Source: Paenibacillus peoriae (GTDB taxonomy: Bacteria; Bacillota; Bacilli; Paenibacillales; Paenibacillaceae). From it: a stretch of DNA of 64,000 nucleotides. Below are positions 1 through 64,000 of the stretch, one piece after another. The first letter of the stretch is position 1; every line of letters begins with the position of its first letter. Both the position numbers and the translations under genes were made by a program. The stretch covers positions 5,241,001 to 5,305,000 of the forward strand of contig NZ_CP092831.1 of the NCBI RefSeq assembly GCF_022531965.1, written 5' to 3'. The notes beneath the pieces were generated by a model. The model did no database searches. It saw nothing but the letters and a program-made list of their open reading frames with translations, and was not told the origin of the DNA.

Positions 1-204
1 TTCAGGATAAAAAATAAAAGGATCCACTAAGACAAAAGATAGTTCTTTCTGCTGAAGGGACTGGAGATAGTAAAAGGGTGCCTCATCCTGATCAAGCAAC
101 ACAAACTCGGTCGTCTCCTCAAATCCCGGAATTCCTTTTTCAAAACGATATACTTCTTTTTCATTAACTTCAATGTCACCCCAAATAGATGTGGATATAA
201 TCAC
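1..204 (-). CDS. fliW: FliW, flagellar assembly factor (partial, cut by window edge)
   Basis: The frame starts with GTG at 204, 7 bases after a clear GGAGGAA ribosome site, and runs off the left edge, giving the first 68 residues. The protein begins MIISTSIWGDIEV and continues with FEKGIPGFEE and PFYYLQSL, a pattern typical of FliW. In the family FliW binds flagellin and antagonises CsrA, linking flagellin secretion to hag translation. Its position directly after the flgK-flgL-DUF6470 block matches the Bacillus order, where csrA and hag follow; those would lie outside the window. A terminator-like hairpin separates it from the upstream gene, so it probably has its own promoter. Confidence 0.88.
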   Translation of the reverse strand, partial: MIISTSIWGDIEVNEKEVYRFEKGIPGFEETTEFVLLDQDEAPFYYLQSLQQKELSFVLVDPFIFYPE

Positions 205-245
205 TAATATTCCTCCAATATTTAATCAGATATATACATTTTATT

Positions 246-290
246 ATAAAAAAAAGGCTATAGATGGCTTGAATAACCTCTATAACCTTA
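246..290 (-). terminator. Rho-independent terminator after the DUF6470 gene
   Basis: On the minus strand an 11-bp stem (AAGGTTATAGA pairing with TCTATAGCCTT, one G-U pair) is followed by eight T. It lies just past the stop codon at 298 and would end the flgM-to-DUF6470 transcript before fliW. Confidence 0.75.
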
Positions 291-297
291 ACTTATT

Positions 298-867
298 TTA
301 CATCGCGACATCAATTTCAGGTGGAATATAGGCCACTGATGGATACTGCTGCATATAAATCTCCAGTTTCCCCCGAGTATACTCAATTTCTGGACGATTA
401 ACGGTCACATGCATTTCCGATACAGCAGGTGTAAAGGCAATATCAGGTGCACGCGTTTCAACATGAATATCAACATTATCCATAGATGCTGGACCCCTAA
501 ATTCAGGAAGCACATGCGTTTCAGTATCCTCTCCAAAAACATTGGCTATAGTATTCCCAGGAATGTGAATATCCGCCATCCGATTACCTTGCTCCACTTT
601 ATGTGCAAGAGCTTGTAAAAATATCTGTGGCACCCCTGAATAGATTCGATTATTCATCTCAAGGTAATTGCCACCGTTATAGGCAGAGAAGGCTGCACTT
701 TGATCTATGGTCAGCTGTGGCTTATACTGATGAATTTCCAGTTGAGCACGGCGTGTCGTTAATTCCATATCTGCCGAGGGCTGTCGAATCGAATACTGCC
801 CAGGGTCTGCGTCAATATGCAGGATAGCCGGAGTTTGCCGGATCTGAAGTGTCGGAATGATGGACAT
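298..867 (-). CDS. DUF6470 (YviE-like) flagellar-operon protein
   Basis: A 189-residue soluble protein beginning MSIIPTLQIRQTPA. It has no signal peptide or membrane segment. It is predicted to be mainly beta-strand, with alternating short hydrophobic stretches such as LEIHQYKPQLTIDQ and a similar stretch near the C-terminus (LEIYMQQYPSVAYI), which suggests an internal repeat. Its place between flgL and fliW is the position of yviE in B. subtilis, and DUF6470 is the family found there. Its biochemical role is not known to me. The start is supported by a GGAGGGGGAG ribosome site just upstream. It is 17 bases after flgL, so it is co-transcribed with it. Confidence 0.8.
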   Translation of the reverse strand: MSIIPTLQIRQTPAILHIDADPGQYSIRQPSADMELTTRRAQLEIHQYKPQLTIDQSAAFSAYNGGNYLEMNNRIYSGVPQIFLQALAHKVEQGNRMADIHIPGNTIANVFGEDTETHVLPEFRGPASMDNVDIHVETRAPDIAFTPAVSEMHVTVNRPEIEYTRGKLEIYMQQYPSVAYIPPEIDVAM

Positions 868-884
868 CTCTCCCCCTCCTTAGA

Positions 885-1805
885 CTATCTCAAGAAATCA
901 ACCAATGATGCGGATATTATTTTAGCTCCAGCTGACAAAGAAGCATTGTAAATATTCTCTTGGATCTTGGAATTCATTAAAAGCTCAGCGTAATCCGCAT
1001 CCTCCGTTTTAGACTGCAAGTCCGTTAAGTTTACTTCCAGATCGCTCAATCGGCTTTGCATTAACTCCACACGGTTGGATTTAGCTCCCATTTCCGACCG
1101 GACTTTCAGCATTTTGTCCATACGCGTATCAATATTGGCCAGTTGATCCCCACTCGCTTTAATATCACCACTTGCCAAAGCTGCAGATAGCTGATTAAAA
1201 ATTGTAAATAAATTATCGGCATCCGTGCTTGTTCCTACGACTTCATTACCAGTAACGTTAATGGGCAAAGCTACATTTTCACCCACTATAAAATTAACAT
1301 TTCCTGTATCCGTAGCAATGGATGCTGCGCCAGACGTATCATGCGTATTATCAGCATTCAAAGGGAGGTCATAAGGCTTCTTGTCGTAGGTTTGACCGTT
1401 GAATATATATTTCCCATTCAATTGGCTGTTCACAACATCAATCATTTGTTCCTTAAGCTGGCCAATTTCTTTATTGATGCTGTCCAGCGCAGATTGTGGA
1501 TTAGTTCCCGTAGAGGCCTGTACTGTAAGTTCACGTACTCTTTGCATAATTTGGCCTGCCTGATCCATGACCGTATCATTAAAATCAAGCCAAGACACTG
1601 CGCTGTCCACATTCCGTTGGTATTGTTCATTTGAAGACAATTCAGACCTGTACCTTAAGGAATACGTAATCCCTACAGGATCATCAGAGGGCTTGTTCAG
1701 TTTACGTCCAGTCGCCATCTGGTTTTGCGTATTATTCATACGCTCAGAATTTCGATTCAAATTCAGCAGAAGCTGTGAGCTCAGCATATTGTTAGTAACT
1801 CGCAT
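885..1805 (-). CDS. flgL: FlgL, flagellar hook-filament junction protein (HAP3)
   Basis: A 306-residue protein with the flagellin-like fold. The N-terminal helix starts MRVTNNMLSSQLLLN, with the GRKLNKPSDDP turn near residues 33-43. The C-terminal helix covers roughly residues 245-306 and ends SASLVDFLR. The central region (about 150-215) is a variable insert. FlgL forms the second junction ring between hook and filament and is exported through the flagellar type III system, so no Sec signal is expected. The start has a GGAGGGGTG ribosome site. It follows flgK by about 60 bases in the same operon. Confidence 0.95.
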   Translation of the reverse strand: MRVTNNMLSSQLLLNLNRNSERMNNTQNQMATGRKLNKPSDDPVGITYSLRYRSELSSNEQYQRNVDSAVSWLDFNDTVMDQAGQIMQRVRELTVQASTGTNPQSALDSINKEIGQLKEQMIDVVNSQLNGKYIFNGQTYDKKPYDLPLNADNTHDTSGAASIATDTGNVNFIVGENVALPINVTGNEVVGTSTDADNLFTIFNQLSAALASGDIKASGDQLANIDTRMDKMLKVRSEMGAKSNRVELMQSRLSDLEVNLTDLQSKTEDADYAELLMNSKIQENIYNASLSAGAKIISASLVDFLR

Positions 1806-1867
1806 AATTACACCCCTCCGTAACTAAATACCACCTGTATATAAAAACACAAGATATTTAATCATCC

Positions 1868-3436
1868 TTATCTTCCCACTACACCTGTGGAGTTAATTAA
1901 TTTATCCAATAATTGATCGAATGTGGTCATAAACCGAGCAGCGGCGCTGTAGGCATGCTGAAACTTGATCATATTGGACATTTCTTCATCCAGTGAAACA
2001 CCACTCACAGACTGGCGCATAGTTTCAACCTGAGATACGAGGGCTGTCGAGTTTTGTGTCTGTCTTGTCGCCTCTTGAGCCTCTATACCCAACTGACCAA
2101 CCATAGAACTGAAAAAGCTATCAATAGTAGCCTTGTTCCCTGTAGAAACAGAAGTGAAATTGTTTAATTTCAAATTGGACATGAGGGACGCCAATGTATT
2201 ATTGCCTTTAACCAATTCCTCAGTAGGAGCAGTGCCTGTTACACGAAGGGATGCTGCAATGGCGTTAGGATTATCTACTATAGCAGTATTTAACGTGATG
2301 TTGCCTGCCGTTATCGCCCCGCCATTATTTGAAGCTACAAAAAAAGGTTTACCTGCAACCATATTACCGTTAGCATCTTTATCCTCTTGGGTATAACCCA
2401 ATTGATGCAAACCATTAAGACCTTTAACCGTAACTGTTAAATCCGATTGAAGTGTGCGATTGGTCCCTGTATAAGTCACTCCGTTCAGTACAGTGCCTTC
2501 TGGCAATACTGAGCCTTTAGGTAGCGTTACAGAAATATCACCGTTGGCCAATGTATTAGCAAGGTTATCCATTTGTGCAGTATAATCTGCTACAAATTGA
2601 TCTCTGGAAATGATCATTCCATGTATTTCGCCTCCTTGCAAATCATTGGAAGCAAAAGCAGCTTGTAAAAAAGCGCCGTTAATACCAGTAGTCGGTGCAA
2701 ACCCAGTTACTAATGCTTGACCACCCATATTAACGTTGTAGCCTTGATCAGTATCAGTTACCGTTACATTAACGATCTTCGAAATTTTATCGACGATCAA
2801 ATCACGCTGGTCACGTAGATCATTAGCGTTATCTCCCAAGCCTTCAATTTTAGTAATTGATTGATTCAGGTCCGCTATGGAGTTCACATAACTTTGTAGC
2901 TCGCTAGACTTAGCCTCCACATTTGAGGTTAAATCCGCAGATAGATTGCTTAACTGTTTACTCATATGATTCATTGCATCAGTCAACGCAAGCGCATTTT
3001 CTTTAACAATAGTTCGTGCGGTTACACTTTCTGGGTCTTTACTTAAATCAGACCAAGATTTATAAAAGTTATCCAAAACCTTGCGAATCCCTGTATCAGA
3101 CGGCTCATTCATAATCTGTTGTAGCTTATCAAGTGTGTTACTTCTAATTGTCCAACTACCCAGCTCAGTATTTTCTCCGCGGTACTGACTGTCCAAGAAC
3201 TTCTCACGAATGCGTTCAATAGCATCAAATTCAACACCTGTTCCCAACTGACCAGGCACATTAGAACGGTTAATACCATATGCCTCCATAGGTATAGAAG
3301 CTCTCATCTTAACCGTTTGCCGTGTATAGCCTTCTGTGTTGGCATTAGCTATATTGTGTCCTGTTGTATTTAAAGCTGCCGTTTGTGTAAAAAGGCTTCT
3401 TTTAGCTGTTTCTATGGAATGAAATGTGGATGGCAC
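1868..3436 (-). CDS. flgK: FlgK, flagellar hook-associated protein 1
   Basis: A 522-residue protein with the conserved rod/hook signature near the N-terminus (LNTTGHNIANANTEGYTRQ, about residues 23-41). A long coiled coil follows (about 90-200), then a variable central domain. The conserved C-terminus contains SLDEEMSNMIKFQHAYSAAA, typical of FlgK and FlgE. It joins the hook to the FlgL ring. The start is GTG at 3436, preceded by GAGGAGG. It is 18 bases downstream of flgN, its usual export chaperone, so the pair are made together. Confidence 0.95.
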   Translation of the reverse strand: MPSTFHSIETAKRSLFTQTAALNTTGHNIANANTEGYTRQTVKMRASIPMEAYGINRSNVPGQLGTGVEFDAIERIREKFLDSQYRGENTELGSWTIRSNTLDKLQQIMNEPSDTGIRKVLDNFYKSWSDLSKDPESVTARTIVKENALALTDAMNHMSKQLSNLSADLTSNVEAKSSELQSYVNSIADLNQSITKIEGLGDNANDLRDQRDLIVDKISKIVNVTVTDTDQGYNVNMGGQALVTGFAPTTGINGAFLQAAFASNDLQGGEIHGMIISRDQFVADYTAQMDNLANTLANGDISVTLPKGSVLPEGTVLNGVTYTGTNRTLQSDLTVTVKGLNGLHQLGYTQEDKDANGNMVAGKPFFVASNNGGAITAGNITLNTAIVDNPNAIAASLRVTGTAPTEELVKGNNTLASLMSNLKLNNFTSVSTGNKATIDSFFSSMVGQLGIEAQEATRQTQNSTALVSQVETMRQSVSGVSLDEEMSNMIKFQHAYSAAARFMTTFDQLLDKLINSTGVVGR

Positions 3437-3454
3437 TCTATTTTCCTCCTCGGA

Positions 3455-3955
3455 TCAAGCCTTAGTGTCGAACAATCCAGGTCGTGCAGGTTGATTACTT
3501 TTCTGATCTGGATGCATATAAGTCATCTCCTGATTAGGACGACCTACAAGTAGATCTAACGAGTAATCAATAAACACCAACGATTGCTCGATGAGCTTTT
3601 GATTGATTGCATTAATTTCCTTTAATTCTGAGAGAGTGTGGGATAAGCGGCTCTGGACACTGAGGAGTTTGTTCTTATCTTCAGGATCAAAAACAAGGCG
3701 TGCCAGCTCGGTTATAGTCAAGTTAAGCTGAGACTTAATACCACGTTCACGAAGAAGCTCAAACGAAAACTCCATACGAGCTTCCTCTAGCTGTTCCACC
3801 TGTTTAAGGAGTCTGGATTCCTGATTCAAATGCTGAACCAGGCTATCCATATCATTTTCCATAACAATTTTTTTCTTACTTTTAGCTAATTCTAATAAGA
3901 TAAGATGCTTTTGATCTAGCTGCTCCAGCACATCAATCAAACGCTCTAAAGGCAT
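3455..3955 (-). CDS. flgN: FlgN-family flagellar export chaperone
   Basis: A 166-residue, highly charged, almost wholly helical protein (heptad-rich from about residue 5 to 130), starting MPLERLIDVLEQLDQKH. Size, coiled-coil character and location between flgM and flgK fit FlgN, the chaperone that binds the C-termini of FlgK and FlgL before export. Sequence identity to distant FlgN is usually low, so the call rests on context as much as on sequence. The C-terminal 30 residues look disordered and are rich in Pro, Gln and Asn. Confidence 0.85.
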   Translation of the reverse strand: MPLERLIDVLEQLDQKHLILLELAKSKKKIVMENDMDSLVQHLNQESRLLKQVEQLEEARMEFSFELLRERGIKSQLNLTITELARLVFDPEDKNKLLSVQSRLSHTLSELKEINAINQKLIEQSLVFIDYSLDLLVGRPNQEMTYMHPDQKSNQPARPGLFDTKA

Positions 3956-3965
3956 ATTCCTTCAC

Positions 3966-4241
3966 CTAGCTTTCGGAAGACTGCTTGAAGTAAGGTAACA
4001 GCTTATCTGCAATTTTATCGGCATCTACACGATAGGTTCCCGAAGCTACTTGTTGCTTAAGCTCCTGAATTTTCTTAACACGATCTGCATCACTGCTGCG
4101 GTTCAGCATTTCCATCGCTTCCGGAGAAATCGAGACCTCGTCCTTGCGGCGAGACTTCTTAAGCTCCTCTTGACGTCCTGTTTCAATATTTCGTTGGTAT
4201 GGATTAATAGCTCCGATGCGGTTGGTCTCGTTAATTTTCAT
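3966..4241 (-). CDS. flgM: FlgM, anti-sigma-D (anti-sigma-28) factor
   Basis: About 91 residues from the ATG at 4241, which has an AAGGAAGGTGG ribosome site; an in-frame GTG lies 9 bases further upstream. The protein begins MKINETNRIGAINPYQ. It has a charged linker with the DEVSISPEA motif (about residues 35-43) and ends with the two-helix sigma-binding region (VKKIQELKQQV ... ADKLLPYF). FlgM holds sigma-D inactive until the hook-basal body is complete, then is exported or removed. A sigma-D-like promoter lies upstream (see 4381-4407). It heads the flgM-flgN-flgK-flgL-DUF6470 operon. Confidence 0.93.
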   Translation of the reverse strand: MKINETNRIGAINPYQRNIETGRQEELKKSRRKDEVSISPEAMEMLNRSSDADRVKKIQELKQQVASGTYRVDADKIADKLLPYFKQSSES

Positions 4242-4361
4242 AACTTCCACCTTCCTTAGTTATTTGATATGGTCAGAATGTATCAGACGACATAGCGTCG
4301 AACATGGTTCGTATTATGCCTCACTTCTTTATTTTGTGCATGGTTGCTAAAAATAAAAAAA

Positions 4362-4388
4362 CCGATAAGCTCTATAAAGATTATCGGC
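4362..4388 (-). terminator. Hairpin terminator after the yvyF-like gene
   Basis: On the minus strand CCGATAA pairs with TTATCGG around a 13-base loop and is followed by a run of seven T. It lies about 50 bases after the yvyF-like stop codon. Its upstream arm overlaps a sigma-D-like -10 box. Confidence 0.7.
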
Positions 4389-4407
4389 GGTATTTGAAAC
4401 TTTTTGA
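4381..4407 (-). promoter_or_regulatory. Candidate sigma-D promoter for the flgM operon
   Basis: The minus strand reads TCAA, 15 bases, then GCCGATAA. The sigma-D consensus is TAAA-N15-GCCGATAT, so the spacing is exact and the -10 box matches 7 of 8. It lies about 130 bases upstream of flgM, a gene that in Bacillus has a sigma-D promoter. The -10 box shares bases with the terminator stem of the preceding gene. Confidence 0.5.
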
Positions 4408-4437
4408 ATAGCTGAATGTGTTTTTAATTCCCCTGTA

Positions 4438-4848
4438 CTACTTTCCACGAAGTTTATCAATCGCGCTGTAGGTACCTGAGCCCATATTATTACTTTGATC
4501 CTGATTACTACTTTCGGATACAGCCTGATGCAGGTCTTTAGTCAGACGTGTTCGACAAGAATCGCACATATGTCCTGCACGAATCGGTATCCCACATACC
4601 TCGCAAGGATACGTCATATTAGGTGCATTAGCAATGGAAATACGTCCCTCGCGTATAAATGTCGTGATTTGCTTTACGGATACCTCAGTAGCCTCCGAAA
4701 GCTCATGCATATGAATGCCCTTATTCTCACGTATATGTTTGACACAGCGTTCGTATTCAATTTCAATTTCTTTAATACAGTTCTGGCAGATTCCCCTGAC
4801 GTTCATAATAAACAGCTTTCCACATCGAGGACAGTTATCCAAATTCAT
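4438..4848 (-). CDS. YvyF-like flagellar operon protein (zinc-ribbon / MerR-like helix protein)
   Basis: A 136-residue protein with two cysteine pairs. The N-terminal set is CPRCGKLF ... CQNC (residues 6-24) and the C-terminal set is CEVCGIPI ... CDSC (about 84-98). Between them is a helix-turn-helix-like stretch (MHELSEATEVSVKQITTFIREGRIS). In B. subtilis this is the yvyF position, between comFC and flgM, and the family is described as a flagellar operon protein. Zinc binding is inferred from the CxxC pairs. Its role is not established; a regulatory role is possible. The start is the ATG at 4848 after ACAGAGG. Confidence 0.8.
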   Translation of the reverse strand: MNLDNCPRCGKLFIMNVRGICQNCIKEIEIEYERCVKHIRENKGIHMHELSEATEVSVKQITTFIREGRISIANAPNMTYPCEVCGIPIRAGHMCDSCRTRLTKDLHQAVSESSNQDQSNNMGSGTYSAIDKLRGK

Positions 4849-5595
4849 CCTCTGTAGCGCCCCTTTCCAATTTCCGATCTTTAAATTACTTTTATCCTTA
4901 CATTACCTTATAATGAAGAGCCTCGTCTAGCAAATATTTCAAAAAGAGATTTTCAGATTTTACACAATTGCACATCTTATAAGTTATCATATTAAAAGTA
5001 TAAGAGAGAATGACCCATCAGCAAAAGTTTCTCTACATCTATATGCATCAATATGCAATGACATAAAAATAAAGAAAGCCCATGAAAGCTAATAACTCAG
5101 TCTAGTGTCTGTGTCTATTTATCGTCAAACATTGCTCCGTACTTTAGATAGAAAATAAAATAAGCGCCATTCCAGTTGTTTTCGGGAATAGCGCTTCATT
5201 ATAAAATTAAAATAGCTATATGAATATGAGTAAATGTAGAAATTAATTATCAAGATGAGGGAAAAACCGGGCGAAACAATCCTTAGAAGAATTCATGTTC
5301 ACCTGTGCCCCGAATGACATCAAGATAGCCCTGTAAATCCGGGGGAACGGCGCCCATACGAATGCTCCGCACATGGAGTGTGGGTATTCATAAATCTCAT
5401 GGACCTAACATCATCTCAACTTATAACCTACCTGAAATCAAGCTAGATACACCAGTGGAAATTTGCAACCCAAAAAAACAAGCTATTTCACAAATAATTA
5501 TTCAAAAAAGCATTGTTTTAATAGAGGCCTTCCCGTATACTATAGTCAAACGCTTGGTTTAAAAAACATACTTCATTATACATTTATAATGATAA
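4849..5595. other. Gene-poor 750-base interval
   Basis: No convincing gene is seen. The interval is AT-rich. A hairpin lies at 5162-5196 (AAGCGC-CATTCC paired with GGAAT-AGCGCTT). On the minus strand at 5283-5372 a 29-codon frame reads like the C-terminal end of a protein (GAVPPDLQGYLDVIRGTG), but it has no credible upstream part; it may be a gene remnant. I could not assign it. A short plus-strand frame at 5362-5562 is not recognisable either. Confidence 0.5.
5162..5196. terminator. Stem-loop in the yvyF / LysM gene interval
   Basis: AAGCGC-CATTCC pairs with GGGAAT-AGCGCTT around a loop of about 10 bases. The poly-T tract is weak on either strand, so it may be a terminator for the LysM gene transcript or simply a structured spacer. 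Confidence 0.45.
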
Positions 5596-6063
5596 TTATT
5601 TATTAGTTTTTGTTTGCGGTACTTGCAGTTCTTGGCCTGCTTTAACTAGGTTGTTAATTTTAACCAATTCTTCAACAGTTACACCGTATTTCTCAGCAAT
5701 AGAAGCCAGTGTTTCGCCCTCTTGGACATTTACTGTGATTGTATTTACAGTTGCTGGTGTTTCAGTTGTAGTCGTTGCTGGTTTTGTGGTTGTTGCTTGA
5801 TTGTTGTTCTCAGTGGCTGGCTGAGCTGGTGTTGTAGCTACTGCTTTTTCAGTAGTTTCAGTTCCAAAAACTTTTGCTTCAAATGCTTTTTGTGCTGCTT
5901 CTTGTTGTTCTCTCATGATTCGGTCTTCCAATTGTTGCTTTTCGTCATCGGAGTGGGACTTCGCCATTACTTGACCTGTTGCAAGTGGACTCAACAAAGA
6001 TACTGCACCTAAACTAACTGCCAACATGCTAGATACTGCTACTTTTTTCATTACGCTTTTCAT
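5596..6063 (-). CDS. Secreted LysM-domain protein
   Basis: A 155-residue protein. Residues 1-34 are a Sec signal peptide (KKVAVSSMLAVSLGAVSLLSPLA, cleavage probably after VMA). Residues 35-65 form a charged helix. Residues 70-105 are a Thr/Ala/Pro/Asn-rich linker. Residues about 107-150 are a single LysM domain (VQEGETLASIAEKYGVTVEELVKINNL ... QELQVP). LysM binds the GlcNAc backbone of peptidoglycan, so the mature protein should sit in the wall. There is no catalytic domain, so it is not an obvious hydrolase. It is a single gene with its own promoter at 6294-6323 and a long leader. Confidence 0.88.
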   Translation of the reverse strand: MKSVMKKVAVSSMLAVSLGAVSLLSPLATGQVMAKSHSDDEKQQLEDRIMREQQEAAQKAFEAKVFGTETTEKAVATTPAQPATENNNQATTTKPATTTTETPATVNTITVNVQEGETLASIAEKYGVTVEELVKINNLVKAGQELQVPQTKTNK

Positions 6064-6116
6064 GATTTATTCTCTCCTCTTTTTAGCTTTAAATTTTAAT
6101 TAACTGCTTTACTACT

Positions 6117-6142
6117 GAGCGAGACACTCCCAATGTCCGCTC
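6117..6142 (-). promoter_or_regulatory. Hairpin in the LysM gene leader
   Basis: On the minus strand GAGCG-GACA pairs with TGTC-T-CGCTC around a seven-base loop, about 55 bases upstream of the LysM ATG and just past the stop of the small leader frame. No poly-T follows, so it looks like an mRNA leader structure and not a terminator. I do not recognise a known riboswitch here. Confidence 0.45.
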
Positions 6143-6158
6143 TTTAGTCATTAGCTAA

Positions 6159-6254
6159 TCACTTATTACCAATCATGTTAGCTATCAACAGATAGAAATT
6201 GTACTCCTCTTTTCCAAAAAAATCAACCTCTAAATTGAAATATTCTGTTTTCAT
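6159..6254 (-). CDS. Possible 31-residue leader peptide upstream of the LysM gene
   Basis: An ATG at 6254 follows AAGGAAG (6 bases gap) and opens a 31-codon frame beginning MKTEYFNLEVDF, ending in TGA at 6159. It lies inside the leader that would start from the promoter at 6294-6323, before the LysM gene. The peptide is acidic and aromatic in its first half and hydrophobic in its second (FYLLIANMI). It could be a small translated leader or chance. I recognise no family. Confidence 0.35.
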   Translation of the reverse strand: MKTEYFNLEVDFFGKEEYNFYLLIANMIGNK

Positions 6255-6293
6255 CCCTCACTTCCTTACTTTTTGTTTGTCTCTATATTTTTT

Positions 6294-6323
6294 ATTATAT
6301 ACCTCTCTCTAGCTTGTTGTCAA
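6294..6323 (-). promoter_or_regulatory. Sigma-A promoter of the LysM gene
   Basis: A perfect TTGACA (6323-6318) and a perfect TATAAT (6299-6294) are separated by 18 bases on the minus strand, about 230 bases before the LysM start. This gives a leader of roughly 220 bases that contains a small ORF and a hairpin. Confidence 0.75.
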
Positions 6324-6446
6324 ATCCTGCTGATTGTACGGCTTAAAAGACTTTTTGCTCTATCATTTAACCCTTCTTTCAAGAGAATTATAACCTTTTT
6401 TTCATAGTTTCAAGCGAAATTTATGGGGAATACCAGATATTTAGAC

Positions 6447-7328
6447 TTATGATCTTGCTAAGGTCAGGCAAAAAATAGTCAAATGTATTCCTTGCTCTAA
6501 TGCCTTTTCTCTCAAAACACGTGCACACGCCTGCAATGTGCTCCCCGTTGTATAAATATCATCAACAAGCAAAACGGTAACGGAAAGCTTATTTTCCGTA
6601 ACACATTGAGATTTAGCTTTTAAAATAAAAGACTTCAGCAAATTTGTCATATTGGGGTGAACAGAAAACGCATTATTCATTGTGTTCATGCGTTCCTTTT
6701 TTGATTTAAAGCTTTGTTTGCCTGTATCTTGTGGACGAGCAAGTAAAGATAGGAAGGGGAGCTTATTCCGCTTAGCAATCTCTTCTGCCAAGATCCGAGC
6801 CTGATTGAAACCTCGCTCTGACAGCCTCTTCTCACTTACCGGAACACAGGTCACTACATCCACACTCCACAAAGATCGCTTGAAACGAGAATGTTTAAGA
6901 CCTGCAAACTCATACCTCATCGCCTGATAGGCTCGATTCATGATCTCACCCAGCAGGGAACCATACTTTTCATTCCCGCGATATTTGAACTGCCCAATCC
7001 ATTCTCTCATCATTGGTGTATAGCTGGTTGCACTCCGATTGCACACATAGTAACGTACTAATCGGTGAAGCCTTATGCAATCCGGGCAAGACGTTGGACG
7101 TCCACAATAAACACAACGAATATCGTAAACCCAAGGAATTTGAAGTGAACAAGAAGTACAAATCCCGGGGAATTCGGAAAAACGACCTGTGAGAGTGCCG
7201 CAAGCCATACATGTTTGGGACTGGCGATGGAATAACCAATTCAAAAATAGACGGGTTGTTGGAATCATCCCCATATCAGAATGCACCTTTCTTGGTAGCT
7301 TACGTACCGACATTGTTTCAGGTTTCAC
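6447..7328 (-). CDS. comFC: ComFC, competence-associated phosphoribosyltransferase-like protein
   Basis: A 293-residue protein. Residues 40-90 hold several Cys pairs (CMACGTLTG, CTSC, CVYCGRPTSCPDC), a zinc-ribbon. The C-terminal half is a type I phosphoribosyltransferase fold with FNQARILAEEIA and the PRPP-binding motif VLLVDDIYTTGSTL. In naturally competent bacteria ComFC is needed for uptake and integration of transforming DNA together with ComFA. The gene begins 32 bases after comFA. The start is uncertain: GTG at 7328 is used here; ATG codons at 7313 and downstream are possible and none has a strong ribosome site. Confidence 0.92.
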   Translation of the reverse strand: MKPETMSVRKLPRKVHSDMGMIPTTRLFLNWLFHRQSQTCMACGTLTGRFSEFPGICTSCSLQIPWVYDIRCVYCGRPTSCPDCIRLHRLVRYYVCNRSATSYTPMMREWIGQFKYRGNEKYGSLLGEIMNRAYQAMRYEFAGLKHSRFKRSLWSVDVVTCVPVSEKRLSERGFNQARILAEEIAKRNKLPFLSLLARPQDTGKQSFKSKKERMNTMNNAFSVHPNMTNLLKSFILKAKSQCVTENKLSVTVLLVDDIYTTGSTLQACARVLREKALEQGIHLTIFCLTLARS

Positions 7329-7360
7329 ATTTCCAAAAAAACTTTTTTTATTTAATGCAT

Positions 7361-9478
7361 TTAGTGCTTCGCCTCCTTCAGGTATCCTCTTTTCCGAGCC
7401 AGTTCATTCATACGTTTAATCTGTCTAATTGCTCTTTTTTGACCTCGTGTCCATTGGGGGGATGTAAAAATAACAACTCCACATGGGTCATCCTTGGACC
7501 TGCCCGCGCGACCAGCCATTTGGACAAGAGAGGCTTCATCAAAAAGACTACTGTCCGCGTCTAATACGTACACATCACTCCGTGGAACAGTTACCCCTCG
7601 CTCCAAAATAGTCGTTGTAACCAGAACACGTATTTCAGTAGCTCGAAATAAGCGTACTTTAGCGGTTCTTTCTTCATCCTGTGAGGAGGTGCCCGCAATA
7701 GGTACATAAGGCAAATGTTTAATCAGCAGCTTCACAAGTCCCTGAATATGTGAGATTCGTGTCACAAACAGGAAAACCTGTGCCCCACGTTGTATGGATA
7801 CGCGTAGGCGTTGAATAAAGGATGCGGGAAGCCGACCTTTTTGCAGCCATTGTTGCACTGAAGCAGCCCCCAAACGAAATGGGACAGGTAGAGGATGACG
7901 ATGAAAACGAACGGGAACCTTGGCGTGTGGCAGCAGACCTCGTGCAGCCTCTTTCTGCAAGGATTGCGGTGGTGTAGCAGACAAATAGATAAACTTCCCC
8001 TTCGGCTTACATACTGCTCGTGCAGCAAAGGCAAGCATAGGATCATTGTGATAAGGAAACGCGTCAATCTCATCAATCACAACCAAATCAAAAGCTTGAC
8101 GATAACGCAATAGCTGATGTGTCGTTGCCAGTGTCAGCTGTCCCCTTTGCCAGCGTTCTGCGCTTCCCCCATAGAGCGTCACCATGCTCACATCGGGAAA
8201 AGCAATGGCCAAACGAGGGGCTAACTCCAGTACCACGTCGCGGCGTGGTGTTGCCACAAGTGCCGTTCCTCCGTGGTCTAGCACATATTGCAAGAGCGGA
8301 AACATCATTTCCGTCTTGCCTGCGCCCGTTACGGCCCAGAGCAAAAAACGCTCTACCTTAGTACCAGGCACCTGCTGATCAGCAGCGTTGTGCCTCGCAC
8401 CTTCGCCAGGTTTCGGCGAAGGCTGCCTGCTACGGGCAAGGTTGCTGCTCTGCGAAGAGGCAGCTTCTGATCCCCGGCGCGCAACCATGCCGCGCCGGAA
8501 CAACGCCCGGAGCCCACGGCCTTCCGGGCGAAAATGTCCCCGCACTTCGCCGTGCGGTGCGGCTAAAAAGCGCAGCGCCGCTTCGGCGGCGGCACGCTGC
8601 GCTGGGCTTAGCCCCCAGCGGTCGAGTTCCGTCGCCGGGGCTATGCCTGCTGTGCACGGCAGCGCGGGTTTCGCTGCACCGCGCAGCAGCAGCGAGCATT
8701 CACGGCTGCGTCCAAGTGCGAGACATGTCTCGCAGTAGGCGCACGCCTTACGGCCGCACGATGCGCAGCTCGTGCGGTGCACTATCCCGCTGCCACAACG
8801 GTTGCAGCGGAGTTCATGCGTACGCGCGGCAGACCAGCGCGTGCGAGGTGCTGGATCGAGGCCAGTAGCAAAGCTGAGTCGGCCTTGCAGATATGCAAGT
8901 TGTGCAGCGGATCGCCAAGTACGCTCCAAACCTGGCGCTGCCTCTGCCAGTAGCGCTTCGACTTCTGGAACGAGTAACTGGCGTCCTGACAACAAATTAG
9001 CCAGTTCATTCGCTTGTCGTGTTAAACACTCCCTCTCCAATCCATCCATTCCCGTGACGAGGTCCCTTTTTTGAATAGAACGTAAAACTCCCTTTGTTTC
9101 TCGTCTCTCATCCCCACTTTCTGTGCGAGAAGTCCAACCTTGTACATGATCCCAAATGCATATATTCTCTACTCTTCCAGATAAAATTCGTTCTCCGTCA
9201 AAAGGTTCAAGAGCCAGTTCACTTTTTAGCTGTGCGATAATATAAGCCCACCACTGCCGTTTCCCCCATCGCTCCATACCTACTAATTCCTTAAATGTTT
9301 CACACAGCTTTGTTCCCCAGGACAAGGGGAGCTCATCTCCTAATAACACCCACCTTTCGACAACATTCCCCTGCCCCTCATCTGGATTCATCCACCATGT
9401 CATATCTACTCGAATATCCACAGATAATCGGAGATTCCAATTCCCCTTATACCTCACTGCATATACTGCAATTTTCAC
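7361..9478 (-). CDS. comFA: ComFA, DEAD-box DNA translocase of competence (enlarged)
   Basis: About 705 residues, compared with roughly 460 for B. subtilis ComFA. The first ~220 residues are an N-terminal extension. A four-Cys-pair zinc finger follows (CNRCGSG ... CASCGRKACAYCETC, about 223-255). Then come the Q-motif (WGLSPAQRAAAEAALRF), a low-complexity Arg/Ser-rich insert of about 60 residues, Walker A (AVTGAGKTEM), Walker B/DEID (VVIDEIDAF), SATPP, and motif VI (QMAGRAGRSKDDP). In the family it is the ATP-driven motor that pulls single-stranded DNA through ComEC. The start is placed at GTG 9478 after GAGAAGGGGAAG; an in-frame GTG at 9547 lies inside a terminator. GC content rises sharply at about 8380-8880. 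Confidence 0.9.
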   Translation of the reverse strand: MKIAVYAVRYKGNWNLRLSVDIRVDMTWWMNPDEGQGNVVERWVLLGDELPLSWGTKLCETFKELVGMERWGKRQWWAYIIAQLKSELALEPFDGERILSGRVENICIWDHVQGWTSRTESGDERRETKGVLRSIQKRDLVTGMDGLERECLTRQANELANLLSGRQLLVPEVEALLAEAAPGLERTWRSAAQLAYLQGRLSFATGLDPAPRTRWSAARTHELRCNRCGSGIVHRTSCASCGRKACAYCETCLALGRSRECSLLLRGAAKPALPCTAGIAPATELDRWGLSPAQRAAAEAALRFLAAPHGEVRGHFRPEGRGLRALFRRGMVARRGSEAASSQSSNLARSRQPSPKPGEGARHNAADQQVPGTKVERFLLWAVTGAGKTEMMFPLLQYVLDHGGTALVATPRRDVVLELAPRLAIAFPDVSMVTLYGGSAERWQRGQLTLATTHQLLRYRQAFDLVVIDEIDAFPYHNDPMLAFAARAVCKPKGKFIYLSATPPQSLQKEAARGLLPHAKVPVRFHRHPLPVPFRLGAASVQQWLQKGRLPASFIQRLRVSIQRGAQVFLFVTRISHIQGLVKLLIKHLPYVPIAGTSSQDEERTAKVRLFRATEIRVLVTTTILERGVTVPRSDVYVLDADSSLFDEASLVQMAGRAGRSKDDPCGVVIFTSPQWTRGQKRAIRQIKRMNELARKRGYLKEAKH

Positions 9479-9534
9479 CTTCCCCTTCTCCCCCCATTCA
9501 TTACTTTTTGGGTTCTTATCACCCCAGAGAACAG

Positions 9535-9576
9535 CAAAAAAGCACACTTCTGTGGCTAATAGCCTGAAGTGTGCTT
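9535..9576 (-). terminator. Rho-independent terminator upstream of comFA
   Basis: AAGCACACTTC pairs perfectly with GAAGTGTGCTT around a 15-base loop and is followed on the minus strand by TTTTTTG. It would end the transcript of the glycosyltransferase-like gene and argues that comFA starts downstream of it. Confidence 0.8.
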
Positions 9577-9678
9577 CACATCAAGTAGATCTCAACGATA
9601 TCCCTGTTGTCTTGCCTATGCAACTGTTTATAAACATTTATATCCGATTTTGACCACGATGTCCACAATCCCCTGTTG

Positions 9679-10119
9679 CTAAGGAACAAGCGGAGCGTCC
9701 GCCAACGACTTGACTGTTCTAAGATCAATAACAACCTGCTTTTCACCGCCTGACTTCGGTAAAACCGGGTTCCCCGGTGAAAAACGACTTGAAATGACTG
9801 AAACATCCATATGACTATAGCGCACTAGCCGTGTCAGAATCGGTAGCGTATCGTCCATAGATTCATCATCCAGTACCGTCACATGTAGCGGCCTCCGGTG
9901 CAGCCAGGCAAGTATGTTCAACGAACGCATCACCCATTCCACACGATCTCCGTCATTGGACGTAATCACAATATAGCGAATCGCGCGATGACCTGGAGAT
10001 ATCGCGCATGAATCTTCGCCATTGTGATAAGCCTGAACCGCCTGTCGTATATACATAAGATGCACGACAGCGGCCCCCACGCCGTATATAAGCAATATCC
10101 AAACCAAGTGAGCCGTCAC
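9679..10119 (-). CDS. Membrane-anchored glycosyltransferase-like protein (short)
   Basis: A 146-residue protein from GTG 10119, with a strong AGGAGGAGG ribosome site. Residues 3-24 are one transmembrane segment. Residues about 47-112 look like the first half of a GT-A fold: a strand IRYIVITSNDGD, a helix, then LHVTVLDDESMDDTLPIL, where the Asp-rich turn resembles the nucleotide-sugar-binding region of family 2 glycosyltransferases. The acceptor-site half is missing, so it is either a truncated relative or a protein that has kept the fold for another use. It lies between degU and comFA, a position where I know no conserved gene. Confidence 0.6.
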   Translation of the reverse strand: MTAHLVWILLIYGVGAAVVHLMYIRQAVQAYHNGEDSCAISPGHRAIRYIVITSNDGDRVEWVMRSLNILAWLHRRPLHVTVLDDESMDDTLPILTRLVRYSHMDVSVISSRFSPGNPVLPKSGGEKQVVIDLRTVKSLADAPLVP

Positions 10120-10288
10120 GAGGGTTCCACCTCCTCCTATAGCGACAATATATGCCGTATAACAGGAAGAGGTGTCACGGTTATGTACTGGGTTTCTGTA
10201 TGAGCGGACATATCGCCCGGAGTAAAAGACGGTACAGCATTCATATCTATTAGCAGCTGCATCGTCTAATGCATGGAAAAACTACACT

Positions 10289-11011
10289 TTACAGCGTAAC
10301 CCATCCATATTTGATTGAGTTAATAACTGCTTGTGTACGGTCATCAACCTCCATTTTTTGCAAAATACTGCTGACATGGTTTTTGACCGTTTTCTCACTA
10401 ATGAATAAATATTCACCGATCATCTTGTTGCTCTTACCTTCAGCCATCAGACGCAATACTTCAGCTTCACGACGGGTCAATGGATTATTTTCACCTGCGA
10501 CAAACTTCACGCCGGCTTCCTTCGTATGACCTTCAGCCATAGCCCCTGTTTCATTCAAGTAGGTCATCCGGCGGAGTTGCTGAATGAGCTTACCTGTTAC
10601 CTTCGGATGGATAAACGCATAGCCTTCATGAACCGAACGAATAGCATTAATGAGGGACTCGGCCTCCATATCCTTTAACAGATAACCATTGGCTCCCTTG
10701 CGCAACGTCTCAAATACATAGCTTTCATCATCATGAATGGATAAAATGATAACTTTGACATCCGGGAACATCTCACGCAGTTTTTCAGTTGCCTCTACAC
10801 CATTTTCGATTGGCATATTAATGTCCATCAGAACAATATCCGGTTTCTCTACGTTACAGAATTCCAACACTTGAATACCATCACCACATTCTCCGATGAC
10901 CTCAATGTCGTCCTCCATATTCAAAATACGTTTAAGCCCTTCACGGAACAACTGATGATCGTCCGCTAAGAGAACTTTAATGGGTGCATTGCTAATTTCC
11001 TGATTTTCCAT
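10289..11011 (-). CDS. degU: DegU, two-component response regulator
   Basis: A 240-residue NarL/FixJ-type regulator. The N-terminal receiver domain (about 10-130) has the acidic pair in LLADDHQLFREGL, the phospho-acceptor in DIVLMDINMP, and the conserved Lys in LLKDMEAESL. The C-terminal LuxR-type helix-turn-helix (about 175-235) has NPLTRREAEVLRLMAEG and FISEKTVKNHVSSIL. In Bacillus DegU controls exoenzymes, motility, competence and biofilm formation. It begins 4 bases after degS, so the pair are co-transcribed. Confidence 0.96.
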   Translation of the reverse strand: MENQEISNAPIKVLLADDHQLFREGLKRILNMEDDIEVIGECGDGIQVLEFCNVEKPDIVLMDINMPIENGVEATEKLREMFPDVKVIILSIHDDESYVFETLRKGANGYLLKDMEAESLINAIRSVHEGYAFIHPKVTGKLIQQLRRMTYLNETGAMAEGHTKEAGVKFVAGENNPLTRREAEVLRLMAEGKSNKMIGEYLFISEKTVKNHVSSILQKMEVDDRTQAVINSIKYGWVTL

Positions 11012-11015
11012 GTTG

Positions 11016-12176
11016 TTACTCCTTTCCCTTTTCCACGTTGGTTGGGATATGAATCACTATCTTGGTGCCTTGATTCTCAGCTGATTCGATCTCCATTCTC
11101 CCCTCGAGCAGTTCAACCCTTTCCCGCATACCAATCAGACCAAAATGCCCATGATCTTTGCTTTTTTGCTGAAAAAGCTCTGGCTTGAAGCCCAAACCAT
11201 TATCCTGCACCACGATTTTTACAAGCTGCGCCTGATAGGTAATCTCAACAAGCACATAGGTAGGATAAGCATGCTTGGCAGCGTTGGTCAAAGCTTCCTG
11301 GATCAGACGGTAAATGGCTGCTTCCATCGCGGAAGAGAGACGGTGTTCCTTGCCCCTTGTTTCAAAAAGCGATCTAATCTTCGTTTTTTCTTCAAAATCC
11401 TGCACATATTTCCGGAGCGTCGGAATAAGTCCCAGGTCATCCAGGGCCATAGGACGCAAATTGAAAATGACCTTTCGCATTTCCTCAAGACTGGAGCGAA
11501 CCTGTTTCTTCAAGTCTACTATTTCGTCCTGAACCATCTTGAATTCCTGCTTGGCGATCATTCTTTCCACAATTTCCGTCCTAAGCACTAGATGCGCAAG
11601 GAGTTGCGCAGGTCCATCGTGAATTTCACGGGATATACGTTTGCGCTCCTCTTCCTGAGCCAAAATAATTTTCAGACCAATAAACTGCCGATTTTTGGCC
11701 GATTCGATGATCCGCGTCACTTGTCCCAATTCGCCCGACAAATATTCCAGCACGACCCCCATCTGCGAACCGATGGTTTCGGCGCGCTCGACAGAAGCCT
11801 CGACACTTTTGGCCCGCTTTTGAAGATCATCTCTTCTGGCTTTGAGATACATTTCCTTCTCGCGGAAAATCATCACATCGAGTTGAAGCTGTGTTGCCTT
11901 CTCATAAGCCTGCTTGATATCCTCTTCCGAATAGCGAACGAAGTCACGGCTGACCTCAGTCAACCGAATGCGGGACCGCCGATAGTTCATTTCCAGCTGG
12001 TCCACCTTTTCGATCGTTTCTGCTGTTTCCTTCAAGACGCTCTGGAGCTCCTGATTTAACGTGACCAGCTCGGTCCGGGCCGTGTCCAATATTTCGAACA
12101 TCTGATATTTGCTGTTCTCCATCACCTGGATGGCATTTTTAATGACTCGGTCTATGATATCGGCTTGAAAGTCCAC
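11016..12176 (-). CDS. degS: DegS, cytoplasmic sensor histidine kinase
   Basis: A 386-residue soluble kinase. The N-terminal half is the coiled-coil DegS sensor domain (about 10-170), with no membrane segment. HisKA_3 follows with the phospho-acceptor in RKRISREIHDGPAQLLAHL (about 180-198). Then comes the ATPase domain with RLIQEALTNAAKHA (N box), VQDNGLGF (G1) and GHFGLIGMRER (G2). It phosphorylates DegU. The start is GTG at 12176 with GGAG upstream. It lies only 47 bases after the phosphodiester glycosidase gene, with no clear terminator between them. Confidence 0.95.
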   Translation of the reverse strand: MDFQADIIDRVIKNAIQVMENSKYQMFEILDTARTELVTLNQELQSVLKETAETIEKVDQLEMNYRRSRIRLTEVSRDFVRYSEEDIKQAYEKATQLQLDVMIFREKEMYLKARRDDLQKRAKSVEASVERAETIGSQMGVVLEYLSGELGQVTRIIESAKNRQFIGLKIILAQEEERKRISREIHDGPAQLLAHLVLRTEIVERMIAKQEFKMVQDEIVDLKKQVRSSLEEMRKVIFNLRPMALDDLGLIPTLRKYVQDFEEKTKIRSLFETRGKEHRLSSAMEAAIYRLIQEALTNAAKHAYPTYVLVEITYQAQLVKIVVQDNGLGFKPELFQQKSKDHGHFGLIGMRERVELLEGRMEIESAENQGTKIVIHIPTNVEKGKE

Positions 12177-12223
12177 AAATGTTCTACTCCAATCCTAGCA
12201 TTTCAAGTATATATCATACCATA

Positions 12224-14959
12224 TCATGATTGAAGGGTGATGGTCTTCGTTTCTTGTTCCCATTTTACAGTCATTCCTAACTGCTCAGACACGAGTCTCA
12301 ACGGGACTAAAGTCCTACCCCCTAGCACAACGGGTGCAACATCAGTACTTTGACGCTTCCCGTTCAGAACAACTTCTTTTTTCCCTACGGTCAAATCCAT
12401 CAGCACACCACCGCGCATAACGGTGATCCGTTGATCGCCCGCATTCCATTTGGCTTGTCCGCCAAATGCGTCCAGCACATACTTAATCGGAACATACGTT
12501 GAACCATCGCGAGTCATCGGAGCTGCATCAATTGTTGTAGGTGTTCCGTTTACTGTCATTGATTTTTGTCCGATCGTCATTTGAGCTGTTCCCTTTTTAA
12601 GTCCTTCTGTGCCGACCGTTCCCGGTGTATTAAAAGAAATATTATCAAAAGCAACATTGCCTGTTTTAGCACGCTCGTCCTGACCTTCCGCCACATTGAC
12701 CACATAAAGACGTTTCAGCTTCGCTGGATACGAAATATTCAAACCGCTCATATCTGCATTAATGGTTTTCCAACCGTTCCAGTCGATCACTTTAGCGAGA
12801 TCAATATATGCTGTTTTGCCTTGGGCATCCTCTAGCTCCGCACGCAGCCAGTTCAGACTCTTATCCCCTCTGACATCAATTGAGATGGAAGTAGCCGCCT
12901 GTTCAAGCGTTTTCCCGGACGTGCCGTTCAATTGGGCGTAAGCATACATTTTACCACTGCCGTTCGTCATATCGTAGTTCAGTTCCAGCACTTTGGAATT
13001 GGCATGGTCACCATCTCCTTGTACAACAGCCACTGTGCCGGTAACACCTTCCACATTCGAAGTAAAATCAACCGGATACGAAACATTTTCGAAGTTCTCC
13101 CAATTGTTTGTACTTGCTCCGCCAGCAGACAAGAAGACGACAGCGCTGAAACCATCATAGCGACCGATGGCATAGCCCGTTTTCACGCCTGCATCCACCG
13201 TATTTACTGTAAGTTGATTGTCCTTAACGCTTCCCTTAAAGCCAATGAACTCCCATTTGAGCGCATCTGAGGTAATGCTGACACTCTGTCCATCTTTTGT
13301 CTTTGCCGTTACCGGTACAGCGATTTTAGCTCCAGCGGTAAGCGAGCCAGTTCCACTTCCTGTGGTGAGTGATGAAATTTCATCTGCTCCAAGCACGGTG
13401 ACCTTAGTTGTAGCGCTGGCTGAGCCACTGGATGCCGTTAAAGTAGCCGTTCCCGGTTGGGCCCCCTTCACAACGCCGCCGCTCACTGACACAACAGCCG
13501 GGTTGCTGGACTTCCACGTCACTTGTACTTTTGAGGTATCGAAGGGATTGTAGTAGTTGTCATAGCCTTTGAAGGAATAGCTTCCGGTCTGACCAATCAG
13601 CAGCGTTTTATTGCCCTTGATGGTGAAACCTTTGAGCGTTCCTTTAGGAGCATTGGTATATACCCCCACTCCATTTACGATACTACGTTGCTCTGTACCA
13701 TATTCCGTATTGAATGTAAGTCCCGCTGTCGTATCCCCCAAATCACGAGTCACCATGGTCGTAGAACCGCCCCCATCGAGGTTCATACCCTTCCAAACGC
13801 CAATATCTTTCATCAGCGTTTGCAGCTCGCTCAGGGATACACCAACGCTGTTCCCATTCTTCTCAACGGCAATGACATAAGCGTAACGCTTGTCACGGGA
13901 ATATCCCAAAGCTGTACGCGCACGCGTCCCGCCTATGCTTGTTGTGCTCCGGGAAAAAGAGGTTTTCTGACCGTCATTTACTAATATGGTATGTCCACCA
14001 ATCATCATCTGAAGGTTGGAAGGATCTACTTCACTCCCTGTCGATTTAACACGAAGGCGATAGCTTGTTTCTACCGTCTGTCCCACGGTCAGATGCGCTT
14101 TGGCATAATCAGCCGCTTTACCGTGAGTACGTAAAATATAGCCATCCTGCGGAACGGTCATATTCAATGTAGCATTGTCGGAGACTTGCGTAACCACACC
14201 ATTTTGTACCAATACCTCGGTAGGCGTTGTCGAACTGTTTTTGGGCCGCTCAATTGCTTTCCAAGCAGATGTATAAATATACATAGCATTAGAGTGACTA
14301 TAACTGCCCCCGCTCGTCTCAGGCGAATACGAAGCCTTGTTCATCCCCGCCAAAGAGAAAGACGACCCGTCTCCAGCTTTTACTGTTCCTTCAAAAGTAA
14401 ACTGCTCCACCATCGGAGAACCATCTCTGGTTACAGCAAAGGCATACATGCCCGTTAAATCAGATGGAGTAGACATCAACACACCCTTGGATACTTGTCC
14501 ACCGATCGGAGCTCCCTCGCTTGAGGTATTAAAATAATCCCCGTTTACACCAGCAACCGCTCCAGTCTCTTTTGCCATGCCGCCTGTGCTCTGCCGGGTC
14601 GTAAACTGTCCATTCTTCCCCGTCATGACATCCAGCTTAACGTACGGATTTTGCAAGTCCACTCGAATGATATCAGCCAGCGCTGTTCCTTTGGAGCCTT
14701 TAAAACGATATTTCAATAATGTTGCACCCGAAGTAATGATCTCTTCGCCCAATTTTACAGTCGAACCAGAGGCTGCACTTGCGATTGGAGCAGACATCCA
14801 ACCATTTAAGGGAATTAGAGCCCCAGTTCCAGCAACCGGACCGACCCATAATACACCTGCCAGTGTTAACACGGCCCATCTTTTAGCGATTCCTCTGCCA
14901 TTTACTTTCACTTCACTCTGTCTCTTATTACTTAAAAACATTTGGATAATAGCTCCCAT
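12224..14959 (-). CDS. Secreted phosphodiester glycosidase with Big2 and copper-amine-oxidase-N wall domains
   Basis: About 911 residues. A long-n-region signal peptide ends near SAPIASA (about residue 64). The NAGPA-type phosphodiester glycosidase domain covers about 85-440, with GVNGDYFN, TARTALGYSRD and MNLDGGGSTTMV. A Big2-like immunoglobulin domain follows (about 455-535, WKSSNPAVVSVSGGVV...GTATLTA), then a beta-sandwich carbohydrate-binding-like region (about 620-790). Two copies of the CuAO_N1 repeat end the protein (VPIKYVLDAFGG, VPLRLVSEQLG). The domain suggests cleavage of sugar-phosphodiester linkages, perhaps in wall polymers. The start could also be 14941 (GGGAG upstream) or TTG 14965. 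Confidence 0.85.
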   Translation of the reverse strand: MGAIIQMFLSNKRQSEVKVNGRGIAKRWAVLTLAGVLWVGPVAGTGALIPLNGWMSAPIASAASGSTVKLGEEIITSGATLLKYRFKGSKGTALADIIRVDLQNPYVKLDVMTGKNGQFTTRQSTGGMAKETGAVAGVNGDYFNTSSEGAPIGGQVSKGVLMSTPSDLTGMYAFAVTRDGSPMVEQFTFEGTVKAGDGSSFSLAGMNKASYSPETSGGSYSHSNAMYIYTSAWKAIERPKNSSTTPTEVLVQNGVVTQVSDNATLNMTVPQDGYILRTHGKAADYAKAHLTVGQTVETSYRLRVKSTGSEVDPSNLQMMIGGHTILVNDGQKTSFSRSTTSIGGTRARTALGYSRDKRYAYVIAVEKNGNSVGVSLSELQTLMKDIGVWKGMNLDGGGSTTMVTRDLGDTTAGLTFNTEYGTEQRSIVNGVGVYTNAPKGTLKGFTIKGNKTLLIGQTGSYSFKGYDNYYNPFDTSKVQVTWKSSNPAVVSVSGGVVKGAQPGTATLTASSGSASATTKVTVLGADEISSLTTGSGTGSLTAGAKIAVPVTAKTKDGQSVSITSDALKWEFIGFKGSVKDNQLTVNTVDAGVKTGYAIGRYDGFSAVVFLSAGGASTNNWENFENVSYPVDFTSNVEGVTGTVAVVQGDGDHANSKVLELNYDMTNGSGKMYAYAQLNGTSGKTLEQAATSISIDVRGDKSLNWLRAELEDAQGKTAYIDLAKVIDWNGWKTINADMSGLNISYPAKLKRLYVVNVAEGQDERAKTGNVAFDNISFNTPGTVGTEGLKKGTAQMTIGQKSMTVNGTPTTIDAAPMTRDGSTYVPIKYVLDAFGGQAKWNAGDQRITVMRGGVLMDLTVGKKEVVLNGKRQSTDVAPVVLGGRTLVPLRLVSEQLGMTVKWEQETKTITLQS

Positions 14960-15038
14960 CTTCAATGTATTTAAACGGTTTTGTTCCGCGCATGTACTCT
15001 ACCAATAAACAAAAAAATCCTCTTATGTTAATAGACTT

Positions 15039-15044
15039 ATTATA
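15039..15044 (-). promoter_or_regulatory. Possible -10 box for the phosphodiester glycosidase gene
   Basis: TATAAT on the minus strand, about 80 bases before the gene; no good -35 box is visible at the expected spacing. The region is shared with the divergent efflux promoter. Confidence 0.35.
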
Positions 15045-15099
15045 TAGGCAAAAGTTACGAAAATCCCGTCAACTAATTCATAAAATCTAAAACGATGAA

Positions 15100-15129
15100 T
15101 TGACGAATGCAATATCGGCGCACTATAAT
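15100..15129 (+). promoter_or_regulatory. Sigma-A promoter of the RND efflux operon
   Basis: TTGACG (15100-15105), 18 bases, then a perfect TATAAT (15124-15129), about 80 bases before the adaptor start. The palindromic and direct repeats immediately downstream would place a bound repressor on the transcription start. Confidence 0.75.
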
Positions 15130-15135
15130 ACATTC

Positions 15136-15169
15136 GAACTTGTTAGTTCAAATAATACTGATTAGTTCA
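15136..15169 (+). promoter_or_regulatory. Candidate TetR-family operator sites
   Basis: GAACT-TGTT-AGTTC is a perfect inverted repeat at 15136-15149, 6 bases after the -10 box. The half TTAGTTCA occurs at 15143-15150 and again at 15162-15169, 19 bases apart on the same face. A related AACTAATTCA lies at 15071-15080. The position next to the promoter and the tetR gene at the end of the operon suggest autoregulation; this is inference. Confidence 0.5.
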
Positions 15170-15207
15170 CTTCTCTAATTATGACCCTATCGGAAGGATT
15201 GATAATC

Positions 15208-16617
15208 ATGAATAAACAACGGGCCATCATCATATCTACTTTATCCCTGTGCATCGCAATGACCGGATGTTCTACAGAAAAAAAAGATGCCGCTCTAGGT
15301 TCATCTGTACAGCCAACCGTTGTGCGGACCGCAATCGTCAAATCAACGCCACTTCATACTGCCTATAACTTGTCAGGCACTCTTCAAGCCTATGAAGAAC
15401 GTACACTGGCTTTTCAGAACGGAGGTATCGTCGCTAGCGCAGAAATCACTACCGGGACGGCTGTACAGAAAGGTACAACCATTGCCCGTCTAGATGACGC
15501 TGACTATAGACTGCAGGTTGCACAGGCGACAGCCTCTATTCAAGAGGCCTTGGCCGGTATAGATAACGCACAGGCTAATTTACAGGCTGCTACCTCCGCG
15601 ATTCAATCCGCCGATGCCGGCATTACAGGAGCTCGCGCGAATGTTAACAAGGTCAATAAAGGCGCACGTGCTCAAGAGAAACAACAAGCGCAAGCTACTG
15701 TAGATAAGGCACAAAGCGCTTATAACAAGGCCAAGACGGATAGCGAGCGCACACAGAAGCTGTTTGAGGCAGGCGCTGCTACCGCATCAGATAATGAAAA
15801 TGCTCACCTGAATGCTACCGCAGCCCTGAAAGACTTGGAACAAGCCAAGGAATCCCTGTCCCTTTTGCTGGAAGGGGCCACAGCCGAAGATCATCAATCC
15901 GCCCAAGCTTCCTTTCAAGATGCGCTTGCAGGTAAAAGCAAAGCCCTAGCGGCCAGTGAACAGGCTGTGGCTTCCCAAAAACAAGCCCATGCCAACTACG
16001 AAAAAGCCCTTGTTGCCAAGGGGCAGGCAGAACTTGCACTTTCACGCACACGTCTAATCTCTCCTGTGAACGGTGTAATCTTAGAAAAAATCGTGAATAC
16101 AGGTGATTTGGTCGCGTCAGGGCAAGCCGTCTATCGCATAGGCACCATCGACCGCCTCAAAGTACTACTTCCTGTACCAGACAGTGAAATTAAGGATTGG
16201 AAAAAGGGTCAACAAGTAGAAGTGGCGCTCTATGAAGAGACCCGTCAAGGTACGGTGTCTAACGTCTATCCTTCAACTAGCACCGACACAGGAAGGGTTA
16301 ACGTAGAGATTGTTATAAACAATCCACAGCGAGACTGGTTACCCGGTCAGGTCATTAAAGCTGCTCAACAGGTGACCGACAAGAATGGGATTCTCGTTCC
16401 TGCCGAAGCAGTCATTAACACGGGAAGCAAGCCTTTTATTTTCAAAGACATTCAAGGAAAAGCTGTTAAAACCCCTGTGGAGCTTGGTAATCAGGTTGTA
16501 GATAATCAGTTGCAAATCGTATCGGGACTTCGTGAAGGCGAACGTATTATCGTTAAAGGGGCAGAAAACCTGTTTGATGGAAATGCGATTCAGTCGGAGG
16601 AAGGCGGACGCCCATGA
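15208..16617 (+). CDS. RND efflux adaptor (HlyD / membrane-fusion family), lipoprotein
   Basis: 469 residues from ATG 15208, after GGAAGGA. The N-terminus is a lipoprotein signal ending in a CIAMTGC lipobox, so the protein is membrane-anchored by lipid. The first half of the lipoyl domain is at about 40-95 (GGIVASAEITTGTAVQKGTTIARLDDADY). A long helical hairpin covers about 95-275, then the second half of the lipoyl domain (LISPVNGVILEKIVNTGDLVASG), the beta-barrel and the membrane-proximal domain. In Gram-negative pumps this family bridges the RND pump and TolC. The stop codon overlaps the permease start by 4 bases (ATGA), so translation is coupled. Confidence 0.92.
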   Translation: MNKQRAIIISTLSLCIAMTGCSTEKKDAALGSSVQPTVVRTAIVKSTPLHTAYNLSGTLQAYEERTLAFQNGGIVASAEITTGTAVQKGTTIARLDDADYRLQVAQATASIQEALAGIDNAQANLQAATSAIQSADAGITGARANVNKVNKGARAQEKQQAQATVDKAQSAYNKAKTDSERTQKLFEAGAATASDNENAHLNATAALKDLEQAKESLSLLLEGATAEDHQSAQASFQDALAGKSKALAASEQAVASQKQAHANYEKALVAKGQAELALSRTRLISPVNGVILEKIVNTGDLVASGQAVYRIGTIDRLKVLLPVPDSEIKDWKKGQQVEVALYEETRQGTVSNVYPSTSTDTGRVNVEIVINNPQRDWLPGQVIKAAQQVTDKNGILVPAEAVINTGSKPFIFKDIQGKAVKTPVELGNQVVDNQLQIVSGLREGERIIVKGAENLFDGNAIQSEEGGRP

Positions 16618-19600
16618 TTGAGTACATCGTAAAAAAACGAAAAATTACATTGCTGTTTTTTGTCATGCTGATTTTGGTCGGAATCTTCGGCTTTTTCCAG
16701 TTACCACAGCAGGAAATGCCGGATGTCACCATACAGAATGCTATGGTAACAACAGTCTACCCTGGTGCTTCACCACAAAAAGTAGAAGAAACCGTAACTA
16801 AAGAGCTGGAGAAACGCATTAAGGAAGTTGAAGGTGTTAAAACGATTAGTTCGACTTCTGGTAACGGATTCTCCTCTATTTTAATCGAATCCAAAAACGG
16901 AGTTGATCCTCAAACGGTTTGGGATGATATGCGTAAAAAAGTGCAAGATGCACAAGCTGATCTTCCTCAAGGCGTTGAAGTACCTGTTGTAAATGACAAA
17001 CTAACCAGCTCTTTTATCGGCTCCTATGCCCTGACGGCTGACTCTTCCACACCGCTGTATAAACTAAATGATTTAACAACGACTTGGAAAGATCAGCTCA
17101 ATACCATTTCTGGCGTATCTAGCGTCAAATTCAATGGTCTCCCTGATCAAGAAGTACGTGTCCATATTGACAATCAGAAACTTCAGCAATACCAGCTTTC
17201 GTGGGGACAAGTGGCTCAAGCGATTCAGGCTCAAATTGATCGGGTCCCTACTGGTAATATTGAATACAACGGACGTACCTATCAACTTATTGTTCGCGAG
17301 ACCGAAAAAGCTGATGAATTGAATCAGGTCCTTTTGACACGCACCAAAGAGGGTAATCCTGTTTATTTGAGAGATATCGGCATAACGGAGCTGGCCCATC
17401 CTAATACAGAATACTTTGCCTATGTAGAGGGTAAACCGGCCATTACGTTAAGTATTGGAGCAGAAACAGGCACAGACATCCCTTCTATGAGCGAAAAGGT
17501 CAATACCAAGCTCAAAGAACTGGAAAAAACACTCCCCGCAGGTGTTCACTTTCAAACTCTTTTTGCACAAAAGGATCAGGTAAGCCATATCTTTGACGAC
17601 TTAAAGCGTGAAACGATTCTTGCGATTGTGGCCGTTATTCTCGTTTGTATGTTGGGGCTGAATTTGCTCACCTCTGCATTTGTTGCACTGGCCATTCCTA
17701 TTTCGGTTTCGATTGCCATTATCTTTTTGCCTATGTTCGGCATCACTCTAAATCAGATTTCCGTTGTCGGTCTGATCATCGTACTCGGCATACTCGTGGA
17801 TGATGCCGTAGTTGTAAATGATAATATTGAGCGTAGACTTACGGAATTAGGAGAATCGCCCTCAGTCGCAGCTGTAAAAGGTACCAAAGAGGTCATGCTT
17901 TCTATTTTGGTTGCAACTCTGGCTACCATCTCAGCTTTCGCGCCATTGTTGTTTCTTCCTGGAAATGTAGGTGCCTTTATTAAACCTATTCCTGCTATTG
18001 TCTCCCTGACCATGCTTGCCTCTATGATCATGTCGCTCACCATCATCCCTATTTTTCGAGAATGGTATGAGAAGCGCAGACAGGCTCGTCACCCTCAGGG
18101 TAAATCTAAACCAGCAGGCTTGCTCGGCCAGCAGATTCATTCTTTAAACAAGCTCTATTCACAAAAACTGATGCCTAAGGTCATTCAGCGTCCCTTGTTG
18201 ACAGCCATGGTCGGACTCATGCTTGGAACAGCCGCCTATGGATTAGTTCCCTTTACCTCAGTTGAACTTTTTCCTGAGTCGGAAGATCCTCATGTTGCAC
18301 TAAATGTAAAAATGCCTGTAGGCACTTCAATTGCGGAAACGGACCAGGTCGTTAAAGACCTTGCAGGCTGGGTGAAAAAGCAACCTGAAACTTCCAAGGT
18401 CGTCTACAGCACTGGAGGGACTGCCCCACAACTGTTTAGTGACATTAATAGTTCGGGTGGAAATATTAGTTATAACGAAACGGTGGGGCAGATTGCTGTC
18501 GTCGGCAAAGAAAACGTATTCGATCTCAATACGACAGTTGATGCTTGGGAACAACATGTTAAGAAATCCTACCCTGGAGTTACAGTTACGATGTATGTTC
18601 CTCGTCTCGGGATTCCAGTGGGTAAGCCCGTTTCTATTCGTATCTCAGGTCAGGATCTGAATGAACTGCAAACTCTTGCCCAAAAGGCAAAGGAGCAGAT
18701 CGCGACAGTAGAGGGCACAACAGGCATCGTGGATGATATAGGAATTGAACGATATGCACTGGAGCTTGAGGTCAACAAACAAGCGATGGATCAATACCTG
18801 GTAAGTTACACAGATTTGACTCGCACCCTGCTTCTATTAAAAGAAGGAGCCCAAGTCAGTCAATTTGATACTGGAAACAGTCTGGTAGATATTAAAATGT
18901 ATTTGAATCACAGCGACGAGGAGCCAAGTAAGCTTTTCCAACAATTAAGTGTAGTTAATGCAGCTGGTAAGCAAATTCCATTAAACCAGCTTGTCCAGAT
19001 TAAGCCGTCATTTGCTATTCAGCAAATCAAGCATTACAATATGGAGCGGACGATTACGGTGGAAGCCGATTTGAACGGACGAACTGCAAGCGAAGCGATG
19101 GTTGATGTTGAAAGTAAGCTGGCGCAAATGAAGTTCCCAGAAGGCTACAAATGGGAGGTTGGTGGGGAAACCTCTGACCAATCGACCATATTCAAGGACT
19201 TAGGACAGCTGGCTATCGTTGTAGTCTTGCTCATTTTACTCTTGATTACTATGCAATTTTATTCTCTCTCCATTCCTATTATTATTATGACGACCGTGTA
19301 CCTGGCAGCAGCCGGCGGGATTATTGGTATTTTCTTAACCGATATGCCTATCGGTTTTATGAGCATCATGGGAATCATTGCACTCGCGGGCATTGTTGTG
19401 CGGAATGGGATTGTGTTAATTGAATTTATCGAGGATGCACGACATGAAGGAATGGAATTGAAGGAAGCCGTAATACAGGCGGCCGCCGCTCGCTTCAGAC
19501 CAATTTTATTGACATCCTTGGCCGCCATTGTAGGTATGATTCCGTTGGCACTATTGGGAAGCCTGCTCTTTAAGCCACTGGCGTTTACCGTCATTTTCGG

Positions 19601-19730
19601 TTTGTTATTCTCGACCTTGTTAACCTTGTTTGTCGTGCCGTCCTTGTATATGATCATGGCCAAATACAAGATGCGCCGTCAACTCAAAAAACAGCAGCAC
19701 ACAGTTATCACACCTGATCAATCTTTATGA
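16614..19730 (+). CDS. RND-family efflux permease (AcrB-like), system 1
   Basis: 1038 residues with the RND layout: one N-terminal membrane helix, a large extracytoplasmic loop, helices 2-6, a second large loop, and helices 8-12. The proton-relay pair is present in helix 4 (LGILVDDAVVVNDNIERR). The later motif is IIALAGIVVRNGIVLIEF, with Arg where AcrB has the relay Lys. The substrate is not readable from sequence; relatives export drugs, lipids or surfactants. It is translationally coupled to the adaptor upstream and followed by a TetR-family gene after 56 bases. Confidence 0.93.
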   Translation: MIEYIVKKRKITLLFFVMLILVGIFGFFQLPQQEMPDVTIQNAMVTTVYPGASPQKVEETVTKELEKRIKEVEGVKTISSTSGNGFSSILIESKNGVDPQTVWDDMRKKVQDAQADLPQGVEVPVVNDKLTSSFIGSYALTADSSTPLYKLNDLTTTWKDQLNTISGVSSVKFNGLPDQEVRVHIDNQKLQQYQLSWGQVAQAIQAQIDRVPTGNIEYNGRTYQLIVRETEKADELNQVLLTRTKEGNPVYLRDIGITELAHPNTEYFAYVEGKPAITLSIGAETGTDIPSMSEKVNTKLKELEKTLPAGVHFQTLFAQKDQVSHIFDDLKRETILAIVAVILVCMLGLNLLTSAFVALAIPISVSIAIIFLPMFGITLNQISVVGLIIVLGILVDDAVVVNDNIERRLTELGESPSVAAVKGTKEVMLSILVATLATISAFAPLLFLPGNVGAFIKPIPAIVSLTMLASMIMSLTIIPIFREWYEKRRQARHPQGKSKPAGLLGQQIHSLNKLYSQKLMPKVIQRPLLTAMVGLMLGTAAYGLVPFTSVELFPESEDPHVALNVKMPVGTSIAETDQVVKDLAGWVKKQPETSKVVYSTGGTAPQLFSDINSSGGNISYNETVGQIAVVGKENVFDLNTTVDAWEQHVKKSYPGVTVTMYVPRLGIPVGKPVSIRISGQDLNELQTLAQKAKEQIATVEGTTGIVDDIGIERYALELEVNKQAMDQYLVSYTDLTRTLLLLKEGAQVSQFDTGNSLVDIKMYLNHSDEEPSKLFQQLSVVNAAGKQIPLNQLVQIKPSFAIQQIKHYNMERTITVEADLNGRTASEAMVDVESKLAQMKFPEGYKWEVGGETSDQSTIFKDLGQLAIVVVLLILLLITMQFYSLSIPIIIMTTVYLAAAGGIIGIFLTDMPIGFMSIMGIIALAGIVVRNGIVLIEFIEDARHEGMELKEAVIQAAAARFRPILLTSLAAIVGMIPLALLGSLLFKPLAFTVIFGLLFSTLLTLFVVPSLYMIMAKYKMRRQLKKQQHTVITPDQSL

Positions 19731-19786
19731 TGTATGAAGTGAGTTCGCATGCTGTCGAGTTAGTCGGTCCCTAGGGGGAAGTATGT

Positions 19787-20689
19787 ATGGAAAGTAAAAA
19801 AAATGATATTTTACAGGCCGCCATTCGGCTGTTCTCCAGAAAAGGCTATTATTCAACATCTGTTGAAGAAATCGCCAAAGAAAGTGGGATGGCGAAGGCA
19901 TCCTTCTATAAATATTTTCAGGGAAAAGAAGAACTCCCTCTAGAAATGTGTATCATTCTGGAAAATAACATTGAACAAGACATCCGGGCTCTCTACAGTA
20001 AACCTGATCTTTCTAAGCACGATAAACTGCACGGTTTTATTGTACTTTACTTGAAAAATCTCGTTGAAAACAAAGTGTATCTCATGATGGATCTTCCTGA
20101 GCCTTCCATGCTTATTTTCCAGAATGAACAACTTAATTACGCATTCGAGAATCATGAATACAAATTGTACAGATGGGTTCGCGACTGCCTGATTGATATT
20201 TTTGGACCGAGCATTGAAGATCATGCATGGGACGTGACCTTTGTACTTAAAAGCATTGTGTTTGAATATATTCGCTTCTTTGCCGATCGCATGAATGATG
20301 AAACGATTGAACATCTAACACAGTTTATTATCTTCTTATCCAGTTCCTTGGCAACCAGCCTGAACAATGCTGATTCAGCTCCACATTTGTTCTGGAGCAA
20401 GCAAGGCTGGTTACCCGAAAGTGCTCTAAGTAATCCTTTTGATCAAGGCCGTCAAATTAACAGCCTTCTCCACTCTTTGGAAGACAGTATACTGCTGTCT
20501 TCTTGGAGTTCAGAGGAGAAACAGGAGTGTCAGCAAATCTACGCTCATTTAAAGGAAGAGGCTCTGAAATCGAACCCTCAGAAAGGCCTCCTGAAAGCCC
20601 TTTTTGCGTATTTGGAGCAGTACAAGGAACTGCAAAAGGTTTGTCGTTTACTTAAAAATTTATTGGACCATGCTCCGATATCCGAGTAG
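19787..20689 (+). CDS. TetR/AcrR-family transcriptional regulator
   Basis: A 300-residue protein starting at ATG 19787 after AGGGGGAAG. Residues 5-55 are the TetR helix-turn-helix (ILQAAIRLFSRKGYYSTSVEEIAKESGMAKASFYKYF). The rest is helical, with no similarity I can name, and forms the ligand and dimer domain. At 300 residues it is longer than the usual 190-220. As last gene of the efflux operon it is the likely repressor of the operon, acting at 15136-15169, and may sense the pump substrate. Confidence 0.92.
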   Translation: MESKKNDILQAAIRLFSRKGYYSTSVEEIAKESGMAKASFYKYFQGKEELPLEMCIILENNIEQDIRALYSKPDLSKHDKLHGFIVLYLKNLVENKVYLMMDLPEPSMLIFQNEQLNYAFENHEYKLYRWVRDCLIDIFGPSIEDHAWDVTFVLKSIVFEYIRFFADRMNDETIEHLTQFIIFLSSSLATSLNNADSAPHLFWSKQGWLPESALSNPFDQGRQINSLLHSLEDSILLSSWSSEEKQECQQIYAHLKEEALKSNPQKGLLKALFAYLEQYKELQKVCRLLKNLLDHAPISE

Positions 20690-20743
20690 TCACTCAGCAT
20701 TCGGTACATCAGAACAAATTCGTACTTAACAGCGAAACACATC

Positions 20744-20784
20744 AAAAAAAAGACTGTTCATGCAAAGCATGAAACAGTCTTTTT
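20744..20784. terminator. Bidirectional terminator between tetR and metK
   Basis: AAAAGACTGTT-CATGC pairs with GCATG-AAACAGTCTTTT, flanked by A-run and T-run so that it works on both strands. It separates the converging tetR (+) and metK (-) genes. Confidence 0.88.
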
Positions 20785-20819
20785 GGGTTATTGCTTTTAT
20801 TTTGATAACATACGAGGAA

Positions 20820-22022
20820 TTACAGCCCCGCTTGTTCTTTTAGAATTTCAGCTTTATCTACGCTCTCCCATGGTACATCCAAATCTGTACGTCCAAAGTG
20901 ACCGTAGGCAGCAGTTTGCTTATAAATTGGACGACGCAGATCCAACATGCGAATAATACCTGTTGGGCGCAGATCAAAGTTATTTCGGATCAATTCAACC
21001 AGCTTCTCATCACTCACTTTACCCGTACCGTATGTATCGACGTTAATCGAAACAGGCGTAGCTACACCGATGGCATAAGCAAGCTGAATTTCCACTTTGT
21101 CTGCCAATCCAGCTGCTACGAGGTTTTTCGCTACATAACGAGCAGCATAAGCAGCGGAACGGTCCACTTTGGTCGGATCTTTACCGGAGAATGCTCCCCC
21201 GCCGTGACGTGCATAACCACCATACGTATCCACAATAATTTTACGGCCTGTCAGACCTGCATCTCCTTGAGGACCACCGATAACAAAGCGTCCTGTCGGA
21301 TTAATGTAATACTTGGTTTGCTCATCCAATAATTCGGCAGGAACAACTGGCAAAATAACCTTTTCTTTGATGTCTGCTTGAATTTGCTCCAAAGTAGTAT
21401 CCTCCGCATGCTGCGTAGAAACTACAATAGCATCAATACGAACAGGTTTACCATTTTCATACTCTACCGTTACTTGGGTTTTACCGTCTGGACGAAGGTA
21501 ATTCAGTGTTCCATCCTTACGCACTTCAGACAAGCGTCGTGCAATACGGTGAGACATAGCGATAGGTAAAGGCATCAACTCCGGTGTCTCGTTCGTAGCA
21601 AAACCAAACATCAATCCTTGATCTCCAGCCCCAATGTTTTCCGTTTCTTTATCTACTTCAGCAGGATCACGGCTTTCCAAGGCAGCATTAACCCCTTGAG
21701 CGATGTCCGGCGACTGTTCATTCAAAGAAGTCAATACAGCGCAAGTATTATAGTCGAAACCGTATTTCGCACGTGTATAGCCAATTTCCTTAATCGTATT
21801 ACGTACAATGGATGGAATATCCACGTACTCCGATTTGGAACTGATTTCACCAATAACGAGAACGAGACCAGTAGCTACCGATACTTCACATGCTACCCGT
21901 GCATTAGGGTCATTAGCCAGAAAGGCATCCAATACAGCATCGGATATCTGATCACAGATTTTATCCGGATGGCCTTCTGTTACAGACTCGGACGTGAACA
22001 AATGACGGCCTTTTACAGACAT
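20820..22022 (-). CDS. metK: S-adenosylmethionine synthase
   Basis: 400 residues from ATG 22022 after GGGAGGTT; in-frame codons further upstream are not needed. The family signatures are [17 protein letters not shown] (about 18-34), [12 protein letters not shown] (about 119-130) and the phosphate-binding loop [19 protein letters not shown] (about 260-278). The enzyme makes S-adenosylmethionine from methionine and ATP in the cytoplasm. It is monocistronic, with a 335-base structured leader in which I do not see the S-box (SAM-I) consensus that normally controls metK in Bacilli. Confidence 0.98.
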
Positions 22023-22356
22023 GAATTTCAACCTCCCACAATTAAAATACATGAGGATTTAATAAAAAAATCCTGACATGGTAATGGCATTATTCAGATA
22101 CCTTCAAGCCATCAAATGGCGGGAGGTATCTTGTTACACCTGATTAATAAAAAATGAACCTTCTCCGGTAGGAAAAGGTTGCGTACAAGCCTCAAATGCC
22201 ATGATATCCTATTTAAAACAAGGTGTCAATTCGTGTCACCCAATGACAACATTCGAAATTAGGGTAAGTCTACATGCAAACCATTTTTGATTTACATGTA
22301 AATTACCCCAGATTTTACGCTACTATATGTTCAAAAACTGTAGAAATTATTGCAAC
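22023..22356 (-). promoter_or_regulatory. Structured leader region upstream of metK
   Basis: On the minus strand four stem-loops can be drawn in order. GGGTAA ... TTACCC is at 22308-22262, with an inner ACATG/CATGT. A terminator-like hairpin with a T-run (AACCTT-TCC/GGA-AAGGTT then TTTTTT) is at 22180-22150. GATACCT ... AGGTATC is at 22130-22097. CATG-GGATTT ... AAATCC-CATG is at 22080-22050, just before the ribosome site. The terminator-like hairpin may simply end the SASP transcript or may be a regulated attenuator. I find no match to the SAM-I consensus. Confidence 0.45.
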
Positions 22357-22647
22357 TTACAATGTACCATATTCAGATAAGCTACGTTCAGCAGATTGTA
22401 TCAGTCGCTTAGTAATTTCACCACCAACCGAACCGTTCTGTCTTGAAGTTAAATCACGCCATGCTACATTCCCGCCCCCCGCAAACTCCCCCAATTCTGC
22501 AGCAAATTCACTGTCAGCCTTAGGTTGTATATGTGTATATTGGGGATTATAAACAGGTAGCCCAAACTCAGCAGCGATTTCATACTTCAAATCATCTAAC
22601 CTGGCACGACTTTCGGGAATTAATCGTCTTTGACCTCTTGACGCCAT
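22357..22647 (-). CDS. Alpha/beta-type small acid-soluble spore protein, long form
   Basis: 96 residues from ATG 22647, 10 bases after GGAGGG. The germination protease site region is LDDLKYEIAAEFG (about 18-30). The DNA-binding C-terminal signature is DLTSRQNGSVGGEITKRLI (about 65-83). Classical alpha/beta SASPs are 60-75 residues with these two parts nearly adjacent; here about 34 residues separate them, including an acidic stretch (ADSEFAAELGEF). The family coats and protects spore DNA and is degraded by GPR at germination. Forespore (sigma-G) expression is expected from the family. Terminators isolate it from its neighbours. Confidence 0.9.
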   Translation of the reverse strand: MASRGQRRLIPESRARLDDLKYEIAAEFGLPVYNPQYTHIQPKADSEFAAELGEFAGGGNVAWRDLTSRQNGSVGGEITKRLIQSAERSLSEYGTL

Positions 22648-22756
22648 CTCGTATACACCCTCCACTAAATGTATTGTCTTTCATGGGGTTAGTGTGCAGC
22701 GATTAGGTTCAACTTAGCCAAGAACAATTTGCTATCCCAAACAGTATTTAAGAAAA

Positions 22757-22776
22757 AGAGCCGCCGAAAGCAGCTT
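22757..22776 (-). terminator. Terminator between the 192-aa secreted protein and the SASP gene
   Basis: AGCTGC pairs with GCGGCT around TTTCG and is followed on the minus strand by CTTTTTCTT. Confidence 0.65.
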
Positions 22777-22790
22777 AAATACAAAACAGT

Positions 22791-23369
22791 TTACTGAACA
22801 GTATAACCGCCTCGTACCATAACGACCAGACCAAACTTCTGACCTTCTTTTACTTGAATACCTCTTCCTTCTCTAGGAAACGATAATAAATGATTTTTTT
22901 CGACAGCCTGATTATGAACAATTTCCGTTCCAGAAGTAATATCAATAGCCCCACTGGCATCCATACTATACACAACAGCATAACCATTACGTAAAATAAA
23001 TTCCGAGCCTGCTTTGGCAATCAGTTTTTGACCAGGCTTTACATCAACAACCTTTAAAACCTCTGTCTGCTCTGGTGTGGAAGTTTTTCCTGCACTAGAA
23101 GTTCCTGACGCCGTTGTGTTAGAGGTAGCGTTTGTCGCTGGAGTAGTCGAACTAGTGGTTTTACTACTCGTGTTACTTGCGGGCACTCCACCTTTGATTG
23201 CCTGGGCAATTTTTTGGTCAACATAGCTTTTGGTTACGACTGGATCATCAGCTGTACCAGGTTGTCCAGAACTGGAGGCTCCATTAACTGAATTGTTCAT
23301 TAAGGAGCCTGCTACAATTCCTCCCCCAAGTAAAGCTGCAGCCAACGATACTTTATAGCGTGATTTCAT
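22791..23369 (-). CDS. Secreted protein of unknown function downstream of the TolC-like gene
   Basis: 192 residues with a Sec signal peptide (SLAAALLGGGIVAGSLM, cleavage near NGA-SS). Residues about 32-60 contain DDPVVTKSYVDQKI, a short helix. Residues about 62-100 are a Ser/Thr/Ala-rich linker. Residues about 104-192 are a compact beta-rich domain (VVDVKPGQKLIAKAGSEFILRNGYAVVY ... GLVVMVRGGYTVQ). I do not recognise the family. The gene follows the TolC-like gene by 45 bases with its own GGAGGACTTC site, so the two are probably one transcript; a role as an exported partner at the cell surface is inference. Confidence 0.75.
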   Translation of the reverse strand: MKSRYKVSLAAALLGGGIVAGSLMNNSVNGASSSGQPGTADDPVVTKSYVDQKIAQAIKGGVPASNTSSKTTSSTTPATNATSNTTASGTSSAGKTSTPEQTEVLKVVDVKPGQKLIAKAGSEFILRNGYAVVYSMDASGAIDITSGTEIVHNQAVEKNHLLSFPREGRGIQVKEGQKFGLVVMVRGGYTVQ

Positions 23370-23414
23370 GAAGTCCTCCTACAGCAGGTTATAGCAAGTA
23401 TAGTTAAGTTTTAA

Positions 23415-24953
23415 TTATTGCGCGCTTGCTCCAGCGGAACCTTGCATAGCCCAAGGCTTATTGAAAGCCAGCTTCAAAGTATCAATACTTGAAACTATAT
23501 CTTCCGCCTGTTGCTCAGCAGTAGTCACTTTCAAATTAGCATCATAAACCTGAAGCTCTGTAGCCAACCCAACATCAAATTGCTTCTTAGCCATATCAGC
23601 CGCACTTCTAGCACTCACTAAGCCAGCTTGAATCTGTGAATATTGACTTTCCAATGCTTTGATATTGTTATAAATTGTTCTTACAGCTTCTTCGAGTTGT
23701 CTCTTTGTGCCTTCTGTAGCATATTGAGCTTTTTCAACATTAAGTTGTTCAGCTTCATAAGGGGTATTTCCTGGAGTATTGAAGTTGTAAAGCTTCAAGC
23801 TCAATTCAGCCAAATCCACTTTTTGCTCACTCAACCAAATAGCAGTACTGCTAGTAAGTACTTGGCTTACTTTTGTCTCTACATTATCTTTAAACTCAGA
23901 ATATACAGGTTTATCCTTTAATTCATAACGTTGCTCTGGTTTGTAACCAATCACTTGGTTCAAAGATACATATGCACTATCTAAATCTTTTTTTGCCTTC
24001 TCTAAAGCAGCTTGATTTTGAGTCAACTGATTAGTTGCTTGCGTAACCTCATAATCACTCGACATTTGATTATCTCTTTTAATTTGTGCAACTTTCAGCT
24101 TGCGCTCTGCATCTTCAATATTCAAAGCAGCCAGCTTAACGGCATTTTGCTTTTGAAGAAGCTTATTATAAAGATCCTTCACATTGTACTCAATACCTTC
24201 TTTGGTCATATCCAAGTTCTTTTTAGCAGCCTCATAGTTAAGGTTCGTTTGAGCATAACCTTTGAAAGCTTTATCTTGACCTTCATCACCAGCTTCGGCT
24301 GGAACAAAGTCAATATTCTTGCCTGCTTCCTTCATGATTTTTCCAGCCTGATCGATATTCGTTGCCGCTGTTTTTACTGAAGTACTATCAGCTACAGCCA
24401 ATTTAACTGCATCATTATAGGTCAAAGAATCATTATAGTAGGTATCATAAGTAACTTGGGTCACAGGAGTTGCTAGAGGCTTACTGGACAAACTATTGGT
24501 TTGTTCGTCAGTAGTACTACCATTAGCTTGATTGGAAATAGTCACTGTTCGTGTAGCCTGATCCCAATTTACTTTGGCGCCTAATGATTGGCTCACAAAA
24601 CGTAAAGGAACGAGTACTTGACCCTTTTGAATTTGAGTTGCTGCATCGAGTTGTACAGGATTACTATTTTTATAAGCAAGCTTAGAACCAACATTTAAAG
24701 TTAACGTATCGTCATTTTTAGATGCTGTCACTTTTTTAGCTTTGCTGTTCCAATCGACTTTAGCACCCAAGCTTTCGAAGACTCCACGCAGAGGCACCAA
24801 GGTTGTATTTTGACTAACAACCGGGGACTGGGTATATTGCTGAGTTACACCGTTAATAATAACCTTTATATCACCTGGTTGAGCTCCTGCAAGACTGGCG
24901 AACGCAGAAGAAAGAACCAATGTGGACAGTACTGCCACTCCAAAACGTTTCAT
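23415..24953 (-). CDS. TolC-family protein with an N-terminal copper-amine-oxidase-N wall domain
   Basis: 512 residues. The signal peptide is residues 1-24 (VAVLSTLVLSSAFASLAGA). Residues about 28-145 are two CuAO_N1 repeats (TTLVPLRGVFESLGAKVDW; VLVPLRFVSQSLGAKVNW). After a linker, residues about 175-500 show two long helical hairpins. Each ends with the outer-membrane-efflux pattern (AQIKRDNQMSSDYEVTQATNQL; AKKQFDVGLATELQVYDANLKV), the layout of the TolC family. In Gram-negatives TolC is the outer-membrane channel of RND and ABC exporters. The protein lies between two adaptor/RND pairs. The start has AAAGGAG 7 bases upstream. Confidence 0.88.
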   Translation of the reverse strand: MKRFGVAVLSTLVLSSAFASLAGAQPGDIKVIINGVTQQYTQSPVVSQNTTLVPLRGVFESLGAKVDWNSKAKKVTASKNDDTLTLNVGSKLAYKNSNPVQLDAATQIQKGQVLVPLRFVSQSLGAKVNWDQATRTVTISNQANGSTTDEQTNSLSSKPLATPVTQVTYDTYYNDSLTYNDAVKLAVADSTSVKTAATNIDQAGKIMKEAGKNIDFVPAEAGDEGQDKAFKGYAQTNLNYEAAKKNLDMTKEGIEYNVKDLYNKLLQKQNAVKLAALNIEDAERKLKVAQIKRDNQMSSDYEVTQATNQLTQNQAALEKAKKDLDSAYVSLNQVIGYKPEQRYELKDKPVYSEFKDNVETKVSQVLTSSTAIWLSEQKVDLAELSLKLYNFNTPGNTPYEAEQLNVEKAQYATEGTKRQLEEAVRTIYNNIKALESQYSQIQAGLVSARSAADMAKKQFDVGLATELQVYDANLKVTTAEQQAEDIVSSIDTLKLAFNKPWAMQGSAGASAQ

Positions 24954-24983
24954 AATTTCTCTCCTTTGTCAATAAGACTAATA

Positions 24984-25011
24984 AAAGAAAAGGGCTCCAA
25001 AAGGAACCCTC
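24984..25011 (-). terminator. Attenuating terminator between the S-layer-like and TolC-like genes
   Basis: AGGGTTCC pairs with GGAGCCCT around TTTT, followed by TTTCTTTTATT on the minus strand. It sits in the 99-base gap between two co-directional genes and could let only a share of transcripts continue into the TolC-like gene. Confidence 0.65.
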
Positions 25012-25052
25012 TTCTCATCTAATTCAGTTAACTCAAAAGAGTTGCTCTTAAA

Positions 25053-27416
25053 TTAGTTGTTGTTTTCAACAGTTACTGTTTTAGCAGTTGCATCGTAGTT
25101 AATGGATGCATCCAACGCTCTGCTCACCCAGAAGATAGGCAGTACAGTACGGTTTTTGTTAGTTACAGCTTTAACGTCCATACGAACCACAGAACCGTTA
25201 ATAGTCAACAGGTTTGTGTTCAGTTTGATTTGAGCAACGCGGTCACCTTTAATCAGGGTAACTGTGGAAGTTGCTTTGTCAAACAGGATGTTTTGTGGGG
25301 ATACACCCAAAGCTTCAGCTGCATAACGTACTGGCAAGTAAGTGCGTCCGTTTTCAGCATAAGCAGCTACATCAGAAGTTTTACTTTCGCCGTTCACAGT
25401 GTAGGAAGTGCTTCCCAGTGTGAAGACAGCTTTAGTTTTAGTGGCACCTGGAGCTGGAGTTCCAACAGTTGCGATTGCTACTTCAGCAGCTGCAGTGTTG
25501 TTGTCTTTCCAGTTTTGGGTGTTGTCAGTTGCGCCTTTGTATGCAGTGTAAGAAACTGCGCTACCTTTCAGCTTAGCAACGATGTCGCCTTGAGCTACAG
25601 TACGGTCAACAGTCAGCTTAGGAGCCGAGATTGTGATTGTACTTGGAGTAGCAGATTCGCTGTCGATGTAGAAGCTCAGACGGCCTTTGTTGCTTTCGCC
25701 GTAAGTATCAGTAGATACGCTCTTCACTTTAACGTCACCAGCTGTAACTTTTACTTCTGGAGTAGAAGCAAAACGTACGCCTGTTGGCAATTCCAAGATT
25801 ACTTCACGGCTACCGTCTTTCTTAACGAAAGCTTCTTTAGCAGCTTCAGTGATTGTGATATCGCCAACTTGTTGATCGCCCAGACCGATTGTCAGGGTTG
25901 GTTTAGAAGCAGCAGCCAGAGTAACTGCTTGTTTCACAGTAGCAACCTTAACAGTACCGCTCAGACCTTGGCTACCAGCAACATCAACGTTCAGATCGCC
26001 GGAGAAACCTGGTTGCGTTGCAACTTCAACGTTTTTGAGTTTCAAAGTACCTGGATCTTTAGAGCTATTAACGTTTTTGAAAGTCAATCTCAAAGTACGT
26101 TTGTCGGAATCTGTGTAAGATACCTCTGCTCCACCCAAACCGTTAGTGTTTTCGAAAGATCCGGAAAAGTTGCTACCTGGAGAGTTACTTTCGAAAGTAG
26201 ACTGCCAACGAGCACCTTCAGGCAAACGCAATGTTACAGTGCGGTTGTTAACAAAAGAACCAGCAACTTTTTCTTTAATTACGATATCACCAATTTTTTG
26301 CTCGTCATGGCCAGCAAGAATTGTTGTTGGAGAAGCAACGGAAACACCGCCACCGATTTGACCATAGTTACCAACTACAAGGGAGCTAACGTCAGTAGTT
26401 GTGTTACCGGAGATACTAACAGTAACATCACCTTCTTTAGCGTTAGTTTCATCGTCAACGTAGAAGCTCAAAGGCAGGTTAAATGTTGTTTCTTTACTAC
26501 TTTCTTTTTTCAAAGACACAGTCAGAGTGTCACCATCGACATTAGAAACTACATCACCAGATGCGATATCACCAAAGAGAATGCTAGCACTTTTTGGAGC
26601 GTTCCATTTAAAACCGCTAGGCAATTTCAGTTTGATGTTATTATTGTTAGCCAAAGCACCAGCTGTTTGTTCTTTCACTTTCAACGTTGCAGTGAAATTG
26701 TCTGTGTTAGAAACGGTATCCAAAGCAGACAAAGATACTTGACCGGAAGATACTACGTTTGCAATTGTAACTTCACCGCTAGTAATACCACTCAGGGAAG
26801 AAGCATCAATTGTAGCTTTTACAGGTCCATTGCTAGGTCCACTTACATTGATGTTAGCAAAGTTCAAATATACATCAGCGCTATCTTTGGAGTTATCAAA
26901 GCCCAGCGTTACTTTTGCAGAGTTATTAGTCAATTTTTCAACTTTCAGTGCAGTAGCTTCATTATAGCCAGTAGCTGCGACATTCTTATCGAGTGAGTTA
27001 TCTTGTGGATCAAGATATATGCCCAAACCATAAGTAGCGTCAGTAGCAGAAGTAGCACGGCCAACCTGAAGATCTCCAGATTTACCAAATTCAAAGCCTT
27101 TAGGCAAAGTAATAGTAAAAGAAGCACCGTCAGCAATAGAAGCTTGGCTAATACTTATTTTCGATCTACCCAAAACAGCATTATCTTGTTGGTTTGAGTT
27201 GATACTAGGAGTACTAATTACATTGAAGCTAGAAGCCGCATGGATTGCAGTTGGTGCAGTCAATGCTGCGATTGGAGCTGCTACACCAGCAACCAATGTT
27301 GCTGTTGCCAGCACGTTGATCATTTTTTTATTAAACTTTGTCATAACCTTGTTTTCTCCTCCTTGAATATAACCAGAAATATTATTTTTGTCTTTTTGTC
27401 GGATCTTGTCACTCAT
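25053..27416 (-). CDS. Large secreted S-layer-like protein with C-terminal copper-amine-oxidase-N domain
   Basis: 787 residues from ATG 27416 (GGAGGTG, 9-base gap). A second in-frame ATG at 27344 also has a ribosome site (GGAGG, 13-base gap). The signal peptide ends near PTAIHA. The body is four tandem beta-rich modules of about 130-150 residues. Each carries a phrase of the type ITLPKGFEF, LKLPSGFKW, LRLPEGARW or LELPTGVRF preceded by an acidic GDI-type strand. The last ~120 residues are the CuAO_N1 repeat (TYLPVRYAAEALG; VLPIFWVSRALD). The strong promoter, strong ribosome sites, repeats and low Cys content suggest an abundant surface or S-layer protein. No SLH domain is seen. Confidence 0.8.
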   Translation of the reverse strand: MSDKIRQKDKNNISGYIQGGENKVMTKFNKKMINVLATATLVAGVAAPIAALTAPTAIHAASSFNVISTPSINSNQQDNAVLGRSKISISQASIADGASFTITLPKGFEFGKSGDLQVGRATSATDATYGLGIYLDPQDNSLDKNVAATGYNEATALKVEKLTNNSAKVTLGFDNSKDSADVYLNFANINVSGPSNGPVKATIDASSLSGITSGEVTIANVVSSGQVSLSALDTVSNTDNFTATLKVKEQTAGALANNNNIKLKLPSGFKWNAPKSASILFGDIASGDVVSNVDGDTLTVSLKKESSKETTFNLPLSFYVDDETNAKEGDVTVSISGNTTTDVSSLVVGNYGQIGGGVSVASPTTILAGHDEQKIGDIVIKEKVAGSFVNNRTVTLRLPEGARWQSTFESNSPGSNFSGSFENTNGLGGAEVSYTDSDKRTLRLTFKNVNSSKDPGTLKLKNVEVATQPGFSGDLNVDVAGSQGLSGTVKVATVKQAVTLAAASKPTLTIGLGDQQVGDITITEAAKEAFVKKDGSREVILELPTGVRFASTPEVKVTAGDVKVKSVSTDTYGESNKGRLSFYIDSESATPSTITISAPKLTVDRTVAQGDIVAKLKGSAVSYTAYKGATDNTQNWKDNNTAAAEVAIATVGTPAPGATKTKAVFTLGSTSYTVNGESKTSDVAAYAENGRTYLPVRYAAEALGVSPQNILFDKATSTVTLIKGDRVAQIKLNTNLLTINGSVVRMDVKAVTNKNRTVLPIFWVSRALDASINYDATAKTVTVENNN

Positions 27417-27955
27417 CAGTCGTTACACCTCCTTTCCGAGCTTTATGAGAACCCTTATAAAATGATATCTGTGACAATATCACAGAAGCTTGGAATCTAG
27501 TTGAAAGAAAGCGTCCATTTATGACGTACTCCAGTATTATACAATGTGATAACAATGCAGTAAAGATTTTTTTTAGCGAATTTTGTCTTTACGCTTTTGT
27601 ACCCCTTTGTTTCATACTCACCCAATTAGACGTAGCATGGGTTCAAAAAGTTGCGTCCGTTTCAAAAAAAAATTTATTTTTTTGAATTATGTATTCCGCT
27701 TTCCACAGTCATAATTATACTCTTGATCCTGTTCCTCCGTCATCCTACAACTTTTACCTCCTCAACCTTAAATGTACAAGGGTTATTTCCGCACATCTAA
27801 TCGGTCTTTAATGGAGTATATTCGCTAAGAATTATCCATAGAATATATAAAGTACATAAAGTCTATAGATTCCCTTGAAATCTAATACTCTAATACACTT
27901 TAAGTAGTAGAAATGACGGAGTAACAGTGATTTACGTAAATATAGCCGTGACAAA
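27417..27955 (-). other. Promoter and leader interval before the S-layer-like gene
   Basis: A 540-base AT-rich gap. It holds the promoter at 27536-27564 and a leader of about 115 bases to the first start. Further upstream is a possible 18-codon frame (27743 to 27687, MTEEQDQEYNYD...) after AGGAGG at a long 13-base gap, which is weakly supported. No other gene is seen. Confidence 0.5.
27536..27564 (-). promoter_or_regulatory. Sigma-A promoter of the S-layer-like gene
   Basis: TTTACT (27564-27559), 17 bases, then a perfect TATAAT (27541-27536) on the minus strand. It is 120 bases before the first start codon. Confidence 0.75.
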
Positions 27956-29302
27956 TTACTTCACTACATTAATCTTCGCGCCATCCGTAAGCAGACTAAC
28001 GCCCTTAACGACAACATTTTGTCCTTCAGCAAGCCCCTTGGTTACCTCAACCTGTTTGGCACTTTCCTGGCCTGTCTGTACCTCTACCCGCTTAGCCACT
28101 GTTCCTTCCACTACATAAGCATACTTTTTCCCTGCCTGCTCCGTAATGGCATCCTGCGATACCAAAATGTTTTTAGGAGCTTCTGATTTCATGTATACAG
28201 TTACAACCATCCCTGATTTTAATTCGCCAGAACCATTAGGAACTGATACCTCAACAGGGTATGCCTTCAGATCATTATCCATTACCGGATTGACAGCCGA
28301 TACTTTGGCCTCAATTCGCTTATTTAACGAGTCCACGCCTACAGTCACAGATGAACCCACCTGCATCTTGAGAAGCTCAGATTCAGAAACGTTAACTTTA
28401 GCAATAATAGGATTGGTATTTGCTATTGTAGCAACCGCGGATTGTGCACTAACCATTTGCCCCTGGGTTCCTGTTACTACCGATATCGTACCGGAAATCG
28501 GAGCTTTGACCACAGTATCCACCAGTTGGCTACGTGCTGTGTCTAAACTGGACTTAGCTTGATTGACAGAAGCACGAGCTACGTCAATGCCTGTTTTCTG
28601 TTGGGCAAGACGTAATGATTTTTGAGCATTGCTATATGTTGTTTGCGCACTTTGCTTGGACGTTTGTGCATTGTGAAGTGTGATCTGTGCATTCTCCACT
28701 GCAGTTAAAGCCCTTCTATGCGCTATTTGAGACTGCTCTAACTCAGATTGAGATAGAGCACCCGCACTAAACAACTGTTGGTTGCGGTTGAGCGTATTTT
28801 GAGCATCACGCACGGAACTCTGAGCATCGACCAGACTGGTCTGAGCTTGGGTGATAGTGTTGTCTTGCTGGACAAGCGCACTTTTGGCTTGATCCACGCT
28901 GGATTCTGCCTGCTGTACCGATTGCGCTGCACCTGACTCTGCTTGTTTTAAATTGGCCAGGGCAACCTGGTAAGACTCCTGGGATTGCTTAATCGAGTCT
29001 TGCAAGTCCTTTTGGTCTATAGTAAACAATGTGTCGCCTTTATTTACTTTTTGGCCCACTGTAAGGTTAATACTTTGAATTTTACCACTAATTTTCGGAG
29101 ACACCTGAGCTGTCTCTTTGGGAGCAAAGCTTCCAATAATACCTGTTGAATCGTTAATACTACCTTTAGCCACTTTTGCTACTTGAACTGGAATGGCTTG
29201 CTGCGCCGTAGTCGGTGCGGCAGGGGCCTCTCCCCCACCGCAACCAGCTAATGCAACTGATAAAAGCAAAGTTGTAGCAATCAGAGCACTTTTTTTATTC
29301 AT
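27956..29302 (-). CDS. RND efflux adaptor (HlyD family), lipoprotein, system 2
   Basis: 448 residues from ATG 29302 after GGTGGAG. The lipoprotein signal has the lipobox SVALAGC at about residues 18-24. The lipoyl half-motif KISGKIQSINLTVGQKVNKGDTLFTID is at about 70-96. A long helical hairpin rich in Gln/Ala/Ser covers about 100-255, followed by VVKAPISGTISVVTGTQGQMVSAQ and the beta-barrel and MP domains. It is the second gene of a two-gene unit, 19 bases after its permease. In system 1 the adaptor comes first, so the gene order is reversed. Confidence 0.92.
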   Translation of the reverse strand: MNKKSALIATTLLLSVALAGCGGGEAPAAPTTAQQAIPVQVAKVAKGSINDSTGIIGSFAPKETAQVSPKISGKIQSINLTVGQKVNKGDTLFTIDQKDLQDSIKQSQESYQVALANLKQAESGAAQSVQQAESSVDQAKSALVQQDNTITQAQTSLVDAQSSVRDAQNTLNRNQQLFSAGALSQSELEQSQIAHRRALTAVENAQITLHNAQTSKQSAQTTYSNAQKSLRLAQQKTGIDVARASVNQAKSSLDTARSQLVDTVVKAPISGTISVVTGTQGQMVSAQSAVATIANTNPIIAKVNVSESELLKMQVGSSVTVGVDSLNKRIEAKVSAVNPVMDNDLKAYPVEVSVPNGSGELKSGMVVTVYMKSEAPKNILVSQDAITEQAGKKYAYVVEGTVAKRVEVQTGQESAKQVEVTKGLAEGQNVVVKGVSLLTDGAKINVVK

Positions 29303-29321
29303 TATGTTTCTCCACCTCACC

Positions 29322-32300
29322 TTATATATGAACACTTTTTTGTAGTTTCGCTTCTTTTTTTAATTCTCTCTTCGCTTGTCTTTTTAATTTCCGATTCTTA
29401 CGTTTTTGTATCATATTATCCATGATGACGTAGACTACCGGAATAAGAATCAATGTAATAACAGCTGCGAAGGATAACCCGAATACAACAACAACTGCCA
29501 TCGGTGCTTGTGTTTCGTTACCCTCTCCTGTAGCGAATGCCATTGGGATCAAAGCTAGTACAGTAGCCAGCGTGGTCATCAAAATCGGACGCAACCGCTC
29601 AGACGCTCCATGAATAATAGCTTCATCCCGATCTTGGCCGTCTTTTCGGAGCTGAATTATAAAGTCAATCATAACTATGGCATTGTTGACGACCAAACCG
29701 ACGAGCATGATGTAACCCGTCAAAGCTGAAACGCTAAGACTCGCCCCGGTTACAGCTAAACCGATAAGCACACCAATTACCGTAGGTGGAACGGAAAACA
29801 TAATAACAAACGGTGTGAGCAGAGATTCAAACTGTCCTGCCATAACCATATAAATCAGAACTACAGATAGCAGAATAGCTATCCCTAAGTTTATAAAAGA
29901 CTCCATCATTTGTTCAGTTTGCCCACCACCCGTATCTGCACTGTAGCCTTCTGGGAAGTGAGTACTCTTCAAAAGAGCATCTATTTTCTGTTTGACGGTT
30001 AGAATGTCCCCTGATCCATCAATATCAGCAGAAATCTGTACTTGACGTGTCTGGTCTTCACGAGTAACAGTATCGGGTACAGTCCGTTTATCAATACTTA
30101 CTACGGAAGACAAAGGTACATCAATACCTTGTGGAGTGGTAATCCGCAAGGCTTGTAGATTTGACAAATCGTGGCGATTTTGCTCTGGCAATGATATCTT
30201 CACATCAATCTGATCTTCACCTGTACGATAGCTTGTGGCGACTGATCCATTAAAAGAAGTATTCACTGCAGATAAGATTTGAGTTGCTGATAAGCCATAT
30301 CGACTCGCAAGCTCCCGATTAACGGTAATCTCATATTCTTCGCGAACGGCACTCAAGCTACTTTTCACATTGACCGTACCCGGTATTTTTTTCACGTCCG
30401 CAACGAGATTGTCCGAGAGTTCTCTCAGGACGTCAATATCGTCACCTTTTAGATTAATGTTAACAGCCGCACCGCTTGAAAGGCCTGTTGTGGACGTCAG
30501 TGTAATCTCTGCATCCGGAATACTATCAAATTTCTTACGAAGGCCCTCAACTACAACATCTGTTGGCTGATGCCCATCCTTGAGCGTAACACTTAAATCT
30601 GCCGAGTTGGTTGGAGTTGCACCTGAAAAGGCCGAATTGCCACCAGACCCAACTGTCACTGTCATTTTATCCAAATCAGGAACTTTCAATATTTCTTTTT
30701 CTATATCTTGAACAACCTTTTCCGTTTCTTCCAAGACCGTTCCATTAGGAAGTTTCACATTAACTGTGAATTCCCCAGTATCGGATGCTGGGATAAATTC
30801 AGCCTTAACGAAAGGAACTAGAGCCCCAGCTGCCACGAACATTAATAAAGTAATGATTAACACAGATTTTCTATGGTTGATTCCCCACTTCAGTATACGG
30901 CGATACCCACCCTTAAATTTCTCGAAGCCAATATTAAACCACACAATAGGGTTAACACCCTTATAAGTACCTGAAGAGTATATGGATTCATCTGGTATGG
31001 TAGGTAGCCAACGTGAACCGAGCATCGGCACAATCAGAAGGGATACGACCAAGGCTGCAATGTGAGAGAAAATAACTGTTAACGCCAACGGTTTAAATAG
31101 AACTCCCGCTATTCCATCAACAAAAACAACTGGTAAAAATACTACGATCTGCGCAAGTGCAGATGCCATAACGGCATTACCCACCTGCTTGGAGCCATCA
31201 ATAGCCCCTTGTAGCATGCTTTTCCCTTCATGTCGTTGTCTAAAAATATTCTCAATAATAACAACAGCAAAGTCGACAAACGATCCTAACCCCAGAAGCA
31301 AACCGCTCAATGAAATAACATTAATGGTTTGTCCGGTGAAATACATCATCATAAACGTAGCTACGAAGGAAATTGGAATAACGATAGCAGCAATAATGGT
31401 AGAACGTATACTGTTCAAAAATAAAAGTAATACAATGGCTGCGATAATAAGCCCCAATATAGCATGCTCTACTAGTGAGTGTACGGAGTCGCTAATCGGT
31501 TTCGAAGCATCTGTTACCATCTCTAATTGAGTTCCCTGAGGCAATTCCTTCCGTATCGAATCTAAACTATCCTTTACAGAATTGGCGATTGAGAGGGTAT
31601 TCCCCCCTGTGGCTTTAGTAACAGAAATATTGACACTTGGCTTTCCATTAAAAGTAGAAATGGTTGTAACATCATCCAAGGAATCTTCAACTGTCGCAAT
31701 GTCCTTTAGCTTAACGCTCCCCTTCCCTACTGGAATTGGCGTTTCACCCATTTCTGAAACAGCTTTATATTCACCCTGAACCCGAAGTTGGATTTCTGTA
31801 TTGCCTCGGTATACTGAACCAGCAGAACCCGCTACGTTATTAGACGATAGCGCTTGGCTGATTTGATCCAGCGTAATACCATAGCTTTGAAGCTTGGCTT
31901 GATCTACAGTAATCTTCACAAGCCGTTCTTGCCCGCCTGACATGCTGACTGAAGCTACTCCCGCAATTCTTTCAAGTCGCGGCTGAATAATATCCTTAGC
32001 AATAGGCTTCAGCTTGTTAACATCCTGGTCCCCTGTAAAGGAGAGTGTAATAACCGGCGTTGCATTAAGATCCAATTTAAGTACGCGCGGCGAATTTGCC
32101 GCCTTTGGAAGAGATCCTCGAACTCCATCAATTTTATCTCGCATGTCGAGGGTTGCTTGATTGATATCTACTCCCCAATTAAATTGAATGATGACCATAG
32201 ATGATCCTTCTGAAGATTCGGACTGGATCGTATCTACATTCTCAATAGAAGCCAGACTCTTTTCAATAGGTTTGGTCACCAATTCCTCAACTTCCGTTGG

Positions 32301-32459
32301 TGTCGAGTTCGGAATACTGGTCGCTACCACAGCGATAGGCAACTTCATATCCGGCATCTGCTCGACAGGAAGCCTTAACGAAAAAATACCGCCCCCGATT
32401 AGCAAAGCAATAATTAACATAAATACTGTTACAGGACGGCGTATTGAAAACTGAGACAT
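29322..32459 (-). CDS. RND-family efflux permease (SwrC/AcrB-like), system 2
   Basis: 1045 residues from ATG 32459 after GGGGAG. It has the same twelve-helix, two-loop RND layout. The N-terminus is MSQFSIRRPVTVFMLIIALL, typical of Gram-positive SwrC-type pumps. Helix 4 reads LGLGSFVDFAVVIIENIFR. AcrB-type pumps have VDDA at this point, so the second proton-relay Asp appears to be Phe here. The helix 10 region is LVGLVVNNAIVMIDFII. The C-terminus is very basic (KRKNRKLKRQAKRELKK). SwrC of B. subtilis helps export surfactin; a lipopeptide substrate is possible but not shown. Confidence 0.92.
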   Translation of the reverse strand: MSQFSIRRPVTVFMLIIALLIGGGIFSLRLPVEQMPDMKLPIAVVATSIPNSTPTEVEELVTKPIEKSLASIENVDTIQSESSEGSSMVIIQFNWGVDINQATLDMRDKIDGVRGSLPKAANSPRVLKLDLNATPVITLSFTGDQDVNKLKPIAKDIIQPRLERIAGVASVSMSGGQERLVKITVDQAKLQSYGITLDQISQALSSNNVAGSAGSVYRGNTEIQLRVQGEYKAVSEMGETPIPVGKGSVKLKDIATVEDSLDDVTTISTFNGKPSVNISVTKATGGNTLSIANSVKDSLDSIRKELPQGTQLEMVTDASKPISDSVHSLVEHAILGLIIAAIVLLLFLNSIRSTIIAAIVIPISFVATFMMMYFTGQTINVISLSGLLLGLGSFVDFAVVIIENIFRQRHEGKSMLQGAIDGSKQVGNAVMASALAQIVVFLPVVFVDGIAGVLFKPLALTVIFSHIAALVVSLLIVPMLGSRWLPTIPDESIYSSGTYKGVNPIVWFNIGFEKFKGGYRRILKWGINHRKSVLIITLLMFVAAGALVPFVKAEFIPASDTGEFTVNVKLPNGTVLEETEKVVQDIEKEILKVPDLDKMTVTVGSGGNSAFSGATPTNSADLSVTLKDGHQPTDVVVEGLRKKFDSIPDAEITLTSTTGLSSGAAVNINLKGDDIDVLRELSDNLVADVKKIPGTVNVKSSLSAVREEYEITVNRELASRYGLSATQILSAVNTSFNGSVATSYRTGEDQIDVKISLPEQNRHDLSNLQALRITTPQGIDVPLSSVVSIDKRTVPDTVTREDQTRQVQISADIDGSGDILTVKQKIDALLKSTHFPEGYSADTGGGQTEQMMESFINLGIAILLSVVLIYMVMAGQFESLLTPFVIMFSVPPTVIGVLIGLAVTGASLSVSALTGYIMLVGLVVNNAIVMIDFIIQLRKDGQDRDEAIIHGASERLRPILMTTLATVLALIPMAFATGEGNETQAPMAVVVVFGLSFAAVITLILIPVVYVIMDNMIQKRKNRKLKRQAKRELKKEAKLQKSVHI

Positions 32460-32811
32460 CTCATCACTCCCCACTCACTTCTCTATGTAATATTTAAGCA
32501 CACACATCCACTACTACGATGAAATAAGCGTAAAGTTTCAGATAAATGCGCAAAAAAAACATATAAAAAAATAATAAACACATTTTGAGATAAAAGCTTA
32601 AAAAAAAGAAATTAATTACAGACGTTTAAGCTAAATCCAAAATAAAAAACGTTGTAAGGCTAATCCAAAGTTCTTACCTCATTGATATTATGGCATAGGC
32701 CCTTAATTCCAGTCAAATAGCTGATTTATAAAAAACATCCCTCTCATGTATATGAAAGGGAATTTCCATTTCGCATGGAGGGATGTTTAATAATTTCAGG
32801 TGTTTTGTTAA
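32460..32811 (-). other. AT-rich interval between the SLH gene and the RND permease gene
   Basis: No gene is visible in these 350 bases. It contains the SLH gene terminator (32731-32789), then strongly AT-rich DNA with A-runs. I cannot name a confident promoter for the permease. Confidence 0.5.
32731..32789 (-). terminator. Terminator after the SLH surface protein gene
   Basis: CATCCCTC at one side pairs with GAGGGATG at the other, with further pairing inside the loop, followed by TTTTTTAT on the minus strand. Confidence 0.8.
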
Positions 32812-35800
32812 TTAGATTTTAGGAAGCAGCTTTTTATCAGCCATAACTTTAGCTACAATAATGGCTGCATCTCCACGCAAGGTCAGGGAAGTAGGATTAA
32901 ACATATATCCTTTTTTCAGATCGCTTGCATCAACAGGTGAACCCGTAATAAAGCCTTTCTTGGCAATAGCCAACACAGATGCCTGTGCATAGTAATCAAT
33001 TTTGTCCGCATCTTTAAAGGTCTTAGACAGATTCTTCATGATCTTGTCATGATCTGTTTCAAGCTTCAAATTCAATGCCTTAGCGATAATGACTGCTGCA
33101 TCTTGGCGTGTGATTACATCTTCCGGCATAAAGATTCTTGGTTGCGAACCTTTGACAATACCAGCGCGTGCAGCTGTTTCAATATAACGATAATCATAGA
33201 GCGCATCTGCTGATATCGTATTTGGAATAGACACGTCGTCAAAATGCTTCGCTCCGCTGAAATTAAGCGGAATTTGCAGACCTTTGACGATCATAGACGT
33301 AAATTCGCCTCTTTTAATGTAGCTGTCGGGTCCAAAGCTATTAATTGGATCCATTGGGTTCATGACACCTTTAGCCAAAATGGCTTCGATGTAATCTCTG
33401 GCGTATTTGTGCTTAATGACATCACTATACGTTTCTCCAACTTTAGCAACTACATAGTAACCGAAACGATCAAACGGTACTTTAATGGTGTGTTTTTTCG
33501 GATCCACCACACCACCAATGTTCTGCCAGTCTTTAAGATCAGAATCAAAATAGAACACCGACATTTGTTTCCCTGCATCTTGAGCAATACTACTATCATA
33601 CGTCAGCGTCAATGTAGCACGCTTGGAAGGTACTAACTCGTTAGATGGGTCACGCCAGTAGAAGTTTTTGATCTTGCTGCTGTCATTTTGCGACTTGTTA
33701 GCCAATTGATAAGGATCAGCACCATATGTCACTGGATCGTAAGCATCCGTTTTGATATCATCTGCGGTACCTGGGTCAATCCAGAATACTGGACTGGACT
33801 TGGTAAAACGACTTGGGAAATCCCGGTTGAAGTATCTACTTCCGTCTGCAATCAAGCTCCGCATATCGGACAATGCTTTTTCAGTTTCAAATTCATGACG
33901 GTCTACCACACCATCTTCGCTATTTGCTATCGCAAAGTACAAAGTATGCCCAGAGAAAACCTGGTTTTTGAATTGCTGTGGTTGATCGTAATCCCGGCGA
34001 ATTAGACTCGTTCCCTTCGCAAAAGCAAGTGTAAGATTACCATCGAACACTTTGTGCGATGTTTTCATCGCTTCCATGTACTGCTCGCCAGGAATATTTG
34101 TAGGCACATATTTAACAGTAATGGTCTGTTTCAGTTTTTCTTTGCCTACTGTAACCACTACGTCAATTTTATTATCTTTGTTGGCTTTTAGACCTGTTAC
34201 GATGGCTTTGTAAGTTGATGGGTAATCAACGGTACCATCATAGTCAGAATCAAATCCTTCTTGAACCGCTTTTTCCTTACCTACCATAACACTATCTGCG
34301 TTACCTGCGTTCACAACAACTTGCACAAAGTTTTGATTCACGATTCTCTTTTCAGGGAGCGGACGCAAAATATCAAAAGATGTAGATTGACCTGATACTT
34401 GCAGTCGGAAAGTAGCAAATGGTCCGCTCTTGCCGCTATTGTACAAGGTAATGTTATAAGCTACTGGTGTTCCATCTTGCGAAATAGTTTGGTTTTTCAA
34501 CACAAAGCTGAAATACTTTTTGTCCGGATGGTAGTACACAAGCAGGTCTTTTAAATCTTTATTTGTAAATTTATCTGTAGTAGAACCGGAATTGTATGTT
34601 GTCTTAGCATCTTCTGCTGAGAAAAACTCGTTACTCAACGTCCAGTTGACTTCACTGTCATCCGATCCCTTAATCTCCAAAATATATTGATCTTTATTAG
34701 CAATATCACTTAACGAACCATTTACCTGATCTGCTTTACCCAAATCAGCAATACTGAAAGTACCAAATACATTGATATTTTTCAGAGATGTATTGTAGTT
34801 AGTATCATCCACTTTGGTGAAATTAGCATCTTTTGATTTCGGAGCAATTTCGCTATATTTCGGCGTATTGCTCAAGCCGCTAACTGGTGTAAAAGGGATG
34901 ATTCCTTGTGTGTTGGGAACAGGAATTACTGGAATATTCGTCTGTGTAAAGTTTACTTTTACCGTATTGCTATACTCAATACCTGGCTTGTATACAAACT
35001 TGATTTCATTATTCCCGTTCGCCAAGGCATTGGCTGCGGCTGTCTCAGAGGAAGCAGCAAGCTTGAAGTCCGCTCCTGAACCATCCAAATCAACCAATAC
35101 ATTATTAACATACAGGAATACATTTCGGTTACTTCCAGTGTAATGAATATCCGCTGCGTTGCTCACATCAAGCAATTTACCTTTAAAGTAGCCCAGTTGA
35201 GTCAATTTATAGGTATTCAAGTTTGAGCTGGATGTATTTAACGGAATTTGTTGCCCATCATAAATCGTATCGTATTTCATGAACGGACCCTGCAACAGAT
35301 TCACCGTTGCTTTAATTAATTTGGTCGAGTCGCCATTCAGGTAAAAATTCAGTACGTTTTGTCCTTCTTTAGGCACAGTGTCTACATAAGCAACGATTTT
35401 CTTCACTTGTGTTGACTTACCATTGATTGTCCGAATCACATCTTGAGGTGATCCTACAGTATGAACTGACACACCAGAAAGTTCACTAATTGAAGAAGGT
35501 GCACCGTTAACAACGATGAACTCCATACCAACAGGAACAGATGGAGCATCTGTAGTCTTGTTCTTCATAGAGCTTCCAGTTAATTTCAGAGCTTCATCTA
35601 TAGCAGCTGCTTGATCAGACCCGCTTCCCTTAATTCTGCTCAACAATTGATTATTAAAGTCAGGAAGATAGTTAATATCATCAATATACGGCTGAGTGCT
35701 GCTGCGCAATGTAAATTGGACAGCCGATGGAGCTGGAGGTGTACTGCTATCCGTATAGGTTATGCCCAGAGATGCCCTGGTCAAATGATCAATAACAGCT

Positions 35801-36831
35801 TCTGAAGGTACAGTCACCTGAAATGGATATACTTTATAACCATTTGATGTAACCACATTTGCAGTATCAATTGTGGCATCAACTCCAGTCGCACTACCCA
35901 CAGCGCTACCATTGTTACTCACATCGGTAAAACGCGCATTGATTGTGGCAACTCCTGGATCGGTTGGACCGCCTGGCACCAAAACATTACCTTTTAAAAC
36001 CACACCACTTGTAGACGATACGGTAAAGTCAGGCGAAGTGGTCAGATCGGCAGAAACATTCCCATCCTTGTTCAAGGTCAAATCAGAGAATTCCGGTTTT
36101 CCCGTATAAATCGTAATTTCACGTGTAACTGTAAGAGCCTGAGTTCCGTTATTCACTTTAATATTCACTATATTTTTACCTGGACTGAGTACAACACTAC
36201 CTGTTAGTTTATAGCCAGTGTAAGAGGATACATTATACGTATTACTGCTTTTTGCAGACGTAAGCGTTACACTGTCGGCATTAGGCGCCGTACCTTGAAT
36301 GACTACTTTAACATCATCCGTACCGCTATTGCGAGCGTCTGTTAACACAGCTGTCTGGTTCTCTACTAATTGTTCTGTTTCACCATTCAGCGTAGCAGAC
36401 AGATCATAAACCTTGGGTCCATCCTGGTACTCTACGTAAATAGAATCCTTCATCTCAGCCGAGTTTTGGCTACTTTGGAATGTAATTCGGTTCAAACCAG
36501 GAAACAGTTTGATGTCTGTAATTTGAAGTGTAGAGCCACTGACCGTAATTCCGCCTTTTTGACTCTCATTTTTATTCACCACATTAAGGGTCGTTCCATT
36601 TTTAGAGAGCTGGAATACACTATATGATATCGTGCTTCCGTTCACTCCGTTAATCGTACCGTTAACTGTAATACGGTCGGTGTTCACCGATCTGGCCGAA
36701 TCCGCATCATACTTCTCATTTGGAAAAATGAAATAAGTTCCTGTCGCAGCATGAGCCGTACCTACCAGGGCCGCCGGCACCAAGCCAATGATGAGACCAA
36801 CCGTCAGCAACATGGATAGCAATCGTTTCAA
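32812..36831 (-). CDS. SLH-domain surface / S-layer protein
   Basis: 1339 residues from TTG 36831, which has AAAGGAGGA 7 bases upstream; the signal peptide then reads MKRLLSMLLTVGLIIG ... GTAHA. The long central part (about 30-1130) is a series of beta-rich, Ig-like modules with Ser/Thr/Asn/Lys/Asp-rich linkers. The last ~190 residues are three SLH domains, with YSDVIKHKYARDYIEAILAKG, the TRAE-like motifs KRGE (first), TRQD (second) and LRGD (third), and FKDADKIDYYAQASVLAIAKKG. SLH domains bind pyruvylated secondary wall polymer. The genes for that polymer (csaB, tagA, tagO) follow upstream, which supports this anchoring mode. Confidence 0.92.
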   Translation of the reverse strand: MKRLLSMLLTVGLIIGLVPAALVGTAHAATGTYFIFPNEKYDADSARSVNTDRITVNGTINGVNGSTISYSVFQLSKNGTTLNVVNKNESQKGGITVSGSTLQITDIKLFPGLNRITFQSSQNSAEMKDSIYVEYQDGPKVYDLSATLNGETEQLVENQTAVLTDARNSGTDDVKVVIQGTAPNADSVTLTSAKSSNTYNVSSYTGYKLTGSVVLSPGKNIVNIKVNNGTQALTVTREITIYTGKPEFSDLTLNKDGNVSADLTTSPDFTVSSTSGVVLKGNVLVPGGPTDPGVATINARFTDVSNNGSAVGSATGVDATIDTANVVTSNGYKVYPFQVTVPSEAVIDHLTRASLGITYTDSSTPPAPSAVQFTLRSSTQPYIDDINYLPDFNNQLLSRIKGSGSDQAAAIDEALKLTGSSMKNKTTDAPSVPVGMEFIVVNGAPSSISELSGVSVHTVGSPQDVIRTINGKSTQVKKIVAYVDTVPKEGQNVLNFYLNGDSTKLIKATVNLLQGPFMKYDTIYDGQQIPLNTSSSNLNTYKLTQLGYFKGKLLDVSNAADIHYTGSNRNVFLYVNNVLVDLDGSGADFKLAASSETAAANALANGNNEIKFVYKPGIEYSNTVKVNFTQTNIPVIPVPNTQGIIPFTPVSGLSNTPKYSEIAPKSKDANFTKVDDTNYNTSLKNINVFGTFSIADLGKADQVNGSLSDIANKDQYILEIKGSDDSEVNWTLSNEFFSAEDAKTTYNSGSTTDKFTNKDLKDLLVYYHPDKKYFSFVLKNQTISQDGTPVAYNITLYNSGKSGPFATFRLQVSGQSTSFDILRPLPEKRIVNQNFVQVVVNAGNADSVMVGKEKAVQEGFDSDYDGTVDYPSTYKAIVTGLKANKDNKIDVVVTVGKEKLKQTITVKYVPTNIPGEQYMEAMKTSHKVFDGNLTLAFAKGTSLIRRDYDQPQQFKNQVFSGHTLYFAIANSEDGVVDRHEFETEKALSDMRSLIADGSRYFNRDFPSRFTKSSPVFWIDPGTADDIKTDAYDPVTYGADPYQLANKSQNDSSKIKNFYWRDPSNELVPSKRATLTLTYDSSIAQDAGKQMSVFYFDSDLKDWQNIGGVVDPKKHTIKVPFDRFGYYVVAKVGETYSDVIKHKYARDYIEAILAKGVMNPMDPINSFGPDSYIKRGEFTSMIVKGLQIPLNFSGAKHFDDVSIPNTISADALYDYRYIETAARAGIVKGSQPRIFMPEDVITRQDAAVIIAKALNLKLETDHDKIMKNLSKTFKDADKIDYYAQASVLAIAKKGFITGSPVDASDLKKGYMFNPTSLTLRGDAAIIVAKVMADKKLLPKI

Positions 36832-36961
36832 ATCATTGTCCTCCTTTGATTCTGTCGCACCTTGGGGTACGTAATCATTCAATACTTTTTTTATCGGTAG
36901 TAAACATACAAAAAATTAGTAAATTCTCAAAAAAGGAGGGAGTTTTTTTACAGCAAACATC

Positions 36962-37008
36962 AAAAAAGCCTTCAAACCCGCGGTATACCGCCAAGCTTGA
37001 AGGCTTAC
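36962..37008 (-). terminator. Terminator after tagO
   Basis: AAGCCTTCAA pairs with TTGAAGGCTT, with inner pairing of GGCGGTATACCGC, followed by TTTTTTG on the minus strand. It separates tagO from the SLH gene. Confidence 0.9.
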
Positions 37009-37021
37009 TTTTAAATTAAAA

Positions 37022-38152
37022 TTATAATTTCGAACGCGTCTGGGAATCTGGCTTAGCCAACAACCGAATCAGTGTGTTAATAACTGGGCGTTTGGTTTTG
37101 CCAACAAGACCAATAACCTCTGCACCGATCTGTAGGAAGAACATCATAATACAAATCACGACAAAGGTAACCCAGTTCGCTTCATTAAGCGCAGCAGACG
37201 ATTGAATCACGGCCAATACACCGAAAAATGCAGCAATACCGTAGATAATCAACACCGTCTGTCTGTGACTGAAACCTAGTTCGCGTAGGCAGTGATGCAA
37301 ATGACCTTTATCCGGAGAGAAAATCGGTTTTTTCTGCAACTTGCGACGAATGATAGCAAAGAATGTATCTGACAATGGTACACCGATAATAATCAATGGC
37401 GTAATAAAAGATACGATAGCAATTTGCTTGAAACCAAGCATGGATAGCATGGCCAGACAGAAACCTAAAAATAATGACCCTGTATCACCCATAAATATTT
37501 TTGCAGGATGAAAGTTAAAAAATAGGAATCCGATAATACTGCCCAGCAGCACAAGACAAAGCATAGCTACCATGTAATTACCCATCAATATCGACATCAC
37601 AAAAATAGTTCCAATCGCAATGCCTGAGACACCTGCAGCCAGTCCATCCAGACCGTCAATCAAATTGATGGCATTCGTTACACCTACGATCCAAAAAATC
37701 GTAAGTGGAATGGAAATCCAGCTTTCCAAAGATGAGTATGCATCCTGAAAAGGTACATTTACAAAATCTACACGAATATCAAAAGCAAACACGACCATAC
37801 ACGCAACGGCAATTTGAGCCAAAAATTTCAATTTTGCATTGAGATCGAAACGATCATCGAGAGCACCAATCAGTGTAATCAGCGTACCGCCAATCAGAAA
37901 GGCTGCGATAAAGTTAATATCCCGAGAGGACAGCATTCCGTCAGGCACAAAAGGTAACACCGCCAATAAGGACAACAGAAATGCCAAGAAAATCCCCAGT
38001 CCGCCAAGACGCGGCATAATTCGGGTATGTACTTTTCGGGCATTCGGTACATCGACGGCTCCAACCTTCACAGCGAATTTCTTGACGAGCGGTGTCAGTA
38101 ACAGCGCAAGTCCCAGTGCCATGATGAACCCAATAATATAGATCAATAACAT
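37022..38152 (-). CDS. tagO: Undecaprenyl-phosphate GlcNAc-1-phosphate transferase (TagO/WecA family)
   Basis: A 376-residue integral membrane enzyme with about 10-11 helices. The family motifs are PNARKVHTRIMPRLGG (cytoplasmic loop 1), LIDGLDGLAAG with the Asp-rich catalytic site, and FNFHPAKIFMGDTGSLFLGF. It joins GlcNAc-1-phosphate to undecaprenyl phosphate, the first step of teichoic acid or secondary wall polymer synthesis. The next enzyme, TagA, is encoded just upstream, giving a polymer pathway with csaB. Confidence 0.93.
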   Translation of the reverse strand: MLLIYIIGFIMALGLALLLTPLVKKFAVKVGAVDVPNARKVHTRIMPRLGGLGIFLAFLLSLLAVLPFVPDGMLSSRDINFIAAFLIGGTLITLIGALDDRFDLNAKLKFLAQIAVACMVVFAFDIRVDFVNVPFQDAYSSLESWISIPLTIFWIVGVTNAINLIDGLDGLAAGVSGIAIGTIFVMSILMGNYMVAMLCLVLLGSIIGFLFFNFHPAKIFMGDTGSLFLGFCLAMLSMLGFKQIAIVSFITPLIIIGVPLSDTFFAIIRRKLQKKPIFSPDKGHLHHCLRELGFSHRQTVLIIYGIAAFFGVLAVIQSSAALNEANWVTFVVICIMMFFLQIGAEVIGLVGKTKRPVINTLIRLLAKPDSQTRSKL

Positions 38153-38288
38153 TTGATCATTCGACCCCCAATTTTAAAGCAATCCCTTTTCAGATGTAAC
38201 CGCATTGAATTATACTCTGATCAAAAATAAATACCAAGCTTCATATTCTGGCAAATTAGCGGGTTTTGGAGGCAGTTCAAGCTATTTA

Positions 38289-39062
38289 TCACACTTTTGT
38301 GACGTTTTCTTTTTCGCGCATCACTTTCGCGGCGAATTTCGGCAGCGCAAGCATTCTTTTGTAACGGCTTGGCTCTTTGAGGAGTCTATATAACCATTCA
38401 GCCCGTAGCTTTTGAAACAATTTAGGTGCGCGTTTGGTTCTGCCTGATATAACATCGAAGCTGCCGCCAACCCCCATCATCACCGGTACACCCAACTTTT
38501 CCTTATATTTACCAATCCAGGGTTCCTGTGTGTCCGCTCCACGTGCTACAAACAATAAATCAGGATTTGCTTCACGAATAGCTGCAATTACGGCTTCATC
38601 CTCTTTTGGTCCAAAAAAACCATCACGCTTGCCACAAACCGTAATTGCGGGATAAAGCTCATGTACCCGCTTTGCGGTGGCTTGAATCACCTCAGATGTT
38701 GATCCCAGTAAATAAACCTTCCAATGATAGTTTTCGCCAGCTGCAAGTAATTCATGTAACAAGTCAAAGCCCGCTACACGCTCAGGTACAGGATGTCCTA
38801 CATAGTTTGCAGCCCACACTACGCCGGTCCCATCCGGGACAATCAGCTCCGCCTGTTTCATAACGTTCATGTACACTGGATCTTCCAATGCTGCCATTAC
38901 CATTATCGGATTGGCAGTGATCACTTGATGGGGCCGGCGAGACTCCACTGCTTGAATTAATACATTTAATGTATCTTTCATATTAAGCCTTGATACCGGA
39001 ACACCGAAAATCGGGACGGTAGGCACATTCGTAACCTTATCAACTGTCACTGTATCCATCAT
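38289..39062 (-). CDS. tagA: WecG/TagA/CpsF-family N-acetylmannosaminyltransferase
   Basis: About 257 residues; the ATG at 39062 overlaps the csaB stop (ATGA), so the two are coupled. An in-frame GTG lies at 39074 without a ribosome site. The motifs are TVPIFGVPVSRLNM, HQVITANPIMVMAALEDP, IVPDGTGVVWAA and LFVARGADTQEPWI, typical of the family. In the pathway it adds ManNAc to lipid-linked GlcNAc. Together with tagO, mnaA (61783) and csaB it can build the 4,6-pyruvyl-ManNAc-GlcNAc type polymer to which SLH proteins bind. Confidence 0.92.
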   Translation of the reverse strand: MMDTVTVDKVTNVPTVPIFGVPVSRLNMKDTLNVLIQAVESRRPHQVITANPIMVMAALEDPVYMNVMKQAELIVPDGTGVVWAANYVGHPVPERVAGFDLLHELLAAGENYHWKVYLLGSTSEVIQATAKRVHELYPAITVCGKRDGFFGPKEDEAVIAAIREANPDLLFVARGADTQEPWIGKYKEKLGVPVMMGVGGSFDVISGRTKRAPKLFQKLRAEWLYRLLKEPSRYKRMLALPKFAAKVMREKENVTKV

Positions 39063-40195
39063 CCTTTGCGACACAAGTAATTAACGATATGCTGCGCCGG
39101 TAAGCGAGCCTCACTTTTTAACAAAGCAATGGCCGCTCCCTGGCTCTCGATCCATTGACTTCGCTGATCCAGCAACCGCATAGACTCATTAGCCAGTTTT
39201 TGTCCATCCATTGCCTCTGTAGTGCCTACAGGCTGGCTACCGACACGGCTGAGGAAATGATCAATTTTAGGATCATAGGATATCCCCAACGGAGGCACCT
39301 GATGGGATGCTGCATAGATCAAGCTGTGTAATCGCATCCCGATCATCAAACTGCAACGACTCACTTCCAAAAGCATCTGTTGAGGATCGGTGACTTGATC
39401 ACACATGCTTACAAGGCTTCCCGTCCCCCTAATATCCCCCAACAAATCCATTACCATCCTTGAAGCCTGCTCGTCATCAGGCAGATGAAAAGGTAAAAAA
39501 CGTAAGTGTACACGGCGCTCAGCAGCTAATTTTTTTAAGCCCTCCGCGATAGCCTTCAAATCGCGGCGTTCCTTATCCCAGTAACGTACAGATACGCCAA
39601 CGATCGGGGGTTGATCCTGATCAGTCTCAGTTGCTGCTTTATGCAGCTCGGAACCTCGGGGTAATGGAAGCCCCATTACCGGATCAGGAACAACTTCGAC
39701 AACCGGGTTCTTTAGTTTCATAGTATCCAGTAGTGCGGCAGACTGCTCATCTCTTACAGAAACATATTCACAGCGCTGAAACACAGAACGGATCATAGGA
39801 TAAAATATCTTCCGTTGTACTGGACCAATGCCCTGAGCATATACAAACGTCGGCTTTCCAGCCCATTGGGCCAGTTTCAGAATCGCCAGATAATACGGAA
39901 TACTTTTAGGGCTTGTTGCATCCTGGAGCAGACTCCCGCCGCCACTTATTAGCCCATCGCTGTTTTTAATCGCTCTACGAACTTCCCCCAAACTCATCCG
40001 CGGTACAGCTTCTACTCCGTACATTTTCTGTGTCCAAGCAGGGTCAGAAGATAGAACAACAGGCTTGACCGTGATACCCGCCTGACGGCTCTCCTCCTCT
40101 AAAGCTGTCAAAATCGACTTGAGCACCGCCTCATCCCCACTATTGTGAAAGCCGTAATAACCCGAGATGATTATCGTTTGAGCTGTGGTGACCAT
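39059..40195 (-). CDS. csaB: CsaB, polysaccharide pyruvyl transferase
   Basis: 378 residues from ATG 40195, just after GGAAGAA. It has the polysaccharide pyruvyl transferase fold: IIISGYYGFHNSGDEAVL at the N-terminus, LISGGGSLLQDATSPKS, and the C-terminal HSLIYAASHQVPPLGISYDPKI. In B. anthracis and Paenibacillus CsaB adds the pyruvate ketal to ManNAc of the wall polymer, which SLH domains need for binding. Its overlaps are 25 bases with the DUF5693 gene upstream and 4 bases with tagA downstream. Confidence 0.95.
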   Translation of the reverse strand: MVTTAQTIIISGYYGFHNSGDEAVLKSILTALEEESRQAGITVKPVVLSSDPAWTQKMYGVEAVPRMSLGEVRRAIKNSDGLISGGGSLLQDATSPKSIPYYLAILKLAQWAGKPTFVYAQGIGPVQRKIFYPMIRSVFQRCEYVSVRDEQSAALLDTMKLKNPVVEVVPDPVMGLPLPRGSELHKAATETDQDQPPIVGVSVRYWDKERRDLKAIAEGLKKLAAERRVHLRFLPFHLPDDEQASRMVMDLLGDIRGTGSLVSMCDQVTDPQQMLLEVSRCSLMIGMRLHSLIYAASHQVPPLGISYDPKIDHFLSRVGSQPVGTTEAMDGQKLANESMRLLDQRSQWIESQGAAIALLKSEARLPAQHIVNYLCRKG

Positions 40196-42186
40196 TTCTT
40201 CCAACACCCTTCCAGCACTTGCCACACGACAATTGCGATGATTCCCAGCACCAGACCGAAGCCCAATCCTAACAGCCCGCGACTAAGCGACAGTGCCGCT
40301 GGAGAGTGAATGTGAGCAAAGGTATCCACCATAGAGGCTTGACCAATAGCAGCTATAATCAGCAAATAGATTGCTTTGCGATATTTCAAACTCAAGAACG
40401 CTCCTGCAATAAACAGTGGGTGAGCCATCAAAAATTCCTTATTGCGTGGACGTACACCAAACGCATTTTCAAGGAAGTTCCGGAATGCCAGCTCCGTATT
40501 CGACACTGTGCCCGCATTTCCAGTACGAGTCAAATAGTAATAACCTGCGGCTGCGATAACAGCCAGTGCGATCACCCACAATACAGTAATCGGCGTACGT
40601 AGCAGCTTGGAAATTTCCTCTCGTATAGAAACGCCACGATAAAAGAAAATATATATCGCTGCCAAGAAGATCGGCAGAATGTGAAGCAAGCTTACACCTC
40701 TGAATTGGTTCAGCACAAGGCTGTAAGCAATACTATTCAACAGAGCAATAACAAATGGTACTGCAGCCAGCGACAAAATCGCTGTCCGTACGTACAGTAT
40801 AAGCGTTTGAATCAAACGCTGACCTGCAGAAAGTTCAGACCCCTGTTCACGTTTAATTCTAATCGTGTGCACAGCAATGATCATTGCAACCGTTGGTCCG
40901 CTAATCGCCGCGAGTAGGGCTAGACCTTGCTCCATCAAGCTGGAGTTCAAAACATAAAGTCCTGCTGAACCTACCAAACCGAGTGCAAATGCCAGCAAAG
41001 TCAATGCCGGGACGAAATAGGACACCATAATGGAGAAGAATGCCAGTGCACCTAGTACGACAATCATTTTCAGATAGCGCTGAATGGACGAATCGACTAC
41101 TTGGAATGGTTCAGCCTGTCCGAGTTCAAACCCCTTTTTCTCCATCCGTTGTACAGCGTTACCCGGCTTGTCCAAGCTGTGGATCAGGTTATCTACCGAA
41201 TCCTTCACCTTGGCTTCAGCAATACTACGGCTAGGCGCGGTATTCAGATACAACATGCGAATATTACGATCCTTGGTAGCCAGAGCAAAACGATCGGCCA
41301 ACGTTTCCACATCCAGCGTTGCATCTTTATCGCTCAATGAGTATAAACGCACAACGTTATAGTGGATATCGTAAGCGAGCTTATTGAAGCCTGCTTGCGG
41401 TTTTTTTAAGTTTTCGATAGCAGCTAGGCCAATATCGTATTTGTTCAGCAATTTAGCAAATGCCGCTAAGCTATGCTCTTTCTCGTTATCGGTGAAGCCT
41501 TTGACTGAATCACCTTCAAACAAAATGCGTTTTACACCATTCTGCTGAAAGGAAGCAAGCATCTCTTCTGTCAACTCCTGGTTGTAAGGAAGACTGTCGC
41601 TCATCCGTGGAACAATAAAAAATCCTTTGCTCCGAAGCTGCTTCATCGCAATCGGGTCAGGCTGCATGGGCTTGAGGTACGCATCCTCTGGAGATGTTTC
41701 CACAACTAACCCTTCCTGTCCCTGATAAGTCCAAGGTTTTACATTTATGTCCAGGCTTGTAAACGTACGTAAAATTAACGGCTTTAATGCCTCCGCATTT
41801 TCTTTGTCAGCAAAAACAATATACGTAAAATTCTCATTTGCAGGTGAAAGCCGTTTTTCCATATCGGCAATGTTCTGAGTCGTATAGGTTACGACACGGC
41901 CCGCTTTACGGAAATCATCCAACGTACTTTCATACATCGCCATGCTGTTCACACCCGCTTGCTGTAAGCGGTCAAGCTGCTCATTCAGATAGTCCTGCGG
42001 ATGAGCCTGATACGAGGCTGCCTCCGTCAAATCCCGATAATCGAATACAATCTCTACTTTTTTACTCGAGGATTCTGTCTTCACACGATCGGCGATGACT
42101 GGAATGGAAGCCAGCAAGCCGACAGCCACCAAAATCCATAACCATTTTCGAGAAGCCGTATTCCAATATTGCCATTTCTGATACAC
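40171..42186 (-). CDS. DUF5693-family membrane protein
   Basis: About 671 residues. One N-terminal transmembrane segment (WILVAVGLLASIPVIA) is followed by a large extracytoplasmic domain (about 35-370) with alternating strands and helices, then a C-terminal block of about eight to ten membrane helices. The start is GTG 42186, 7 bases after AAGGAGG; TTG 42189 is possible but too close. In this family the gene is almost always upstream of csaB, which supports a role in making, pyruvylating or exporting the wall polymer. The precise function is unknown. Confidence 0.85.
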   Translation of the reverse strand: MYQKWQYWNTASRKWLWILVAVGLLASIPVIADRVKTESSSKKVEIVFDYRDLTEAASYQAHPQDYLNEQLDRLQQAGVNSMAMYESTLDDFRKAGRVVTYTTQNIADMEKRLSPANENFTYIVFADKENAEALKPLILRTFTSLDINVKPWTYQGQEGLVVETSPEDAYLKPMQPDPIAMKQLRSKGFFIVPRMSDSLPYNQELTEEMLASFQQNGVKRILFEGDSVKGFTDNEKEHSLAAFAKLLNKYDIGLAAIENLKKPQAGFNKLAYDIHYNVVRLYSLSDKDATLDVETLADRFALATKDRNIRMLYLNTAPSRSIAEAKVKDSVDNLIHSLDKPGNAVQRMEKKGFELGQAEPFQVVDSSIQRYLKMIVVLGALAFFSIMVSYFVPALTLLAFALGLVGSAGLYVLNSSLMEQGLALLAAISGPTVAMIIAVHTIRIKREQGSELSAGQRLIQTLILYVRTAILSLAAVPFVIALLNSIAYSLVLNQFRGVSLLHILPIFLAAIYIFFYRGVSIREEISKLLRTPITVLWVIALAVIAAAGYYYLTRTGNAGTVSNTELAFRNFLENAFGVRPRNKEFLMAHPLFIAGAFLSLKYRKAIYLLIIAAIGQASMVDTFAHIHSPAALSLSRGLLGLGFGLVLGIIAIVVWQVLEGCWKKWSPQLKR

Positions 42187-42208
42187 CAAAGAACCTCCTT
42201 AATATTCG

Positions 42209-42287
42209 GGATTTTGCAAAATTCAATGCTGCCCACCTTGTCGTACTCAACCTTTTGGTAGGTCACTCATTGAATTTTGCAAAATCC
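42209..42287. repeat. Perfect 20-bp inverted repeat upstream of the DUF5693 gene
   Basis: Two 20-base arms (42209-42228 and 42268-42287), perfect inverted copies starting GGATTTTGCAAAAT, flank a 39-base loop. The core ATTTTGCAAAAT of each arm is itself a palindrome. The element lies about 10 bases upstream of the DUF5693 ribosome site, so it is in the leader or promoter area. It could be a small mobile element, a protein-binding site pair or an mRNA structure. Confidence 0.7.
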
Positions 42288-42350
42288 TCCGTTGCCGGAA
42301 TAAGCCTATTTTCCCAAAGCCTCTTCCAGGTTATTCTGCAATACAGAAAT

Positions 42351-42387
42351 GACCTCCACGGCGTACTGCCCTTTGCCGTGAGAGGTC
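42351..42387. terminator. Hairpin downstream of pgcA
   Basis: GACCTC-CACGGC pairs with GCCGTG-A-GAGGTC around a 12-base loop, one base bulged. It lies 60 bases after pgcA; the following T-run is weak, so terminator function is likely but not certain. Confidence 0.55.
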
Positions 42388-42445
42388 ACCGATTACTATA
42401 TCTTATCCAATTACCTTAACCTATTCTATTATAAAGGGATTTTTC

Positions 42446-44164
42446 TCAAGCGTCTACGCGAGCCATAACAGCATCGACCAGGTGGCTGATTCTTTGCTCC
42501 GCGTCTGACAGCGAGGAACCGCGTACCGCAAAGTATACTTTGATTTTCGGCTCTGTTCCCGAAGGGCGCAGGCAAAACCACGAACCGTCCTCCAGTAAGA
42601 ATTTGAGTACATTTTCCTGTGGAAGACCGTCCAGACCTTGTGAGTAGTCCAGTACCTTATCTACCTTCACGCCTGCAATCTCTTGAGGCGCGTTGCTACG
42701 CCAATCGGTCATTTTGCCCTGAATCTGTGCTACTCCATCCTTACCCTTAAGAGTACGAGACTCCAGCTTCTCAAGGAAGTAGCCAAACTGCTCGTACAGC
42801 TCTTGTAAAACATCATAGAGCGTCTTACCTTGTGTGCTGTAATAAGCAGCAGCTTCAGCGATCAGCATAGCCGCCAAGACAGCATCCTTATCGCGAGCGT
42901 AATTCCCTGCCAAATAACCATAGCTCTCTTCATAGCCAAACAAGTAGGTGTACTCGCCAGTTTGGTCAAACTGGTTCATTTTCTCGCCAATATACTTGAA
43001 GCCAGTTAGCGTGTTAAACACGGTTGCTCCAAAATGTTCGGCAATAACTGCACCCATTTCGCTGGTTACGATGGTTTTGATAACAGCCCCATTATTCGGA
43101 AGCTTGCCTGTTTCTTTCAGCTGATTCAATAAGTAGTAAACCATGATCGCACCAGACTGATTACCGGACAATACTACATATTCGCCATCACGGTTTTTCA
43201 CAACTGCACCCATACGGTCAGCATCAGGGTCTGTTCCGATCAACAGATCTGCACCAATTTTCTCACCTAGCGCAATTGCCAGTTTAAACGCATCGCGTTC
43301 TTCCGGGTTTGGCGACTTAACAGTCGAAAATTCAGCATCTGGCAGCTCTTGCTCAGGTACAATATGCACCTGTTCAAAGCCGATTTTCTCCAGTACACGA
43401 CGAACCGGTACATTTCCAGTGCCATGGAGAGGCGTAAACACAACTTTGAAGTTTTTGCCTGGTCCGGCTGCAATCAGCTCACGGTTCACACTCACACTGG
43501 CTACCGTATCTACAAACGCTTCATCTTCCTCTTCTCCAAGCCAAACCAACAATCCCTGTGCCTCTGCTTCCTCACGTGTCAGACTGCGAATGTCAGCAAA
43601 AGAAGGAACCTCACGGATATAACTAATTACCTGTTCAGCCTGATCAGGAACAAGCTGACCCCCTTCATCGTTGTATACCTTGTATCCATTATACTCAGGA
43701 GGATTGTGACTGGCTGTTACAACGATCCCTCCACTGGCTCCCAAATGACGTACACTAAACGAAAGCTGTGGCGTTGGACGCAAGGAAGGGAACAACTTAG
43801 CCACGATACCATTGCCTGCCAGCACCAAAGCTGCATCCAGAGCAAACTCTGGCGAAAAGTGACGCGAATCATGTGCAATAACAACCGAAGGTTTGCCTTC
43901 TTTACCAGCATGCTGTTCTAAAATATAGCGAGCCAACCCTTGAGTCGCACGTCCGATGACGTAACGGTTCATCCGGTTACTCCCTGCTCCGATCACTCCA
44001 CGCAGACCGCCTGTGCCAAATTCCAGCTCTTTGTAAAAGCGATCCTCCAGTTCCTGCTCGTTGCCTTCCAATGCGCGCAACTCCTGTTTGGTTTCTTCAT
44101 CAATATAAGGGTCTTGCAGCCAGCTCTCAATGCCTTCTAATGCTTTTTTACTCAACTGCGTCAT
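42446..44164 (-). CDS. pgcA: Phosphoglucomutase / phosphomannomutase (PgcA-like)
   Basis: 572 residues with the alpha-D-phosphohexomutase layout. Substrate and metal sites are FGTGGLRGVIGAGSNRMN (about 48-65), the catalytic phospho-serine loop VVTASHNPPEYNGYKVY (about 141-157), the Mg-binding GTDPDADRMG (about 309-318), the sugar-binding loop FGYEESYGYLAG (about 408-419), and the phosphate-binding RPSGTEPKIKVYF (about 534-546). It interconverts glucose-6-P and glucose-1-P for UDP-glucose and surface polymer synthesis. It is monocistronic with a hairpin after it. Confidence 0.95.
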   Translation of the reverse strand: MTQLSKKALEGIESWLQDPYIDEETKQELRALEGNEQELEDRFYKELEFGTGGLRGVIGAGSNRMNRYVIGRATQGLARYILEQHAGKEGKPSVVIAHDSRHFSPEFALDAALVLAGNGIVAKLFPSLRPTPQLSFSVRHLGASGGIVVTASHNPPEYNGYKVYNDEGGQLVPDQAEQVISYIREVPSFADIRSLTREEAEAQGLLVWLGEEEDEAFVDTVASVSVNRELIAAGPGKNFKVVFTPLHGTGNVPVRRVLEKIGFEQVHIVPEQELPDAEFSTVKSPNPEERDAFKLAIALGEKIGADLLIGTDPDADRMGAVVKNRDGEYVVLSGNQSGAIMVYYLLNQLKETGKLPNNGAVIKTIVTSEMGAVIAEHFGATVFNTLTGFKYIGEKMNQFDQTGEYTYLFGYEESYGYLAGNYARDKDAVLAAMLIAEAAAYYSTQGKTLYDVLQELYEQFGYFLEKLESRTLKGKDGVAQIQGKMTDWRSNAPQEIAGVKVDKVLDYSQGLDGLPQENVLKFLLEDGSWFCLRPSGTEPKIKVYFAVRGSSLSDAEQRISHLVDAVMARVDA

Positions 44165-44262
44165 ACGGAATTTCCCCTCTCCATTTTTGGTTTATCAAAA
44201 CAGGATTTCTATGTACACTTGCACTCGGTTCAGACCTCGTGCTTATGTCGGAAGAGCTTTAT

Positions 44263-44709
44263 TTATTGGGGAGGGTCAGATAAAGCAAACATAATTTCGC
44301 CCTCAGCTACTACCGTATCGCCTACTTTAGCCGTAGCTTTCCCTTTGCCAAATGCGCCTTTGGAACGAGTGATTTCCACTTCAAGCGTCAACGTATCCCC
44401 AGGAACCACCTGTCCTCGGAAACGGAAACCATCCAATCCTGCCAAGAATCCGATTTTGCCACGATTGCTCTCTAGGTGCAGTAATGCGACTGCCCCAACT
44501 TGAGCCAGTGCTTCGGTAATCAACACACCAGGCATAACGGGATACCCCGGAAAATGTCCAATGAAATGAGGCTCATTCATCGTTACATTTTTAATACCTA
44601 CTGCTCTTTTCCCTTCCTCCAGCTCAATAATACGATCCACCAATAAAAATGGCGCTCGATGTGGGATAATCTCCTGAATTTGATTAACATCCAATTGCAA
44701 TTTGTCCAT
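44263..44709 (-). CDS. fabZ: FabZ, (3R)-hydroxyacyl-ACP dehydratase
   Basis: 148 residues with the hot-dog fold. The active-site helix is [26 protein letters not shown], with His in PHFIGHFPG and the acidic residue in LITEALAQ. It removes water from hydroxyacyl-ACP in fatty acid synthesis. The ribosome site is GGGAGGAG. In Bacilli fabZ (ywpB) lies near flhO/flhP, as here. The interval upstream holds several hairpins and repeats. Confidence 0.96.
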
Positions 44710-44864
44710 TTACCTTAATAACTCCTCCCGCTTGCAGGTCTGACTCTGTATCAATCATGAGTTACTGCAAGCATAATATTACCCCGCCTACGCTGTATAA
44801 AAACAGCTCTTGGCGGCAACAATGTTAGATATCCTTCACCTACTGCAGAAGTGGAGGTTGAGAT

Positions 44865-44915
44865 AAGGGGCTTTTTCCGCCGGTTATGCAACCTGAGGCG
44901 CGAAGAAGCCCTTTT
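44865..44915. terminator. Extended hairpin upstream of fabZ
   Basis: AAGGGGCTT-TTC-CGCC-GGTT on one side pairs with AACC-GGCG-GAA-AAGCCCTTTT on the other, with small interruptions and an ATGC loop. It is flanked by TTTT on the plus strand. It may be a terminator or a structured RNA part. Confidence 0.5.
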
Positions 44916-45070
44916 GCCCGTGCTTGGTTTTACCCCGCAGTGTTATAAACTTCCCCATCATTATACAGTTATCAGATGCAAAAAGAAAATTACGCAGAAG
45001 TACCATATTGAGTGCTCCTCTTATGGGGTGAAGCGGAGATTCAATTGAGCAAAGGAGGAGGGGCTGCACG

Positions 45071-45185
45071 ATTTATTTGATCTTCCGATCGCTGTTGCCC
45101 CTAAATTTTCTCATTTTATAAAACCTGCAAGGTTAAAATTTAGGGGCAAAGGCGAACGCTATCGCTTCTCCAGATTCAAATAAAT
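45071..45185 (+). repeat. Structured repeat element, copy A
   Basis: The ends form a perfect 10-bp terminal inverted repeat (ATTTATTTGA / TCAAATAAAT). The outer arms ATTTGATCTTCCGATCGCTGT and AAGGCGAACGCT..CGCTTCTCCAGATTCAAAT are shared with copy B (rest of element at 45454-45561). The inner stem is a perfect 15-bp pairing of TTGCCCCTAAATTTT with AAAATTTAGGGGCAA around a loop that includes CATTTTATAAA. No coding frame spans it. Confidence 0.8.
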
Positions 45186-45265
45186 CCCTCCGCCGAGTTA
45201 CTTTTGGCTCAAAAGGAAAGCCTCGCTTCAATAATACTCACTTGCCGTGAAGGGCAGAGAAAACC

Positions 45266-45287
45266 GAAGGCCCCTGTGATGGCCTTC
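45266..45287. repeat. Short hairpin between the structured repeats
   Basis: GAAGGCC pairs with GGCCTTC around an 8-base loop. Confidence 0.5.
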
Positions 45288-45333
45288 ATTGACCACAATC
45301 CATGCGTGCTACGCTGGAGGCCTCTCCCTTAAA

Positions 45334-45378
45334 AGCATAACAAAACCCCGCGCCACTGGCACAGGGTTTTGTTATGCT
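45334..45378. terminator. 15-bp perfect hairpin between the structured repeats
   Basis: AGCATAACAAAACCC pairs perfectly with GGGTTTTGTTATGCT; the loop contains GCC-ACT-GGC, which can pair again. A TTTT follows on the minus strand. It is the best candidate to end the mbl-flhO-flhP-epuA transcript. Confidence 0.65.
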
Positions 45379-45441
45379 ATACTCCCCACACAAATTGCGG
45401 GTGGTTTATTTTAATAAAAGTGGCCCTGATGGCGGGTAGCA

Positions 45442-45575
45442 GCGGAGCGAAGGATTTGAATCTGGAGAAGCGCGAGCGTTCGCCTTTGCAACGGGATTTT
45501 TACATCTGAATAATTTATAAAATAAGAAAATCCCGCTGCAACAGCGATCGTAAGATCAAATCATTCGCGGAGCGA
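45442..45575 (-). repeat. Structured repeat element, copy B, with flanking 9-bp direct repeats
   Basis: The core (45454-45561) is an inverted copy of element A. Read on the minus strand, ATTTGATCTTACGATCGCTGT differs from A at one of 21 positions, and the right arm AAGGCGAACGCT..CGCTTCTCCAGATTCAAAT is the same but for two bases. The inner stem is different in sequence but still pairs (TGCAGCGGGATTTT with AAAATCCCGTTGCA, one G-U). GCGGAGCGA occurs at both outer ends (45442-45450 and 45567-45575), like a target-site duplication. Confidence 0.8.
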
Positions 45576-45606
45576 CCTTTTCCCGCCCCCACTCATTTAA
45601 AGTAAA

Positions 45607-45819
45607 CTAAGGCGCAAATATAAGATCAATGACATGCTGCCAGGTTTTCCACTCGAATACGCCTGACAACCCTTGCTTACCTACAATTACATATCCTGCA
45701 ATTAAGCCGCCTAACAGCGATAACAGGAGCAGCAACGGAACTATGAAATAACGAGCAGTACGCCAGCGGGACTTCGTCTTTACAGGCACCGGACGGGAAT
45801 CAGATTGTTCTTCTTTCAT
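45607..45819 (-). CDS. EpuA-family ('DNA-directed RNA polymerase subunit beta') small membrane protein
   Basis: About 70 residues from ATG 45819; the ribosome site AAGGA overlaps the flhP stop. Residues 1-22 are charged and cytoplasmic (KTKSRWRTARYF), residues about 24-46 are one membrane helix (IVPLLLLLSLLGGLIAGYVIV), and the C-terminus has EWKTWQHVIDLIF. This pattern matches the EpuA family, which many databases label as RNA polymerase beta because of a mis-assigned name. It is likely a small single-pass membrane protein of unknown role. It is translationally linked to flhP. Confidence 0.75.
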   Translation of the reverse strand: MKEEQSDSRPVPVKTKSRWRTARYFIVPLLLLLSLLGGLIAGYVIVGKQGLSGVFEWKTWQHVIDLIFAP

Positions 45820-45829
45820 CACCAAATCC

Positions 45830-46657
45830 TTAAGCCCTCAGATTGTTGGCCATGTTCATCATCGTATCGCTAGAAGTTAATGCCCGTGCCGCCATTTGAT
45901 ACATCCGCTGAACTTGCATCATATCCGTCATTTCGCCCGCTAAATCCACATTAGATTCCTCGAGATAACCGGAACGCACAGATACGTCCGCTGGAACAGC
46001 ACCTGCCACACCTGCAGCTCCGAATACATTTGCCTCTGTTACACCATTCAACAACACGAACAGGTTATCATCCCGCTGTTCCAGTCCTTCTGGACGCTGT
46101 ACATCCATTAGCTTGATTCTCTGACCAACTGTCGGATCCCCAGTTCCATTAGCACGAATCAGCAATTCGCCATCCGAGTTAATAGCCACCTTGGAACCCG
46201 CTGGAGCAGTCACAGGAACATCATTGTTATCCAGCACGGAGTAGCCTTCAGCAGTGGTCAACATCATCGTCGCACTATCATTCGGATCAGGAATAAAATG
46301 AAAGCTACCATCACGGGTCCAAGCTTTTTGCCCATTTCCCTGAACTTCAAACATGGCATTACCCTGGATCGCCAGATCAGTAGGAATTCCCGTCTCCTTG
46401 AGCGGACCTTGCTCCATATTTTTCATGATTGCGGCCGTTCTAACTCCGTAGCCCAAATTATAACCGAGCGGCATGGCCCGTCCATTTTGGAGATACGTTG
46501 AAGGCTGTTGTTTCACATTGGCCAATACATCTTCAAAGGAACCCTGTTTACTCTTATAACCAACTGTATTGACATTGGCAATATTATCGGCAATTAAATC
46601 CAAACGCTGCTGCACACTGGCCATAGATACCATTGCACCAATCATGGAGTTGTTCAT
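45830..46657 (-). CDS. flhP: FlhP, flagellar hook-basal body (rod) protein
   Basis: 275 residues from ATG 46657 after GGGGG; GTG 46660 is also in frame. The N-terminal rod motif is RLDLIADNIANVNTVGYKSKQ (about 18-38), and the C-terminal rod/hook helix is SNVDLAGEMTDMMQVQRMYQMAARAL. The pattern is that of FlgG/FlgF-like distal rod proteins. In B. subtilis the paralogous pair FlhO/FlhP is encoded after mbl and is needed for rod completion, exactly the order here. Confidence 0.9.
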   Translation of the reverse strand: MNNSMIGAMVSMASVQQRLDLIADNIANVNTVGYKSKQGSFEDVLANVKQQPSTYLQNGRAMPLGYNLGYGVRTAAIMKNMEQGPLKETGIPTDLAIQGNAMFEVQGNGQKAWTRDGSFHFIPDPNDSATMMLTTAEGYSVLDNNDVPVTAPAGSKVAINSDGELLIRANGTGDPTVGQRIKLMDVQRPEGLEQRDDNLFVLLNGVTEANVFGAAGVAGAVPADVSVRSGYLEESNVDLAGEMTDMMQVQRMYQMAARALTSSDTMMNMANNLRA

Positions 46658-46670
46658 CACTTACCCCCTG

Positions 46671-47555
46671 TTATACACGGCCTACTTCATTAACGGCCTT
46701 GTCCAAGCTTTTATCATAAAATTGAATTACCTTCTGATTCGCTTCGTACGCTCTTAACGCAGCCATCATATCCACCATTGACTGTGAAGCATCTACATTA
46801 GATACCTCCAGGTAACCTTGACGAACGGATACAGCATCATTAGCGGTCATCATCCTAGCTGCAGCACCATCAGTATCATTCAGACGGAAATTCCCATTAC
46901 CCTCACGAACGAGCTGGTACGGACGATCAATGACACTAATACCGAGCGTCGTCCCCAATGTCTGGTTGGACTGGCTATCTACCAATTCGCCCCGCTCATT
47001 TACTTTAAGCTCTGAGACAGCCCCGGTCAATTGAATTGGGTTTCCATTCGTATCCAGCACCGCTGAGCCAGTCGATGAAAGCAATGCTCCCGCTCCATTT
47101 ACTTGAAAATGCCCATCACGTGTATAACGAACATTCCCATTACTGTCCCGCACCGAAAAAAACGCTTCTGGACGGTAGGTGACTTCACCGTTAGCATTGA
47201 TGAATTTTCCCGCCTGATCAAAAGCCATAGGTTGACCAGTAGCTGGGTCGTTCACATTAATATTGGACTGTATCGCAAAATCCGTCGCTTGTCCACTGTC
47301 CTTTAATGCTCCCTGAATGTAAGGGGAGAGGCTTTCCTCAGCAAAAACGCCAGTATTGAGCTTGCCGACCGTACGGTCCGGGTTATCAGGGTTACCACCC
47401 GTCATGGATATAAGCATTTCGGGGAAAGAACGCTGAACACTGTTCTCCTGTTTGTATCCCGTCGTATTCATATTAGCAATATTTTGCGTCACGGTGTCAT
47501 GGCGTCGTTGTTGTGTCATCAATCCGGCGGCCGCAGTATATAAACCTCTCAACAT
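46671..47555 (-). CDS. flhO: FlhO, flagellar hook-basal body (rod) protein
   Basis: 294 residues. The N-terminal rod motif is RRHDTVTQNIANMNTTGYKQE (about 17-37), and the C-terminal one is SNVDASQSMVDMMAALRAYEANQKVIQFYDKSLDKAVNEVG. The middle is a beta-rich FlgF/G-type domain (TRDGHFQVNGAGAL). It is encoded 13 bases before flhP and about 120 bases after mbl, the B. subtilis order. The protein should be exported by the flagellar type III system. Confidence 0.92.
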   Translation of the reverse strand: MLRGLYTAAAGLMTQQRRHDTVTQNIANMNTTGYKQENSVQRSFPEMLISMTGGNPDNPDRTVGKLNTGVFAEESLSPYIQGALKDSGQATDFAIQSNINVNDPATGQPMAFDQAGKFINANGEVTYRPEAFFSVRDSNGNVRYTRDGHFQVNGAGALLSSTGSAVLDTNGNPIQLTGAVSELKVNERGELVDSQSNQTLGTTLGISVIDRPYQLVREGNGNFRLNDTDGAAARMMTANDAVSVRQGYLEVSNVDASQSMVDMMAALRAYEANQKVIQFYDKSLDKAVNEVGRV

Positions 47556-47675
47556 GTAACGTGCACCCCAATCCTATACTCTGCTAAAATCATATGCTCG
47601 CGCGGAGGCACGAAGGCCAAAATGCTAGGCAACCTGCCTGACCGCACCGAGTCTCTTATAGTCACTATCGGCAGA

Positions 47676-48674
47676 TTAGAACTTTTTCTTAACCACATGA
47701 TCCAAATTATCCAGCATAATTCCTGTACCTTTAACAACACAATGCATCGGATCTTCGGCAACCAGTACGGGAACGCGCAGTTCTTCAGCAAGTAGCTCGT
47801 CCAATCCGCTAAGCAAGGCACCGCCACCAGTCAAAATAACACCACGGTCAATAATATCAGCTGACAGTTCCGGTGGGGTCTGCTCCAATACAAACTTGGC
47901 CGCAGCAACAATCGCTGACACAGGATCTCTAAGTGCATCCTGCACTTCATCTGCAGATATACTTAACGTTTTGGGCAATCCGGATACCATATCCCGTCCA
48001 CGGATGTCCATCTCTGCACGACGTCCACTCGGATGCACAGTTCCGATAGCAATCTTGATATCTTCAGCCGTACGTTCTCCGATCAGAAGCTTGTACTTCG
48101 TTTTTACATATTTCATGATGGCTGTATCAAATTTGTCCCCTGCCATTTTAATGGAAGAAGCTGTTACGACATCCCCCATAGAGAGGACTGCAACGTCAGT
48201 CGTTCCGCCACCAATATCCACTACCATGTTGCCGCTAGGCTCAAAAATATCCATTCCTGCCCCGATGGCAGCCGCTTTTGGCTCTTCCTCCAAAAATACT
48301 TCCTTGGCCCCGCTACGTTCCGCCGCTTCACGAATCGCTTTTTGCTCCACTGAGGTAATGTTCGTTGGCGCACAAATTAGAATACGAGGGTGGCTGTACC
48401 AGCTTTTTCCCCCCACCCGATTGATAAAATATTTTAACATCGCTTCTGTTACTTCAAAATCGGCGATGACACCATCACGTAATGGACGGATGGCTATGAT
48501 ATTACCAGGAGTACGTCCCACCATACGGCGCGCTTCCTCTCCGACAGCCAGGACTCTTTTTGTATCGCTTTCTATCGCGACAACGGAAGGTTCGTCAAGA
48601 ACAACCCCCTTCCCTTTGACGTGGATAAGCACGTTGGCCGTACCGAGGTCGATACCGATATCATTACTGAACAT
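47676..48674 (-). CDS. mbl: Mbl, MreB-like actin homologue
   Basis: 332 residues from ATG 48674. It has the actin-type ATPase motifs IGIDLGTANVLIHVKGKG (phosphate 1, about 4-21), VVDIGGGTTDVAVLS (phosphate 2, about 155-169) and ILTGGGALLSGLDELLAEE (adenosine). The sequence ends DNLDHVVKKKF, as in the Mbl branch. The family forms filaments under the membrane that guide lateral wall synthesis. It heads the mbl-flhO-flhP-epuA group, conserved next to spoIIID in Bacilli. Confidence 0.95.
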   Translation of the reverse strand: MFSNDIGIDLGTANVLIHVKGKGVVLDEPSVVAIESDTKRVLAVGEEARRMVGRTPGNIIAIRPLRDGVIADFEVTEAMLKYFINRVGGKSWYSHPRILICAPTNITSVEQKAIREAAERSGAKEVFLEEEPKAAAIGAGMDIFEPSGNMVVDIGGGTTDVAVLSMGDVVTASSIKMAGDKFDTAIMKYVKTKYKLLIGERTAEDIKIAIGTVHPSGRRAEMDIRGRDMVSGLPKTLSISADEVQDALRDPVSAIVAAAKFVLEQTPPELSADIIDRGVILTGGGALLSGLDELLAEELRVPVLVAEDPMHCVVKGTGIMLDNLDHVVKKKF

Positions 48675-48845
48675 ATTAAAAAGGCCCCCAAAGTGATATT
48701 TTAAAAAGCTAAGATTCGACAAGAAGCGGCAAATATATGTATAAACCTACGGTTACATGTCATTTTTCGTCTTGTACCATCTTTTAACATATCATACTTC
48801 AGGGGGTTGATTCAATGGCTTTGCCAGCCAATTCACTATATATTT

Positions 48846-49133
48846 TTAGGACTTGCCGGAAACGAGAATTTCCCTTCGTTTGCCACTCGTTTTTTTGTAC
48901 TTAATTTTCGTGGCTTCTCCCCCCCGCAGATGGCGGATGGATTTATGGTATTCAAGAATGTGCTTCACCTGATCGGCAAGATCCGGGTTGATTTCAGGCA
49001 GCCGTTCGGTCAGATCTTTATGCACCGTGCTCTTGGAGACACCAAATTCCTTGGCAATCGTACGGACCGTATTCCTTGTTTCCACGATACAGCGACCGAT
49101 TTTGATGGTCCGTTCCTTGATGTAATCGTGCAC
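48846..49133 (-). CDS. spoIIID: SpoIIID, mother-cell sporulation transcription regulator
   Basis: 95 residues beginning MHDYIKERTIKIGRCIVETR with a helix-turn-helix (VRTIAKEFGVSKSTVHKDL, about 23-41) and a basic C-terminus (KIKYKKTSGKRR), the SpoIIID signature. It is a DNA-binding protein active in the mother cell between sigma-E and sigma-K. The ribosome site is GGGAGGCGGG. A sigma-E-like promoter lies 34-61 bases upstream (49167-49194). Confidence 0.97.
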   Translation of the reverse strand: MHDYIKERTIKIGRCIVETRNTVRTIAKEFGVSKSTVHKDLTERLPEINPDLADQVKHILEYHKSIRHLRGGEATKIKYKKTSGKRREILVSGKS

Positions 49134-49166
49134 GCTCCCGCCTCCCTACTGTGGATAGTTTGGTAC

Positions 49167-49194
49167 ATTATATGAGGAGCGTGCCTATATATTC
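49167..49194 (-). promoter_or_regulatory. Candidate sigma-E promoter of spoIIID
   Basis: On the minus strand GAATATA (49194-49188), 13 bases, then CATATAAT (49174-49167). The sigma-E consensus is about KMATATT-N14-15-CATACAHT, so the -10 matches well and the spacing is 1-2 short. spoIIID is a sigma-E gene in Bacillus. Confidence 0.4.
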
Positions 49195-49284
49195 GCGGTT
49201 TGGCGGGAAGACATGCTTCGGAAGGCCTATTTATTTGGCAAAAGCAGCTTATGTTTACCTTATGCACAAAAACTACACAAGAAA

Positions 49285-49312
49285 AAAGCAGGGAATATGG
49301 ATTCCCCGCTTT
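49285..49312 (-). terminator. Terminator after spoIIQ
   Basis: AGCGGGGAAT pairs with ATTCCCTGCT around a short loop and is followed by TTTTTTC on the minus strand. Confidence 0.85.
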
Positions 49313-49334
49313 GCATGCAAAGCCATGACCAGAT

Positions 49335-50075
49335 TTATTTTTTAGGAAGCAGACCTGCTGGATTCACAGGCTTGTCATCCTGATACACTTCAAAATGCAA
49401 ATGTGTTTTCAAATCCTTTTCAAGCTCGTTACGACCCGCTGAAGCAATCACATCGTTTTGTTTCACTTGATCGCCTTCTTTTACTTTCAGATCACTCAAG
49501 CTTTGGTACACCGTTTTGAGATTATTATCATGCGTAATTTCTACGACATTACCTACCAGCGGATGTTGTTCCACACGAGATACTTTGCCACTCAGGGCGG
49601 CTCTTACTTCAAACGCCTGATCGTCAGTCCGGGAAAGATCAATCCCAGTGTTAGCGGTAAATGTTTTATCGTACTCTACCATAGCTGCCGCCTGCTCATC
49701 AGCGGTCGCATTCTCATCAAAGAACGGCTTTACGACCTGTACTGCGCCAGCATCTGCCACTGGCCATGCGATATTTTCCGACTGGGCAACGACTTCCACG
49801 CTTTCTGGCTGTTGTCCGTTAACATCGGTATTCACTGCACTTGTGCTCTGTACCGATGGACTAGCTGGGTCAGGTTTGAAAGACTTCTGGCTGGCATCCT
49901 GATAGACCCACACTAAAGTTAGTATAATGGCTGCTGCGGCAATGTAGGCTGCCGGGTATGCCCACCTTTTGGACAACAGCTTTTTCCACGAAGACGGCCG
50001 CGAAGCTCTTCCACCCTGAAAGGTTTTGGGTGTCTCTTCATGGTTTTGGTTCTGGTTTTTATTTTGTTCATTCAT
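49335..50075 (-). CDS. spoIIQ: SpoIIQ, M23-fold sporulation protein (probably non-enzymatic)
   Basis: 246 residues. Residues 1-35 are cytoplasmic (Asn/Gln/Lys-rich), about 36-56 are one membrane helix (WAYPAAYIAAAAIILTLVWVY), and about 125-240 are the M23 metallopeptidase fold. The usual zinc-ligand motif HxGxD reads NTGID here, while the second-site THLHFEVY is kept. This suggests loss of peptidase activity, as reported for the B. subtilis protein. SpoIIQ in the forespore membrane binds SpoIIIAH across the intermembrane space. It is between spoIIID and spoIID as in Bacilli. Confidence 0.92.
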   Translation of the reverse strand: MNEQNKNQNQNHEETPKTFQGGRASRPSSWKKLLSKRWAYPAAYIAAAAIILTLVWVYQDASQKSFKPDPASPSVQSTSAVNTDVNGQQPESVEVVAQSENIAWPVADAGAVQVVKPFFDENATADEQAAAMVEYDKTFTANTGIDLSRTDDQAFEVRAALSGKVSRVEQHPLVGNVVEITHDNNLKTVYQSLSDLKVKEGDQVKQNDVIASAGRNELEKDLKTHLHFEVYQDDKPVNPAGLLPKK

Positions 50076-50145
50076 TTGCTCATCACCTCAGTAACCAGTG
50101 TTACCGGGTGCAACTCTTTTATACTTCAAAGTTTTGAAATATTTA

Positions 50146-51573
50146 CTAACTTAGAATACGAGAGGCTTGCGCAAAAGAAATGCCAGTATAATAGTGAAGG
50201 AGTATTTGAGTGGCAGTATGACCTTCTTTGGCCATTCCATTGGCTCCCCACTGACTCATACCAACACCATGACCATAACCATAGGTTGTTATAGCAATCC
50301 GGTCCCCTTCAGCCTTCCACGTAAACTCAGCCGAACGCAACCCCAGTTTGTTACGGATCTCCGGTCCCGTAAAGATTGAGCCACCAACTTCAATCTTCTT
50401 GATGCGATGTCCTTCTGTCTTGGAGAGTATACGAATCTCTGGCATACTTCCTCCTCCAGTAGAGGCGGCAATTGCAGTACGACTTAACCCCAATCTATCG
50501 AACACGCTTTGACGACTCAGTGTGACGGTTTCTGAATAACGCGGGGCCAACTGCTTGTCCCATGGACTTGATACGCTTCGTAAATAGGGCACTGCCTTCG
50601 CCCACACATCCTCTGAATTTTCGGTGTAGCCATTGCTAGTAGAAAAAAAAGATGCCGTAATGGGCTTGCCTTCATATACCATGATCGTATCCTTGGTGTC
50701 TCGTACGGCCTGCTGAATTTTAGCCAGCTCTGCGGATTTACCAGAATGCCCCCATTCTCTAGTAAGTTTAGCTTTGGAGATATAAGCCTGATGTTTAACA
50801 GTATCCGTCACATCTGCTCCCGCAGGGGCACCGCTAGTGTCATCAGCCAGCAAGCGCCGGGCAATGAAGGTACGCGCGGCTATGGCCTGCGCTTTCAGTG
50901 CCTCCCCCTCAAAGCTGGGCGGCATTTCGGCAGCTACTACGCCGACAATGTATTGCTCCAGCGGTAACGTCTCCGTGCGACCGGTGGACGTGACATACAC
51001 ACGCACGTCTGGCTCTGCCGCCACCGGTACGCTACGCGTTGGCGCAGCGGGCACCGCTGGCATCGGCGGGACGCCCGGTAAGCGCGTGACGGGCGTCTCA
51101 CCCTTTGCCGTCACGCTAGGCGCAGCCGGTACTGCCGTGCGGCTGCTTGGCGGCACCGGCTGCGCCGTCTGGCGAGGCCACGCCATTAGCGCGGGCACAG
51201 CCATGGCAAGCACCAGCACCCCTGCCATGGCGGCGAATGGCAGCCATGGGCGGCGGCTGCCCCAGCGTGGGGCACGCCCGGCGGAAGGACGCAGGTGCGG
51301 CAGCGGGCTTGCAGCGCGTGTGTCATGGGCCGCTACTCCAGCGATAGGCAGAGCCGTATCAACAGAGTTCACAGCGGAAGGCACGGCTGTTGTACCCCGA
51401 TTGGGCTTGACGCCAGTCGGCAATGTACCTCTTGCGTCCGGCTGCTGTTGCATAAGCTTATTTTTCTGTAACAAGGTAGCTATAGAGCCAGTGTCTTCCT
51501 CCGCAAATAAAGCCTGGCGATGTTCCTTAGGATGATGAATGGGTATACGGATGCGAACCTGTGAATCTTTCAT
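50146..51573 (-). CDS. spoIID: SpoIID, sporulation lytic transglycosylase
   Basis: 475 residues. A cytoplasmic N-terminus of about 110 residues is followed by one membrane helix (about 112-132, PFAAMAGVLVLAMAVPALMAW). A Pro/Ala/Val-rich linker runs to about 185, and then the SpoIID domain: YIVGVVAAEMPPSFEGEALKAQAIAARTFIA, TNGYTENSEDVWA, and the C-terminal GYGHGVGMSQWGANGMAKEG. It cuts peptidoglycan glycans during engulfment. The DNA is notably GC-rich at about 50830-51320, covering the helix and linker. B. subtilis SpoIID is about 340 residues, so this one is longer at the N-terminus. Confidence 0.95.
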   Translation of the reverse strand: MKDSQVRIRIPIHHPKEHRQALFAEEDTGSIATLLQKNKLMQQQPDARGTLPTGVKPNRGTTAVPSAVNSVDTALPIAGVAAHDTRAASPLPHLRPSAGRAPRWGSRRPWLPFAAMAGVLVLAMAVPALMAWPRQTAQPVPPSSRTAVPAAPSVTAKGETPVTRLPGVPPMPAVPAAPTRSVPVAAEPDVRVYVTSTGRTETLPLEQYIVGVVAAEMPPSFEGEALKAQAIAARTFIARRLLADDTSGAPAGADVTDTVKHQAYISKAKLTREWGHSGKSAELAKIQQAVRDTKDTIMVYEGKPITASFFSTSNGYTENSEDVWAKAVPYLRSVSSPWDKQLAPRYSETVTLSRQSVFDRLGLSRTAIAASTGGGSMPEIRILSKTEGHRIKKIEVGGSIFTGPEIRNKLGLRSAEFTWKAEGDRIAITTYGYGHGVGMSQWGANGMAKEGHTATQILLHYYTGISFAQASRILS

Positions 51574-51723
51574 AGGCTGAAACCTCCATCAAAGGGCTAA
51601 GTGTCCGGCTGGAAGTATAGATATACTCCAGCAGATATTTTCAATCATATGAAGTCGTCCACTTTGATAGAACCATTTTAAGAGAACTGAAAGAATGAAA
51701 AAGACTGGCTATAAACAATAAAA

Positions 51724-51752
51724 AGAACCAGTCCTTTCGGACTTGGTTCTTC
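51724..51752 (-). terminator. Terminator after murA
   Basis: AAGAACCAAGTCC pairs with GGACTGGTTCTT around GAAA and is followed by TTTTATTG on the minus strand. Confidence 0.9.
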
Positions 51753-51800
51753 GTTGTTTAAGAATATACGTATGCAACATGAAGCTACATGCGTTAAAGC

Positions 51801-53156
51801 TTAGGCGAGGGAAGGCTGAATCTTCTTAAACAGATTCCCAGACGCCTCTTCCGGCATTACGCGCTCTGTACTGGGTGAATGATCCAGTTTGGACTCTTCC
51901 ACGGTCACTCTGTAAATGTCCGCTCCCAATCCGGTCAGCTTCTCAGCCAAATGAACGTAACCACGATCGATGTGATGTACGCCGGATACCTCCGTTGTAC
52001 CTTCTGCAATGAGTCCGGTCAGAATCAACGCAGCACCTGCACGCAAATCTGTAGAGGTTACTTTCGCACCTGTCAGCTTAGCATTACCCGTTACAATGGC
52101 AGAACGGCCTTCGACCTTAATCTCCGCATTCATGAGATGAAATTCATCCACATGCATGAAACGATTTTCAAACACGGTTTCCGTAATAATGCTCGTTCCT
52201 TCAGCGGCAAGCTGAAGTGCCATCATCTGTGACTGCATATCGGTAGGAAAACCTGGATAAGGCAACGTTTTAACATCAACGGCTTTTAACGGCTTATCTG
52301 CAATGACACGAATTCCGTTCTCATCAGGTTGAATGGTTACACCCATTTCTTCCATCTTGGAAATAACCGGACCCAAATGATCGGATATTGCGCCTTCTAC
52401 ATATACGTTCCCGCCTGTGATCGCAGCAGCAACCATATAAGTACCTGCTTCTACCCGGTCGGGAATGACGGTATGTTTTACACCATGCAGCTTCTCAACG
52501 CCTTCAATACGAATAACGCCCGTGCCCGCACCGCGTACTTTGGCACCCATTCCATTCAGGAAATTTGCGAGATCAACAATCTCAGGTTCCTTAGCAGCAT
52601 TCTCGATGGTAGTTACGCCCTCAGCAAGAGTAGCGGCCATCATAATATTCTCGGTTGCCCCTACGCTGGCTACATCCAAATAAACTTTAGCTCCACGCAG
52701 ACGCCCGTTACTTTTAGCTTCAATAAAACCTTGGCCCAGGCTAATTTCCGCGCCCAATGCCTCAAAACCCTTCAAATGCTGATCAATGGGTCGCGTTCCG
52801 ATTGCGCATCCGCCTGGAAGCGAGATTCTTGTGCGTCCCAAACGTGTAAGCAGCGGTCCCATAACCAAGAATGAAGCGCGCATTTTCCTAACCCACTCGT
52901 AAGGGGCTTCACAGGAAATTATCTTCCGCGCGTCAACACGAATGACCTCATCTTGGTATGTAACGCCTGCTCCTAAGGACTCCAGCACTTTGTTAATGGT
53001 CATCACATCGTCTAGAGGAGGTGCATCAATAATAACACTTTCTCCTTCTTCTCCTAGCAGAGAAGCGGCGATGATCGGCAGAACTGAGTTTTTGGCTCCG
53101 CTGACTTTGACACTCCCGGTCAATCTGTTGCCACCGCGGACGATAAATTTGCTCAT
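51801..53156 (-). CDS. murA: UDP-N-acetylglucosamine 1-carboxyvinyltransferase
   Basis: 451 residues. The substrate loop is [16 protein letters not shown] (Lys about 23), the catalytic Cys lies in [22 protein letters not shown] (about 117), and the family motif [22 protein letters not shown] is present. It joins enolpyruvate to UDP-GlcNAc, the first committed step of peptidoglycan synthesis. The last ~25 residues ([12 protein letters not shown]...) form a tail beyond the usual fold. The next gene (spoIID) follows a terminator, so murA is a separate unit here; in B. subtilis ywmB lies between them and I see no such gene. Confidence 0.97.
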
Positions 53157-53479
53157 CTATGGTTCCCTCCGCGCGTCATTTCTCTTTTCCATTCTGGAAA
53201 AAAAGAACATATTCCGCTATTTTCATGCCTTGCTTTTTCATTACATAAAAAAACAAGATTTTACTAATACCCTAACTGCCATCATACCACTGATTAAAAC
53301 AAGTATACAAGCGTTTTTTGTACTTGACGACCATTGTACTCTAACTGATTCAGCCAGCTATACATGCATGGTTCTTTTGTTTACCATTGTTAACAATATG
53401 ACGCGATGTTATTCGACAATTCCCGCAGAGACACAGTCATAAGGTCATATAACCCGCCTACTTCATGTTAAAACAAATT
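53157..53479 (-). other. Interval between the DUF1146 gene and murA
   Basis: About 320 AT-rich bases holding the murA promoter (53281-53310). No gene is visible; ywmB, which sits near here in B. subtilis, is not present. Confidence 0.5.
53281..53310 (-). promoter_or_regulatory. Promoter of murA
   Basis: On the minus strand TTGTAT (53310-53305), 18 bases, then TATGAT (53286-53281), about 125 bases before the murA start. Confidence 0.55.
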
Positions 53480-53731
53480 CTAGAGCATCTGGCTCCAAGA
53501 GATGTAGCTCAACAGGAACCCCGAAACCAACTGTCCCAAAATAATAGCAAGAAACAAGTGCAGCAATCTGCCCTGCGGTCCTTTCGGTTGTCGGATTAAC
53601 AAATCCAGCTTTAAGCTCTGTAAAGCCCACCAAGCTAATGCTATACAAATGAGCGATACGATCATAGAGATCAGCGCGGTCATACTCGCCGATTGACTTA
53701 GCTGTTCTGCCAATTGCTGTTTCCCGTTCAA
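53480..53731 (-). CDS. DUF1146 (YwzB-like) membrane protein
   Basis: About 83 residues from TTG 53731 after GGGGGGAA. It has two membrane helices (ALISMIVSLICIALAWWALQSL, about 18-39, and HLFLAIILGQLVSGFLLSYI, about 57-76) joined by the short basic loop KLDLLIRQPKGPQGR, which is the DUF1146 pattern. The family sits between the ATP synthase operon and murA in Bacilli, as here. The role is unknown. Confidence 0.85.
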   Translation of the reverse strand: MNGKQQLAEQLSQSASMTALISMIVSLICIALAWWALQSLKLDLLIRQPKGPQGRLLHLFLAIILGQLVSGFLLSYISWSQML

Positions 53732-54077
53732 CCTTAATTCCCCCCATCTGCGTCACAGACTTCTTTATAATACTCGGCGAACGCCTAATATGCCAGTGCT
53801 ATTTCTGTTTTTAGGACATTTATTTCGACAAAATGTGATTAATCACTTCTGTTTCGTGAATTTAAAAGGTACTAAATACCTAGCAGCCAGGCAAGAAATA
53901 GGACTGTACATTTGGTAATAACAGCTAAAAAAGAGTCCGATCACAGTGATCGAAGGAAGCAAGGTTCCTCCTCACCCTCTACCGGACATTTTCTGGCAGA
54001 AGTTATGAATTGGTCTCCTTGTCGTTCCATCCGTATACTATGCCGAACCCTTTTAAAATTCCACTTAAACTCCAATA
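53732..54077 (-). other. Interval after the ATP synthase operon
   Basis: Roughly 345 bases with no recognisable gene. The minus strand holds a hairpin at 53939-53952 (CGATCAC / GTGATCG) followed by CTCTTTTTT, the probable end of the atp transcript. A 29-codon minus frame just before it is not supported by any ribosome site. Confidence 0.5.
53932..53954 (-). terminator. Probable terminator of the atp operon
   Basis: TCCGATC pairs with GATCG-GGA (with small interruptions) and is followed on the minus strand by CTCTTTTTT. The stem is short, so confidence is moderate. Confidence 0.5.
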
Positions 54078-54491
54078 TTAATTCTTATTGGTTCTGATGC
54101 TTGTAGCATTTAGACGGTTAAGCGCCCGTTGCAGAGCTACTTCCGCCCGATGATGATCTATCTGTTCCTGCTTGCTCTGGAGCCGCAGTTCTGCCCGCTC
54201 CCTTGCCGCACGGGCACGCTCCACATCAATTTCTTCGGAACGTTCCGCACTCTCAGCCAAAATGACCACTTTATCCTTGCGGACTTCAAGAAAGCCCCCA
54301 TTGACCGCGATCACTTCAGTTTGACCACCGATTTTAATGCGTATCGGTGCAATCTTCAAGGGAGTGACCAAGGGAAGGTGTCCGGGCAAAATCCCAAGAT
54401 CGCCTTCCGAGCCGCGAACACTGATGCTGTTTACCTGTTCTGTATAGACCAGGCGCTCCGGCGTCACAATCTCTAGTAAATACGTGCTCAC
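54078..54491 (-). CDS. atpC: ATP synthase F1 epsilon subunit
   Basis: 137 residues from GTG 54491 after GGAGGG. The N-terminal beta-sandwich (about 1-85, VTPERLVYTEQVNSISVRGSEGDLGILPGHLPLVTPL) is followed by a two-helix C-terminal domain (about 90-137, RARAARERAELRL ... ALQRALNRLNA). It links the rotor to the catalytic head and can inhibit ATP hydrolysis. It is the last gene of the operon, 70 bases after atpD. Confidence 0.97.
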   Translation of the reverse strand: MSTYLLEIVTPERLVYTEQVNSISVRGSEGDLGILPGHLPLVTPLKIAPIRIKIGGQTEVIAVNGGFLEVRKDKVVILAESAERSEEIDVERARAARERAELRLQSKQEQIDHHRAEVALQRALNRLNATSIRTNKN

Positions 54492-54561
54492 TTGAATCCC
54501 TCCTGGAAGCTGTCCGCAGACAGCTCACTTCGTAAGGCTCGGCTAATCTTTGCCTGTATGT

Positions 54562-55977
<1,416 letters not shown>

Positions 55978-56083
55978 CTACAAGCTTGCACAGCCGCAAA
56001 TCCGAACCACTCTGATTTGTTTTGCGCCCGCAATTTATCATAATAGTGTAGACTCTGCTATAAAACAGTCGCTATAAGCCTGA

Positions 56084-56950
56084 TTAAGACTGAGCACTTG
56101 CTCCTGCAACGATTTCCGTAATTTCCTGGGTAATAGCCGCTTGACGAGCACGGTTATAGGTCAAGGAAAGCTCACCAATTAACTTGGAAGCATTCTTCGT
56201 AGCAGATCCCATTGCCGTCATCTTCGCTCCCAGTTCACTAGCTTTACCATCCAGCAAAGCGCCGTAAATGAGCGTTTCCGCGTAACGTGGCAGCAATACT
56301 TCCAGCACTCCTTCTGGTGAAGGCTCATACTCATAGTTAATTGAGGATGAAGCTGTAGCTGAATCCGGTGTCGCCATTGGTAACAGACGGTCAACTGTTG
56401 GAATTTGAGTCAATGCGTTGACAAAGCGGTTATAGCATAGATAAAGCTCATCAAATTCTTTAAGTTCAAAGCCTTGTACAGCCTTGCTTGCAATCGTTTT
56501 GATATCTGCAAAAGCAGGTGTATCCGACAGATCTGTTACCGATTCAGCGATAGGAAATTCACGACGTCTAAAATAATCCCGTCCTTTTCGCCCAATGATG
56601 AAAATCACAAATTCATCCTGTGAACGGTGACGTTCAGAAATCGTCTGCGTAACCTGTCGTAAAATATTGGCGTTATAACCACCAGCCAGACCACGATCAG
56701 ATGTAATGATGAGATAAGCAGTCTTTTTAACCGGACGCGTTTCCAGCATTGGATGCTTGATGTTATTCGCTCCAGAAGCAATGCTACTCACAACTTCCTT
56801 AAGCTTTTCCGAGTAAGGACGAGCCGACTCCGCTTTCTCCTGAGCTTTTCTCAGCTTGGATGCAGCGACCATTTCCATCGCTTTCGTGATCTGCTTCGTA
56901 CTCTGCACACTTTTAATCTGACGTTTAATCTCGCGCATACCTTTTGCCAT
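56084..56950 (-). CDS. atpG: ATP synthase F1 gamma subunit
   Basis: 288 residues from ATG 56950 after GAAGGTGGTG; the reading frame can be extended 129 bases upstream but the family begins at MAKGMREIKRQIKSVQSTKQITKAMEMVAASKLR. The N- and C-terminal helices form the coiled rotor shaft; the C-terminal signature is ASELGAKMTAMGSATKNASKLI ... RQAAITQEITEIV. It turns inside the alpha-beta ring. Confidence 0.97.
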   Translation of the reverse strand: MAKGMREIKRQIKSVQSTKQITKAMEMVAASKLRKAQEKAESARPYSEKLKEVVSSIASGANNIKHPMLETRPVKKTAYLIITSDRGLAGGYNANILRQVTQTISERHRSQDEFVIFIIGRKGRDYFRRREFPIAESVTDLSDTPAFADIKTIASKAVQGFELKEFDELYLCYNRFVNALTQIPTVDRLLPMATPDSATASSSINYEYEPSPEGVLEVLLPRYAETLIYGALLDGKASELGAKMTAMGSATKNASKLIGELSLTYNRARQAAITQEITEIVAGASAQS

Positions 56951-57125
56951 GATTTCACCACCTTCAAGCTTTGGCAAAGCCAAAGCTAACTTCGTAAGAT
57001 TCAAATCCAGCCGGGCATATGTTAAAGGGCCTGTTATTGAGGGTAAAACATGCCAAGGAAGCCAAAACCCGGAGGGCACGCTTCCTTAGAACATCTTTCA
57101 TCATAAACAGGCAAATTCCAATGTA

Positions 57126-58646
<1,521 letters not shown>

Positions 58647-58659
58647 TCACCCCTATCTT

Positions 58660-59205
58660 CTATACTCGTCTGTTAAAGGATTTCTCGAGACGATCCAGCT
58701 TGCCGGCCAGACTGCCGTCGTACAATGTATCGCCGATAACCACTTTTAATCCGCCCAGCAGACTCGGGTCCACTATATTTTCCACACGGATTGTTTTATG
58801 TTCACGGGCTCCGAATTCCTCGGCTACCGCTGTTTTTTCCTGATCACTTAAAGCATAAGTCGAATACACCTTTGCATGAGCAAGTCCCAGCTTGTATTCC
58901 TGAATATCGAGGTATCCGGCAAGGAGAGATTCAAACAAATCTGCTCTACTACGCTGAATCAACAGTTTGATCGTGTTAATTAGCGAGGCAGACAACTTGC
59001 CTTCAAAACTGTTAGCCAGAACTTGAAGCTTGACCGCTTCCGTAATGTTAGGAGAATTAATGAATTTACGGATTTCAGCATCCCCCGATACAGCCTCTAC
59101 AAAAGCACGTAGCTCCTGCTCGGTTTCCATAATGGTCTGTTCCTGCTCTGCCACTTCAAACAAAGCTTTCGCATACCGTTTGGCTACTACCGTATCCCGG
59201 CTCAT
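58660..59205 (-). CDS. atpH: ATP synthase F1 delta subunit
   Basis: 181 residues beginning MSRDTVVAKRYAKALFEVAE and ending with the conserved VDPSLLGGLKVVIGDTLYDGSLAGKLDRLEKSF. The N-terminal six-helix domain (about 5-105) binds alpha; the C-terminal part binds subunit b. It overlaps the atpF stop by 4 bases, so translation is coupled. Confidence 0.97.
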   Translation of the reverse strand: MSRDTVVAKRYAKALFEVAEQEQTIMETEQELRAFVEAVSGDAEIRKFINSPNITEAVKLQVLANSFEGKLSASLINTIKLLIQRSRADLFESLLAGYLDIQEYKLGLAHAKVYSTYALSDQEKTAVAEEFGAREHKTIRVENIVDPSLLGGLKVVIGDTLYDGSLAGKLDRLEKSFNRRV

Positions 59206-59690
59206 GCTTTGCCTCCTACCTCTTTAAGGTATTGGTCGACAAGCTCTCCCTGGACTTGGTCTTCCTTGATTTCCTTTTGAATCAGTTTGGAAGCAATTTG
59301 TACCGAAGCTTTACCCACTTCGCTGCGCAGTTCGGCAACCGCCTTATTACGCTCGCTTGTGATTTCACGAACAGCTTCGTCTTTCAGGCGGACAGCTTCG
59401 TCTTTAGCCTGAACAATAATTTGCTCCGCTTGTTTGTTACCTGTTTGTTTTGACTGCTCAATAATGTCGTACGCTTCCTTACGTGCCTGCTGGAGAGCCT
59501 GCTTTTGCTCCTCAACATAAGCAGCAGCCTGTTCACGCGTCTGTGCCGCTTCATTCATTTGCTGTAATACAAGCTGACGCCGCTTCTCCATAACGGAAAA
59601 GAGAGGTCCGAATGCATAACGCGTCAGTAACCAGTACAAGATCAAAAATGCAATGATTGTGAAAACGATACTTGTCCAATTTAAACTCAA
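59202..59690 (-). CDS. atpF: ATP synthase Fo b subunit
   Basis: 162 residues. One membrane helix at the N-terminus (IVFTIIAFLILYWLLTRY, about 8-25) is followed by a long charged helix to the end (VMEKRRQLVLQQMNEAAQTREQAAAYVEEQKQ). The subunit is the stator stalk between membrane and F1. It lies about 110 bases after atpE. Confidence 0.97.
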   Translation of the reverse strand: MSLNWTSIVFTIIAFLILYWLLTRYAFGPLFSVMEKRRQLVLQQMNEAAQTREQAAAYVEEQKQALQQARKEAYDIIEQSKQTGNKQAEQIIVQAKDEAVRLKDEAVREITSERNKAVAELRSEVGKASVQIASKLIQKEIKEDQVQGELVDQYLKEVGGKA

Positions 59691-59799
59691 TTGAAGTCAC
59701 TCCTTTCCGGTGAACGTCGGTTCTGGATCTTTCATGTTCAAACGAACAAAGAAGGCGCGGATGGCTGTGCCTTCCCCGCCAAACCTTGCTTCCATTCAA

Positions 59800-60039
<240 letters not shown>

Positions 60040-60129
60040 TTAGTGATGTGTATTTGTGTGTTACATGTATTTGCAGTTAAGAGCGAAGCGTACTCCTGAA
60101 CTTAACTTAAAACCAGAAAACGAGCTTGT

Positions 60130-60954
60130 CTAATGCTCTTCTTCATGCGTGTCAATAGACTGTGAAATATATACAAACGTCAGAATCGTGAAGACGAACG
60201 CTTGGATACTGCCGACAAAAATACTGAATCCTTGCCAGACCACGAGTCCCAATACGGAAGCAACCATACCTCCCACACCAAGTGCTGTCATTTTCAGCAG
60301 AACACTGATCAAAACTTCGCCGGCAAAAATATTACCGAATAGACGCATACCATGTGTCAACAGTTTTGAGAACTGCTCAATCAAGTTAATTGGCAAAAAG
60401 AATGGAAATGGCTGAACGTAATGCTTGAAGTAAGCTTTGGTATTACGGAAAATCCCCAGGAAATGAACCAGGACAAAGATCATCAAAGCCAGTCCAATGG
60501 ATACCCCTGCATCTGCGGTAGGTGATTTCCACCAGCTGATGCCTACATGGGCAGCTTCTCCCGGGTGAGACGCCTGTGCTTGTTCTAATGCTTCTTTGAC
60601 CGGAATGATTTCATGTCCAAATACTTGGGCACTTTGCACATTATCGAATTCGGTCACAATCCCGAACGGTAATCCCAGCATATTTCCCACGAAGATGAAC
60701 ATGATCAGCGTCATCCCCAAAGAGAGGAATGGCTTCCCTTTTTTCAAATCCATTGTGCTGGTAATCAGTCCTTGAACGAATTCGACGACCCATTCCATAA
60801 AATTTTGCAGCTTGCTTGGATTGTCCACAGACAAATTGCGCGTTGCAGCAAATGCCAGTCCAAATACAATCGTGCAGGTCACAATAAGCATAATAATGAC
60901 GGACAAGTCAATGTTAAACCCGCCCAATTGGATAATCGGTGATTCATGCAACAT
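60130..60954 (-). CDS. atpB: ATP synthase Fo a subunit
   Basis: 274 residues with five to six helices. The essential Arg lies in HGMRLFGNIFAGE (about residue 213), with other motifs QNFMEWVVEFVQGLI and FVFTILTFVYISQS near the C-terminus. It forms the proton half-channels next to the c ring. The start ATG 60954 has GGGGTGAG upstream. The gene is second of the three membrane-subunit genes after atpI. Confidence 0.97.
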   Translation of the reverse strand: MLHESPIIQLGGFNIDLSVIIMLIVTCTIVFGLAFAATRNLSVDNPSKLQNFMEWVVEFVQGLITSTMDLKKGKPFLSLGMTLIMFIFVGNMLGLPFGIVTEFDNVQSAQVFGHEIIPVKEALEQAQASHPGEAAHVGISWWKSPTADAGVSIGLALMIFVLVHFLGIFRNTKAYFKHYVQPFPFFLPINLIEQFSKLLTHGMRLFGNIFAGEVLISVLLKMTALGVGGMVASVLGLVVWQGFSIFVGSIQAFVFTILTFVYISQSIDTHEEEH

Positions 60955-60983
60955 GTTTTCTCACCCCTTTCTCAGTTGAGCTA

Positions 60984-61364
60984 TCATTTTTCCTGAAGCG
61001 CGAATATGATGCCTATAATTAACAGAAGAAATTGCCCAGTCACCAGGCTTGCCATTACAGCGATCTCATGGAAGTAGGCCGGAAATTCTATCGCCAGCAC
61101 CACTGCCAAAATTGAGGTCCCTAATCGAAAGCCAAAGCCAATACCATACACTCTCTTCTTTCTTTCACCGGCGGCCGCACTCGCAACCTGTCGAATTTTG
61201 TAGGCCATATACAGCACATTTAGACAGCTTACTCCCGTTCCCAGAATGATTCCGTGAGCAATGTCACGATGTTGGGGCATGAAGGCGGAGACCAGGAAAC
61301 ACAGAGCCATAATACCAAGCGCTACGATCCATAACATTTTTTGCATACGGGTCATCTCATTCAT
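60984..61364 (-). CDS. atpI: ATP synthase subunit I (AtpI)
   Basis: 126 residues with four membrane helices (about 10-26, 31-47, 76-94, 100-122). AtpI is variable in sequence; the call rests on position, size and topology (first part MNEMTRMQKMLWIVALGIMALCFLVSAF). In the family it helps assemble the c ring or Mg2+ uptake. It overlaps the upstream AtpZ gene by 8 bases. Confidence 0.88.
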   Translation of the reverse strand: MNEMTRMQKMLWIVALGIMALCFLVSAFMPQHRDIAHGIILGTGVSCLNVLYMAYKIRQVASAAAGERKKRVYGIGFGFRLGTSILAVVLAIEFPAYFHEIAVMASLVTGQFLLLIIGIIFALQEK

Positions 61365-61611
61365 GGTTATCCCTCAATACCTTTCCGATCACAAGGGCAA
61401 TACTTAATGCGCCTACAACCAAGCCTGCGAGAACGCTTACGCCAATCCAAATTCCGGAGCCACCAAGTTTGGCATCGAGCCAATTTCCGGCATAGAAACC
61501 ACCCAGTGTGCATATCGCCAAATCAATGCCGATCGCGCTCACCAATCCAATTGCCTTGAAGGCATTTCCGGTGTTATTTCGGTTGTTGTTTTGCTTGGAA
61601 GGTTTGACCAC
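61357..61611 (-). CDS. AtpZ/AtpI-type small membrane protein
   Basis: 84 residues from GTG 61611. It has two membrane helices (AIGLVSAIGIDLAICTLGGFYAGNWL, about 20-45, and IWIGVSVLAGLVVGALSIALVIG, about 54-76), the pattern of AtpZ proteins that precede atpI. A short ATG frame at 61619 overlaps in another frame. It is the first gene of the atp operon. Confidence 0.82.
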   Translation of the reverse strand: MVKPSKQNNNRNNTGNAFKAIGLVSAIGIDLAICTLGGFYAGNWLDAKLGGSGIWIGVSVLAGLVVGALSIALVIGKVLRDNHE

Positions 61612-61641
61612 TTTTCCATGTCACCCCTGCAATTCCAGTCC

Positions 61642-61671
61642 ATTTTACTTAAATATAAGATGCTTTGTCAA
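61642..61671 (-). promoter_or_regulatory. Promoter of the atp operon
   Basis: On the minus strand TTGACA (61671-61666), 18 bases, then TAAAAT (61647-61642), about 30 bases before the AtpZ start. The -35 box and spacer fall inside one arm of the 14-bp inverted repeat at 61656-61722. Confidence 0.6.
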
Positions 61672-61722
61672 TTGAGATATTTTAGCGCCCTAAAGTATAA
61701 AATCAAACGACAAAGCATCTTA
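61656..61722. repeat. 14-bp perfect inverted repeat around the atp promoter
   Basis: TAAGATGCTTTGTC (61656-61669) and GACAAAGCATCTTA (61709-61722) flank 39 bases that contain a nested pairing (TTTAG / CTAAA). One arm overlaps the -35 box and spacer. It could be a terminator of mnaA, an operator, or both. Confidence 0.7.
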
Positions 61723-61782
61723 AATTGCTGTATCCCTTGGTAACCGTACAGTTTAACTGTATGCTTGCCTTGTAAAGAATAA

Positions 61783-62952
61783 TTATATCGGACGAACACC
61801 TTTTGTGAACATTGTGTGAAATTCTTCAGGACGTTCGGATTGAACGCCATAATGGTGCAAAATCGCATTGACAATTCTTACTGATGCTTTTCCATCGCCG
61901 TAAGGATTCGCTGCCTGACTCATAGAATCGTACAACGCGGAATCTGTCAAAAGTGCCTTGGTCCGATTGTACACGTTCTCTTCGTTCGTACCCACCAGTT
62001 CCAAGGTGCCCGCTTCAATTCCTTCCGGTCTTTCAGTCGTATCACGCAGCACCAGGACAGGTACTCCGAACGAAGGCGCTTCTTCCTGAAGCCCACCGGA
62101 ATCCGTAAGGATTAGATGTGTATGTGGGTAAAAATTGTGCAGATCCACGACATCCAGCGGATCAATCAGCTTAATACGCGGATGGTTGCCTAAAATCTCA
62201 AATGCAGGTTCCTTCACAGCCGGACTCGGATGAACCGGATAAACAATAGCGATATCCTCAAACTCATCCGCAATTCGCTTAACCGCATTAAAAATCTGAC
62301 GATGCGGTTCCCCTTGGGATTCCCGGCGATGTGCTGTCATAAGAATCAGGCGTTTGCCCTGAGCCCACTCCAGTACAGGGTGCTCGTAATCCTGGCGAAC
62401 CGTATACTGAAATACGTCAGTTACTGTATTGCCTGTAACATATATTCGCGATTCAGGCTTGTTTTCCTTCCGCAAATTTCCAGCCGATAAAGAAGTAGGC
62501 GAGAAATGCAGATCAGACAGCACGCCTGTGAGCTGACGGTTCATTTCTTCAGGATATGGAGAAAGCTTGTTCCACGTCCGCAAACCCGCTTCCACATGCC
62601 CTACTTCAATCTGCTGCATAAAGGCTGCATAGCTGGCGAGGAAAGTCGTCAGTGTATCACCGTGAACCAACACGATATCGGGCTTGGCCTCACGCAATAC
62701 AGGTTCCAGACCTTGAAGTACCCGCATGGAGATTTCATTCAGTGTCTGGCGATCCTTCATTACGTCCAGATCATAATCAGGGTGAATATTGAAAACTTCC
62801 AGAACCTGATCAAGCATCTGGCGATGTTGAGCCGTAACGCATACCACGGACTCGATATGCTCCGGGTGGCGCTGAAGCTCCAAAATAAGAGGAGCCATCT
62901 TAATCGCTTCCGGACGCACACCAAAAATTGTCATCACTTTGATTTTGGACAT
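61783..62952 (-). CDS. mnaA: UDP-N-acetylglucosamine 2-epimerase (non-hydrolysing)
   Basis: 389 residues. The motifs are IFGVRPEAIKMAPL (about 9-22), GHVEAGLRTWNKLSPYPEEMNRQL (about 117-140), and the UDP-binding LTDSGGLQEEAPSFGVPVLVLRDTTERPEGIEAG (about 289-322). It makes UDP-ManNAc from UDP-GlcNAc, the sugar used by TagA. In this genome it links to the secondary wall polymer encoded at 37-42 kb. The start ATG 62952 is at MSKIKVMTIFGVRPE. Confidence 0.96.
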   Translation of the reverse strand: MSKIKVMTIFGVRPEAIKMAPLILELQRHPEHIESVVCVTAQHRQMLDQVLEVFNIHPDYDLDVMKDRQTLNEISMRVLQGLEPVLREAKPDIVLVHGDTLTTFLASYAAFMQQIEVGHVEAGLRTWNKLSPYPEEMNRQLTGVLSDLHFSPTSLSAGNLRKENKPESRIYVTGNTVTDVFQYTVRQDYEHPVLEWAQGKRLILMTAHRRESQGEPHRQIFNAVKRIADEFEDIAIVYPVHPSPAVKEPAFEILGNHPRIKLIDPLDVVDLHNFYPHTHLILTDSGGLQEEAPSFGVPVLVLRDTTERPEGIEAGTLELVGTNEENVYNRTKALLTDSALYDSMSQAANPYGDGKASVRIVNAILHHYGVQSERPEEFHTMFTKGVRPI

Positions 62953-63061
62953 TTTCTGTTGAACCCCTTTTCATAATAAATGTCCGCTTCACAGATCTTC
63001 CATTATTTAAAATAAGGACCTGTATAACGTCCATAGATTTTGCCGAACTGCCAAAGGCAGT

Positions 63062-63691
63062 CTACTTGGTTCCGTACAAGCGGTCTCCCGCGTCACCAAG
63101 ACCCGGAATGATATATCCATGATCATCCAGACGCTCGTCCAGTGCAGCGACATAGATGTCTACATCAGGATGTGCATCCTGCACAGCTTTGACTCCTTCA
63201 GGAGCAGCAATCAGATTCATCATTTTAATTTGAGTGCAGCCTCTCTTTTTCAACACATCAATCGCCGCAATTGCAGAGCCACCCGTTGCAAGCATCGGAT
63301 CAATCACGATCAATTCGCGCTCAGTTACATCTGTAGGCAGCTTCGTATAGTATTCTACGGGTTGCAGCGTCTCAGGATCGCGGAACAGTCCCACATGGCC
63401 CACCTTTGCTGCAGGCAGCAGTTTTACTACGCCATCCAGCATACCCAAGCCTGCACGCAGAATCGGAATAAGACCCAGCATACGTCCGGAAATCACTTTA
63501 CCTTCTGTCTCAGCAACCGGTGTCTGCACCGTAATGCTTTCCAGCGGGATATCCCGTGTAATTTCATAAGCCATCAATGTTGCTACTTCATCCACCAGCT
63601 CGCGGAAATCCTTGGTGTTGGTCCGCACATCGCGGATAAATGTAAGTTTGTGTTGGATCAAAGGGTGATCACAAACCACCAGTTTCGCCAT
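63062..63691 (-). CDS. upp: Uracil phosphoribosyltransferase
   Basis: 209 residues. The PRPP-binding motif is [17 protein letters not shown] (about 130-146), and the uracil-binding region is [18 protein letters not shown] at the C-terminus. It converts uracil and PRPP to UMP for pyrimidine salvage. The start ATG 63691 has GGAGGG 9 bases upstream. It lies about 110 bases before mnaA. Confidence 0.98.
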
Positions 63692-63827
63692 AATATATTC
63701 CCTCCGGTATTATCGTCACGTTCTTTCGCACCAGCATATCGAACTATCCTGAGTCGAAAGGATCTATGTAACCTATTTGTACAAACCAAATAAGCACAGA
63801 TGCAATGCGTGCCTGTAAATCCTGTTT

Positions 63828-63836
63828 ATTATAACA
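63828..63836 (-). promoter_or_regulatory. Extended -10 promoter for upp
   Basis: TGT-TATAAT on the minus strand, an extended -10, about 140 bases before upp. No strong -35 is visible at 16-18 bases; a TTGACA lies further upstream and may serve another start. Confidence 0.5.
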
Positions 63837-63950
63837 TTCCCTTGATTGATTTAACACCTGCCACCGTAACCTTTTGTCAAGGGAAAGATATGACATGTAA
63901 AATAATGAATAGGACCGCTTTACGTGTGACTTTTATCACATAAAAACACA

Positions 63951-63986
63951 ACAAAAAGGCTCTGACGGCCCTTGACCGCCAAAGCC
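63951..63986 (-). terminator. Terminator of the gene upstream of upp (outside the window)
   Basis: AGGCTTTGGCGG pairs with GCCGTCAGAGCCT around a short loop and is followed by TTTTTG on the minus strand. It would end the transcript of the preceding gene, which in many Firmicutes is glyA. Confidence 0.8.
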
Positions 63987-64000
63987 TGAAGGCTTTATAC

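Follow-up and report, generated by a model that had tools for sequence, protein, structure and literature searches.

A large, apparently undescribed family of dispersed non-coding hairpins in Paenibacillaceae

Introduction

Between epuA and a fabZ-like gene of Paenibacillus peoriae lie two copies of a structured repeat, one (copy B) beginning just past the epuA stop and the other (copy A) inverted relative to it. What kind of element occupies this place, and how do its stems stay paired while their sequence varies? The question arises from the window, the whole stretch of 64,000 nucleotides that was analysed, in which an original prediction had seen a folded, possibly mobile repeat that might act as an RNA or protein-binding module. 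We found that copies A and B are two members of a large, apparently undescribed dispersed non-coding hairpin family of Paenibacillaceae.

Results

Two inverted copies with shared strips and unlike stems

The left conserved strip matches GATCTTNCGATCGCTGTTG without mismatch in both copies (shuffles expect 0.05), and the right strip carries 0 and 2 mismatches in 31 positions in A and B, respectively (shuffles expect 0.00). Aligned with each other, A and B give two pairs of inverted repeats, 60 nt (82% complementary) and 62 nt (81%) long. Both copies fold better than all 200 of 200 dinucleotide shuffles on either strand (z from −3.7 to −5.4). Thus, the predicted inverted copies with shared strips are real, and their inner stems do differ in sequence and yet both pair. 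The elements are nevertheless longer than first proposed, since a covariance model (R1, see below) places them at 45054–45210 and 45425–45582, and outer arms, drawn by eye, extend copy A to about 45045–45212 and copy B to about 45412–45606 (Table 1).

The strong hairpin predicted between the copies also proved to be there (arms 91% complementary). It may terminate transcription of the flagellar/epuA genes; it is absent from the output of the terminator scan, which lists only 45265–45288. In more distant species (L096, L100 and L102), one copy ends ~53 nt upstream of fabZ, at a place unlike that of A or B. Of the named records returned by a search with fabZ, those of P. ottowii (99% identity) and P. 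maysiensis (97%), two members of the P. polymyxa complex, stand near the window's species.

Table 1. Coordinates of the features at the window site (positions within the window) and of particular copies elsewhere.
Feature	Position	Strand	Remarks
Copy A, conserved element (model R1 positions 1-159)	45054..45210	+	cmsearch 136.6 bits; copy at same place in nine other records
Copy B, conserved element, inverted relative to copy A	45425..45582	-	cmsearch 157.7 bits; orthologs in nine other records
Copy A, left conserved strip GATCTTCCGATCGCTGTTG	45079..45097	+	
Copy A, right conserved strip GGCGAACGCTATCGCTTCTCCAGATTCAAAT	45151..45181	+	
Copy B, left conserved strip	45539..45557	-	
Copy B, right conserved strip	45454..45484	-	
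Copy A, inner stem-loop, variable stem	45095..45149	+	
Copy B, inner stem-loop, variable stem	45486..45541	-	
Copy A, outer helix 5' arm	45045..45063	+	by eye; outer arms tested as a class
Copy A, outer helix 3' arm	45186..45212	+	by eye
Copy B, outer region 5' side	45582..45606	-	directly after epuA stop codon (45607-45609)
Copy B, outer region 3' side, T-rich end	45412..45446	-	
Strong hairpin between copies A and B, outside the repeat family	45334..45378	.	arms 91% complementary; conserved in nine other orthologous records
Second hairpin between copies A and B, T-rich tail	45265..45288	-	terminator scan, weak: 2 sites vs shuffle mean 1.3
epuA gene, stop codon adjoins copy B	45607..45819	-	PF11772, E 1.1e-9
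fabZ-like gene downstream of the copy pair	44263..44709	-	PF07977 FabA-like domain; ORF
Copy with extra hairpin	L026:1398-1511		
Copy with extra hairpin	L027:1397-1511		
Copy with extra hairpin	L017 1234-1345	-	
Tandem array	G000:C1:4581566 and 4581756		L034, L042
Tandem array	G004:C188:176121-176651		
Tandem array	G032:C1:1150132-1150660		
Tandem array	G209:C1:5421626-5422142		

The family is abundant and widespread

A BLAST-type search with copy A returned 44 rows at E ≤ 10 in the window's own genome (G000; other G numbers denote relatives), fragments and chance rows included. R1, built from 27 distinct copies of that genome, gave 47 rows at E ≤ 0.001 when 150 out of 2,067 first-look candidates were scored; with three opposite-strand echoes taken out, these are 44 places, some holding partial copies. 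Among 59 relatives, R1 found a match in 43, namely in every one of the 36 from the window's genus and in 7 of the 23 from other families of the order, and its scores reach 170 bits in other species. The repeat thus extends far beyond A and B, as the original prediction had supposed. The richest genomes, G011, G016 and G022, gave 147, 143 and 145 rows (150 candidates scored in each, echoes included), and their true copy number may be higher than the rows counted; the poorest, G021 and G018, gave 1 and 5 matches. A class-wide draw of 299 genomes, with nine candidates scored per genome, yielded 28 genomes with a match, 27 of them in the same bacterial family as the window, and the sole match outside it was weak. 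Phage records held no match to copy A, and the two matching plasmid records both come from Paenibacillus cellulosilyticus, with 57% of the query covered. Tandem arrays of two or three copies with a period of ~181–190 bp occur in four genomes (Table 1).

Is the repeat already known? Rfam 15 gave no match at gathering score in the window, and four loci gave only weak hits far below it, which rules out a known Rfam family. Text searches of the literature, whose coverage takes in few subscription papers and could therefore miss a description, did not return one. Neither is the repeat described in passages of PMC8632094, PMC12306157, PMC3446304, PMC5670726, PMC6542083 or PMC3012674; the last of these reports 184 global and 32 local inverted repeats in the P. 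vortex genome, in families that those passages leave unnamed.

Stems covary around near-invariant strips

Each element consists of a core of ~140 nt enclosed by an outer hairpin that varies from site to site. The core contains two strips, CTTMCGATCGCTGTT and AAAGGCGAACGCTNNCGCTTCTYCAG, that are nearly invariant in both clades, together with an inner stem and a second stem whose sequence varies and whose pairing is largely kept. We measured covariation in two alignments: A1, the 27 own-genome copies on which the structure was predicted, and A3, 50 matches from G011 and G016 in a second clade, which were aligned to the model, so that the alignment leans to it. A3 is the fairer test because the structure was predicted on A1. 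In A1, 93.8% of cells in paired columns are standard pairs (77.8% shuffled), both sides change in at least one copy at 22 of 36 pairs, and the covariation score is 0.442, compared with 0.161 when shuffled and 0.046–0.115 when the partner is slid. The corresponding values for A3 are 93.4% of cells, 26 of 36 pairs, and a score of 0.296 against 0.141 and 0.056–0.113. A repeat with conserved strips and compensatory stems is therefore confirmed, about 94% of paired cells forming pairs. The possibility that such copies are chance or trivial look-alike terminator hairpins is barely worth entertaining: hairpins are common near gene ends, but the shared strips are absent from shuffles, the model scores as high as it does in other species, and covariation lies far above both controls.

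In three sets of copies (61 from G000 and G006, 27 and 49), a copy's own outer arms pair with mean energies of −29.0, −20.7 and −22.2 kcal/mol, compared with −22.2, −14.5 and −15.1 kcal/mol for swapped arms. The own partner is the single best one in just 10/61, 9/27 and 9/49 copies because some copies have outer arms in common. Left flanks, compared from copy to copy, are scarcely more alike (0.38–0.40) than shuffled ones (0.36). In some copies an additional hairpin (AGCTTTCC...GGAAAGCT) separates the inner stem from the right strip (Table 1).

Wobble pairs are scarce

At what level is the pairing maintained? A transcribed RNA under selection should tolerate G·U far more than A·C, and 24 distinct tRNAs from the fetched loci, taken as a control, showed exactly this, with 487 Watson-Crick, 42 GU and 0 AC cells. 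The elements showed 2 GU, 11 AC and 32 other mismatches in A2 (27 copies), 7, 25 and 59 in A3 (49 copies) and 32, 56 and 95 in A4 (84 copies), or 41 GU against 92 AC and 186 others in sum, counts that exclude pairs with >20% GU or AC (3, 3 and 2 pairs in A2, A3 and A4) and that come from kindred copies, A4 including orthologs of several species, so that they are not independent events. Among the pairs set aside, a near-fixed T·G (26/27 copies, columns 40/106 of A1) fits the sense strand better than its complement, and another, often A·C in A2 and A3, speaks for the complement. When copies were split by the direction of the flanking genes, AC exceeded GU in most classes, two classes tied and one had neither; the lone class with GU ahead comprised 10 A4 copies between divergent genes (5 vs 4). 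Double changes of transversion type, which no single wobble step bridges, numbered 89 cells to 66 of transition type in A1, and 33 to 150 in A3.

The scarcity of GU relative to AC, set against 42 to 0 in tRNAs, speaks against selection of the ordinary kind on a sense RNA. The pairing is apparently maintained in the DNA and not in messenger RNA. Thus, of the RNA or protein-binding module first proposed, the conserved scaffold with its variable paired stem stands, but the RNA reading is weakened.

Placement relative to genes

We examined placement for 105 copies from G022, G016, G011 and G006 (those in the best-scoring lists and further ones in the stretches concerned), with genes taken as simple ORFs of at least 100 aa. 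Copies are mostly intergenic, 98 of the 105 overlapping no ORF by more than 60 nt and 7 overlapping by more. In G006 they often sit just after stop codons: 17 of 29 have a same-strand upstream gene, which ends 11–59 nt before the model start in 13 and overlaps it in 4. Close neighbours (<2 kb) are mostly convergent, with seven convergent, one tandem and no divergent pair in G000 and 7/7 convergent in the G006 stretches, several of these being orthologous to G000 pairs. Runs of at least four T lie within 45 nt 3' of 33/61 copies of G000 and G006, and the outer hairpin may help to end transcripts.

Such an arrangement would suit a functional 3'-UTR module, co-transcribed with the gene upstream, whose fold either binds a protein or governs how the mRNA ends or how stable its 3' end is. 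The G006 gaps, the T-runs, the strong folds with their covariation, and the start of copy B directly after the epuA stop all agree with it. Gene orientation, however, is inconsistent, since in G022, G016 and G011 40/76 copies are antisense to both neighbours and 12/76 sense to both; T-runs are rarer elsewhere (6/27 and 14/49); and wobble is favoured in neither gene-sense nor gene-antisense copies, nor overall. We consider a 3'-UTR RNA a genuine but minor possibility.

Fixed sites switch subtype

Both copies are present at the window site in all ten records that cover it (the window, L090, L091 and L170–L176), which represent nine species, L090 and L173 being identical in their flanks. Subtypes at this site, assigned by eye, differ between records: copy A is of the first subtype in the window, L170, L172, L174 and L176 and of the second in L090, L091, L171, L173 and L175, and copy B is of the second in L090, L172 and L173 only. 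On a tree of the flanks (2,784 columns, support 94–100), at least four subtype changes are needed at A and at least two at B. G007 and G034, whose flanks are 97% alike, nevertheless differ in subtype at A. A third subtype, TGGTGCTTMCCATCGC with matching CTTGTMCAGCACCA (by eye), in which the first G of GATC is changed to C and a C to G on the other arm, is found in one partner of convergent pairs of G006 (L242, L248 and L245).

What is the mechanism of switching? The same two subtypes come back at A, and an old polymorphism, or alleles passed from one species to another, could therefore take the place of conversion between copies. In the loops, identity across subtypes is 0.77 at A (0.85 within a subtype) and 0.65 at B (0.89), with 0.69 between sites. 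Whole-core replacement as the sole cause is not upheld by these values: it fits copy B, and at copy A the switch may have been a replacement or a change of the stems alone.

In one explanation, the element is a DNA-hairpin cassette in which the two arms of a stem are rewritten to match, pair by pair. Its basis is that, at fixed sites, the inner and second stems change subtype in both arms with the adjacent DNA unaltered and with few wobble intermediates; even so, we think it unlikely. If it were true, the covariation would stem from DNA-level copying, or from an unknown enzyme exchanging cores via the folded single strand, and not from RNA selection.

Orientation relative to the replication fork

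In G022, G016 and G011, 54/76 copies are oriented against the fork (dnaA at 328). The bias is absent in G006 (14 vs 15), and elsewhere it is inseparable from gene direction at these counts, since where both neighbours lie on the lagging strand five copies follow the gene direction and four the fork. A replication-strand bias was therefore rejected as a general rule. Could the hairpin or cruciform nonetheless be a chromosomal site to which a nucleoid, gyrase or replication protein binds? Such roles have been proposed for enterobacterial REP/BIME sites. By analogy with these, a chromosomal site would accord with the presence of the family in all genus genomes searched, with the conserved strips, with positions conserved over species and with the fork orientation of the 54 copies, but it is quite unlikely in our estimate, as the bias fails in G006 and, in the other genomes, is not to be told apart from gene direction.

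Copies are lost by deletion

Thirty G000 loci were compared with fetched G014 stretches. Six lack a G014 ortholog and two match inside repeats only; among the 22 with own-site flanks, 17 hold a full copy in G014, L032 and L048 a shortened one (~90 nt), L056 and L059 have lost it, and L051 is not covered. Locus L056 could be followed through eight species: the element is full in G000 and G032, lacks its inner stem-loop in G004 and G006, and lacks its core in G014 and G015, which share one junction, and in G034 and G007, which share another. The outer hairpin is kept in all eight. Each of the two main clades has species with a partial or full copy, which makes the element ancestral at this locus and its losses later events. 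A first look at L056 against G014 had suggested insertion into a terminator loop, an idea we dropped once six more species showed partial deletions, short direct-repeat junctions and an ancestral element.

G006 copies that are absent from G000 have left remnants there; for the G014 copy at 1153371 (vs L338), the right flank is not alignable in G000. Six short own-genome copies of 87–90 nt lack the inner stem-loop, and four of them share a CGCT junction (by eye). At L046:1853-1978, compared with L309, G000 is ~126 nt longer than G014 beside an element copy. Neither a clean empty site nor a recent transposition was found in the comparisons made, and the readable core-less alleles keep parts of the element, the outer hairpin or short-repeat junctions. 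Hence alleles without a copy do exist in relatives, as the original prediction had expected of a mobile element, but the readable ones look, on their sequence, like deletions with remnants and are not proof of insertion.

Close orthologs also show how pairing fares over short times. In 16 orthologous G000/G014 pairs >80% alike, a total that leaves out two copy pairs of lower identity, 527 base pairs are unchanged, 28 single changes break a pair, 17 give a wobble, 3 are kept double changes and 1 is of another kind. With 28 breaking against 3 kept double changes, pairing seems to be lost at times and restored over longer times.

Element ends and a possible mover

The 9-bp direct repeat GCGGAGCGA at both ends of copy B had been read as a target-site duplication. 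We found instead that a CGCTNCGC box (at most one mismatch) flanks both sides in 24/27 own-genome copies and lies inside the paired part of the element. Pairs 15/144 and 16/143 fall in this box, and 16/143 goes from CG to GC in four copies; in A3, a shorter box, CTNCG, occurs on both sides in 34/50. A target-site duplication is thus ruled out for copy B. A clear one was not found in 100-nt flanks of the 61, 27 and 49 copies either: the longest left/right repeat averaged 6.61, 7.37 and 7.18 in own flanks and 6.51, 6.60 and 6.66 in swapped ones, and repeats of at least 8 occurred in 12, 8 and 12 copies against 8.4, 5.0 and 8.0 expected, which is at best a slight excess. Copies with TTTAT on each side, no more than 60 nt away, numbered 1/61, 1/27 and 3/49 (swapped 0.5, 0.5 and 2.2), which is no excess. 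Judged by this end motif, membership in bcr1, which had been named as the nearest parallel, is not supported.

The family could also be a REPIN-like element moved by a Y1 (RAYT) transposase. Like REPINs, it consists of many intergenic folded copies, and on its complementary strand, mostly the lagging-strand template in three genomes, G·T-type mismatches are in excess (92 vs 41). Y1 transposases (PF01797), however, are present in 14 of 26 genomes tested and absent from the other 12, among them the copy-rich G000, G003, G004, G016 and G032. This largely rules out mobilisation by RAYT, and we regard it as very improbable.

Discussion

How did the family arise, and what keeps its stems paired? With moderate confidence, we read it as an old, mostly vertically inherited non-autonomous hairpin element that is paired at the DNA level and decays by hairpin deletion. 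It would have begun as a mobile but non-autonomous element, with a putative trans-acting enzyme recognising its folded single strand and its conserved strips, and today it would be inherited mostly vertically. Its pairing may be kept either through recognition of the DNA hairpin or by replication or recombination that rewrites both arms (template switching, conversion between copies); selection on mRNA would not be the main keeper.

In the genomes of a large and much-used group of bacteria, the hairpin family is an abundant component, apparently without a name and unmatched by Rfam. Its pairs covary with few wobble intermediates, which makes it a natural test case for asking whether functional RNA must always lie behind strong covariation. 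At L056, full, half-deleted and lost alleles in eight species make the life cycle of a hairpin directly traceable, and the conserved strips can serve as bait for a protein that reads them.

How does the repeat compare with known systems? Rfam structured RNA families share its covarying stems and conserved strips, but the repeat has no wobble preference and no match among them. REP/REPIN-RAYT systems consist of dispersed high-copy extragenic palindromes with a unit of a few tens of nt; the Paenibacillus repeat resembles them in dispersal, extragenic palindromes and copy number, but its unit is 140–200 nt and 12 of the 26 genomes tested lack a Y1 transposase. ERIC and BOX are imperfect intergenic palindromes of ~100–200 bp with structural modules and are similar in being just that, although their host group differs (compared by description only). 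The bcr repeats (bcr1–bcr18) of the B. cereus group are likewise short (100–400 bp), intergenic and of high copy, some with a conserved fold; passages of PMC3446304 place 84/165 and 62/155 repeat copies in the mRNAs of two strains, and passages of PMC6542083 give bcr1 an average of 39 and up to 130 copies per strain and a possible TTTAT-associated mechanism. The Paenibacillus repeat differs from bcr, by description, in occurring in other taxa, in having no TTTAT excess and in having outer helices that differ between sites. By analogy, its nearest known kinds would be these bcr repeats and other folded intergenic repeats, beside which it is unusual for its family-wide spread, for outer helices that vary between sites, for stems that covary with few wobbles and for fixed sites at which the subtype switches.
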